The notes under the pieces were generated by a model. It saw only the letters and a program-made list of their open reading frames with translations, was not told the origin of the DNA and made no database searches. This document shows positions 1-41,719 of a stretch of DNA of 41,719 bases, piece by piece (the first letter of the stretch is position 1; every line of letters starts with the position of its first letter). Both the position numbers and the translations under genes were made by a program. Source of the stretch: Candidatus Nanohalalkaliarchaeum halalkaliphilum (lineage in GTDB: Archaea > Nanohalarchaeota > Nanosalinia > Nanosalinales > Nanohalalkaliarchaeaceae). The DNA is taken from assembly GCA_022729315.1 (NCBI GenBank), contig JALDAF010000003.1:1-41719 (forward strand). The letters run 5' to 3'.

Positions 1-2173
1 CGAACCGGAACCGGACCCGTACCTTGTCCGTGGCATAGTCGGAAACATCGATCGTCTCGTTCTGCCATCCCTCTGTTTCTCCCTGGTATTGTTCCAGTTC
101 ATCCCAGCCTGTCCCATCATCGATCTCTACGTATACATCATCATTATTCTGGACTTCAAGCCAGTGGGAATACGACAGTTCTGGGTCACTCACGTTGGAC
201 AGGTCGATCGGTGGCGTGACCAGGCTGCCGTTCTCCCGGTGCCCTGTCGCGTACCGGTACTCCTCCTCCAGTCCGAAGTACCATGCCATACCCTCCGACA
301 GGTACCGGTTATCGGTCCGGTACCACAGCCCGGTTCGTTCCTCCCAGACACCGAGATACGTGTCCCAGTATATGCCGGTACCGTTCGCTGAGGAGGTATG
401 GATACGTTCCCCGTTCAGGTAGATCGTGGCGTTCCCCGCGTACCGGAAGTACGGGTGAGGATTGAAGAAGTCGTCAGGATCATAATCGAACGTCTTCCGG
501 AACCGGAACACGTCTGTGTCCTCGTCTCCAGCCTGTGTAACCGCATTGCCGCCGTATCCGAGTGGTGCTGTACCGCTACTCCAGTTCCCATCATCGTATG
601 CCGGATCCATCCAGTCCCCGTCCACATCGGACACGTTGTACCGCCACGTACCCTGTTCTGCGAATACGGTATGGTGGATCGGCCGGGTTATCAACGTGTT
701 CAACCCTTTCAGGATACCGCAACCCACACAGGTTCCACCGCCAGCCCGGTAGTCTTCGATCGTCTCATGCAGCGTCTCATTATCATGTGTTAACCGTTCC
801 CGTTCCACGATGAAGTCGTTGAACGCGTTCAGTCCACCACGGGCATCCGGCGTATCCATGATGACGTCCACGAACGTGTGGGTACCGTCCCGGGCCTCAT
901 CGATCTTCCCGTGGCTGGACATGGAACCCGCAACAGATGTCGCGGCCACGGCATCGATCGCTCCGGCTTCTCCCTGCAGTAAGCTTTCATGTTCAACACC
1001 GACACGGTACGGCGTGGTCTGCCCGCTTAACTGTGCATAGGAAAGTCCTGCCTCCGTCACGTTCCCATGTATCGTATCGTTCGTCAGGTCGACCGTGGTA
1101 TGCCCGTCGGCCTCTGCTTCGTATACGGTGGCGTTCCCGATGGATACAAAGATTGTGCCGACATCCGCAGTATAGTTCAGGAAGCCCTCCACCCCCTGTA
1201 ACGTTCCAGGCACGTGGAACGCGGAGTACAGGTTGATCACACCGTCGATCCCCGGAAGCCGCTCATGGTCGATATGATGGTCTCCCCGTGCAACAGCACC
1301 AGTCGTCTTATTATGTTTGATATTCACGAACCCGCCGCTGACACTGCTTCGGTTCTGCCAGGCGAACTCGAACCGGATCAGGTTGTCACCGTCCTCCAGT
1401 GCGTCACACCGCTCCGGGTGTACCTCGGTGGAGCAGATGTGGAACTCGTCCGCACTCAGATTTCCGGTATCTGGCGCGTACGTCCCGGATTCCACGTCGT
1501 TGATCTTCAGATCAAATTCTCCTGCAAAATCGCCTTCGACCGTAATGTTCTGTACCGTGTCCAGATCTGGGAGGGATGCGTTCAGTGTCAGGTTTCCGTC
1601 CCCAACGTATCCACCGAAACACAGGTTCTTCTCATCGAACGCGGTTGCCTCTGTTAACTGGGCGCGGGCGATGTGTCCTGCGGTCGGCTGATCCCGTGAT
1701 ACACCGGATATCATCCGGGTTGCCCGGGACACCATCGCCTGGTCCGCTGCAAGGAGGCTGGTGTTGTACACGGGGGAGATCTCACCGTCATCCATCGTCA
1801 CCCGGTACTCGTACCCGTCCGGTATGATCGTGTCGAAGAACATCCGCGTCAGGTTTTGCGCCTCAGCCGTTTCGTTGGACGCCCACAGCACAGCGATCGC
1901 ATCAAGCACCGGCTTGTCAAGGTCTGCCTCCTCCATCTCTGTCTGTTCCACGAAATAAACCTGCTCATCCACAGTCAGCATATCCCGGGCGTGTTGCCGG
2001 GACGCCACCTGCATCGCGCTTTCAGCAGTGGCATCGGCCTCGACGGATTCCTGGGTTGTCGCAGCCAGTTCATGCATGGTCTGCGGGTTAGCGGTGAGGA
2101 TAAGCGCGAACGCAACCGAAATCAGCGTCAATGCCATAACCGCGTCAAATGAGAAGTAGAATCCCTTCCTCAT
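1..2173 (-). CDS. Partial (C-terminus beyond left edge) pilin-like surface protein: N-terminal hydrophobic segment, degenerate VWA segment, jelly-roll/galactose-binding-like regions
   Basis: Manual translation of the minus strand from ATG at 2173: MRKGFYFSFDAVMALTLISVAFALIL..., ...AVAATSVAGSMSSHGKIDEARDGTHTFVDVIM..., ...GGGTCVGCGILKGLNTLI..., ...GTWRYNVSDVDGDWMDPAYDDGNWSSGTAPLGYGG..., ...PPIDLSNVSDPELSYSHWLEVQNNDDVYVEIDDGTGWDEL... Runs off the window, so it is absent from the ORF track. The start overlaps the stop of the upstream gene (ATGA). Confidence 0.8.
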   Translation of the reverse strand, partial: MRKGFYFSFDAVMALTLISVAFALILTANPQTMHELAATTQESVEADATAESAMQVASRQHARDMLTVDEQVYFVEQTEMEEADLDKPVLDAIAVLWASNETAEAQNLTRMFFDTIIPDGYEYRVTMDDGEISPVYNTSLLAADQAMVSRATRMISGVSRDQPTAGHIARAQLTEATAFDEKNLCFGGYVGDGNLTLNASLPDLDTVQNITVEGDFAGEFDLKINDVESGTYAPDTGNLSADEFHICSTEVHPERCDALEDGDNLIRFEFAWQNRSSVSGGFVNIKHNKTTGAVARGDHHIDHERLPGIDGVINLYSAFHVPGTLQGVEGFLNYTADVGTIFVSIGNATVYEAEADGHTTVDLTNDTIHGNVTEAGLSYAQLSGQTTPYRVGVEHESLLQGEAGAIDAVAATSVAGSMSSHGKIDEARDGTHTFVDVIMDTPDARGGLNAFNDFIVERERLTHDNETLHETIEDYRAGGGTCVGCGILKGLNTLITRPIHHTVFAEQGTWRYNVSDVDGDWMDPAYDDGNWSSGTAPLGYGGNAVTQAGDEDTDVFRFRKTFDYDPDDFFNPHPYFRYAGNATIYLNGERIHTSSANGTGIYWDTYLGVWEERTGLWYRTDNRYLSEGMAWYFGLEEEYRYATGHRENGSLVTPPIDLSNVSDPELSYSHWLEVQNNDDVYVEIDDGTGWDELEQYQGETEGWQNETIDVSDYATDKVRVRFRF

Positions 2174-2682
2174 CGCCACAGCAGTATATGTAACGTACCT
2201 CGTTGATATAGGTTTGTAGCGTTTACCAGGACCGGCCGCTCCGCCGTGGCAATATCATCAGCATCGGTGGGGGGTGTTCCCCACACAAACTCGTTTCCCT
2301 CCGCCTGCATCGTCCCGGTCTCGTTCGTCACGTTGATCACGAAGTTCGTCTCACTACTGTATCCAAGTCCCTGCCGTATCTCATCCGTGCTCATATCGTT
2401 CAGCTGTATCATTTTCTGTTCCTGTAGCACGTGGTCAGGTTCGGCAAGACCGATGATCTTCACGTCATCAACGGTCCAGTTGGCAGGGTATCCAGGTGTC
2501 CGCGCCAGTATACTGGCACTGTGATGTGACTGCTGTTGGAGCAGCCGCTCCTCACTCAAGCCGGTCTGCTGGTTGTGCGCCTCGATCCACAGCAGGTATG
2601 ACGCATTCACCAGTACCAGGAACAGGAAGATGCTGATAACAAAATCGGTTGTAAAGATCTGTCCGATCCGGTTACTCGACAT
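2170..2682 (-). CDS. Pilin-like secreted/membrane protein (MSSNRIGQIFTTDFVISIFLFLVLVNAS...)
   Basis: ORF 2170..2808 trimmed to the internal ATG; N-terminal hydrophobic helix after a short polar leader; overlaps both operon neighbours. Confidence 0.75.
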   Translation of the reverse strand: MSSNRIGQIFTTDFVISIFLFLVLVNASYLLWIEAHNQQTGLSEERLLQQQSHHSASILARTPGYPANWTVDDVKIIGLAEPDHVLQEQKMIQLNDMSTDEIRQGLGYSSETNFVINVTNETGTMQAEGNEFVWGTPPTDADDIATAERPVLVNATNLYQRGTLHILLWR

Positions 2683-3088
2683 AGAGTTCCCCCTCCTGGT
2701 TCGATATCCGGTTCTCCCCTGGCACGATATCGCCGTTAACCGTGTCAACGATAGCATCCCGGTACAGGTTCCTGCCATCCCAGGACACGACCAGTGTCCC
2801 ATCAACAATATCTATACTGTACTCGTTCCCCCGCAGCTCACCGGGTAACGTGAAGTTTCGCGAGTACCCATCCCCCTGCAGCAACGCCATCCGTATCTCG
2901 AACACCGCATCGTTCGCGATCTCCTCCGCAGTCAACGACGCCTGATGCTGCTGGACCGCTATCTGCCGGTCGGCAAACGCCGTGTAAAACGCTGTGAACA
3001 CGATCATCACAAATATCAGCATCACCATAAACTCCAGCGAGGTCTGTCCACAGCCCCTGAACGCCTTACTCCATCTGTATCGTGACAT
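2672..3088 (-). CDS. Class III signal peptide / TadE-like pseudopilin
   Basis: MSRYRWSKAFRGCGQTSLEFMVMLIFVMIVFTAFY: GQ-x3-E motif followed by a hydrophobic helix. Confidence 0.75.
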   Translation of the reverse strand: MSRYRWSKAFRGCGQTSLEFMVMLIFVMIVFTAFYTAFADRQIAVQQHQASLTAEEIANDAVFEIRMALLQGDGYSRNFTLPGELRGNEYSIDIVDGTLVVSWDGRNLYRDAIVDTVNGDIVPGENRISNQEGELYVE

Positions 3089-3485
3089 TGGTCCTGCCTT
3101 CAGCCTCCGCAACCAGCCTGTATCGTCCGGGATCCTCCGGTAACTCCCCGCTCACGTTGAACGGGAAGGTCCGCACGAAATCGGTCCTCCCCCGCATCCC
3201 CTCGTACTGCACAACCGCGTACTGGTTTTCGATCGTCGTGTTCACCACGCCGTTCGGCACCTCCACCTGGAACGTGATCCGTGCCGGCTCCCCCTGCGCA
3301 TAGACCAGCATACTGGCCTCCTCGATCGTGTCAAGCATGTTAACCACTTTCAGCTGATCGGTGGACTCCTGCAGCCCGATCGTGGACTGCTGCGCCTCGA
3401 TCAGGAGCGGTGCAGAGATCAGTAACAGAAACCCGATAAGTGCAAGATACTCGATCGCTGCCTGACCCTGCCGCCCCTGACACAT
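3066..3485 (-). CDS. Class III signal peptide-containing pseudopilin
   Basis: MCQGRQGQAAIEYLALIGFLLLISAPLLIEAQ: canonical GQ..IEYL class III leader. Confidence 0.8.
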   Translation of the reverse strand: MCQGRQGQAAIEYLALIGFLLLISAPLLIEAQQSTIGLQESTDQLKVVNMLDTIEEASMLVYAQGEPARITFQVEVPNGVVNTTIENQYAVVQYEGMRGRTDFVRTFPFNVSGELPEDPGRYRLVAEAEGRTNVTIQME

Positions 3486-3591
3486 ACTAAAGACAATAGC
3501 GTTTCCCGGGTTTAAAGCTATCTCCTACTCCCCGCTGGAAAAGCTGCGTGTACGGCAAGCCTATAAATGAATTCGTCCCCGACACACAGGT

Positions 3592-4404
3592 ATGGAGCTG
3601 TTTATACCTTCAACATACGCCATCAATGAACGCGACGAACGGTTACTGGTGCAGCGTATCGGCAACCTGGCCCGGACCGCCGCTATCTTCGGCGTCGATA
3701 CTGTGACAGTCTACATGGATGAAGATCCGAAGGCCGACGAGAAACGGAACGCCGAACTCATGGAAAAATACCTGGAATACGCGGAAACCCCGCCGTACCT
3801 CCGGAAAGCACTGATCCCGCACGACCCGGACCTGCAGTATGCGAACGTCATGCCACCACTCCAGATCATCTCCCACGGCTACGAGGACCGGTTCCGTGAG
3901 GGAGCGATAATCGACACGGACGACCAGTCCGTGACGATCAATGCAGGGCTGGACGACCCTATCACGATCCCGGTACCGGCCGACATGAGGATCGAGGAAG
4001 GTTCCCGCGTCACACTCATGGACACGGAGGAGGGATGGGAGCTCATCGACCACCAGGGCATAGACGGATTCTGGACGTTCAACATCCGGAACGAACGGAG
4101 AAGCCTCGGCGAACTCCTTGAGGAGACGCCACGACCGGTGATCGGTACCTCGGCCAAAGGCGAACCCCTCCACAGGTTCAGCGAGTCCGGGCACGTAGAT
4201 CAGGACATCGCTCTCGTGTTCGGAAGCGCCTGGCGTGGCATCTACGAGCTGATCGACCGCGGTGACTGCAGTGAAGACCAGTTCGACGGCATATACAATG
4301 TCATCCCGGGCCAGCACACGAAAACCGTCCGCACCAGCGAAGCCGTTCCGATCGTGCTCGGTGTCATCAACGCGTTCCGCCACACCGGCAGCGAAGGTGC
4401 ATAA
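3592..4404 (+). CDS. SPOUT-class putative RNA methyltransferase (archaeal C9orf114/SPOUT1-like family)
   Basis: N-terminal MELFIPSTYAI...RDERLLVQRIGNLARTAAIFGVDTVTVY and C-terminal knot-like VFGSAWRGI..YNVIPGQHTKTVRTSEAVPIVLGVIN. Confidence 0.75.
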   Translation: MELFIPSTYAINERDERLLVQRIGNLARTAAIFGVDTVTVYMDEDPKADEKRNAELMEKYLEYAETPPYLRKALIPHDPDLQYANVMPPLQIISHGYEDRFREGAIIDTDDQSVTINAGLDDPITIPVPADMRIEEGSRVTLMDTEEGWELIDHQGIDGFWTFNIRNERRSLGELLEETPRPVIGTSAKGEPLHRFSESGHVDQDIALVFGSAWRGIYELIDRGDCSEDQFDGIYNVIPGQHTKTVRTSEAVPIVLGVINAFRHTGSEGA

Positions 4405-4407
4405 CCA

Positions 4408-5247
4408 GTGAACGTCTGCGTCATCGGTGGCCGTGGCTTTGTCGGATCCGCTGTCACGGACCGGCTGGAGGAGAGCGGGCACGATGTGACCACGATGGAT
4501 CCGCAGGTCGGCGGCCAAAACCATATCAGTGCCAGCATCCTCTCAGAAGACCTTGACGAACACCTGGACGGGTTCGATGCGGTCGTCAACCTTGTCGGCC
4601 TTTCTCCGATGACACCGCCTCTCAGGGGAGGATACCGTGACCTGCACGTGGCAGGAGCAGAGAACGTGGTCGGTGCCTGCGAATCGAACGATGTTGAGCG
4701 ACTGGTGCATATGAGCGCGCTCGGCGCCGACCCGGATTCGAACATCCTATTCCTGAAAACGAAGGGGATGGGAGAGGAGGCCGTGCTCTCATCGGATCTG
4801 GACGTTACCGTGTTCAAGCCGTCTGTCATCTACGATCACGGGAACGAACTGGTGGAGTACGCGAAACTGTTTGCACCGACCAGGCTGTTCCCCCGGCTCC
4901 CGACACCGGTCCAGCCAATATACCGTGGAGACGTTGCAGAACTGTTTGCACGGACCGTTGAAGACGATATCGAGGAAGAGGTACTGGAGATCGGTGGGCC
5001 GGACACGATGACCATGTCAGGTTTTGTTGAGCAGGTGTACAATGCGTACGGATACCGCTGCTACCAGGTGCCGATGCTTCCGTTGATGAAACTTGGGCTT
5101 ACCATCATGGAGTACGTTCCGTTTGCCCCGTGGGGACGGGACCAGAAACGGTTCCTGGACTTCGATAATACGATCGATGGAAAGAATGGGGCCGATCCGT
5201 ACGTGGACCTCACCCGGTTCACGGACTGGGTCAGGGACGCATTCTAA
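4408..5247 (+). CDS. NAD-dependent epimerase/NDUFA9-like extended SDR
   Basis: GTG start; MNVCVIGGRGFVGSAVTDRLEESGHDV Rossmann motif, VVNLVGLSP, FKPSVIYDHG. Confidence 0.85.
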   Translation: MNVCVIGGRGFVGSAVTDRLEESGHDVTTMDPQVGGQNHISASILSEDLDEHLDGFDAVVNLVGLSPMTPPLRGGYRDLHVAGAENVVGACESNDVERLVHMSALGADPDSNILFLKTKGMGEEAVLSSDLDVTVFKPSVIYDHGNELVEYAKLFAPTRLFPRLPTPVQPIYRGDVAELFARTVEDDIEEEVLEIGGPDTMTMSGFVEQVYNAYGYRCYQVPMLPLMKLGLTIMEYVPFAPWGRDQKRFLDFDNTIDGKNGADPYVDLTRFTDWVRDAF

Positions 5248-5261
5248 CGTGTACCTGTTAT

Positions 5262-5477
5262 TCAGGAGAACGGGTTCGGCAACCGTTCATATACCTGCAG
5301 TGCGCGCTCCCGGAGTTCTTCACGGTTCCAGTACAGCATCGCCGCTACAAACACGACAAGAAACACGTAGACCACAACACCATCCCACATCACGGGACAT
5401 CCCTCTGAACGGGTGCATTCCTGGCCGGTCATCCACCCGAACCAGGTGTTCCACGTATCCGGATCGATCCGGGTCAT
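5262..5477 (-). CDS. Small single-TM protein (71 aa)
   Basis: C-terminal part of ORF 5262..5708; start taken at MTRIDPDTWNTW because the longer ORF overlaps the upstream metallopeptidase in another frame; TM VVVYVFLVVFVAAMLYW. Confidence 0.5.
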   Translation of the reverse strand: MTRIDPDTWNTWFGWMTGQECTRSEGCPVMWDGVVVYVFLVVFVAAMLYWNREELRERALQVYERLPNPFS

Positions 5478-5520
5478 GGTTGTAGGTAGTGCGCCACTGC
5501 TCAAAAAGGTGTTGTTCCCC

Positions 5521-6105
5521 TCAGGAGGAGAACCGATCAACGACTTCGCGAATCGTTGCGTCTGCAAACGTCCGTTCATACAACTCCTGCAGGTACCTGA
5601 AGGTGTGCGTATCAGCCTCCGGATCATCCCCGAACGAATCGTACACTGTGTACGCGGTTTCCAGATGGTCAGCAGCGTGGTCACCAAACGAATAGTCTTT
5701 TGACACACCCGTTAGTGCTCGCTCGCGCCTTATATCGCTATCAAGGCCCTCAGTCTTCAGCAGGTCGTAGAAGGTGGCGGTTGCCTCTTCTACCGCGTTG
5801 ACTTCTGGATGGTGAGTCTGCACTATGATATCCCTGAAGGTATCAGCATCGTCACTATAACACTTGTGGATGAGTTCATGGCCCAGTATCGCCTGTTGCC
5901 ACTCATCACCGTATCTGTCAAACCGAGAGTTGACGTATACCCTGTCCGTCACCCGGTTATAATATGCTTCCGCGGAATCCCCTGTTACCGTTTTCAAAAA
6001 CCACATATTGCTGTGGGCAACCCGCGGCAGCTCTGCAAGTTCGAACCCGTACCGTGCAAGGTCGTCCCGTGCAGAGACCGTTGCTGCGTACAGGTCTGGA
6101 TCCAT
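5521..6105 (-). CDS. Zincin-like metallopeptidase
   Basis: LGHELIHKCYSDDADTF...VNAVEEATATFYD: HExxH plus downstream EE. Confidence 0.65.
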   Translation of the reverse strand: MDPDLYAATVSARDDLARYGFELAELPRVAHSNMWFLKTVTGDSAEAYYNRVTDRVYVNSRFDRYGDEWQQAILGHELIHKCYSDDADTFRDIIVQTHHPEVNAVEEATATFYDLLKTEGLDSDIRRERALTGVSKDYSFGDHAADHLETAYTVYDSFGDDPEADTHTFRYLQELYERTFADATIREVVDRFSS

Positions 6106-6178
6106 GATCTGTTCACCACCGGATGGGCGAGAAAGAGAAAAAATCAGCGTAAGGGGAGGAACGTTCCCCGTGCTGAGT

Positions 6179-6670
6179 TTACGCGATGTGGTACTCGTCT
6201 ACGCGCTCATAGTCGTGGATCTCGTCCTCATCGAACCAGATGCCGACCTCTTCCTCTGCTTCTTCCGGGTTGCCGGAGGCGTGGATCACGTTCTTCACTG
6301 CCACACCTTTCTCGTCCGCGTGCTCGTAGCTCATGTGGGTGAAGTCTCCGCGGATCGTGCCCGGCATCGCGGACCGGGGTTCGGTCTCTCCTACAAGTTT
6401 CCGGACGTTCTCCACCGCGTTCACACCTTCAAGGACGCCGGCAACGATCGGTCCTTCCTTCATGAACGAGGCCAGGCCCTCGTAGAAGTCCTTGTCAACG
6501 TGTTCACTGTAGTGTTCTTCCAGGATGTTGTCAGTCGCCTGCACCATCTTCAACGCGGCAACACGGAGACCTGCCCGCTCAAAACGGTGCATGATCTCGC
6601 CCATGATCCCGCGCTGCACAGCATCCGGTTTAAACGCGATAAACGTCCGTTCGATCGTATCTTCTGTCAT
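6179..6670 (-). CDS. ndk: Nucleoside diphosphate kinase
   Basis: RTFIAFKPDAVQRGIMGEIMHRFERAGLRV...RGDFTHMSY..NVIHASGNPEEAEEE (catalytic His motif NVIHASG). Confidence 0.95.
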   Translation of the reverse strand: MTEDTIERTFIAFKPDAVQRGIMGEIMHRFERAGLRVAALKMVQATDNILEEHYSEHVDKDFYEGLASFMKEGPIVAGVLEGVNAVENVRKLVGETEPRSAMPGTIRGDFTHMSYEHADEKGVAVKNVIHASGNPEEAEEEVGIWFDEDEIHDYERVDEYHIA

Positions 6671-6732
6671 TGGGTATCACGATACGAGCTGTACTGCCGA
6701 TATTTAAAAATATCTCGGCGAACAGTTCCGCT

Positions 6733-7290
6733 ATGACCGGTACTGAAACGGTAGATCATGATGTGGAGATCGACGTGGCGATGGCGGTGACCCGTGACAC
6801 GGAGACAGGCCAGTATCTGATCATCAGGAAGCACCAGGATTACCGGGCATCAGACGAAGCGGAGTCAGGTGGCCGGTACGACCGTACGCCCTGGGAGGTA
6901 CCGGGCGGTAAGATTGCGGCAGAGGATTTTGAAGCATACGATCTTGGTAAGGACGATTATGGACACGGCACGTACCATGAAGCTGCTGAGGGGCGTGTCG
7001 TGGAGCATGCTGCTCGCCGGGAACTTGAAGAGGAAACCGGGTTAGACGGCACAGTTCTCCGGACAGCGGCCCCGTACCACGTTGTTCAGGAGGATGGTGA
7101 CACGGTGAAGGATATCTACTTCTATCCTGTCCTGCTGGCGGCGGATATAGACACGCCATCCATCAGGACATACATGAACGGTCTGACCGATCCAGAGCAT
7201 GACGGCGTCGAAACAGGTGATGTAGCAGCAATCCAGAAGCGGTTGACACAAAACGAGATGCAGGCGTTCAAAGACCTTAAACTGGAGTAA
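6733..7290 (+). CDS. NUDIX hydrolase with an insertion in the Nudix box
   Basis: PWEVPGGKIAAEDF...AARRELEEETGLDG; start at ATG 6733. Confidence 0.85.
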   Translation: MTGTETVDHDVEIDVAMAVTRDTETGQYLIIRKHQDYRASDEAESGGRYDRTPWEVPGGKIAAEDFEAYDLGKDDYGHGTYHEAAEGRVVEHAARRELEEETGLDGTVLRTAAPYHVVQEDGDTVKDIYFYPVLLAADIDTPSIRTYMNGLTDPEHDGVETGDVAAIQKRLTQNEMQAFKDLKLE

Positions 7291-7305
7291 CCGGTGCGTG
7301 ATAGT

Positions 7306-7737
7306 CTACTCCCAGTGTGTGACGTCACGGAACGTTGCTTCACAGGTCAGCAGTGTGAAGTCCTCGTGTGCTGCCTCCCAGTCCGCACAGGTCTGGCCGT
7401 CATGTTCCGCATCTCCATGGTCTGTCCAGTCCAGACCGTCCATTTCCGGGTTGGCGTTACACAGACCCTGCGCTGTCACAGCGCACTCTGCCTCCGCAGT
7501 CTGCCATTCCTCCGCCTCGTCAGGATGGATGCAGTGCGTGTCTAGGTGTTCGATGCCGATGCAGACACCGCTGACCTCGTATCCGGAGCATTCGATAGAT
7601 GTCTCGCAGTAGCCGATGGAGAACGTATCATCTTCGGTCATCGTGTAATTGTGGTATGCACCAGCAACGGCGATGAAAGCGATGATCAGAACCAGGTACT
7701 TCAGGTGAGGATCAACATCGTCCAGCGGCATACACAT
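7306..7737 (-). CDS. Cys-rich secreted/membrane-anchored small protein
   Basis: N-terminal hydrophobic segment YLVLIIAFIAVAGAY, then 8 cysteines spread over about 100 acidic residues. Confidence 0.6.
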   Translation of the reverse strand: MCMPLDDVDPHLKYLVLIIAFIAVAGAYHNYTMTEDDTFSIGYCETSIECSGYEVSGVCIGIEHLDTHCIHPDEAEEWQTAEAECAVTAQGLCNANPEMDGLDWTDHGDAEHDGQTCADWEAAHEDFTLLTCEATFRDVTHWE

Positions 7738-7910
7738 TAAGCATATGATGCATATTCATAAAGGTTTAGCCGCTGATTCCCCGCCACGGTATTCGTCGGC
7801 GTATCCGGGTGCTGTCAGTGACATATAAAAACTGTTGTTGACGGGGGGGAAGGGAGGAGTTCCGGGTCCATCCAAAGCAGTTTTAACCCTTGACTGAGTA
7901 CGTATGTCAC

Positions 7911-10127
7911 ATGCTTATCGGGGAGATCGTGGGCGAGGTATCGACTGACAGCTTCACGTTTGAGGCCTACAAAGATATCCGCAAGTTCGATTTTGTAACG
8001 GTGAAAAACCCGAAGGAGGGGAAGGAATGGATCCTGTCCCAGGTAGATACGGTGAAGAAGTCACAGGAGGGCAAGACGACCTGTGAAGCGAATATCATCG
8101 GATTCCGTGAGAAAGGGATGCTGAAACAGCCCCGGCACGTTGTCAAACCGGATTCCATGGTATACCGGGCCGACGAGGACGTGATCGCTGAAACGCTGGG
8201 ACTGACCAAGGACGGCCTGTACATGGGACGACTGGAGACCAACCCGGACATCCGCATCTTTGTCGATCCCTCCGACCTGTACAAGCATATCGCGGTGCTG
8301 GCAAAGACCGGAGCAGGAAAAAGCTACGCGACCGGAGTGATGCTGGAGGAGCTACTGGAGGCAAACTACCCGGTCATCGTGATCGATCCGCACGGCGAAT
8401 ACCATTCCCTGGCCCATCCGAACGAGGAGATTACTGAGGAACAGACCGAGAACTACGGAATCGATCCGAAAGGATACAACATCACCGAATACTCGACCGA
8501 TACAGAGATCAACCCGGACGCGGAACAGCTTTCGTTCTCATCGAAAAACCTGAAGACGAAGGAACTGTCACAGCTCATGCCGACAAACCTCACCAACTCC
8601 CAGAAAGAGGTCATGTACAACGCGTTGAAGGAACTGAAAAAACGGGACGAGTACGACCTCGATGACATCATGGACAAATGTATGAGTCAGGACTCCAAGG
8701 CAAAATGGAACCTTGTCAGCGTCCTGGAGGTCGTGCAGGACTCCGGCCTGTTCTCAGACAACCCGACCAGCCTGGAGGATCTGGTGCGTCGCGGCCACTG
8801 CAGTATTGTCAACCTGCGTGGTGTGGACCCGGAAACCCAGCAGATGGTGGTATACAAGCTGGCGAAAGAACTGTTTGAACGCCGCAAAGTCGGTGAACTC
8901 GTGCCGTTCATCATGGTTATGGAGGAGGCGCACAACTTCGTACCAGAAGCCAACCTGGGGAAAGCAGTCTGCTCGGACATCATGCGGACGATCGCCTCGG
9001 AGGGACGGAAGTTCGGGATGGGTATCGGCGTCATCTCCCAGCGCCCGGCCAACGTCAACAAGAACATCCTCTCACAGTGCAACACACAGCTCATCATGCG
9101 CGTCACCAATAAGAATGATTTAAGTGCTATCAGCCGGTCGTTTGAAGGCATCACCTCCGAGGTACAGCAATCACTGACCAGTCTCCCGCCAGGGACCGGT
9201 CTATTGCTCGGCAAGGAGTACCCGGTCATGACCAGTATCCGCACCCGCCGCAGCAAACACGGCGGTGTCACACAGGAACTGAACCGTGAAACAGACGACG
9301 AAGACGGCGGAGCCGACGGCGAAAGGACAGACGCCTCGCCACCCGTCCAGGACGCAACGGTGGATGAACCCCCGGCAGACAAGGAACCGTCTACACCCGA
9401 TACTGAGCCGGAAACAACACAGGTTGCAGCGGACACGGCAGGAGCGTCCGCTGAAACCGAAGACCTGCCAACGGTGGACCATGAAACCGCGGAACAGGAC
9501 GCACCCGAACCGGGAACGCCACAACCATCGCCAGACCAGGGTACTGGCGCGGATGAAGCAGAGGAACAGCAGACGGAGACAGACCAGACGGATGACGGGT
9601 TCAAGGCTGTCGTTCCCGACATGGATGCGAACAAACTCAGAGACGAACTGGGAACGGTCAAGACGGCGTACTACCCGCTATGGATTGTCTCATCTGAGAA
9701 CGAGCGTATCATGGTGGACGCGACCGACGGCGAGATCAAGGCCCGGGAAAAACAGCTGGGAAGTACTGAGGAACGGGTGATGGAAGAGATCAAGTACGGA
9801 GACAGGACACGCGGAAACCTGCTGCAGGCACTGGACATCTCGCTCTCCAAGCTGGAGCGGACACTGGTTTCACTGCAGGAAAAATCGTTGATCGAGCAGG
9901 ACGGCGACCAGTACACGTTGAACGGTGTCAACCTGTTCGACCGGGACACGGAGACCGTAACCGGTGACGACCATACCGAGATCAGCACCGATGTTACGGA
10001 AAGCAAGGCCATCAACATCGCCCGCGAAGAACTGAGCGGCCCACCGGAAGGGATCGAAAAACTGTACTACCCGTACTTCACCGCGGACAAGCGCGTGTTC
10101 GACGGCGTACTGGGTGAAGAGATCTGA
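7911..10127 (+). CDS. HerA/DUF87-type ATPase with long acidic disordered insert
   Basis: VLAKTGAGKSYATGVMLEELLEANYPVIVIDPHGEY (Walker A and VIDPHGE), FIMVMEEAHNFVP (Walker B), VISQRPANVNKNILSQCNTQLIMRV; ATG at 7911. Confidence 0.9.
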   Translation: MLIGEIVGEVSTDSFTFEAYKDIRKFDFVTVKNPKEGKEWILSQVDTVKKSQEGKTTCEANIIGFREKGMLKQPRHVVKPDSMVYRADEDVIAETLGLTKDGLYMGRLETNPDIRIFVDPSDLYKHIAVLAKTGAGKSYATGVMLEELLEANYPVIVIDPHGEYHSLAHPNEEITEEQTENYGIDPKGYNITEYSTDTEINPDAEQLSFSSKNLKTKELSQLMPTNLTNSQKEVMYNALKELKKRDEYDLDDIMDKCMSQDSKAKWNLVSVLEVVQDSGLFSDNPTSLEDLVRRGHCSIVNLRGVDPETQQMVVYKLAKELFERRKVGELVPFIMVMEEAHNFVPEANLGKAVCSDIMRTIASEGRKFGMGIGVISQRPANVNKNILSQCNTQLIMRVTNKNDLSAISRSFEGITSEVQQSLTSLPPGTGLLLGKEYPVMTSIRTRRSKHGGVTQELNRETDDEDGGADGERTDASPPVQDATVDEPPADKEPSTPDTEPETTQVAADTAGASAETEDLPTVDHETAEQDAPEPGTPQPSPDQGTGADEAEEQQTETDQTDDGFKAVVPDMDANKLRDELGTVKTAYYPLWIVSSENERIMVDATDGEIKAREKQLGSTEERVMEEIKYGDRTRGNLLQALDISLSKLERTLVSLQEKSLIEQDGDQYTLNGVNLFDRDTETVTGDDHTEISTDVTESKAINIAREELSGPPEGIEKLYYPYFTADKRVFDGVLGEEI

Positions 10128-10185
10128 ATCAAGGCGGCGTATTTAAAATTCTTGTAGCGCATACGTATTCACGGTCATTCAACGA

Positions 10186-10344
10186 GGGTCCATGGTCTAG
10201 TGGTCAGGACGTCGCCCTTACACGCCTGCCCAAGGAAGCAGGCGGCAGTTCCTGGACGGCCTTCAACCGTCGTCCGGCTGGCGCCTGAACCTAGGTAGAG
10301 GCTGAGCAAGGCGAAGATCGGTGGTTCAAATCCGCCTGGACCCA
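10186..10344 (+). tRNA. tRNA-Val(UAC) with canonical 37/38 intron
   Basis: Acceptor GGGTCCA/TGGACCC (7 bp), T-arm GGTGG-TTCAAAT-CCGCC, anticodon stem TCGCC/GGCGA, loop CTTACA|A giving anticodon TAC. Intron 10223..10308 is flanked by a bulge-helix-bulge: CTTA/TGAG central helix, bulges CAC and CAA, inner helix GCCT/AGGC. No encoded CCA. Confidence 0.9.
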
Positions 10345-10635
10345 CTGTACAGGATTTGAAGCCCGAGAAAACCGGCCCAGGTTTTCGCTGTTCAAATCCG
10401 CCTGGACCCATCAGAGCTGTGGATTTTTCTCTCCTCACATCTGCAACAGAAGTTCAGATTCAAATCCTCTTCTCCCGGGAGAACGAGGACCCAGAAACCG
10501 ATAAGGTTTCGACCGCCTGGACCCACTCCAGTCACGGAGTGGACACGCTTCGAAAAGGGGTTCTCCTGGAGAACCCCGGACAGAGATGTGTCGACTGGAT
10601 CTCCGGCCCGACGGTTCTGAATCTGCCTGGACTCA
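10323..10635 (+). repeat. Series of full and degenerate copies of the tRNA-Val 3' end
   Basis: ggttcaaatccgcctggaccca (10323-10344, real tRNA); gttcaaatccgcctggaccca (10390-10410, 21-bp exact copy); ggtttcgaccgcctggaccca (10505-10525); ggttctgaatctgcctggactca (10613-10635). Confidence 0.85.
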
Positions 10636-10665
10636 TTGCTGAAGAGGGGTGTTGTGATAGTCGCC

Positions 10666-12423
10666 TCACTCGTCATCAGTCAGAACCAGTTCTTGATAGG
10701 TATCTTGAAATTCACGGAGGAATGACTGTCTGTCGGCTTCGGATGCGAATATTCTGATACGGTCATAACTGGTATGTGCGAATGATTCTGTGTCCGGGTC
10801 AGGTTCAGACACCTGTTTGTAGGAGATGCCAAGTCTGTCAATCGCGTCGGCAAAGCGTTTACCATCTCTTGCCCGGTAAGAGATCGTTCCACGTCTGTCC
10901 GTGTGGCCCCAATCCCATAGTGCTTGCGTCACGTAGCCTTCAACAAAGTCGGTCTGTTCAAACCGGGTTGAGATATAGGCTGGCGGTATATCTGTTTTGT
11001 TTTTGAAGCCATGTATCCTGTAAATACCGGTGAGACAGGAGGGGATCGTCACATGCACATTCTGTTTTCCTACCTCGTTATCCTGCCGCGCCTGTACTCG
11101 TTCCTTCGTTGATACGGGTAGTGGGACGTGTTCACCAAAAGTGTTGTATCGCTTATATGCAAGCCGCCGGATGGGTGCGTTCCGGTGCCTGTCAGAAAAT
11201 ACGTATCTCAGGCGATTTCCCCCGTACTTCTGGATTCGGCCTTCCAACAATCCGCTGTAAAACATCCCCTCCATATACGCTGTGATAGGAAATCGTGGCT
11301 TCCATAGTTTTCCTTTTCCCTTTGTTCCGGCCCAGTAAGCAGGAGGTTCTATCGGTATATCAAGATGTCTCATTTGATCCAGTAAGTCCTTGGATAGTAA
11401 TGAACGGCCTTGAGCGTACCGTCTTATTTTGTTCGCGGTATTTCCGATATTCGAGTGGACGTGATCTGATCCGTATCTGGGAGGTTCGCCGTGTTCCTGC
11501 CAGTAAATGGCCAGGGGATACGGCCATTCGACAAGATACGAGGGGGATAATGTCCATCGCAGATCTGTTTCCTCTGGATTATCCACTGCCTTCGCCAGCC
11601 GTGTCCGTGATCGGTTCTCCAGATGTTTTTGCATATCCCGCAGGCTGTCAATGATTACGTCCGGTGTATCAGTGAATGGATCAAGATAGTCTACCAGGTC
11701 ATCCACCGTTGTATGTCCGACCACTACGGCGGTAAGACTCTCTTCCAGGTCAAGAGGTAATTCACCCAATGGTAGATCCGGGTCTAAATCTAGATGTGAA
11801 TATACTGTGTCAACTGCTTCGTCTCGTGCTTCTATGTAAGGAGATCTGTAAAGTCGCTTCTCAACGTGTCCAACAAGCTCACGAGCTGTATCACGATCCA
11901 TGTATCCCGTAAGGTCTTCAACTAACTGTGTCTCCTGTTCTCCGAACAGAATATAGCTCTGTAGTGGACGCTTCAACTGTTCTGTAATATCCGTATAGAA
12001 CTCCCTGTCCACTGGATAAGCGTCTGATGCATGGTTGATATCCACCGAACGCTCCGCGACGGTTTCAAGTGTATCCTCCACCGCAGCAGCTTCTGTAAGA
12101 ATAAGATACCACGTTTGTGCGTGGACGTAATGAAACCCATCAAGGTTCAATCCCTCCTCGGTCGTCAGTAAATCCTGAGCGATATTCGCGTATCTGGACT
12201 GTTTTGACGCGCTCTCCAGTAGATCAGTTGTGTAATGTATTCTATCCTTTTCTTCCTCGATACGTACCGCCAAGGAGTGGACGTCGTCTATCGCGTCAGA
12301 ACAGGTATCCTGATATATACGTTCATACGTCTTTTCCCGTATCTCCTGCTCTAATCGGTCTTTTTTCTCTTCCAGTCCCCATCCAAAATACTGGTCAGAG
12401 GGGAGTTCCCACCACTGGATCAT
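10666..12423 (-). CDS. Orphan 585-aa protein; C-terminal half weakly resembles a LAGLIDADG-type fold
   Basis: Single long ORF. Candidate LAGLIDADG-like segments: ITAYMEGMFYSGLLEGRIQKYGGNRLRYVFSD and DFVEGYVTQALWDWGHTDRRGTISYRARDGKRFADAIDRLGISYKQ...YDRIRIFASEADRQSFLREF. CDS call is strong, family call weak. Confidence 0.75.
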   Translation of the reverse strand: MIQWWELPSDQYFGWGLEEKKDRLEQEIREKTYERIYQDTCSDAIDDVHSLAVRIEEEKDRIHYTTDLLESASKQSRYANIAQDLLTTEEGLNLDGFHYVHAQTWYLILTEAAAVEDTLETVAERSVDINHASDAYPVDREFYTDITEQLKRPLQSYILFGEQETQLVEDLTGYMDRDTARELVGHVEKRLYRSPYIEARDEAVDTVYSHLDLDPDLPLGELPLDLEESLTAVVVGHTTVDDLVDYLDPFTDTPDVIIDSLRDMQKHLENRSRTRLAKAVDNPEETDLRWTLSPSYLVEWPYPLAIYWQEHGEPPRYGSDHVHSNIGNTANKIRRYAQGRSLLSKDLLDQMRHLDIPIEPPAYWAGTKGKGKLWKPRFPITAYMEGMFYSGLLEGRIQKYGGNRLRYVFSDRHRNAPIRRLAYKRYNTFGEHVPLPVSTKERVQARQDNEVGKQNVHVTIPSCLTGIYRIHGFKNKTDIPPAYISTRFEQTDFVEGYVTQALWDWGHTDRRGTISYRARDGKRFADAIDRLGISYKQVSEPDPDTESFAHTSYDRIRIFASEADRQSFLREFQDTYQELVLTDDE

Positions 12424-12570
12424 GCATGACGCTCAGACTATGTTTACTTAAAATGAAACGAACATTCCAACCTGTGGCCGGATACCGAGCAGGAAAAGAC
12501 ATCCTGAAAGCAAAATTCTACAGGAAAAGCGCTCCCTGAGGCGGTAAAGCGTTATCTTCCAGTGGAAGAG

Positions 12571-12590
12571 CCTTCGACCGCTTGGACCTG
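12571..12590 (+). repeat. Distal degenerate copy of tRNA-Val 3' end
   Basis: ccttcgaccgcttggacctg resembles the 10505-10525 copy (ttcgaccgcctggaccca); preceded by hairpin CTTCC-AGT-GGAAG. Confidence 0.5.
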
Positions 12591-12765
12591 TCTTTCACTG
12601 GAACAGTGTTTTGGTTGTAGGCGTAAGATTTACATTACCTGTTTCCCTATAGTATAGTATCACCCGTTACGTGCTGTCCTGGTCGGGAGGGTGCATGTCC
12701 ATCAGCTGGATGTGTCGTTGGGGGCTTCTTCGACAGCACGGGTTTGGTGACTGGAGGCGTGCAGT

Positions 12766-13857
12766 ATGCCGGACGAGGCTGGAAAAGAAGAGAAGACGAT
12801 CGTATCGTTCAAGGTATGGAACAAGGAGAAGGAGGAGACAGAGCTCCATGCGTTGAAGCGGTACGTGGTTGAAGGGAAGCGGAACGGGCCGCACGTCGTG
12901 GTCAATGCCGGGTCGCATGGTGACGAGTTCCTGGCGATCGATGCGGCGAAGGAGCTGTATGAACGGCTGGAACCGGAGAAGGTTAACGGAAGAGTATCGA
13001 TCATCCCGGAGGCCAATATCTTTGCCGCGTTGAAGAACAAGCGGGAGACGCCGGAGCCCGAGTTTGAGCTGTACGAGTCCGAGGAACGGAATATGAACCG
13101 GTGTTTTGACAGTGTTGACCTGGTTGATGGGCCGGACGGCAATATCACTGAGCGGTTAGCGTACCACGTGCTGAAACTGGTGGTGAAGGCGGATTACTGT
13201 TTCGATCTTCATACTGCGACCGCTCCCGGGTACAAGATCGATCAGATCCGGGGGAAGACGAATCCCGAGTTCGGGAAGGATGTGCTGCAGGTACAGGAAC
13301 GGCTTATAAGGAACTCGGGTGTGGAGTATGTGATCAAGACGCCTCCACAGTATATCGGGGAAGGCGTGCTTGCAGGGGTTGCGCCGCTGCATGGTGTACC
13401 AGCGGTCACGGTCGAGATCGGTGGCGGTGCGTATTCCGAGGAGGAGCTGGAACGGTACGTCACCGTGTTGATGAACCTGATGAAGGAGGCAGGGTCGCTG
13501 TACGGTGAGCCGGACACGGTGAAGCAGAAGATCTACCGTGACCTGGAAGAGGTCTGGGCCTCGACCGCGGGAATGTATGAACCGGTCAAGGAACCGGGGG
13601 AAGCGGTGCGGAAAGGTGAAGCGCTTGGAGTTGTTACGAACGAGCGTGGTGAGCACGAGGTGGAGTCGCCGTTCGATGGTCTGGTGGAGTCGGTCCACCG
13701 CCAGGACTGGGTGAACGAGGGGACGCGCGTCTCGTACATCGCGATCAAGCAGGAGCGGACGTTCCTCGAGGCCGTGGCTGATGCATTCAGACGGTTGCTC
13801 CGGTCCTACACGGCACGGAAGGCGACACGGGAACGGGAAGGACTTCTCAAACTGTAG
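12766..13857 (+). CDS. Succinylglutamate desuccinylase/aspartoacylase family (M14-like) deacylase
   Basis: VVVNAGSHGDEFLAIDAAKELYERL (H..E zinc motif), YCFDLHTATAPGYKI, VPAVTVEIGGG. Confidence 0.85.
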   Translation: MPDEAGKEEKTIVSFKVWNKEKEETELHALKRYVVEGKRNGPHVVVNAGSHGDEFLAIDAAKELYERLEPEKVNGRVSIIPEANIFAALKNKRETPEPEFELYESEERNMNRCFDSVDLVDGPDGNITERLAYHVLKLVVKADYCFDLHTATAPGYKIDQIRGKTNPEFGKDVLQVQERLIRNSGVEYVIKTPPQYIGEGVLAGVAPLHGVPAVTVEIGGGAYSEEELERYVTVLMNLMKEAGSLYGEPDTVKQKIYRDLEEVWASTAGMYEPVKEPGEAVRKGEALGVVTNERGEHEVESPFDGLVESVHRQDWVNEGTRVSYIAIKQERTFLEAVADAFRRLLRSYTARKATREREGLLKL

Positions 13858-14770
13858 TATCGTCTCCGGAAACTGTTTTCCCGTACATGTACGCCATCAC
13901 CCGGTCGTAGAGATCGGTTCCAACACGTTTCTCATCACCTTCCAGGGATGGTGCCGTATTGATCTCACCGATCACGAACCTGTCGCTGTCTGTCTCCTCG
14001 ATGATGTCGACGCCGCAGATATCCAGCCCGGACACCCGTGCCGCCTGGAGCGCTGTACGGCGCATCGTTTCCGGTGCATCGAACCGTTCCATGTGGCCGC
14101 CAACCGCGACGTTGGAACGCCACTCCTCGTCGCCGCCAACCCGTTTGTAGGAATAGGTGTCGTCCCCGATCACGACGATACGGATGTCTTCTCCCGGGTT
14201 CTCCACGTATTCCTGGAGGCAGATATCCTGGTCGAACAGGGTGAGGGTGTCAACCAGTGCCGCAAGGTCTTCCGGGTCCTGCACGCGCATCACACCCTGT
14301 CCGCCGTACCCCGAGCTCAGCTTGACCACCAGCGGATAGCCGAGTGCGTTACCGGCACGCTCCGCTTCCCCTGTGGACAGCATGTACACGGACTGTGGGA
14401 CGGGGACTCCGGCTCTTCCCAGTATCTTGATCGTGTAGAATTTGTTTGACGCGATGAACAGGGAGCGAGACGCTACCTGGGTGTAGACGCCGTGATCGTG
14501 CAGGATATCAGGTAGACGTTCCGCGTACAGCATGTCCGGGTCGAAGAGCCGGAGAAACAAGCAGTCGAACGTCGTCAGATCGGTGTCACGGTACCGTATC
14601 CCGGTACCGTCCCCGTACACCAGATGGATGTTCTCGAGTGGGACGCCAAGAACCGTGTCAAAATACTGTTCCGCGGCATGCAGGAACGCCGGGTGTTCGT
14701 CGGATTCGCTTCCGTACAGGATAGCACACCGGACCTCATCTCCGTTTGCGCCGACGCTCATACCATCCAT
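13847..14770 (-). CDS. ATP-grasp ligase, RimK-like (paralog A)
   Basis: PLVVKLSSGYGGQGVMRVQDPEDL, ICLQEYVENPGEDIRIVVIGDD, LDICGVDIIEETDSDRFVIGEINTAPSLEG; start ATG overlaps the upstream stop (TGATG). Confidence 0.9.
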   Translation of the reverse strand: MDGMSVGANGDEVRCAILYGSESDEHPAFLHAAEQYFDTVLGVPLENIHLVYGDGTGIRYRDTDLTTFDCLFLRLFDPDMLYAERLPDILHDHGVYTQVASRSLFIASNKFYTIKILGRAGVPVPQSVYMLSTGEAERAGNALGYPLVVKLSSGYGGQGVMRVQDPEDLAALVDTLTLFDQDICLQEYVENPGEDIRIVVIGDDTYSYKRVGGDEEWRSNVAVGGHMERFDAPETMRRTALQAARVSGLDICGVDIIEETDSDRFVIGEINTAPSLEGDEKRVGTDLYDRVMAYMYGKTVSGDDTTV

Positions 14771-15855
14771 CAGTCCGGAGTGATGTGCTGCACTGCCTGT
14801 TCGTACGCCTCAAGATGTTGTGAGCGTGGAATCGCGGGAGAACGGTCCTGGAGCTCGGGCACGGTGTCCATGTCCTCTACACTGACCTTTCCAATATATA
14901 AAGCGTCCGCAAGTTCAGGCCGGTTCTTCAGTATGGAATATCCCTGGAAGTAGATATGGTCCTTGATAAACCCTCCCGGCTGTGCCGTATCCTGCAGCCC
15001 GCGTTTCACCCGGTACGTCCGGATGAACGCCAGGCGCTGGTCCAGTCCTTTCTCCCGCATCATTTGGTACAGGTCGAAGAACGGAAGGTCTGCATTGTTG
15101 ATAGCGATGACGCGGGACGTGATCCGTGGCAACGTGTCATCGAACACGCCGACCTGTGACTCGTTGAACGTTGGCAACCCCTCCTCTGCCACCTGGTATC
15201 CCTGCGTCCCATAGATCAGTGCCGCGTTGTTCTGCTCGATACCGTTATGGGTACGGACAGAATGCGTGGACTCATGTATCAGCACACGTTTCGCCTGCAT
15301 GATCCCGTATTCGCCGTTCTCAGGGATCATGATGGTGCGTTTCCGCGGATGGTTCCGTATCGCCTCCGCCTCCACCAGTGTACAGTCGTAGTCCATCCCC
15401 AGCAGGTCGAACATGTTGTGATACACTTCCCGCAGCTGTTCCGCGGAGAGACGTGGACCGTCCTCATCGTCAGGGATATGCTTCGGGTTCAACAGGTTGT
15501 CCGCCTCCTCCACCATCGCCGCATCCGGAAACCCGTAGATTTCCCGGGACACGCCGGTGATGTCCGTGCTCCCGATGGCCTCGATGATCCGCTTCCGCCC
15601 CTTCAAACCGGCCACGAACCGGTCCGCCAGCAGGTCGTCTCCCAGCGCTGCTTTGATATCCTGGATCAGCCGGGCCGCCCGATTCTGATCCTTCGGTGTG
15701 AACGTCCGGTACTCGAACCGGGGATTATACTCCCTGTTCTCCTCCACGTTGTTGAAGAACCCGGCCTTCTCCTCCTCATAGTTCAACGGGTACAGGTAGT
15801 CGTAAAAATCCAGGAGATCCAGCGCGTCCTCAACCAGGTGTATCAGCGAAGCCAT
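14770..15855 (-). CDS. DUF1704 / 'QEGLA motif' family metallopeptidase-like protein (MATCAP-related)
   Basis: AKRVLIHESTHSVRTHNGIEQN (HExxH-like with following R..N) and YQVAEEGLPTFNES corresponding to the QEGLA motif. Confidence 0.75.
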   Translation of the reverse strand: MASLIHLVEDALDLLDFYDYLYPLNYEEEKAGFFNNVEENREYNPRFEYRTFTPKDQNRAARLIQDIKAALGDDLLADRFVAGLKGRKRIIEAIGSTDITGVSREIYGFPDAAMVEEADNLLNPKHIPDDEDGPRLSAEQLREVYHNMFDLLGMDYDCTLVEAEAIRNHPRKRTIMIPENGEYGIMQAKRVLIHESTHSVRTHNGIEQNNAALIYGTQGYQVAEEGLPTFNESQVGVFDDTLPRITSRVIAINNADLPFFDLYQMMREKGLDQRLAFIRTYRVKRGLQDTAQPGGFIKDHIYFQGYSILKNRPELADALYIGKVSVEDMDTVPELQDRSPAIPRSQHLEAYEQAVQHITPD

Positions 15856-15923
15856 GCAGTAACTACAGACCTCATAGGTTTTAAAACTCCCTCAATCAAC
15901 AGTAGTCCAGAGGAGGACACCAC

Positions 15924-16796
15924 ATGAACATCGGAATAGCAGGTACGGACCGACAGCAGGAAGAGGACTGGATCATGGACGAAATCACGGAACGCGGCCA
16001 CGATGCCGTGTTCATCGATCCGTCAGACGTGTCATACGTCCTGTCGGACGGCGATCTCGACATCCGGTACAGCGGCAACTCGTTAAACGATCTGGACGTG
16101 GTGTTCGTCCGCCGTACCCGGTTCGACCTGGAGGCCAGTCGCGACCTGGTTGCGGCACTGGACACGATCGGTGTTCGCACCATCGAACGGAAGGACGTGT
16201 TCTACAACCCATTATCCAAGTTCATCAGCCTCCTCAGCTTTGTTGATACCGAGATCGATGCTATCGCCATCCCATCAACAGGGATCGCGAAATGCCGGGA
16301 GGATGCGGGGCAGATCGCGGACAGAATCGGCTACCCGCTTATCACGAAACCGATCGCCGGCCGGGAAGGAGAAGGCGTCCAGCGGATCGACGACGCTGCA
16401 GAACTTGACACCGTGCTGGCCGATGCTGCGTTCCCGATGCTGCTCCAGGAGTTCCTGGATGTTGAGGAAGAGTACCGCATCCTTGTCGTTGGTGACACGG
16501 CACTGGGCGCGGTGACGAAGGAACCGATCGAGGGGGACGATGATTCCGTGGCCCGGAACTTCGCGCAGGGGGCCGAGTTCAATCCTGCGGACGTCGACCA
16601 CCTGTTCGAACCGGCCGTTCAGATCGCGCAGGCCATGAACATCGAACTCGCCGGTGTAGATATCGTCAAGACCACGGACGGTGACTACTACGAGATCGAA
16701 TGCAACCGCTGCCCACAGTTCAAGGGATTCACGCAGGCACACGAGGATGTGGACGTTCCCGCGCACATCGTGGATTACATCGAGGAACAGGTGTAA
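15924..16796 (+). CDS. ATP-grasp ligase, RimK/LysX-like (paralog C)
   Basis: YPLITKPIAGREGEGVQRIDD, MLLQEFLDVEEEYRILVVGD, LAGVDIVKTTDGDYYEIECNRCPQFKGF (D...ExN intact). Confidence 0.88.
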   Translation: MNIGIAGTDRQQEEDWIMDEITERGHDAVFIDPSDVSYVLSDGDLDIRYSGNSLNDLDVVFVRRTRFDLEASRDLVAALDTIGVRTIERKDVFYNPLSKFISLLSFVDTEIDAIAIPSTGIAKCREDAGQIADRIGYPLITKPIAGREGEGVQRIDDAAELDTVLADAAFPMLLQEFLDVEEEYRILVVGDTALGAVTKEPIEGDDDSVARNFAQGAEFNPADVDHLFEPAVQIAQAMNIELAGVDIVKTTDGDYYEIECNRCPQFKGFTQAHEDVDVPAHIVDYIEEQV

Positions 16797-16858
16797 GGCG
16801 GCCGGTGGGAGACATAACTTCTTACAGTTATTTAAGTCTGAACGGGCGAGTTGCATCC

Positions 16859-17689
16859 ATGGATCTGTTCGGGAAGAAGGCACAGCAGGAGCTTGAATCA
16901 CTCAAGGAAGAGCTGGCCGAAACACAGAAGGCGCTGGAAGAGACCGAACAGGCACTGGAACGGTACCGATCAAAGTTCCGGAACGCCGAGACGGAGAAAC
17001 AGGAGGCACACAAGGATCGGAAGGACGCCGAGCAACGCCTCCAGAACCTGAAACAGTCCATCGACTCCGCCGCGGACAACGTGCGTGACACGCTTCCACT
17101 CCAGGACCTGGAACATGTACTGTCCAGCCTCGAGGATATCGAGTTTATGACGGCGCACGCCTACACCGCCTACCTTCCACCGCAACATGCGGTGTTCGCT
17201 GATGACACGGACGGTGGAGAAATCATCTTCTTTGATCCGTACACGACCGGGGTCGTACTGTATCCGCCGGTACCGGTGAAACTGGAGCAGACCAGTGCAC
17301 GCACATTCCAGACCGGACAGCTGGAGACATTGTTGAACGGCACCTACCTGTACGTCCACCTGTCCGAAGACGGTTCTGGCGCGGCCATCATCCAGGAACA
17401 GGACGTGACCGACCACGTCCTACAGCCCGATGCAGCGGTGGACAGCCTGATCGAGGAACTTGAGAATCTGCAGGTTCAGGACTGCCAGCACATCCTCGTG
17501 ACCGGTGACGACGAACCGGTCACAAGATTTACCGAACAGCTCGATCAGCCGGTGAACCTGGCCACATCAAAGCTGTTGAGTGTTAACCGGAAGACAGATC
17601 TGAAGCAGGCGTTCACCTCAGCGTTCACGGTAGAGTGCCGCCGACTCACGGATGAGGATATCGAACAGATCAAGGAAAACGTGTTCTGA
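16859..17689 (+). CDS. Coiled-coil N-terminus plus Vms1/Ankzf1 (VLRF1)-like domain, apparently lacking the catalytic loop
   Basis: Coiled coil ELESLKEELAETQKALEETEQALERYRSKF..., then LEHVLSSLEDIEFMTAHAYTAYLPP...VVLYPPVPV...DSLIEELENLQVQDCQHILVTGDDEPVTRFTEQL: order resembles haloarchaeal Vms1-like proteins from memory. Confidence 0.5.
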   Translation: MDLFGKKAQQELESLKEELAETQKALEETEQALERYRSKFRNAETEKQEAHKDRKDAEQRLQNLKQSIDSAADNVRDTLPLQDLEHVLSSLEDIEFMTAHAYTAYLPPQHAVFADDTDGGEIIFFDPYTTGVVLYPPVPVKLEQTSARTFQTGQLETLLNGTYLYVHLSEDGSGAAIIQEQDVTDHVLQPDAAVDSLIEELENLQVQDCQHILVTGDDEPVTRFTEQLDQPVNLATSKLLSVNRKTDLKQAFTSAFTVECRRLTDEDIEQIKENVF

Positions 17690-17692
17690 CGG

Positions 17693-18586
17693 TTACAGTC
17701 CTTTCTGGCTTTCGCGTTCCATGACTTTTTCGTGCATGTACTGCATCATCACGTCGGGAACGTTGACGTCGATCATGTCCTGAAGTTCCTTGGAGATGCC
17801 GGGGGACATGTTGGCTTCGACGATGTACGGTCCGTCGTCGGATTCGATGATGTCGACGCCGCAGATGTCGAACCCGAGGAGTCGTGCTGCCTTCAGTGCG
17901 GCCTCCCGTGTTTCTTCGGATGCGTCGTATGGGACGCGGTTGCCGCCCGTTGAGATATTGGACCGCCATTCCTCGTCGTCTGCGACCCGCTTGTAGCAGA
18001 ATGTGTCGTCGCCGACAACGATCACGCGGACATCCTCTCCTGGGTTTTCAACGTACTGCTGGAGGCAGATATCCTGTTCGAACAGGGACATGGTGTCGAT
18101 CAAGGGACTGAGGTCTGAGCGGTTCGAGGACCGCATCACGCCTTTGCCGCCGTAGCCTGAGATGAGTTTGATGACGACCGGGTATCCGTACTCTTCTGCT
18201 GCCCGTTCCGTTTCCTCCGTGGACAGCAGGTAGGCGGAGCGCGGGATGTTGAGCCCGCCCTCGGATAGGACCTTGACCGAGTAGAACTTGTTGTTGGCCA
18301 GTGTCAGCGAGTCAGAGTCCAGTTGGGTGTAGACCCCGTTCCGTATCAGGATCTCGGGCAGGTATTCGCCGAACAGCATGTCATCGTCGAAGAACCGGAT
18401 GAATGCCGCGTCGAACGTGGAAAGATCCGTGTTCTTATACATCGGCTTGAGTCCGTCGTCGTACACGATCTTGATACCGTCGACGGGAACTGCCATCACG
18501 TGGTCAAAGTAGTGCTGTGCTGCTTCGATGAACAGGTTGTGTTCCGTCGATTCTTTGCCATACAGGATCACGATGTCGAGGTCCAT
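17693..18586 (-). CDS. ATP-grasp ligase, RimK-like (paralog B)
   Basis: Clear paralog of 13847..14770 (shared NKFYS/TVK, LISGYGGKGVMR, QDICLQQYVENPGEDVRVIVVGDDT, CGVDIIESDDGPYIVEANMSPG). Confidence 0.9.
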   Translation of the reverse strand: MDLDIVILYGKESTEHNLFIEAAQHYFDHVMAVPVDGIKIVYDDGLKPMYKNTDLSTFDAAFIRFFDDDMLFGEYLPEILIRNGVYTQLDSDSLTLANNKFYSVKVLSEGGLNIPRSAYLLSTEETERAAEEYGYPVVIKLISGYGGKGVMRSSNRSDLSPLIDTMSLFEQDICLQQYVENPGEDVRVIVVGDDTFCYKRVADDEEWRSNISTGGNRVPYDASEETREAALKAARLLGFDICGVDIIESDDGPYIVEANMSPGISKELQDMIDVNVPDVMMQYMHEKVMERESQKGL

Positions 18587-18598
18587 GATGTAGCACGT

Positions 18599-19408
18599 TC
18601 ACGCCTTCAGATAACCGGCGACTTTTTCGTACATGTTTTTTCCACTGACTGATGTGAACCGTTCCAGGTCCGGGTCGAGGTAGGCTTCGACCACCTTCCC
18701 GTCCACGAGGCGGACCCGGCAGATGTCTGCTCCGATCGCCTTCACCGTCTGTTCTACAACCTCTTCCAGGTCGGAGGATATTGTGTGGTAGGTTTCCTTG
18801 ACCTGGTCTGCACGGAGCCGCCAGCTGTCCCCCTCCAGTTTGAGTGAGACGATATCTCCGTCAACGTACAGGCAGTCGAACGTGTCACCTTCCACGAACT
18901 CCTGCAGTATCAATACGTGCTTGCCGTGGTCCATGTGCTCCACGAAGGAACGAAGCTCTTCATCGGATTCCAGCAGTGTCATGTCCCGCCGAACAAATCC
19001 TTCAAACTTTTTGCCGACCATCGGGAACGCGATGTGATCCTCGATCCCGGACACGCCTTTCTCCGTGGACACAACTGCGGTCGCCGGGATCGGTACGTTA
19101 CGCTCCTCCAGGACCTGTGGCAGATAGTTCTTTTTGGCAAGGATAAAGAACGTGGCCGCATCGATATTTGTCGTGATATCCTTCTCCAGCAACACTTCAA
19201 GGAATACCCGGGAGAAGATCGCGGTCTTCGGCCGGGGATCCATGTATAACGCATCGTAATCATCGATAGATTCGCCTTCCACCAGGACCTGTTCTCCGTT
19301 TCCTGCATCGATCCGGACGCTGGCGATCGATTTCGTGGTGACCTCGTCGAAATAATCCTCAAACTGCTCTGCAAACGTGTCATTGTCCGTTATCATCAGT
19401 AAATTCAT
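18599..19408 (-). CDS. ATP-grasp-like protein with degenerate metal-binding motif (paralog D)
   Basis: FPMVGKKFEGFVRRDMTLLES, LILQEFVEGDTFDCLYVDGDIV, but GADICRVRLVDGKVVEAYLDPDLE instead of G.D.xGVD...E.N..PG; start possibly 19423. Confidence 0.75.
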   Translation of the reverse strand: MNLLMITDNDTFAEQFEDYFDEVTTKSIASVRIDAGNGEQVLVEGESIDDYDALYMDPRPKTAIFSRVFLEVLLEKDITTNIDAATFFILAKKNYLPQVLEERNVPIPATAVVSTEKGVSGIEDHIAFPMVGKKFEGFVRRDMTLLESDEELRSFVEHMDHGKHVLILQEFVEGDTFDCLYVDGDIVSLKLEGDSWRLRADQVKETYHTISSDLEEVVEQTVKAIGADICRVRLVDGKVVEAYLDPDLERFTSVSGKNMYEKVAGYLKA

Positions 19409-20966
19409 CGAGTTGCTTGTCACCTCCGTCGCCGTTGCCGTTCCGTTCGTCTGGTGCCCACATCCGTGTTACAGCGCCTTCTTCCCGCCAGTTCTCGGTG
19501 AAGTCCTCCACCGAATCAGGGATGATGTGTTTGAGGACGCGGCCGCTGCGCAGGATCTTACTTAACTGCATTTCTAAGCTTTTGCTTAATTGCTGGTACA
19601 GGGAGATGCTGGAATAAGTAAGATCGTTCTTGATCCGCCAGAATGCGGTGGTTCCACGTGGCGCAAGCACGAGGTAGCCGCCGTTATCTTGCGCCATCAT
19701 TGCACGACTCATTTCCGCCCTGTCAACGTAGTATACGCCGCCAGAGGAGTTGCTGGGATCGACCACGAGGATCTCCTCGCCCTCAACGCCAACGCAGAGC
19801 ACGTAGCTGTCTGCATCTGAACCGGGGAACAGCAGGGACTTATCGAAGTATGGGATAAGCAGTGCGCCGTTATTGAACCATATCTTGAACTCGTCCGCCA
19901 CGTCCGTGATCTTATCCTGTTCCACGAACGCGGTACGCACCTCTTTCTGCGTCAGTTTCTCGATAACCTCGCCCAGCGCCTCCGGTTCAGGTGGTTCTTC
20001 CACGTTTTCGCTGATATCGCCCTGTGTCACGTCGAATCCGAAGATGTTCAGCGCCATCTCCGTGGAGGCCGGTCCCTGCCGTGGGGTGGTACCCCCGACG
20101 AAGAAATCCTTGATATCTTCCAGTGTCTCGATCTCTGCCTTGACGCGTTTGAACAGGATATCCTTGCTCATAAGCTCCTTGTTCGGTGACAGCATGAAGT
20201 AGCCGCTGTCCGTTGCCACCGTTGTACTGAACGTGGAGATGTCACGGACCTCGCCGGATTCCTCGCCAAGCCTGATGCGTTTCCCGGGCTCCAGCACATC
20301 CGCACCCCGAAGATAGATGCCGGCAGCATAGTTCTGGATCAGATCCTTGAACCCGAAGAACCCGAGTGCGGCCAGGAGCAGGATAACGCCCCAGGTTGCC
20401 GCCGTCAGTGTAATATCGATAACATCCGTTGTGAACAGCCCGAGGTGTGCGATCGCGATCTGGACGACAACCAGGTACAGCAGGAACTTGACACCGGTCA
20501 GGAACGCATCAAGGAACTTCGGTGACATGCCAATAGTCTCCACCTGTCCCCGTAACTCCAGGTTATTGATGAAGGAGCGTACGCCGACCATCAGCCCCTT
20601 CACCAGTATCACACCGAGTACAAACAGGAGGACAGCGGTCGTGAATGTTGCTACCTGGTCTGTCAGCCCCTCGAACTGGGCAAGTATCCGGGCGTTGATC
20701 GTAACCAGGGATAGGACAAGGGTGATAACGATGATCAGGTACTGCACGAGTTTGTCCGGTGACCGCTGCCGTTCACGCAGCTTATCGATATGTTCCTCTG
20801 CCTGTTTCACCCGGTTCTCCCACATCTTTTGGGTGAGACTGGCTGCGATCCGTGCCAGCAGCAGCCCCACGATAAGTATAACAAGTGCAAGGAGGACCCG
20901 GGCACCCGGACTTTGCTGTAGTGAACTCAGGGCAGCAGCCCCGAGGGCAGAAGTTGAGAGTGGCAT
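19380..20966 (-). CDS. MscS-family mechanosensitive channel fused to a C39-peptidase-like (inactive) C-terminal domain
   Basis: TM segments and MscS beta-domain (AAGIYLRGADVLEPGKRIRLGEESGEVRDISTFSTTV). C-terminus TPRQGPASTEMALNIFGFDVTQGDISE...DSYVLCVGVEGEEILVVDPSNSSGGVYYVDRAEMSRAMMAQDNGGYLVLAP fits C39 layout without Cys/His. Confidence 0.8.
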   Translation of the reverse strand: MPLSTSALGAAALSSLQQSPGARVLLALVILIVGLLLARIAASLTQKMWENRVKQAEEHIDKLRERQRSPDKLVQYLIIVITLVLSLVTINARILAQFEGLTDQVATFTTAVLLFVLGVILVKGLMVGVRSFINNLELRGQVETIGMSPKFLDAFLTGVKFLLYLVVVQIAIAHLGLFTTDVIDITLTAATWGVILLLAALGFFGFKDLIQNYAAGIYLRGADVLEPGKRIRLGEESGEVRDISTFSTTVATDSGYFMLSPNKELMSKDILFKRVKAEIETLEDIKDFFVGGTTPRQGPASTEMALNIFGFDVTQGDISENVEEPPEPEALGEVIEKLTQKEVRTAFVEQDKITDVADEFKIWFNNGALLIPYFDKSLLFPGSDADSYVLCVGVEGEEILVVDPSNSSGGVYYVDRAEMSRAMMAQDNGGYLVLAPRGTTAFWRIKNDLTYSSISLYQQLSKSLEMQLSKILRSGRVLKHIIPDSVEDFTENWREEGAVTRMWAPDERNGNGDGGDKQLDEFTDDNGQ

Positions 20967-21020
20967 GATACCGTAATCCTTGTTATCCCCGGTGTCTTTA
21001 TATAATTAACCCGTTTCAAA

Positions 21021-22238
21021 TCAGTCTCTAACGCGTCCTCCGCCGATTAAACGCCACCGAGAGGCGAATCTGCGGGATATTGCGACGCGATCTCCTTCTT
21101 CGGCGCATACCGGGAGCTTGAGATCGACTGTTATCGGGTTTCCAGCGGTTGTTACGACGCCAGATGTTTTCCCGGTTCCTGTTGTCAGCAGGAGCGGTTC
21201 GTTCTCCTTGATGTTCTGTATTTCGTCAGCATCTTCGCTGCCAACCGCACGGTCCATCAGGTCCACGTCGATCGTCAACTGGTTCCGTACCGATGGCACC
21301 TTTCCTTTCAGACCGAGGGTGTTCCCTGCCAGATTATCGGACTTGGTGAGTGCCGGGTCAAGATCAGTTTCTATCCCCAGAAGCCCGCCAGGCCGTCCCT
21401 GATCCACCTGCCTGTTACCGTGGATCACGCTCTTCACGGTCGTTTCCAGCGTCTTCCATTTTCCGTCGTCCTGGTAGCCGGGACAGATTTCGATAGTGTC
21501 CCCCACTTCGATCGTTCCACGCTGCAGGCTGCCGCCGACAACACCGCCCCGTAGATCCTTTGGCGGTGTGCCCGGCTTGTTCACATCGAATGAGCGTGCG
21601 ATCAGCATCTTCGGGTCTGCATCCGCGTCACGTTCCGGTGTGGGGATTGTATCCTCAATCGTCTGCAACAGTACATCGATATTTGTCTCGTGCTGTGCGG
21701 AGATAGGGATGATCGGGGCATCCTCCGCGATGCTTCCCTGTAAGAAGTCCTTGATCTGCCGGTAGTTCTCCGTTGCCGCTTCTTCATCAACGAGGTCTAT
21801 CTTGTTCTGTACGACGATGACGTTGTCGATCCCGACCTTGTCCAGTGCCGCAAGATGTTCGCGTGTCTGTGGCTGTGGAACCTCCTCGTTTGCCGCCACC
21901 ATCAGCAGTGCACCGTCCATGATCGCGGCGCCGGACAGCACGTTCGCCATCAGTGTTTCATGCCCCGGCGCATCCACGAGACTGATGCTGCGAACCGTCT
22001 CCGGTTCAGAACCGTCGCTGCAGCTATCTTTTACCGTGTATGTACCGTCGCTGCACTGTCGGACCGTAATATCTGCGTATCCGAGGCGGATGGTGATACC
22101 GCGCTTCAGTTCTTCGGAGTGTGTATCAGTCCATTTGCCGCTGAGCGCATTCGTGAGCGTTGTCTTTCCGTGGTCCACGTGCCCGACGAGACCGATATTT
22201 GCTTCAGGTAATGGGTCGTTGCTCACGAACTGGGTCAC
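21021..22238 (-). CDS. eif2g: Translation initiation factor aIF2 subunit gamma
   Basis: ANIGLVGHVDHGKTTLTNALSGKWTDTHSEELKRGITIRLGYAD...VDAPGHETLMANVLSGAAIMDGALL. Confidence 0.95.
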   Translation of the reverse strand: MTQFVSNDPLPEANIGLVGHVDHGKTTLTNALSGKWTDTHSEELKRGITIRLGYADITVRQCSDGTYTVKDSCSDGSEPETVRSISLVDAPGHETLMANVLSGAAIMDGALLMVAANEEVPQPQTREHLAALDKVGIDNVIVVQNKIDLVDEEAATENYRQIKDFLQGSIAEDAPIIPISAQHETNIDVLLQTIEDTIPTPERDADADPKMLIARSFDVNKPGTPPKDLRGGVVGGSLQRGTIEVGDTIEICPGYQDDGKWKTLETTVKSVIHGNRQVDQGRPGGLLGIETDLDPALTKSDNLAGNTLGLKGKVPSVRNQLTIDVDLMDRAVGSEDADEIQNIKENEPLLLTTGTGKTSGVVTTAGNPITVDLKLPVCAEEGDRVAISRRFASRWRLIGGGRVRD

Positions 22239-22247
22239 CTCGAGACG

Positions 22248-22658
22248 TTACGCGTCCTCATCCGCGTCTTCGTCTTCCTCTCCGTCTTCGGAGGGGTTGA
22301 GAAGTTCGTCAACAGACGTGTTTCCTTCCTCGACGACCTTCAGGTTTAACTGCTCAATATCATCCGCAACGGTGTTGCCGCGCACGGTTTTCCGTTGCCG
22401 TTCGCCGTCTCGAACATCTGTTGCGCCAGTATCTTTCCCGATAAGTATGCGTTTCCGGCCGGTTCCCTGGATGGATTTGCGCATCGGGAAACCGTCCTGA
22501 TCGCTTCCTCCCGTGATTTCAAGGGTGTATCCGTCGAGGCCGACCATGGTTCCGTCCACCTCATCGCCGACCTGTTTCCCGGTTAATGCGTTTGCCTGCT
22601 GTTCATCCAGTTCGAACTGGTGTGAATCGCCGTCTGGTGTGCCGATAACTGCTTGCAT
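22248..22658 (-). CDS. rps6e: Ribosomal protein S6e
   Basis: FELDEQQANALTGKQVGDEVDGTMVGLDGYTLEITGGSDQDGFPMRKSIQG; highly acidic C-terminus. Confidence 0.95.
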   Translation of the reverse strand: MQAVIGTPDGDSHQFELDEQQANALTGKQVGDEVDGTMVGLDGYTLEITGGSDQDGFPMRKSIQGTGRKRILIGKDTGATDVRDGERQRKTVRGNTVADDIEQLNLKVVEEGNTSVDELLNPSEDGEEDEDADEDA

Positions 22659-22803
22659 AGTGTATCACCGTGCTCAGTCGGCCCTTTACGTTTGCATGCA
22701 GGGCGTTCCAGAGCAGTAACGGTTTGCGCTCCAACCTTTTTAAATAGTGGTATCGGGGGAGAGGGTTCATCCTTTATTAACGAGGATGCCCAATCGCTGT
22801 TGT

Positions 22804-23670
22804 ATGGCCACAGGAATCGGGGAGGCGCTGGACAGTGCATGGGATGGACTGATGCAGGTAGTGACGTTCCAGGGAACTGCACACCCACAGTTGCTTGAGG
22901 TGGCGGTGATCGCTGTCGTCGGGTTTATCGGCGGACACATCCTGTCAGAGGTTATGTTGCGGCTTCTGCGGATGACCTCTCTGGATGAGATGGGTGTGAA
23001 GTCGGATGTGCAGCGGGCACTCCGCAAACTGAACTACCACGGAACGCTGTCCAGTCTTTTCGCGGATACGGTGCGGTGGGGTATCTATATCCTTACAGTG
23101 TTTGCGATCTTCCACCGGTTCGAAGCCGAATTCGTCACCCAGTACTCGAACATCGGCATGCTGTGGCTGTCTAACGTCGTTCTGGCGATGTTCATTTTCA
23201 TCATCGGAGCACTGTTGTCGGAGCGGATCGGTGGTATCGTCGTCCAGGTGTTCCGGGCCGGCCGTATTACGGGACTGGTAGACGAATCTAATGCAGAGGT
23301 CCCACTGTACCTGGTGGTGGGCCGTGCGGTGAAATACCTGGGATACCTTGTGACGATGGTTATCGTCCTGAGCTTCCTGGGGGTGGATGATGTGATCATC
23401 CATATCCTCGTGGCCGTGATTTCGTTGAGTGTCATGCTTGCGTTCCTGATCGCTGGAAGACACGTGTTTACCAATATCGCGGTCTCGATATATTTCCAGA
23501 TGTCCCACGTGTTCCGGGGCGGCGAACAGGTAACGATCGGGGAGTACAGCGGTGAGATAATGGGGGTGCGGCCGCTGTACACGAAGATCCGGTCACATGG
23601 ACAGATCTATTACGTGCCGAACACAAAGTTGATATCCGAGGTTATCGAATACAACGGTGAAGGAGAGTGA
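22804..23670 (+). CDS. Small MscS-family mechanosensitive channel
   Basis: TM segments, then HVFTNIAVSIYFQMSHVFRGGEQVTIGEYSGEIMGVRPLYTKIRSHGQIYYVPNTKLIS. Confidence 0.85.
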   Translation: MATGIGEALDSAWDGLMQVVTFQGTAHPQLLEVAVIAVVGFIGGHILSEVMLRLLRMTSLDEMGVKSDVQRALRKLNYHGTLSSLFADTVRWGIYILTVFAIFHRFEAEFVTQYSNIGMLWLSNVVLAMFIFIIGALLSERIGGIVVQVFRAGRITGLVDESNAEVPLYLVVGRAVKYLGYLVTMVIVLSFLGVDDVIIHILVAVISLSVMLAFLIAGRHVFTNIAVSIYFQMSHVFRGGEQVTIGEYSGEIMGVRPLYTKIRSHGQIYYVPNTKLISEVIEYNGEGE

Positions 23671-23671
23671 G

Positions 23672-25123
23672 ATGCGCTGGACCGTTGTCACCTACTACGT
23701 AGGACTCTTCCTCAGGATTTTCTCAGTGTTACTGCTGGTACCGGTCGCTGTCGGCCGGTACTACGGTGAAAGCTTTGTCGTGATGGAGCCGTTCCTCATC
23801 GCATCGTTTCTTGCGATCGTCTTCGGCTCCCTGCTGACACGGGTCGGGGCAGACCATCGTCCGGAAACCGTGGAGGCCATGGCGATCGCAACGTTTGCAT
23901 GGATCCTGGCGGTCGGACTGGGGGCGATACCGGTGTACACGATCGCGGACGTGTCGATCGTGGACGCGTATTTCGACGCGATGGCAGGGTTCACAACGAC
24001 CGGGATGGATATCATACCGGCCGCGGTACTTGCGGAGTTACCATATTCGCTCCTGTTCTGGCGGGTGTTCATGCAGTGGATCGGCGGACTGGGGATCCTT
24101 ACATTCTTCGTGATGGTGCTCTCCGAGTCCGGCGGTGTGGCCAGTAAACTGGTGTCGCAGGAGGCGAACAAGACAGATTCCGGGGTTATCCGGCCATCCC
24201 TGTTCAACGCCATCAAATCCATGTGGTATGTCTACATCGTTCTGACCATCATCCAGGCGATCCTGCTGTACATGCTGGCGGTTCCCGCGTTCCACGCGGT
24301 CGGACATGCGATGGCAACCCTTCCCACCGGTGGATTCACCACGACAGGAGACTTTGCAGGGATGATGGGTGGTGGCGGCACCCAGGCCGTGCTGACCGTG
24401 TTCATGTTTCTGGGAGCAACTAACTTTCTACTGATCTATGCGCTGTTTCAGGGGGATATCTGGCGCATGATCCGGGACTTCGAGTTCCGCGTATATTTCA
24501 GTGTGTTCGCGGTTGCACTGGCACTCATCGCACTGGACCTGATTGTGAACACGGGGAGAGGATTCCAGGAAGCAGTCTCAACATCACTATTTCATACAGC
24601 AAGCATCGTAAGCTCTTCCGGATTTACGCTTGAGGCTGTTGGGGAGTTTCCAACGTTCTCCAAGGCACTGATCGTTATAATCATGTTTATCGGCGGGTCA
24701 CTCGGCTCCACCACCGGCGGTTTCAAGATGCTCAGGTTCGGGGTCATGTTTAAAGTGGTCCGACAGCACGTCAAATCGCTGACACTTCCGCCCACGGTGA
24801 TGAACCCGGTCGTGGTGAAGGGACGCATCCTCAAGGACCGCGAACTCATCGAGATCACCTCGTTCTTCTTCATCTGGCTCGGTGTGATCGTGACCGGCGG
24901 ACTGATCACGATCTGGTTTTCGCCTCACGGCGTTACGGACGCGATCCAGCTTATGACGTCCGCGGTCGGGACGATGGGTCCGACATTCATCACGGGGGAG
25001 GAGCTCCGGCAGCTTCCCGGAATCGTCAAGATCTCTCTTTCCCTCGGCATGCTTGCTGGCCGTCTAGAGATGCTACCTATCCTCGTCCTCCTGAACCGGG
25101 GGCTGGGACGGTGGATCCGGTAA
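23672..25123 (+). CDS. trkH: TrkH-family K+ uptake membrane subunit
   Basis: GFTTTGMDIIP, PTGGFTTTGDFAG, IGGSLGSTTGGFKMLRF pore motifs; start 1 nt after MscS stop. Confidence 0.92.
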   Translation: MRWTVVTYYVGLFLRIFSVLLLVPVAVGRYYGESFVVMEPFLIASFLAIVFGSLLTRVGADHRPETVEAMAIATFAWILAVGLGAIPVYTIADVSIVDAYFDAMAGFTTTGMDIIPAAVLAELPYSLLFWRVFMQWIGGLGILTFFVMVLSESGGVASKLVSQEANKTDSGVIRPSLFNAIKSMWYVYIVLTIIQAILLYMLAVPAFHAVGHAMATLPTGGFTTTGDFAGMMGGGGTQAVLTVFMFLGATNFLLIYALFQGDIWRMIRDFEFRVYFSVFAVALALIALDLIVNTGRGFQEAVSTSLFHTASIVSSSGFTLEAVGEFPTFSKALIVIIMFIGGSLGSTTGGFKMLRFGVMFKVVRQHVKSLTLPPTVMNPVVVKGRILKDRELIEITSFFFIWLGVIVTGGLITIWFSPHGVTDAIQLMTSAVGTMGPTFITGEELRQLPGIVKISLSLGMLAGRLEMLPILVLLNRGLGRWIR

Positions 25124-25134
25124 AATATACAGAA

Positions 25135-25149
25135 GCTTTTTATACCAGC
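25135..25149 (+). promoter_or_regulatory. Putative TATA-type promoter element of pilin-like gene 1
   Basis: gctttttataccagc; near-identical element upstream of the paralog at 25779-25794. Confidence 0.55.
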
Positions 25150-25210
25150 CGTTCGCTTATCCAAACTGTACCATCAACGGTACATTCAACAGTTAATCCC
25201 ATAGTTGAGG

Positions 25211-25696
25211 ATGAAAATGATGAAATTCAACACATTCAACAATGTGCGAAAAGGTATCACGCCTGTTGTTGCGATCGTCATGCTCCTGATGCTGACGATC
25301 CTCGTGGCAGGAGGCGCATTCGCATTCATCAACACATTCATGGAGGATCAGGAAGGAGATTTACAGGAACAGGTTGCTACGGACATTACCGTTCAAGATG
25401 TTCACTGTGATGGCAGTACCCTGGAATGGACGGTGTCAAACACCGGAGACACGATCGTTGACCGGTCACAGGTGGACATCTTGATCCGCAACGTGGCAAC
25501 GGACAGGTTGACGGACGATTCCCCGCTCGCGTACGAGGAAGCTGGTGCAGAGATGGACATCACAGGATCGGAACGGCACTGGCAAAGCGAGGAAACGGGA
25601 CTCACTGACGAATTCGAACCCGGCACCTCCTACCGCATCACGTTTGACTTTGTCTCCAACCAGGTAGGAACGGCAACCGGTACCTGTACCGGATAG
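25211..25696 (+). CDS. Archaeal type IV pilin/archaellin-like protein 1
   Basis: FNNVRKGITPVVAIVMLLMLTILVAGGAFAFINTF (KG|ITPVVA prepilin motif); C-terminal TGTCTG*. Confidence 0.85.
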   Translation: MKMMKFNTFNNVRKGITPVVAIVMLLMLTILVAGGAFAFINTFMEDQEGDLQEQVATDITVQDVHCDGSTLEWTVSNTGDTIVDRSQVDILIRNVATDRLTDDSPLAYEEAGAEMDITGSERHWQSEETGLTDEFEPGTSYRITFDFVSNQVGTATGTCTG

Positions 25697-25698
25697 TG

Positions 25699-25740
25699 TC
25701 CTTGAAGGATCCTTCCTATTCCCTTTTCTTTTCTCTTCTC
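25699..25740 (+). terminator. Possible terminator: palindrome plus pyrimidine/T-rich tract
   Basis: GAAGGATCCTTC (25704-25715) followed by ctattcccttttcttttctcttctc. Confidence 0.4.
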
Positions 25741-25778
25741 ATCGTATGTGGAACGTGCGCTGTGTCCCGATAGGTATG

Positions 25779-25794
25779 CTTTTTTATACCAGCA
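25779..25794 (+). promoter_or_regulatory. Putative TATA-type promoter element of pilin-like gene 2
   Basis: gcttttttataccagc; duplicate of 25135-25149. Confidence 0.55.
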
Positions 25795-25837
25795 CATGTA
25801 CAGTATGTAACGTGTCTCTTGAGTATAGTTATGGGGG

Positions 25838-26332
25838 GTGCCAGATATGGAGAACGTGAGCATGGCAGACAGTGAACGAAAAGGTCTTACGCCTGTAGTT
25901 GCGATTGTCATGCTCCTGATGCTGACGATCCTGGTGACCGGTGGCGCATTTACCTTTATCAACAACTTCATGGATCACCAGGAAAATGAGTTGCAGCGGC
26001 ATATTTCGACCGATGTTGTCGTGAGCGATGTGAACTGCAATGGTGATGAGCTCGAGTTCATCCTCACGAATCAGGGGTCGATGAATGTTGATCTGAATGT
26101 CGTGGATATTTTCATCCGCAACAGGGCAACGGGCAGTTTGACAATGGACTCTCCGATCACCACGAGTTCTCAAGGCAATCCCCCGGAGCTGGAGGTTATG
26201 GGCGAGGATCGTCACTGGAGAGGAACTGAGACGGATCTGATCGATTCGTTTGACCCTGGTTCGACGTACCGGGTTGAGTTTCAGTTCGTCTCCAACGGTG
26301 TCGGACAGGCAACCGGTACCTGTACCGGGTAG
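25838..26332 (+). CDS. Archaeal type IV pilin/archaellin-like protein 2 (tandem paralog)
   Basis: ERKGLTPVVAIVMLLMLTILVTGGAFTFINNF; same C-terminal TGTCTG*; start may be 25847 or 25862. Confidence 0.85.
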   Translation: MPDMENVSMADSERKGLTPVVAIVMLLMLTILVTGGAFTFINNFMDHQENELQRHISTDVVVSDVNCNGDELEFILTNQGSMNVDLNVVDIFIRNRATGSLTMDSPITTSSQGNPPELEVMGEDRHWRGTETDLIDSFDPGSTYRVEFQFVSNGVGQATGTCTG

Positions 26333-26413
26333 CATCTTCATTCTCCACAGTGCTGTAAGGTGTCCGTGCGTCAATAACATTAAATAGGGAGCGACGCCAA
26401 GGTTTTGTTGTCT

Positions 26414-27073
26414 ATGTATATCATTCTCGTGGGGATCAACACGATCAGTCGGCGGCTGATCGAGGAGCTGTCACAGAACCATGATCTGGTTGTCGTGGAG
26501 GAGGATAAGGAGAAGGCTGAACGGGTGTACGCGGATACGGCGGCGACCATCGTGAACGGGTCTCCGACCACCCTGTCTGTACTGGAGGATGCGGGGATCT
26601 CCAAGGCGGATGTGCTTGTTACGGTGCAGAAGGATGACAACGAGAACATGGTGATCTCGATGATCGGGAAGAAGTACGGTGTTCCCAAGGTGGTGACCCG
26701 GCTGGAGAACACTGACTACCGGGATATATACAATATTCTCGAGGTGAACACGATCGAGTACACGGACATCGTGTACGGCGAGTTCATGTCTGTCATCGAG
26801 CACCCGGCGATCGTAAAGATCGCGAACGTTGGTGCTGGGAAGGAGATCCTGGAGCTGGTGGTCCGGAAAGGATCGGAGTTCGACGGGTTGCGGATCGATG
26901 AGATACGGAACCTGAAACATTTTCCGCGGGATGATGTGGAGTTTTCTGCCGTGCTCCGTGACGAAGATGTTATCCGGCCGCGTGACACGTTCCGGGTTCA
27001 GAGCGGTGACTCGATCATCGTGATCATCGATCCATCGGTCAAGGGAACACTCAACAAGATCCTGGGACGATAA
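26414..27073 (+). CDS. trkA: TrkA-family K+ regulatory protein (RCK_N + RCK_C)
   Basis: MYIILVGINTISRRLIEELSQNHDLVVVEEDKEKAE...NGSPTTLSVLEDAGISKADVLVTV...NENMVISMIGKKYGVPKVVTRL. Confidence 0.85.
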   Translation: MYIILVGINTISRRLIEELSQNHDLVVVEEDKEKAERVYADTAATIVNGSPTTLSVLEDAGISKADVLVTVQKDDNENMVISMIGKKYGVPKVVTRLENTDYRDIYNILEVNTIEYTDIVYGEFMSVIEHPAIVKIANVGAGKEILELVVRKGSEFDGLRIDEIRNLKHFPRDDVEFSAVLRDEDVIRPRDTFRVQSGDSIIVIIDPSVKGTLNKILGR

Positions 27074-27090
27074 AAGGAGACTGTACTGGT

Positions 27091-27252
27091 TCAGGGATCG
27101 AACAACAGCACGCCGAGGGCCGCTCCGAGGATCGCTGCACCAAGTACCCACATCAACTGTTCTGTTGCAACGATCGCGCCGTGCCACTGCAGGATACTTG
27201 CAAGATAGATCGCGATGATCGACACGCCGGTGATTCCCATCAACGCCCTCAT
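27091..27252 (-). CDS. Small two-TM membrane protein (53 aa)
   Basis: Manual translation MRALMGITGVSIIAIYLASILQWHGAIVATEQLMWVLGAAILGAALGVLLFDP*. Confidence 0.6.
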   Translation of the reverse strand: MRALMGITGVSIIAIYLASILQWHGAIVATEQLMWVLGAAILGAALGVLLFDP

Positions 27253-27307
27253 ACTGTTGCTACTACATGGTAATTTCTTAAATGTCTGGTGGGATAAAGA
27301 CAGGTGT

Positions 27308-27496
27308 ATGAACTGGTATACGGTGTTTTTCGTCGGTGTCGCGGTCGGTATGCTGGTGTTGCTCCTGTTCGGTCAGGCACAACATACAGCGCTACCTGTT
27401 CCGGAGATCCGGTGGACGGTGGATGTGACCAAATACCTGTTCTCATTGTTCATTGCAGTCATCCTGTTTGTCGGAATGTTCTGGTATTTCTCCTGA
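27308..27496 (+). CDS. Small two-TM membrane protein (62 aa)
   Basis: MNWYTVFFVGVAVGMLVLLLFGQ...TKYLFSLFIAVILFVGMFWYFS. Confidence 0.65.
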   Translation: MNWYTVFFVGVAVGMLVLLLFGQAQHTALPVPEIRWTVDVTKYLFSLFIAVILFVGMFWYFS

Positions 27497-27501
27497 GTAG
27501 T

Positions 27502-28386
27502 TCAGAGGTACTGTTTCAGGTCAGAAACCGTGTTTTCAACCGCGTTTTGCGTCCATTCCGGGTTCTTCGCCCATAGTTTTGCCGCGAACGGTGAGGAGAT
27601 GCCCGCACCGATATCTGCGCACAGCGGAATGTCCTCGCCGTATCCCTCCTCGATACCGTTTCGGACCGCGTTGTACCGGTCCGCTGGGAGGTGTCGGGCA
27701 TCAGAAAGCAGGGTGAGCATATCAAGAAACTTGTCACTTTCATATGCGTCATCGGTCGCGTACTCGTGGTCGATGGACCAGATATTCCGGTTCTCATCGA
27801 TCATGTAGTTGTTCAACAGGTTATCGTCCAGCGCGTATCCGCGGCTGTGAAGGGTCTGCATCGCGTCACCGATGGTTACGGCAGCCTCGTACACGTCCGT
27901 GGTTTCTGCGGTTTCCGCGTACTGTTTCATGCTTTCCCCTGAGACGTGTTCGAATTCAATGTGTTGATCGCCGTACGCAGTGATATCAGGAGCGTACAGT
28001 GGTGTGTCCTCCAGGATGTCCGTCCATCTCCGTTCCATCCGCATCCTGTCCTCCCTGCTTGTGTAAGAGACCCCGTGTGTCGCATCCGAGAGGAGATGGA
28101 TCGCATCGTCCACAGGCATGTTCAGGACGGACTGCTTCATCTCGTTCGACACCAGTTTCCGGTAAACCTGTTTCACGTCTGCCGTGCTGGTCTGCCGTGC
28201 AATATTCTCCACGATACGGGGCAGGATCTTCCCTGCTGTCTCATTCAAAGAGGTCAGCGGATAGTCTTCATACTCTTTCACCACGGTCCCGTAATCGGTA
28301 ACGGCGACACTGTTCGTCACACCCTCTTCGACCGGTTCACCGGCCTCCATCCGTTCAGTAAAGTAGTGTTCTGGCTTCCATTCCAT
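27502..28386 (-). CDS. Divergent Bud32/RIO-like protein kinase-fold protein
   Basis: GTVVKEYEDY (Lys), IGDAMQTLHSRGYALDDNLLNNYMIDENRNIWSIDHEYA (D+5N catalytic loop and Asp before metal-binding position). Confidence 0.55.
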   Translation of the reverse strand: MEWKPEHYFTERMEAGEPVEEGVTNSVAVTDYGTVVKEYEDYPLTSLNETAGKILPRIVENIARQTSTADVKQVYRKLVSNEMKQSVLNMPVDDAIHLLSDATHGVSYTSREDRMRMERRWTDILEDTPLYAPDITAYGDQHIEFEHVSGESMKQYAETAETTDVYEAAVTIGDAMQTLHSRGYALDDNLLNNYMIDENRNIWSIDHEYATDDAYESDKFLDMLTLLSDARHLPADRYNAVRNGIEEGYGEDIPLCADIGAGISSPFAAKLWAKNPEWTQNAVENTVSDLKQYL

Positions 28387-28409
28387 CGAGCATCATCTCA
28401 GAACGCTTA

Positions 28410-30212
28410 TCAACCCAGTTTCCACCGCGGATCCTGCTTATCCTTGATCTCCACGATATCCTCCAGCACCTGCAGTTCGCCGGCTGTGAACGCGTCCTCC
28501 ATCCGCCGGATAATCCTGTAATCCTTGCTGGACAGGTCGGTGTACAGTTCGTCACCCTCCTCCACCTGCCGGCCGATCGTGATACTGGTGATGGACACGG
28601 CGACCTCATCCCCTTTCGTTGCAGAATCGATGCTGTCACCTTCCTCCTGGATGGATTTGACCCTGCCTCGTTTCTCCCCGTTCCCATCCATCAATGCAGA
28701 TCCCGTGTTCAGCACACCGTCAAGGATCTCCACGCCGACAACGGCAGGATCCGAGCTGCGGAACACGTGATCCGGCATCAACCGGATCTTCGCTGGCCGG
28801 GTAATATTCTGCATGACGGCCTCCCGCTGCTGTACTTCCAGTTCCTGCACCATCTCCTCGTACCGATCCACGAGATCGTAGATGATGTCGCTCTGTATAT
28901 AGGTGATATCCGTGTTCTCCAGCTGCTGCGCTGCCGTATCCGTGGCCCCGGTGTTGAACGCGAGAACGGTCTGGTGTTTCCGTTCCTCTTCCTGTGTCGC
29001 CTCGATCACGTCCTTCTTTGTCACCTGTCCGACCTCTGCATGTTTCACCGGAATATCCTTCTCCTGCAGCACATCCATCACCGCCTCCAGACTTCCAAGG
29101 GAATCCGCACGGACGATGATACCGGAGGTCGCGGTCGGGAACTCGAACGCCTCCAGTTCCGCCGCAACCTCTTCCACCGCCTCCTGTACGGCATCCTCGT
29201 CGGATCCGTCCACGGCACGGACCGGGACCCCAGCTGTCACGTCATCGATACCGGGCGCCGCGATCTTGATACCGGCCGCCGCCGTGACTGCTTCGATAGA
29301 CTGGAAATCACGTTCCGTCCGGATCTCGCTGAGCGGGGACGGCTCCAGTAATGCTTTTATCGACGTTACGACCGGCTCCTGCCGGCTGCCGATGACAAGC
29401 GTATCGGTTTTATGGAGTACTCCGTTGTACAGTATCACATCAAGCGTCGTACCGAACCCTTTCACCTCGTTCACTTCAAGCACGGTTCCTTCCGCACCCT
29501 CAGGATGCATCTCCAGCCGGTCGGACAGGTAGCGCTGTGCCAGCCCGGAGATCACCATCAGCAGGTCGGGGATGCCCTCTCCCGTCTCGGCGGAGATCGG
29601 GACCACACCGATCTTGTCCGTGAAATCGTCCACACGGTCGTACCGGTCAACGGTGAACCCGAGGTCGGAGAACTCTGCCATCAGTTCGTAAATGGTTTCA
29701 TCCAGCTGTTTCTGCAACCGTTCACCCTGGTTCCGGTAGTTCAACAGAAAGCTGCCTTCACTGCTCTTCCATCCCCGCATCGTATCGATCTTGTTTAACG
29801 CGACGACAAACGGTGTCCCGGATTCTTTCAGGATATCGATCGCCTCCCTTGTCTGCGGCTGCACCCCGTTCGACACATCCACGACCACCACCGCGATGTC
29901 GGAGAGTGACCCGCCCCGTTTCCGCAGTGATGCGAACGCAGCGTGACCGGGCGTGTCAATGAACAGCAGGCCCGGTATTTGCAGTTCCGTCCCGAGTTCT
30001 TCCAGCAAATCCCCGCTCAGTTCCTCTATTTTATCGATCGGTACGGAGGTAGAACCGATCATCTGGGTGATGCCGCCGGACTCCTTCTCTGCCAGTACCG
30101 ATCCACGGATATGGTCAAGAAGTGTCGTCTTTCCTGCATCAACATGTCCAAGAACAGAGATGATCGGCTGCCTGATGCGCTGTTTCGTGTCCTGCTGCTG
30201 TTCTGCGTCTTC
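28410..30212 (-). CDS. infB: Translation initiation factor aIF5B (IF-2 like)
   Basis: RQPIISVLGHVDAGKTTLLDHIRGSVLAEKESGGITQMIGSTSVP...FIDTPGHAAFASLRKRGGSLSD. Confidence 0.95.
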   Translation of the reverse strand, partial: EDAEQQQDTKQRIRQPIISVLGHVDAGKTTLLDHIRGSVLAEKESGGITQMIGSTSVPIDKIEELSGDLLEELGTELQIPGLLFIDTPGHAAFASLRKRGGSLSDIAVVVVDVSNGVQPQTREAIDILKESGTPFVVALNKIDTMRGWKSSEGSFLLNYRNQGERLQKQLDETIYELMAEFSDLGFTVDRYDRVDDFTDKIGVVPISAETGEGIPDLLMVISGLAQRYLSDRLEMHPEGAEGTVLEVNEVKGFGTTLDVILYNGVLHKTDTLVIGSRQEPVVTSIKALLEPSPLSEIRTERDFQSIEAVTAAAGIKIAAPGIDDVTAGVPVRAVDGSDEDAVQEAVEEVAAELEAFEFPTATSGIIVRADSLGSLEAVMDVLQEKDIPVKHAEVGQVTKKDVIEATQEEERKHQTVLAFNTGATDTAAQQLENTDITYIQSDIIYDLVDRYEEMVQELEVQQREAVMQNITRPAKIRLMPDHVFRSSDPAVVGVEILDGVLNTGSALMDGNGEKRGRVKSIQEEGDSIDSATKGDEVAVSITSITIGRQVEEGDELYTDLSSKDYRIIRRMEDAFTAGELQVLEDIVEIKDKQDPRWKLG

Positions 30213-30340
30213 CATGAGAACCACCGCTAATGACCGCGTTCACAGAGAAACACGTCATAAAGAGCTTTATAAACGTATTATGTGGCGCGGTGAGGGGATG
30301 GTGAACACATCCCTGGAATCGCACCATTCATGAATGTTCA

Positions 30341-30493
30341 TCAATTATGTTCTGCGTACTGCAGGTTCCTGCCTTTCTCCCAGTTCTTCTGGCACTTCGC
30401 CGAGCAGAAATGATGCCGTGTGCCATCTGCCTGGATGAACAGCTTCCCACCGGTCTTCTCCAGTGTGTCTCCACAGTACGTACAATCTGTCAT
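30341..30493 (-). CDS. rpl24e: Ribosomal protein L24e
   Basis: Manual translation MTDCTYCGDTLEKTGGKLFIQADGTRHHFCSAKCQKNWEKGRNLQYAEHN*. Confidence 0.92.
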   Translation of the reverse strand: MTDCTYCGDTLEKTGGKLFIQADGTRHHFCSAKCQKNWEKGRNLQYAEHN

Positions 30494-30527
30494 GTATCTG
30501 TCACCTTGTTATGTAGTTGCTCAGAGC

Positions 30528-30572
30528 GAAAATCGAGGATTTTCTTATCTTCGATTCAATTCGCATTGAATC
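30528..30572 (-). other. Two strong hairpins between S28e and L24e
   Basis: GATTCAAT-GCGA-ATTGAATC (minus strand; 8-bp stem, GNRA loop, 30553-30572) and GAAAATC-CTC-GATTTTC (7-bp stem, 30528-30544). Confidence 0.7.
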
Positions 30573-30752
30573 TCAGCCCTCCATTTCTGTTTCCTGGAGG
30601 ATGAGGATATCCTGTTCGCGTACCGGGCCCATCACGTCACGGACAAGGATCTTCCCCTTGTCGTTACCTTCAACGATCTTGCAGCGGACCTTCTGCACGC
30701 CTCTGTGTCCTGTCTTTCCAAGTACCTGAATGACTTCTGCTGGTACGCCCAT
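30573..30752 (-). CDS. rps28e: Ribosomal protein S28e
   Basis: Manual translation [59 protein letters not shown]. Confidence 0.93.
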
Positions 30753-30765
30753 TGGTTACACCTTG

Positions 30766-31125
30766 TTACGCGAGTTCCTCGACCTTGGTAGCGATGTCCT
30801 TAACATCGTCGCCTGCTGATCCGGGATCCGTGATTGCGACGGCACTGGTACGGACGTTGAGTCCTGCTGCAAGTCCCAGTTCATCTTTCTCCGGGACGAA
30901 CGTGTATGCGATACCGTTCTCCTCACAGAGTGCAGGGAGATGCATCACGATCTCAGGGGGTTCAACATCACCAGCGATCACAACGAGATCTGCCTCTGCG
31001 CGTTCGATCGCTTTTGTCACTTCGTTTGTACCTTTCCGGATCTTTCCTGTATCACGCGCCCGTTCCACGGCATTGTAAGTGCTCTCTGCCAGGGAGTCAG
31101 GAACGTCAAACTGTGCGTAGCTCAT
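30766..31125 (-). CDS. rpl7ae: Ribosomal protein L7Ae
   Basis: [51 protein letters not shown]. Confidence 0.95.
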
Positions 31126-31255
31126 ATCTTTCCACCTCGTATCATCGGCTTGAACAACTGTGTTCGATTAAGCATACACTATTAAATTTATAAATGTCTC
31201 CAGCGGGCTTTGACTGCGTTTGTGCCGCGTACGTTTCAGTAAGAAGAAGTAACGG

Positions 31256-32206
31256 TCAGTCCGGAGAATTCGGAGAAACGATATCCTGTATGACCTCAGT
31301 CCCCTGGATGGTGTCGTCAAGCAGTTTCTTGAACTCGTTCTCTGTTTCAATATCTTCCTCCAGAGTGTTCTCCAGTGCTCCGATCTGCGCCTCCAGTTCC
31401 CCGGAAAGCTCTTTCATCTCGGACAGTGTTGTCAGTGCAGTCTTGAACTTGTTCATCGTGATGAACAGTGGACCCTTCTGTATGTCAGGGATATCAAGAT
31501 CCTTCACTTCTGGCGGTTTTGGAACCTCTTCACGGCTCAGGCGTGCTCCCTCACTGGCCCGGCCGTCGGACGGTGGTGAGGGAGGACTGCTCTGCTCAGT
31601 ATCTTCTTCAGGCTTGTGCGTATCCGCTGTATCTTCCTGTGAACTGTCTTCCCCGGAGATGTGCTCTTTCAGCTGCTGGCGGTCATCAACCGGTGATCCG
31701 TCGTGCTCCGGTACTGCAGGTTCCGCTGGTTCGGAGGGTGTTGGCCCTCGTTCAGTCTCAGGAGTTGCAGCTGTATCCACAGTATCCATACGAGAGAGCT
31801 CTTCATCCCTGATCGGTTCCGGATCAGTCATATCCTGTTGTGGGGACTGCTGGTCCTGTCCTGGAGGCCGTTCCGCTGGCGGTTCCTGCTGTGGTGGTTC
31901 ACGTGGCATAGATGGCTGTTCGCTGGGTTCAGGCGGTTCTGGTTCTTCAGGATATGCGATCTCCTCAAGGTCCTGTGTCTGCTCTTCCTGTTGTGGTGGT
32001 TCAGGAGGGTTCTGCTGTGGGCCGGTGTCTTTCCGGTCCCGTGAACGGTCTGGCCCCTGTCCACCCAGTCCTGAATCCCTGTTCCGGCTACGCGAACGGT
32101 TCTCACGCCCCTGCTCCTGCTGCACCTTTTTACGGATCTGGGCGATATTCTCTTCCAGTTCCTGCTTCTTTTTACTGTCGTTGCCGGAGCCTAAGAAGTC
32201 GAACAT
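31256..32206 (-). CDS. Acidic disordered protein (Pro/Glu/Gln-rich) with C-terminal coiled coil
   Basis: MFDFLGSGNDSKKKQELEENIAQIRKKVQQEQ..., long P/E/Q/S-rich linker, then TTLSEMKELSGELEAQIGALENTLEEDIETENEFKKLL. Confidence 0.75.
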   Translation of the reverse strand: MFDFLGSGNDSKKKQELEENIAQIRKKVQQEQGRENRSRSRNRDSGLGGQGPDRSRDRKDTGPQQNPPEPPQQEEQTQDLEEIAYPEEPEPPEPSEQPSMPREPPQQEPPAERPPGQDQQSPQQDMTDPEPIRDEELSRMDTVDTAATPETERGPTPSEPAEPAVPEHDGSPVDDRQQLKEHISGEDSSQEDTADTHKPEEDTEQSSPPSPPSDGRASEGARLSREEVPKPPEVKDLDIPDIQKGPLFITMNKFKTALTTLSEMKELSGELEAQIGALENTLEEDIETENEFKKLLDDTIQGTEVIQDIVSPNSPD

Positions 32207-32268
32207 TGGTACAAGATTACATCTGTTCAATCTCCCTTTTATAACTTTGTGCGAGCCGATGCAAGAAA

Positions 32269-33963
32269 CTATGAGTGGGTATAGTACGCGTCGACAGTGT
32301 CTCCGGTATCTGTGATGTTGACGAATCCGAATCGGACGAACTGGACCACGCCTTCCGGTACGTCTGGTTCGCAGCGGCCATCGATTGTTTCACCGTCAGG
32401 CATGTGGACGGTGCAGGGTTTTCCGTCTTGCGGCACCCACTGCACGATATCTGCGTTCCTGTCGATCGCCTCGGTGTGGTCGAAGCTGTGGAGCTTGGTT
32501 TCGCCATCCCAGATGTCGACGTTGCACAGGTCCTTCAACCGCAGGAACCCGTCTACCATGTCGTCCTCCTCGATGTATACCGGGACAGTCCCCTCCTCGG
32601 CGATCAGGACGTGTTTACGTTCGCCGCGGTCCTCTTCCGGGTGGAGTGGGATGGTCGCAACCAGTTCATCCTCAACCCCATGGATCTCGATCATGACCGG
32701 GTTCGCCACGAAAAAATACCTGTCCGCGTCCCTGTCGATCGTTTTCCGGTTGAACGAGTGCAATGTGTCCATGCTGGCCTCGACATCGTTCTCCGTGACA
32801 CCCATCTCCCGCCAGAATCCGCGGATGGCGTCCGGTGTGAACCCGCGTTTCCTGAGTGACCGCAGAGTCGGTGCCCGTGGATCATCCCATCCATCCAGTT
32901 CACCGTCTTCGATCAGTTCGCGGAGTGTTGACGTACTCATCGGGGTTTCCAGGCCGTGGATGTTGACACGCCCCCAGTACCGGACGTGCGGGTAGTTCCA
33001 GTCCAGGTAGTCGTAGAGGTATTTCTGGCGTTTCGTGGAGGCGCGCAGATCTTTTCCACGCACGATATGTGTGACACCGCTTTCATGGTCTTCGATCGCG
33101 CTCTGAAAGTCCAGGAGTGGCCAGACCCGGTACCGGTCAAAGGTCCGTGGATGGTCCGGATCCTCGATGATGCGGAACGCCACCCAGTCACGGATCGCCG
33201 GGTTCTTGTGCTGCATATCGGTCTTGATCTTCAGGGTTGCCTCGCCCTCCTCGATACCGCCATCCTTCATCTGCTCCCAGTACGCCAGGTTCTTTGCTGG
33301 CTCCGTGTCCCGGTGCGGGCAGGGTTCCCCCTGCTCCCGGTAGGTGCGACCTTCTTCTGGACTGCAGAAACAGACGTATGCATTCCCCATCTCGATGAGG
33401 CGTTCAGCGTACGCGAAATAGGTCTCGAACCGCTCGGAACTGTATATCACTTCGTCAACGTCATACCCCAGCCATTCATAATCCTCCTGGTACATCTCGT
33501 ACGCATCGTGCTCATGGTTCCGGAGCGGCCGCTTCGTCCGCGGATCAGTATCATCGAACCGGAGGATCAGCGTGCCGTCATACTTCTCCTTCAGTTCGCC
33601 GTTGATCACCATACCGCGGGAACTTCCCAGTGTTGGCGGGCCGTTCGGGTTGGGTGCGAACCGTAGAACCACGTCTCCGTCCTCGGCGTCCGGGAGGTCA
33701 GGTAGCTGATCCGCGTCCGCGTCCTCTCCCGTATCATATTCATACGCTTCAGCCGCCGCCTCCAGTTCGTTCTGGGAGAGATTGTTCACCTCTTCGATGA
33801 TCGGATCGGCCTGTGCCACGACCGCACCGGCATCCTCCTTGAGTTCGGGATGGTTACCGAATACGTTGCCGATAACAGAGTCCTTCTGTGCCTCTCCATA
33901 GTCAAGAGCGTTCTTCACCGCGTATTTCCGTATCAGCTCTTCGGCATCCGCCATAACAGACAA
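32269..33963 (-). CDS. gltX: Glutamyl-tRNA synthetase, archaeal type
   Basis: VVLRFAPNPNGPPTLGSSRGMVINGELKEKYDGTLILRFDDTDPRTKRP; MSTSTLRELIEDGELDGWDDPRAPTLRSLRKRGF. Confidence 0.95.
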   Translation of the reverse strand: MSVMADAEELIRKYAVKNALDYGEAQKDSVIGNVFGNHPELKEDAGAVVAQADPIIEEVNNLSQNELEAAAEAYEYDTGEDADADQLPDLPDAEDGDVVLRFAPNPNGPPTLGSSRGMVINGELKEKYDGTLILRFDDTDPRTKRPLRNHEHDAYEMYQEDYEWLGYDVDEVIYSSERFETYFAYAERLIEMGNAYVCFCSPEEGRTYREQGEPCPHRDTEPAKNLAYWEQMKDGGIEEGEATLKIKTDMQHKNPAIRDWVAFRIIEDPDHPRTFDRYRVWPLLDFQSAIEDHESGVTHIVRGKDLRASTKRQKYLYDYLDWNYPHVRYWGRVNIHGLETPMSTSTLRELIEDGELDGWDDPRAPTLRSLRKRGFTPDAIRGFWREMGVTENDVEASMDTLHSFNRKTIDRDADRYFFVANPVMIEIHGVEDELVATIPLHPEEDRGERKHVLIAEEGTVPVYIEEDDMVDGFLRLKDLCNVDIWDGETKLHSFDHTEAIDRNADIVQWVPQDGKPCTVHMPDGETIDGRCEPDVPEGVVQFVRFGFVNITDTGDTVDAYYTHS

Positions 33964-34087
33964 TGGTTAGGAAATCCAACTTTAATAGGGTTTCACGCTG
34001 GTGGATAGGTCACGGGAAAGTAAAAAGGGAAAAGGATTGGATAGGTGAAAGAAAAATAGGAAAACCGTTGCGGGTGCGGAAACCTGT

Positions 34088-34132
34088 TCAGTCCCGTCCC
34101 AGAAGTTCCTTGAGCTTTTCGAGTAATTTCAT
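34088..34132 (-). CDS. Candidate 14-aa micro-ORF MKLLEKLKELLGRD
   Basis: Minus strand GAGGAGGGTTCGCCG-ATG...TGA: purine-rich SD-like GGAGG at suitable spacing; amphipathic L/K/E-rich product. Confidence 0.35.
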   Translation of the reverse strand: MKLLEKLKELLGRD

Positions 34133-34160
34133 CGGCGAACCCTCCTCACTAGGTCACTGG

Positions 34161-35702
34161 CTACAGTCTTTTAAATAGGTTATTGAAAAACGTGGTGATA
34201 TGGTACCCGATTTCGTGTAAAAGATCCAGTAAAACGTCTTCTAACGGTTCATCAGACTGCAGCCGGCTCACCATGTGATCTGCAGGTTCTGGCCGTTCAA
34301 CGGGCTGTATCTCGATCTCACGGGTTGTATCATCGATTGTGACCGTTTCCGGTGCCTCCAGTTCGAACGCGTTCATCTCTGCAAGACAGGTTTCGAACGC
34401 TTCCCTGTCCGGATCCTGCTCGTTGTAACACGGTGTAAAGTCCGTTCCCATCAGGGATAACACTGTTTCAGTTTCCTCCTTTGCGGTCCCGGCGCTGTCA
34501 CCGTCTTTCTCCCGTAGTTCGCTGTACACGTCGTGCAGCGCATCGAACCCGTGCTCCTCCACGTACAGGCGGATGATGAGTTCGCCGAACGCATATCCGA
34601 ATACACGTTTTTCATGTGTTTCCGCGTTTCGCGGGGACCAGTCGTACATCCGGTCCTCATCGTTCTCGTAGTACTCCCACAGCTGGTCCGGGGTGCCGCG
34701 TGGCGGGAGGGTGTACTGGTGGCGGCCGTCCCGCCAGGTCTTCCGCTCACCGAAAAGCTCCGGTGTTTTCACGCCCCGCTCGTGGTTGACAACGCTTTCC
34801 AAATATTTTGCGGTTCCTTCGTCGAACCACATCACGCGGGAGTCAGACCAGCGTAGAGCCTGTTCGTTGATGCCGTGCAGTGTCTCGTGCAGGAGGATGG
34901 CCGGCATGCTGTCGTCGTCCATCATGCTTTCCCGGATCAGGATCAGTCCACCGGTCCGGTACTGTCCGGCACTCCACCGATCGATATCCGCGTCGTATTC
35001 ACTGTCCGGCAGTATGACCACCGGGTATTTGTTCTGCTGGGGGTCGTACCCGGTGAATGCCGGGGCCAGCCAGTACAGGTCATCGGGTTCTGACAGGTTT
35101 CCTTCACCGAACCGCACGTAGTTCTCATACGTCACCCCGCCATCACTGATCGCCATATGGAGGTTAAGCGGTCCTTCGCCGTCGTACACTGCCCTGTGTT
35201 CTTCAAGCAGGTGATCGAATCCCGGTGTCTGGGACGAGGTGAGGATCCGTTCATCCACGTACACCGTTGCCTGTGTGACCTGGTCGGGTACGTCATCCCG
35301 GCGATCCGGAAATCCTGAGAGCTGCAGCTGTATCCGCTTCAACTCGCCGTACTCCGATGAGACGATGTTATCCGTCACAAACTGGATGTCAACCACTTCT
35401 TTCGTCTGTGGACGGGGATGCGGGTTGGTCTCGAACTCGATCGTCCGCCCATCGAAACTGTACTCCTCTATCTCGCCCCGGGTGTCCTCCATGTGCAGGA
35501 TCTCGGAATTCGGCGGCGTCGACCAGCTTGTCCGCCAGTGGGTGACCGTCTCATCCGGACTGCTGGTGTACAGTTCGAACGAAACGTTGACGTACGCCGT
35601 CTCATCCTCTACCGAGATGTTGTACGACGTGATCGCGGCACCACTCCCCGCGAACACGACCAGCAAGACGAGCAGAAACACGAAGCGTGGAACCCTGGCC
35701 AT
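34161..35702 (-). CDS. Secreted gluzincin-like metallopeptidase
   Basis: Signal peptide MARVPRFVFLLVLLVVFAGSGAA; MPAILLHETLHGINEQALRWSDSRVMWFDEGTAKYLE (HExxH ... E). Confidence 0.75.
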   Translation of the reverse strand: MARVPRFVFLLVLLVVFAGSGAAITSYNISVEDETAYVNVSFELYTSSPDETVTHWRTSWSTPPNSEILHMEDTRGEIEEYSFDGRTIEFETNPHPRPQTKEVVDIQFVTDNIVSSEYGELKRIQLQLSGFPDRRDDVPDQVTQATVYVDERILTSSQTPGFDHLLEEHRAVYDGEGPLNLHMAISDGGVTYENYVRFGEGNLSEPDDLYWLAPAFTGYDPQQNKYPVVILPDSEYDADIDRWSAGQYRTGGLILIRESMMDDDSMPAILLHETLHGINEQALRWSDSRVMWFDEGTAKYLESVVNHERGVKTPELFGERKTWRDGRHQYTLPPRGTPDQLWEYYENDEDRMYDWSPRNAETHEKRVFGYAFGELIIRLYVEEHGFDALHDVYSELREKDGDSAGTAKEETETVLSLMGTDFTPCYNEQDPDREAFETCLAEMNAFELEAPETVTIDDTTREIEIQPVERPEPADHMVSRLQSDEPLEDVLLDLLHEIGYHITTFFNNLFKRL

Positions 35703-35768
35703 AGACAGGTATTGGACTGGAACGGTTAAAATAGGTTGCTCCACGTGATACGGGTGTGCCGGAGATAC

Positions 35769-36506
35769 CTACTCAGGCACGTCAAAGTCGTGGAACTTTC
35801 GTTCATGCTCCTGTGAGAGGATGTCCAGGGCGATCGCAGCACCGTCACCGGCGGAGATCACGGCCTGGATCCTGTTGTCCCGGATCGTCCACCCGCCGGC
35901 GTACACCCGCTCCATGCTGGTGCGGCCGTACCGGTCCGCCTTCACGACCCGGGTACCGTCCAGGTCCTCGAACGCGAGTCCCAGCGACTCGGACAGTTTC
36001 CGGCCATCCCCCTCCGCCAGCACCAGGTATTTGGACCCGTAATGACTGCCGTCCGACGTGGTGATCCGGAACCCGCCGTGCATCGGCTCAACCTTCTTCA
36101 CGAACGCGGTGTGGAGCGTGGCACCGAACGCTTTGCACTGGTCCCGCACCGTGTCCGCGAACGCTGACCCGCCGATCGCATCGATCCCCGGATAGTTGTA
36201 CAGGTAGGCATCATGCAGATACGTCTCGTTCTCACCGAACACAGACACGTGCTTGATATCGTTCTTCGCCAGATACAGTGCAGCAGTCAACCCGGTCGGA
36301 CCGTCTCCGACGATGTTGACACCCTGCTGGTACGGCAGCAGTTCTTCCATGCTGACCTCGTCCTGCTCCTGCACGGCATCAGAAACCTGTGACGCGACTC
36401 TTCCGTTACCCTCACTTACAGCGGTTTTCTCCTGTTGATCGGGTTCAACGTGATCGTCTTCCGTGGTGGACGGATCTTCAGATGCGTCATCCATACGTCT
36501 TCTCAT
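35769..36506 (-). CDS. Thioredoxin reductase-like FAD protein lacking the NADPH domain
   Basis: GVNIVGDGPTGLTAALYLAKNDIKHVSVFGE...YNYPGIDAIGGSAF...YLVLAEGDG...VYAGGWTIRDNRIQAVISAGDGAAIALDI; no CxxC. Confidence 0.75.
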   Translation of the reverse strand: MRRRMDDASEDPSTTEDDHVEPDQQEKTAVSEGNGRVASQVSDAVQEQDEVSMEELLPYQQGVNIVGDGPTGLTAALYLAKNDIKHVSVFGENETYLHDAYLYNYPGIDAIGGSAFADTVRDQCKAFGATLHTAFVKKVEPMHGGFRITTSDGSHYGSKYLVLAEGDGRKLSESLGLAFEDLDGTRVVKADRYGRTSMERVYAGGWTIRDNRIQAVISAGDGAAIALDILSQEHERKFHDFDVPE

Positions 36507-36549
36507 AGCGTTCCAGTGTTAAAATAGTGACTGGTCATGATCGACCGAT

Positions 36550-37047
36550 CTACTGTTCGGATGTGAGCAATGCCTTCAGCCCGTCCCTGTTGATACGACC
36601 CTCTCCCCGGCCCACGTACTCGATCACGGCCTCGCTCTCATGGTTGCTGCACTGCACGACACGCCGGAAATACCTGTCTGTCCGCCCATTCTCCCCGTGC
36701 TCCAGCAGATCATCGTAATCGAAGTTAACAACGTCTGCATCGTCATCCCGCGAGAACACGTCAGTCACATCTTCATCATCCTGCAACGTGATGGGATAGG
36801 TGCGGGTACGCAACGTATCATTCTCCGTCTCTATACGTGGATGCTGCTCCAGCCTCCGATTCGTACAGCAGGGGCACGTGTACCGGAACGCTTCTTCCTC
36901 CTGCAGCTCATATTCCTGCCGGTCCCACGCCTCCATCTGCTCCCGGCTCACAGACATATCTTCGATCGAGGGATGGCCGTCATCCTCTGACTCCCAGTCG
37001 TACACCGTGGGCATCACTTTATACCGATCGGACCGTTCCTGCACCAT
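36550..37047 (-). CDS. Hypothetical acidic protein with CPCC motif
   Basis: MVQERSDRYKVMPTVYDWESEDDG...FRYTCPCCTNRRLEQHP...; start trimmed to exclude overlap with the divergent RNase P gene. Confidence 0.6.
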   Translation of the reverse strand: MVQERSDRYKVMPTVYDWESEDDGHPSIEDMSVSREQMEAWDRQEYELQEEEAFRYTCPCCTNRRLEQHPRIETENDTLRTRTYPITLQDDEDVTDVFSRDDDADVVNFDYDDLLEHGENGRTDRYFRRVVQCSNHESEAVIEYVGRGEGRINRDGLKALLTSEQ

Positions 37048-37189
37048 ACGCACATCCCCCCCCTCATATACGAACCCACTGAATATAAGCTTTGTTAATG
37101 AATCATGGATATAACAAAACATTTGTTTATGATCTGGGAGAGCGAAAACGGGACGAGGCTTAAGTAGCTTACCGAACCAACCAAAGTGT

Positions 37190-37492
37190 ATGGGCGGTAA
37201 ACCGGCGTACCAGCGTGAGATCGCGGAAGAACGCATCCGCATCCTGTTCGATGAGGCGGAAAACGTGTTCGATGCGCATCCAGAACGGTCTGACCGGTAC
37301 GTTGAGATCGCCCGCACCATCGCCATGAAGTTCAACCTGTCCATGCCGGACGAGTTGAAGGAACGGTTCTGTCCGGACTGCTACGCGTATTGGCGGCCAG
37401 GAAAGAACGTCAGGATCCGGATCAAGAACGGGGCGAAGGTGTACACATGTGATGAATGTGGTGGCGTGACGCGCCGCCCCTACCAGAAGTAA
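37190..37492 (+). CDS. rnp4: RNase P protein component 4 (Rpp21/Rpr2)
   Basis: AEERIRILFDEAENVFDAHPERSDRYVEIARTIAMKFNLSMPDELKERFCPDCYAYWRPGKNVRIRIKNGAKVYTCDECGGVTRRPY. Confidence 0.93.
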   Translation: MGGKPAYQREIAEERIRILFDEAENVFDAHPERSDRYVEIARTIAMKFNLSMPDELKERFCPDCYAYWRPGKNVRIRIKNGAKVYTCDECGGVTRRPYQK

Positions 37493-37502
37493 TACCGGTA
37501 CG

Positions 37503-38426
37503 TTACAGGGCAGCGAACACAACTTCTAACAGCATCCAGCCAACACCGAACCCTGCGACCGACCCGATCGCCACCGGAGGGATGGCAGGGTAGAACCTGC
37601 CTGCCTGTGCCTTTACCAGCAGGAAACTGAGGCCTGCTGCCGCGCCCAGTACCGACACGACCGCGACGAACATGCCGTAGTCCGGAAGGAGCGTGGCCGC
37701 GAACACGAGCGGGATCACGATGTCGCCACCGCCCAGCAGCCCGACACCCCCCTTCTTGCTTGCTGCATCCGCTCCTTCTGATGCAGCATCCGCGGGTTCA
37801 ACCTCGTCTTCCGCACGGTATACAGCGCTGTCTCCGTCCTCCATATCCGTGTCTTCGAGTGGGATACCGCCGTCTTCCTTGGGGTAGGTGAATCCCATGA
37901 ACGTGTTGGTCTGTACACCGCTCTTCGCAAGGTTGACCATGTGTTCGCTGATGTTGACGGAGAAGTAGTCGTACAGGGAGAGCACGACCAGCAGTACCAG
38001 TGCGGCCTGGAGCCCGATGACGCTGCCGAAGAACGCGCCAGCACCGGCGAAGGGGAAGATCATCAGAACGTTCCGCAGCATGTGATCCTTTGAATATACG
38101 ATCCCGAGCAGGACCGCGGCCGTGGCGATAAGCCCCAGTATCGATTCGAATACCGTGGTGAAGAATATGAGGGTTGTCAGTCCCAGCGCCAGCACCAGCC
38201 AGCCCTTCACCGCGAAGTTCAGCTTGTATTTATACAGGAGCAGGAGCAGTACTGTGGCGATCCCGATCATAAGGAAGAAGTACAGTCCGAACTCTGCAGA
38301 GCTGTGTTGCTCCGCGGTTTCCCGTACCTCCTCGTGCTGCTGGAGCTCCGCCGCCGCTACAAGCCCCAGTCCATTCGTTATCAGGAAGAGCGTTATCAAA
38401 AAGATGATCGAGTCGTACCTGCCCAT
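37503..38426 (-). CDS. Presenilin-like A22 family intramembrane aspartyl protease
   Basis: LSLYDYFSVNISEHMVNLAK (YD), GVGLLGGGDIVIPLVFAATLL (GxGD), IPPVAIGSVAGFGVGW (PAL region). Confidence 0.85.
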   Translation of the reverse strand: MGRYDSIIFLITLFLITNGLGLVAAAELQQHEEVRETAEQHSSAEFGLYFFLMIGIATVLLLLLYKYKLNFAVKGWLVLALGLTTLIFFTTVFESILGLIATAAVLLGIVYSKDHMLRNVLMIFPFAGAGAFFGSVIGLQAALVLLVVLSLYDYFSVNISEHMVNLAKSGVQTNTFMGFTYPKEDGGIPLEDTDMEDGDSAVYRAEDEVEPADAASEGADAASKKGGVGLLGGGDIVIPLVFAATLLPDYGMFVAVVSVLGAAAGLSFLLVKAQAGRFYPAIPPVAIGSVAGFGVGWMLLEVVFAAL

Positions 38427-38483
38427 ACACATAATGCGTGCGCAGGCATACATTAAAAACATGGCAGGTAATGTTAGTGATGC

Positions 38484-39443
38484 ATGGCCACCTACCTCTT
38501 CTTGCTTTCACAGGAACACCCGGAAATCCCTGCCGCGGAAGCACGGGCAGTTCTCAACGCAGAGAACATCGACTACCGTGTGAAGGAGCAGGAGGACAGT
38601 ATGCTGTTCGTGGAATCCGATGACATCAAAGCGGAGGCGGTAGACCGGCTGGCGATGACGTTCGAGGTCGCGGAGGTCCTCCACCGGTTCAAACCGGACC
38701 AGTACCAGAAACTGGCTGCCAAACCGTTGTCTGTGGACGGATCGTTCGCCGTCCGCAAAGAATACCTTGACGACACGGAGGCACCGGACGAACTGGAGCG
38801 GAACGTGGGCCGTATCATCGACAAGAATACCGACGGCCACGTCAACCTTAACGCCCCGGACACCCTGTTCCGCGTCTACCTGTACGACGACACCGCATAC
38901 CTGTCACGGATCGTTGCGGATATCGACCGGTCCAGCTACGAACAACGGAAGAACCAGTTCCGCCCATTCTCTTCTCCCGTATCCCTCCATCCGCGGCTGG
39001 CACATGCACTTGTCAACCTGTCGGAGGTTCCATGTGACGGCACACTGCTGGACCCCTTCTGCGGGACCGGCGGCATCCTGCTCGAAGCCGCACTCATCGG
39101 CTGCGACGTCCACGGCCTCGACATTCAGGACGAGATGGTGAATGGAAGCAGGAAGAATCTGGAGGCGTTCAACGTCGAAGGAGACATCCGTAAAGGAAAC
39201 GTAGAGGATGTGAACGACATATTTGACGATGCTCTCCCGGTGGACGCGGTCGTCACCGACCTACCCTACGGGAAAGCCTCCAAGATCAAGGATGACCCGA
39301 CCGACACGTTCCTCGAACTGATAGACGACCTCGCCGACGAGAAAACCGTGTTCATGACGGACAAAGACGATCTCGATGGATACGAACCGGCGTTCGAGAT
39401 CTATGTCCACCGATCCCTCAACCGCTACGTCTACATCGTGTGA
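38484..39443 (+). CDS. tRNA guanosine-10 (m2G10) methyltransferase, Trm-G10/Trm11 family
   Basis: THUMP-like N-terminus; LLDPFCGTGGILLEAALIGCDVHGLDIQDEMVNGSRKNL; VVTDLPYGKASK. Confidence 0.9.
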   Translation: MATYLFLLSQEHPEIPAAEARAVLNAENIDYRVKEQEDSMLFVESDDIKAEAVDRLAMTFEVAEVLHRFKPDQYQKLAAKPLSVDGSFAVRKEYLDDTEAPDELERNVGRIIDKNTDGHVNLNAPDTLFRVYLYDDTAYLSRIVADIDRSSYEQRKNQFRPFSSPVSLHPRLAHALVNLSEVPCDGTLLDPFCGTGGILLEAALIGCDVHGLDIQDEMVNGSRKNLEAFNVEGDIRKGNVEDVNDIFDDALPVDAVVTDLPYGKASKIKDDPTDTFLELIDDLADEKTVFMTDKDDLDGYEPAFEIYVHRSLNRYVYIV

Positions 39444-40002
39444 GCAGTTCTCCTGTCCATTTACGGATTACTCCGGCACGTGACAGCAGTAGAGATACCA
39501 GCAACAGCACAACGAACCCTGTGATCGCTGCCGTCTGCGCGTATTCGGATACGATATGTCCGGTCAACCTGCCATGCTCCTGATGTTCTTCGGGCTCTTC
39601 AGAATCCGCTACCGTTGCATTGCCAGGATCGGTCTCACCGGTCTCGTCCAGCGCAGTTTCTTCACCGTCTTCAGGCGTGTGCTCCGTCTGGTCGACACAA
39701 CTCCGTTCCTCGATCGGCCGCTGCTCATGGTTCGGGAAACAGGACTGGGATGGTTCACAGCTCCGGTACTGTGTTCCATCCATGCAGGCAGACCATTCGC
39801 TGCACGACCAGTCATCGCCGATGCACGCTTGTGCCGGTGATGTGCGGGACAGGTCACGTTTGTCGCTGTCTGCGGGTGCATCTGTCGTGCCGTCATGGTC
39901 TGGGCCAGATGCATCTGCTTCGTCATCATCTGCATCCCTCCTGTCGGGGCTACGCTTCTTCCGATCATCTGTATCGCCTGGCGCTGATTCCGTGCTGAAC
40001 AA
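39418..40002 (-). CDS. Thrombospondin type-1-like motif plus C-terminal TM helix; no signal peptide of its own, TTG start
   Basis: CIGDDWSCSEWSACMDGTQYRSCEPSQSCFPNHEQRPIEERSC; TM TAAITGFVVLLLVSLLLSRAGV; in frame with upstream ORF 40006..40857 across one TAA. Confidence 0.65.
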   Translation of the reverse strand: MFSTESAPGDTDDRKKRSPDRRDADDDEADASGPDHDGTTDAPADSDKRDLSRTSPAQACIGDDWSCSEWSACMDGTQYRSCEPSQSCFPNHEQRPIEERSCVDQTEHTPEDGEETALDETGETDPGNATVADSEEPEEHQEHGRLTGHIVSEYAQTAAITGFVVLLLVSLLLSRAGVIRKWTGELLTRCRRSG

Positions 40003-40005
40003 CGC

Positions 40006-40857
40006 TTACACGCCGGTCTCATTGACCGGTGCCGTGATCTGCCGCGGCTTCATGTGTACCGTGCTATCAAGCCGTTTCCACTGCGTTCCGTCGTGCTGGT
40101 AGATGGCGAGCGTGGACGGTTCCGTGGCTGCGCTGTAGTCGAACGTGATCGTGCCGTCAAACGGAACTGCTGCCGTTTCCGTGCCCACGTCGAGGCCGAG
40201 ACCGCTCACCAGTTTCCGGCCGTCTGGTCCCGGAATCACAAGGGTGTCGTACGGTTCTACTGTCACGGTCGCGTCCTGTGAGGCGTTTACCGTGACTGTG
40301 ATGCCGTCCAGTACGATCCGTGTATCCGCGTGTTTCGGTGCAGGTTCCCGTACCGGTGGCCTGGCCGGGAGCCCGATCCGCGACAGGACGTCCATCCGGA
40401 AGTGGTACGTTCCCGGCGCCGTGTTCAATGCAGTCATGATCTCCGTGTTGAGCGTGTTCCAGGACGGCTGCGTGGTACCGGGTAGCACCGTGGTGTCGTT
40501 GGAGCTGCAGAGGTAGACGCCTTCATACGGGTTCCGGTTCCCGACGTACCGGCAGTCCAGTTCTGCGGTCTGTGACCGTTCAGTGTTCTCCGACAACAGT
40601 GTCGTGGAAAGCGTGAACTCGCCGCCGTTGATACCTTCTGATGACACCGCGGTCAGCACGGTGTATACCGGGAGCGGCTGCCGCACGTGGTTCTCGAACG
40701 CGACCGTCACCTGGTCCGTGTCACCGGCGGTCAGGTTGTTGCCAAAGCCTTCGATGGTTTCGACGTGCCGGATCGGGCCTTCCGGTGTGGGGAGCGCGGT
40801 CGCTGTCACCCCTGCGAACCCTATCAGCAGTACCAGTACGAGCAGCGCACGGTTCAC
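40006..40857 (-). CDS. Secreted beta-rich protein (signal peptide)
   Basis: MNRALLVLVLLIGFAGVTATA...; extracellular T/V/N-rich sequence. Confidence 0.75.
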   Translation of the reverse strand: MNRALLVLVLLIGFAGVTATALPTPEGPIRHVETIEGFGNNLTAGDTDQVTVAFENHVRQPLPVYTVLTAVSSEGINGGEFTLSTTLLSENTERSQTAELDCRYVGNRNPYEGVYLCSSNDTTVLPGTTQPSWNTLNTEIMTALNTAPGTYHFRMDVLSRIGLPARPPVREPAPKHADTRIVLDGITVTVNASQDATVTVEPYDTLVIPGPDGRKLVSGLGLDVGTETAAVPFDGTITFDYSAATEPSTLAIYQHDGTQWKRLDSTVHMKPRQITAPVNETGV

Positions 40858-41396
40858 TGTATGTCCACCTCCACGCGTGTCGCCCCGTCCACCTTCACAT
40901 CGTACCGTACGTGGTCCGCACCGGTCCGTTCCTCGAGCTGGTAATAGAAGTGTTCCACGTTCACCGGCTGAATCTCTGCGTCACACTGTGCAGTGTACGT
41001 CTGGTACGTGTCTCCCGTTACCTGTACCCGTTCACTGCACAGGGTGTACGCGCCGGTACTGTTGAAGTGACCGAATGTCATCCGCAGTGGCTCAGAATCT
41101 GTGGTGTTCAGCCGTGCCATGACGGTCAAGTCTGCCGTGATCGGGTAGAAGTCGGGCTCGTCCAGCCGGTCGCTCGAAAACAGTTCCGTGTCGAACGACA
41201 ATCCCTCACTTTCCAGCGTGTACACGGCCGTGTTCTTCGGTGGTGTGTTCACCAGGAGCTGGTTGTCCTCACCGGCGTAGAACGTTGGACCATCGATGGC
41301 GGCCACGCCATGCACCATTCCGTACACCGTGGTGAGCGCTGCGGCTCCGGTGCCGGCCAGCAACAGTATCAGGAGCACTGGCGTGACCCGTTTCAT
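40854..41396 (-). CDS. Secreted beta-rich protein (signal peptide)
   Basis: MKRVTPVLLILLLAGTGAAALTTVYG...; start ATG at 41396; ATGA overlap with the downstream gene. Confidence 0.75.
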   Translation of the reverse strand: MKRVTPVLLILLLAGTGAAALTTVYGMVHGVAAIDGPTFYAGEDNQLLVNTPPKNTAVYTLESEGLSFDTELFSSDRLDEPDFYPITADLTVMARLNTTDSEPLRMTFGHFNSTGAYTLCSERVQVTGDTYQTYTAQCDAEIQPVNVEHFYYQLEERTGADHVRYDVKVDGATRVEVDIQ

Positions 41397-41403
41397 GGGG
41401 GAA

Positions 41404-41431
41404 TGCGGCTCCGGGAATCGAACCCGGATAT
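41404..41431 (-). other. tRNA 3'-half-like sequence (T-arm plus 3' acceptor strand)
   Basis: Minus strand CCGGG-TTCGATT-CCCGG-AGCCGCA; TGCGGC lies 74 nt upstream (41477) but no D-arm or anticodon stem-loop can be drawn between them. Confidence 0.5.
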
Positions 41432-41526
41432 GGGGGGTCGGGGGAAGGGGAGAGAAAAGAGACGCACCAGCGCCGCAGTACAGTCCGAAGCTCTCCCTAA
41501 AAAGGGAAAAGGTGGAGAGGAGCGTT

Positions 41527-41719
41527 TTAGTGCTCCTCCCAGTTGGATGGTCGCAGGTTGGACTCGACCGTGTAGTCATCCGGTGCCAGTGCAATGTCGA
41601 ACTGGTTCAGGATGGCTGCATCGTACGCAGTCCCGGCATCAACAGTGAATTCCTCGCTGTCTTCGTAATAGGTGAAGAGCGTGTCACCGTTGAACCGGAC
41701 GTCGTGGTAGTATAGGTCG
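41527..41719 (-). CDS. Partial CDS (N-terminus beyond right edge)
   Basis: Open minus-strand frame ...DLYYHDVRFNGDTLFTYYEDSEEFTVDAGTAYDAAILNQFDIALAPDDYTVESNLRPSNWEEH*. Confidence 0.6.
   Translation of the reverse strand, partial: DLYYHDVRFNGDTLFTYYEDSEEFTVDAGTAYDAAILNQFDIALAPDDYTVESNLRPSNWEEH

Follow-up and report, generated by a model that had tools for sequence, protein, structure and literature searches.

A conserved MscS-channel, pseudo-ATP-grasp and RimK-like ligase cassette in Nanohaloarchaeota resembles known ligase–peptidase systems

To our knowledge, the extension of proteins or peptides by RimK-type enzymes is known chiefly from bacteria. In RimABK of Pseudomonas (PMC11957791, PMC7343187), a RimK-family ligase is genetically tied to a dedicated peptidase, RimB, which trims the poly-Glu built by RimK (PMC11957791). 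RloABC of P. aeruginosa, which acts in hypo-osmotic survival, combines a retropepsin and an ATP-grasp protein with a membrane protein that carries a dead transglutaminase domain of papain-like fold (PMC12239564). In the tubulin system, TTL/TTLL ligases of the ATP-grasp type are opposed by a MATCAP-family metallo-carboxypeptidase (PMC10499314, PMC12393276), and MATCAP/TMCP removes C-terminal Tyr and Glu from tubulin (PMC10499314).

The locus compared here with these systems lies in a window, meaning the whole stretch of 41,719 nucleotides that was analyzed (Candidatus Nanohalalkaliarchaeum halalkaliphilum, GCA_022729315.1, contig JALDAF010000003.1, positions 1–41,719 of the forward strand). An earlier note had proposed that eight ORFs at 12766–20966, encoding four ATP-grasp proteins, two hydrolase types, a Vms1-like protein and an MscS fusion channel, write, erase and possibly sense an amino-acid tag or peptide. 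All eight are present where it placed them, with domain calls made from Pfam and NCBIfam profiles (Table 1).

Table 1. Genes of the locus and of the run directly upstream, with the matches that identify them
Feature	Coordinates	Strand	Basis or remark
M14 AstE/AspA-type amidohydrolase	12766..13857	+	PF24827, 78 bits; biotin-lipoyl-like C-terminus
GraspA, RimK-like	13847..14770	-	PF08443 104 bits; TIGR00768 146.8
MATCAP/QEGLA-type metallopeptidase (ex-DUF1704)	14770..15855	-	PF08014 102.8 bits, cut-off 27
GraspC, RimK-family ligase	15924..16796	+	RimK match 75 bits
Coiled-coil degenerate VLRF1 (Vms1-like)	about 16859..17689	+	homology via relatives
GraspB, RimK-like ligase	17693..18586	-	RimK 118 bits; TIGR00768 167.1
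GraspD, pseudo-ATP-grasp	18599..19423	-	PF08443 weak, 28 bits
MscS fusion (MscSf)	19380..20966	-	MscS beta-domain PF00924 + C-terminal ~250-aa domain
aIF2 gamma	21021..22238	-	directly upstream of cassette, co-directional
Ribosomal protein S6e	22248..22658	-	opens the gene run; acidic C-terminal tail

In Nanohaloarchaeota, MscSf, GraspD and GraspB follow one another in that order downstream of S6e-aIF2gamma. A clear GraspB ortholog occurs in 25 of the 28 genomes compared at the order level, and in every one of the 23 loci with aIF2gamma, MscSf, GraspD and GraspB complete, the order and strand of the four genes are identical, with spacing that is mostly overlaps or 100 bp or less. The cassette genes are thus real and conserved: the co-occurrence in related genomes on which the original proposal hung is found for MscSf-D-B throughout the lineage, and while the interpretation as a whole is partly supported, the evidence for this core is stronger than the earlier note claimed. 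The single eight-gene neighborhood is reduced to that core, as GraspA with MATCAP, GraspC, the VLRF1-like gene and M14 fill a variable slot. Membership of all eight genes in one system is not supported either: among 119 relatives none has a GraspC ortholog, and the VLRF1-like gene sits elsewhere in other genomes, its position in the slot being specific to the window genome. The VLRF1 gene is not a conserved cassette member; judged by its distribution, neither is GraspC, whose membership in the system is doubtful. Such genes, specific to the slot of the window genome, and the variation of slot genes downstream of B between genera would fit a loose gathering, behind a housekeeping operon, of metabolic genes that have nothing to do with one another. 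We consider this very improbable, since the invariance of the core already contradicts it there and other archaeal families again have related sets, at chromosomal sites unrelated to this one.

The cut-off of 143.4 for RimK family alpha-L-glutamate ligases (TIGR00768) is passed by GraspA and GraspB and missed by GraspC (125.3) and GraspD (41.4). ATP-grasp catalytic residues are complete in A and B and nearly complete in C and E. A, B and C look active by their residues, unlike GraspD, in whose 25 orthologs the B-type catalytic set (Arg200, Arg208, Asn210, Gly214-215, Glu257/Asn259) is never kept. By this criterion GraspD is a dead (degenerate) ATP-grasp and, because its catalytic residues are lost, not a conventional writer. 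GraspA is placed by the tree as a paralog of GraspB within the Nanohaloarchaeota clade. LysX, MptN and CofF belong to the same RimK ligase superfamily, but the cassette enzymes have other neighbors and lie far below the equivalog cut-offs: GraspB scores 122, 71, 126, 65 and 110 with the LysX, CofF, MptN, GshB and RimK models, against cut-offs of 275.6, 300, 350, 272 and 331. Orthology to CofF, LysX or GshB, which the earlier note had raised against its own idea, was not found for A or B.

The partner fused to the MscS channel is a C39/phytochelatin-synthase-like papain-fold cysteine-peptidase domain, at residues about 276-460. PF13529 (C39) is matched by 22 of 23 MscSf orthologs (31.5 bits in L074, cut-off 24), and the phytochelatin synthase family PF05023 falls short of its cut-off of 24.9 (14.5 bits in L074; best E among members 2.3e-4). 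A profile of the domain found no match among PDB sequences; its relatives came from fold comparison, in which the AlphaFold model (core pLDDT about 85) matched the phytochelatin synthase Alr0975 best (E 5e-9) and also the peptidase domains of ComA/PCAT1. The Cys-His-Asp triad is intact in 21 of 31 MscSf fusions. The catalytic Cys is missing from the window fusion and nine relatives; in the window the triad reads Gln-Ser-Asp, Cys having become Gln and His having become Ser, with Asp retained.

These structural relatives bear on whether the product is a protein tag at all. It could instead be a small gamma-glutamyl-type peptide, a glutathione- or phytochelatin-like metabolite or peptide solute: GCS2 would make gamma-Glu-X, the ATP-grasp would extend it, the PCS-like domain would cleave it, and MscS would release it or be gated by it. 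The nearest structures to the MscSf domain come from Alr0975, a primitive phytochelatin synthase, and include that of its acyl-intermediate with glutathione; GCS2 occupies the slot of four Nanohaloarchaeota loci, every one with an intact C39, and adjoins retropepsin-B in locus L199; and glutathione synthase models score B as well. As in the glutathione/phytochelatin pathway (GshA/GCS2, GshB, Alr0975), then, GCS2, a GshB/RimK-like ATP-grasp and a PCS-like fold can share one locus, but they are not together in most genomes, and the cassette's PCS-like domain is channel-fused and often dead. Most loci are without GCS2, B resembles GshB less than it does RimK/MptN/LysX, PF05023 stays under its cut-off, and the RimB retropepsin works on poly-Glu chains (PMC11957791), so that we regard a gamma-glutamyl product as rather unlikely.

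Beyond Nanohaloarchaeota, we compared 57 loci from 34 archaeal families with B-type ligases (E<=1e-75), and here too such ligases repeatedly have peptidases and MscS channels nearby. A RimB-like retropepsin adjoins B in 36 of these loci (25 of the families), so that most archaeal B loci share with RimABK a RimB-family peptidase. Nanohaloarchaeota differ in having C39-MscS or MATCAP instead: the retropepsin PF05618 is present in H. volcanii and M. acetivorans and in 0 of 28 Nanohaloarchaeota, whose cassette adds a pseudo-ATP-grasp and an MscS channel and contains no RimA. The two arrangements can coincide, as f13 and f32 have an intact C39-MscS alongside a retropepsin, which counts against the module proposed below. 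MscS lies within two genes of B in seven of the 34 families, where 0.47 are expected (p about 3e-7, with families treated as independent); these seven are not independent events, because they are confined to three clades of the B tree, and many B loci are without MscS. With RloABC, whose phenotype is hypo-osmotic, the cassette shares an ATP-grasp, a peptidase, a membrane protein and a predicted role in osmotic stress. In RloABC the membrane partner has an inactive, periplasmic transglutaminase domain on 7 TM helices, whereas that of the cassette joins MscS to the C39/PCS-like domain, and RloA is secreted.

The same comparison weighs on a translation target. Bacterial S6 is a RimK substrate. 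The position of S6e-aIF2gamma immediately upstream of the cassette in Nanohaloarchaeota, and the EEDEE-like tails that terminate S6e, could indicate that the ligase modifies the translation apparatus at the S6e acidic tail or aIF2gamma; CDC123, itself an ATP-grasp, binds eIF2gamma (PMC4431377). We hold such a target to be unlikely. Outside Nanohaloarchaeota the ligase is not near S6e or aIF2gamma, though peptidases and MscS still adjoin it, and many halophile proteins have acidic tails, as RpoE1 of the same run does. A CDC123-like role, considered owing to aIF2gamma, was set aside on the same ground, that the neighborhood is not general in archaea.

The slot after B holds, depending on the locus, GCS2, a P-loop protein, M14, extra ATP-grasps or MATCAP; the M14 AstE/AspA type also fills the slot in family f5 and adjoins retropepsin-B in the f31 and f105 loci. 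Where the slot is readable, MATCAP is present in 7 of 8 dead-C39 loci versus 0 of 13 intact-C39 loci. Dead C39 with MATCAP characterizes the clade that holds SG9 and J07AB56, as well as the window, and as the in-locus enzymes come from separate MATCAP lineages, MATCAP was apparently recruited twice. Independent contrasts behind the exchange are few (3 pairs; sign-test p 0.25-0.5), and L079 lacks MATCAP although its C39 is dead, for which reasons we reject a strict rule that MATCAP replaces C39. Other MATCAP genes lie outside the locus in some intact-C39 genomes. The setting of an ATP-grasp ligase against a MATCAP-family enzyme recalls the tubulin system, but the cassette has no known tubulin target, and the window enzyme has an HExxH rather than an HExxxH zinc motif (HESTH, one residue shorter), with the EEG glutamate retained. 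Its gene and that of GraspA share one base (TGATG junction).

Since co-occurrence was found and orthology to CofF, LysX or GshB is absent, the idea of writers, erasers and an osmotic channel stands as the best reading, although D would be no conventional writer. We give a probability of roughly 0.55 to the explanation that Nanohaloarchaeota possess, in MscSf-GraspD-GraspB, their own form of a ligase-peptidase-channel module of archaea. In this module, whose gene content, conservation, residue loss and fold are observed, B would add an amino acid, most likely glutamate by analogy with RimK, at the terminus of a protein tail or short peptide, and the dead partner D may help B. A peptidase would trim the product. 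In most archaea this would be a retropepsin; most Nanohaloarchaeota would use the cysteine peptidase domain of the MscS fusion, and loci with a dead C39 (the window; the SG9 and J07AB56 clade) a MATCAP-type metallopeptidase. The channel's domain would bind or process the product, linking ligation state to the opening of an osmotic valve. The cassette is thus best read as a variant of the RimBK/RloABC kind, with a predicted ligase and peptidase acting on a tag or peptide and coupled to MscS. A bolder version, which we offer tentatively as less likely than not, is that the peptidase-bearing mechanosensitive channel itself reads or erases the tag made by the co-encoded ligase and pseudo-enzyme, so that reversible ligation directly sets the osmotic valve; this would be a previously undescribed osmosensing by amino-acid addition, with peptidases of the cysteine, aspartic and zinc types having taken one another's place.

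Nanohaloarchaeota are symbionts exposed to salt shocks, and their near-universal cassette is a candidate, open to direct testing, for what connects amino-acid ligation with osmotic stress; similar sets in related archaea suggest that such stress is tied, in a way not yet described, to a small peptide or a reversible amino-acid tag. The cassette also fits a wider logic common to RimBK, RloABC and tubulin tyrosination, and a recurrent pseudo-ATP-grasp with unrelated peptidases swapping at one position makes clear predictions on the peptidase's task. In the literature searched, mostly outside subscription journals, we found no description of DUF1704 with ATP-grasp, Nanohaloarchaea with ATP-grasp, MscS with C39, RimK with aspartoacylase in archaea, or PCS with a mechanosensitive channel; Iyer and colleagues, who surveyed amidoligases in 2009, may have noted parts of the gene set.

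Two other assignments were discarded: a defense system, as PADLOC gave no match for seven proteins, and graspetide/RiPP synthesis, for which there were only weak matches to such models. The Vms1-like protein received no family directly from Pfam or NCBIfam, and a single-sequence prediction of its structure came out poor, at pLDDT 48. The call was nevertheless right by homology, as relatives of the window protein match acVLRF1 (E 1e-15 to 1e-18), although the GGQ-like VLRF1 loop KHKKGGYSQ that these relatives carry, with its GGxSQ motif, is missing from the window copy; this degenerate VLRF1 protein probably lies outside the system.

A clear ortholog of GraspB, a RimK-like ATP-grasp ligase, was found in 25 of the 28 genomes of the order; in the window's own genome (1.13 Mb, 76% complete; the window is its contig C22) it is accompanied by the paralog GraspA. 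The 27 same-order relatives compared (Nanohaloarchaea/Nanohalarchaeota) include J07AB43, J07AB56, SG9, M3_22, QJJ-5 and QJJ-7. Throughout the fetched loci the order is S6e > aIF2gamma > MscSf (an MscS channel fused to a C39/phytochelatin-synthase-like domain) > GraspD (a degenerate ATP-grasp) > GraspB, usually with a divergent TrkH beyond S6e and PIN-RpoE1-S24e-Kae1 further out. All 23 loci retaining aIF2gamma, MscSf, GraspD and GraspB keep them in identical order and direction, so the neighbourhood conservation on which the earlier note's proposal depended holds for this core. Packing in the window is tight, with 54 bp from aIF2gamma to the cassette and gaps of −44 bp (MscSf/GraspD) and +12 bp (GraspD/GraspB).

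GraspD was aligned to GraspB and checked for Arg200, Arg208-x-Asn210, Gly214-Gly215 and Glu257-x-Asn259. This catalytic set is kept by none of 25 GraspD orthologs and has likewise been lost from their counterparts elsewhere in the archaea (called 'N' here), while GraspA, GraspB and GraspE (an extra YheCD/RimK-like ATP-grasp) retain it and GraspC, another RimK-like ATP-grasp, nearly does; the pairing of a RimK-like ligase predicted to be active with a dead neighbouring copy therefore recurs.

The fusion partner on the channel matched the Peptidase_C39_2 profile in 22 of 23 orthologous C-terminal domains. An AlphaFold2 model from 19 sequences (pTM 0.70, core pLDDT ∼85) most resembled the primitive phytochelatin synthase Alr0975 in the PDB (E 5e-9), followed by the C39 domains of PCAT1 and ComA and the endoisopeptidase PeiR. 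Cys293/His387/Asp403 (numbered as in locus L074) is complete in 14 Nanohaloarchaeota fusions and 7 others. The Asp is present in every fusion compared, the Cys is gone in ten Nanohaloarchaeota fusions including that of the window, and eight of those ten have also lost the His; given these losses, the window's domain is a predicted pseudopeptidase. We found no description of an MscS-C39 fusion in the open-licence literature.

Archaea more widely were searched with a ligase from a distant family and then with a 15-sequence profile, which at E<=1e-75 matched 84 of the 397 genomes; we read 57 neighbourhoods outside the order, picked by ligase similarity rather than by neighbours. A RimB-type retropepsin (PF05618/PF13975) adjoins the ligase in 36 of the 57 loci and 25 of 34 families; PF05618 is found in 0 of 28 Nanohaloarchaeota. 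C39-MscS fusions adjoin the ligase, or GraspD and the ligase, in f9, f13, f24, f32 and f44; f50 and f62 have a stand-alone MscS next to the ligase or N, and f104 has one next to N. M14 adjoins the retropepsin-ligase pair in f31 and lies nearby in f105, and f126 has a GCS2-retropepsin-ligase arrangement. In f18 (L021, L022, L023) one run holds a retropepsin, pseudo-ATP-grasp, RimK-like ligase, DUF72, MATCAP and a methionyl-tRNA-synthetase-like gene, with MATCAP two genes downstream of the retropepsin-N-ligase unit. MscS lies within ∼3 kb of the ligase in 7 families versus 0.47 expected from 75 MscS genes in 34 genomes (p ∼3e-7, counting families as independent though they are related). Since the linked loci fall in three clades on the ligase tree, a single ancient link with later losses is possible. 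In f23 (L148, L149, L150, L151, L152, L188) the gene immediately after N and the ligase encodes a ∼242-aa protein bearing a motif similar to 'APHEGGE'; two members searched gave no meaningful Pfam match.

What stays constant is a RimK-type ligase with a neighbouring peptidase; a dead ATP-grasp and an MscS channel often accompany them. Bacterial RimBK likewise pairs a RimK-type ligase with a peptidase, adding poly-Glu to S6 and trimming it (PMC11957791, PMC7343187). The related trio RloABC governs hypo-osmotic survival (PMC12239564); its dead domain is a membrane-borne transglutaminase, whereas here a C39-like domain sits on MscS. On the simplest reading, the ligase would reversibly add amino acids and the channel-borne domain would cut or bind the product. 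The acceptor may be a protein tail or a small peptide; in some lineages a peptide is favoured by the phytochelatin-synthase fold of the channel-borne domain and by the presence of GCS2. The proposed system of writers, erasers and an osmotic channel is supported in part, as a RimBK/RloABC-like cassette with an MscS-C39 fusion.

Features at the window and related loci, and contents of the variable slot after GraspB
Feature	Location	Strand	Remark
tRNA gene with intron (87-nt insertion, anticodon loop)	window 10186-10344	+	Rfam 53.9 bits; missed by ARAGORN
585-aa ORF between tRNA and M14 genes	window 10666-12423	-	no Pfam/NCBIfam match
Second, short MscS gene and TrkH, divergent from S6e	window 22747-25123	+	TrkH placed likewise in most Nanohaloarchaeota
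1022-aa aIF2gamma	L033 14426-17494 (J07AB56)		GTPase P-loop split by intein-like insertion (...HVDHGKCISKDES...)
Second MATCAP of the window's genome	L028 8930-10144 (contig C42)		usual HExxxH; not near any of the set's ATP-grasp genes
P-loop slot protein	L070 10579-11673; L067 8777-9799		MobB-like NTPase region, N-terminal domain of no assigned family; two divergent forms, many Nanohaloarchaeota
Slot: GCS2 ligase	L066, L077, L078, L080		
Slot: P-loop MobB-like protein	L065, L067, L069, L070, L072, L073, L074		assumed also in L068, L071, L075 (unread gap of equal size)
Slot: M14	L065, L067-L069, window		
Slot: GraspE	L033-L038, L077-L079, L082		
Slot: divergent MATCAP2	L033-L038		
Slot: VLRF1-like, GraspC, MATCAP, GraspA, M14	window		

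Every ORF reported for the eight-gene set is present and was assigned with curated models. Slot content differs between loci, so the set amounts to the conserved core plus this genome's slot genes. DUF1704 is now PF08014 (MATCAP, named from tubulin tyrosine carboxypeptidases; NCBI model QEGLA), and its gene overlaps that of GraspA by one base (TGATG). Where the slot could be read, 7 of the 8 loci whose C39 is dead have a MATCAP gene, compared with none of the 13 whose C39 is intact (Fisher p 7e-5, uncorrected for kinship), and GCS2 or the P-loop protein occurs at intact-C39 loci only. The tree offers only three contrasts, two to three as predicted and none against; this is suggestive, not proof, of MATCAP taking over where C39 is dead. 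In-locus MATCAPs carry HExxH, not HExxxH. The window's copy falls outside the MATCAP2 clade (100% SH-aLRT split, on long branches), and it has a VKRGLxDT...GG motif in common with copies from distant archaea; both findings make a recruitment independent of MATCAP2 probable.

GraspC, with no ortholog among 119 relatives, and the VLRF1-like gene probably lie outside the system. The Vms1-like assignment stands as VLRF1 homology, as relatives match acVLRF1; membership is improbable, those relatives sitting at other loci, and the window's copy has no GGxSQ loop, which makes peptide release from ribosomes unlikely.
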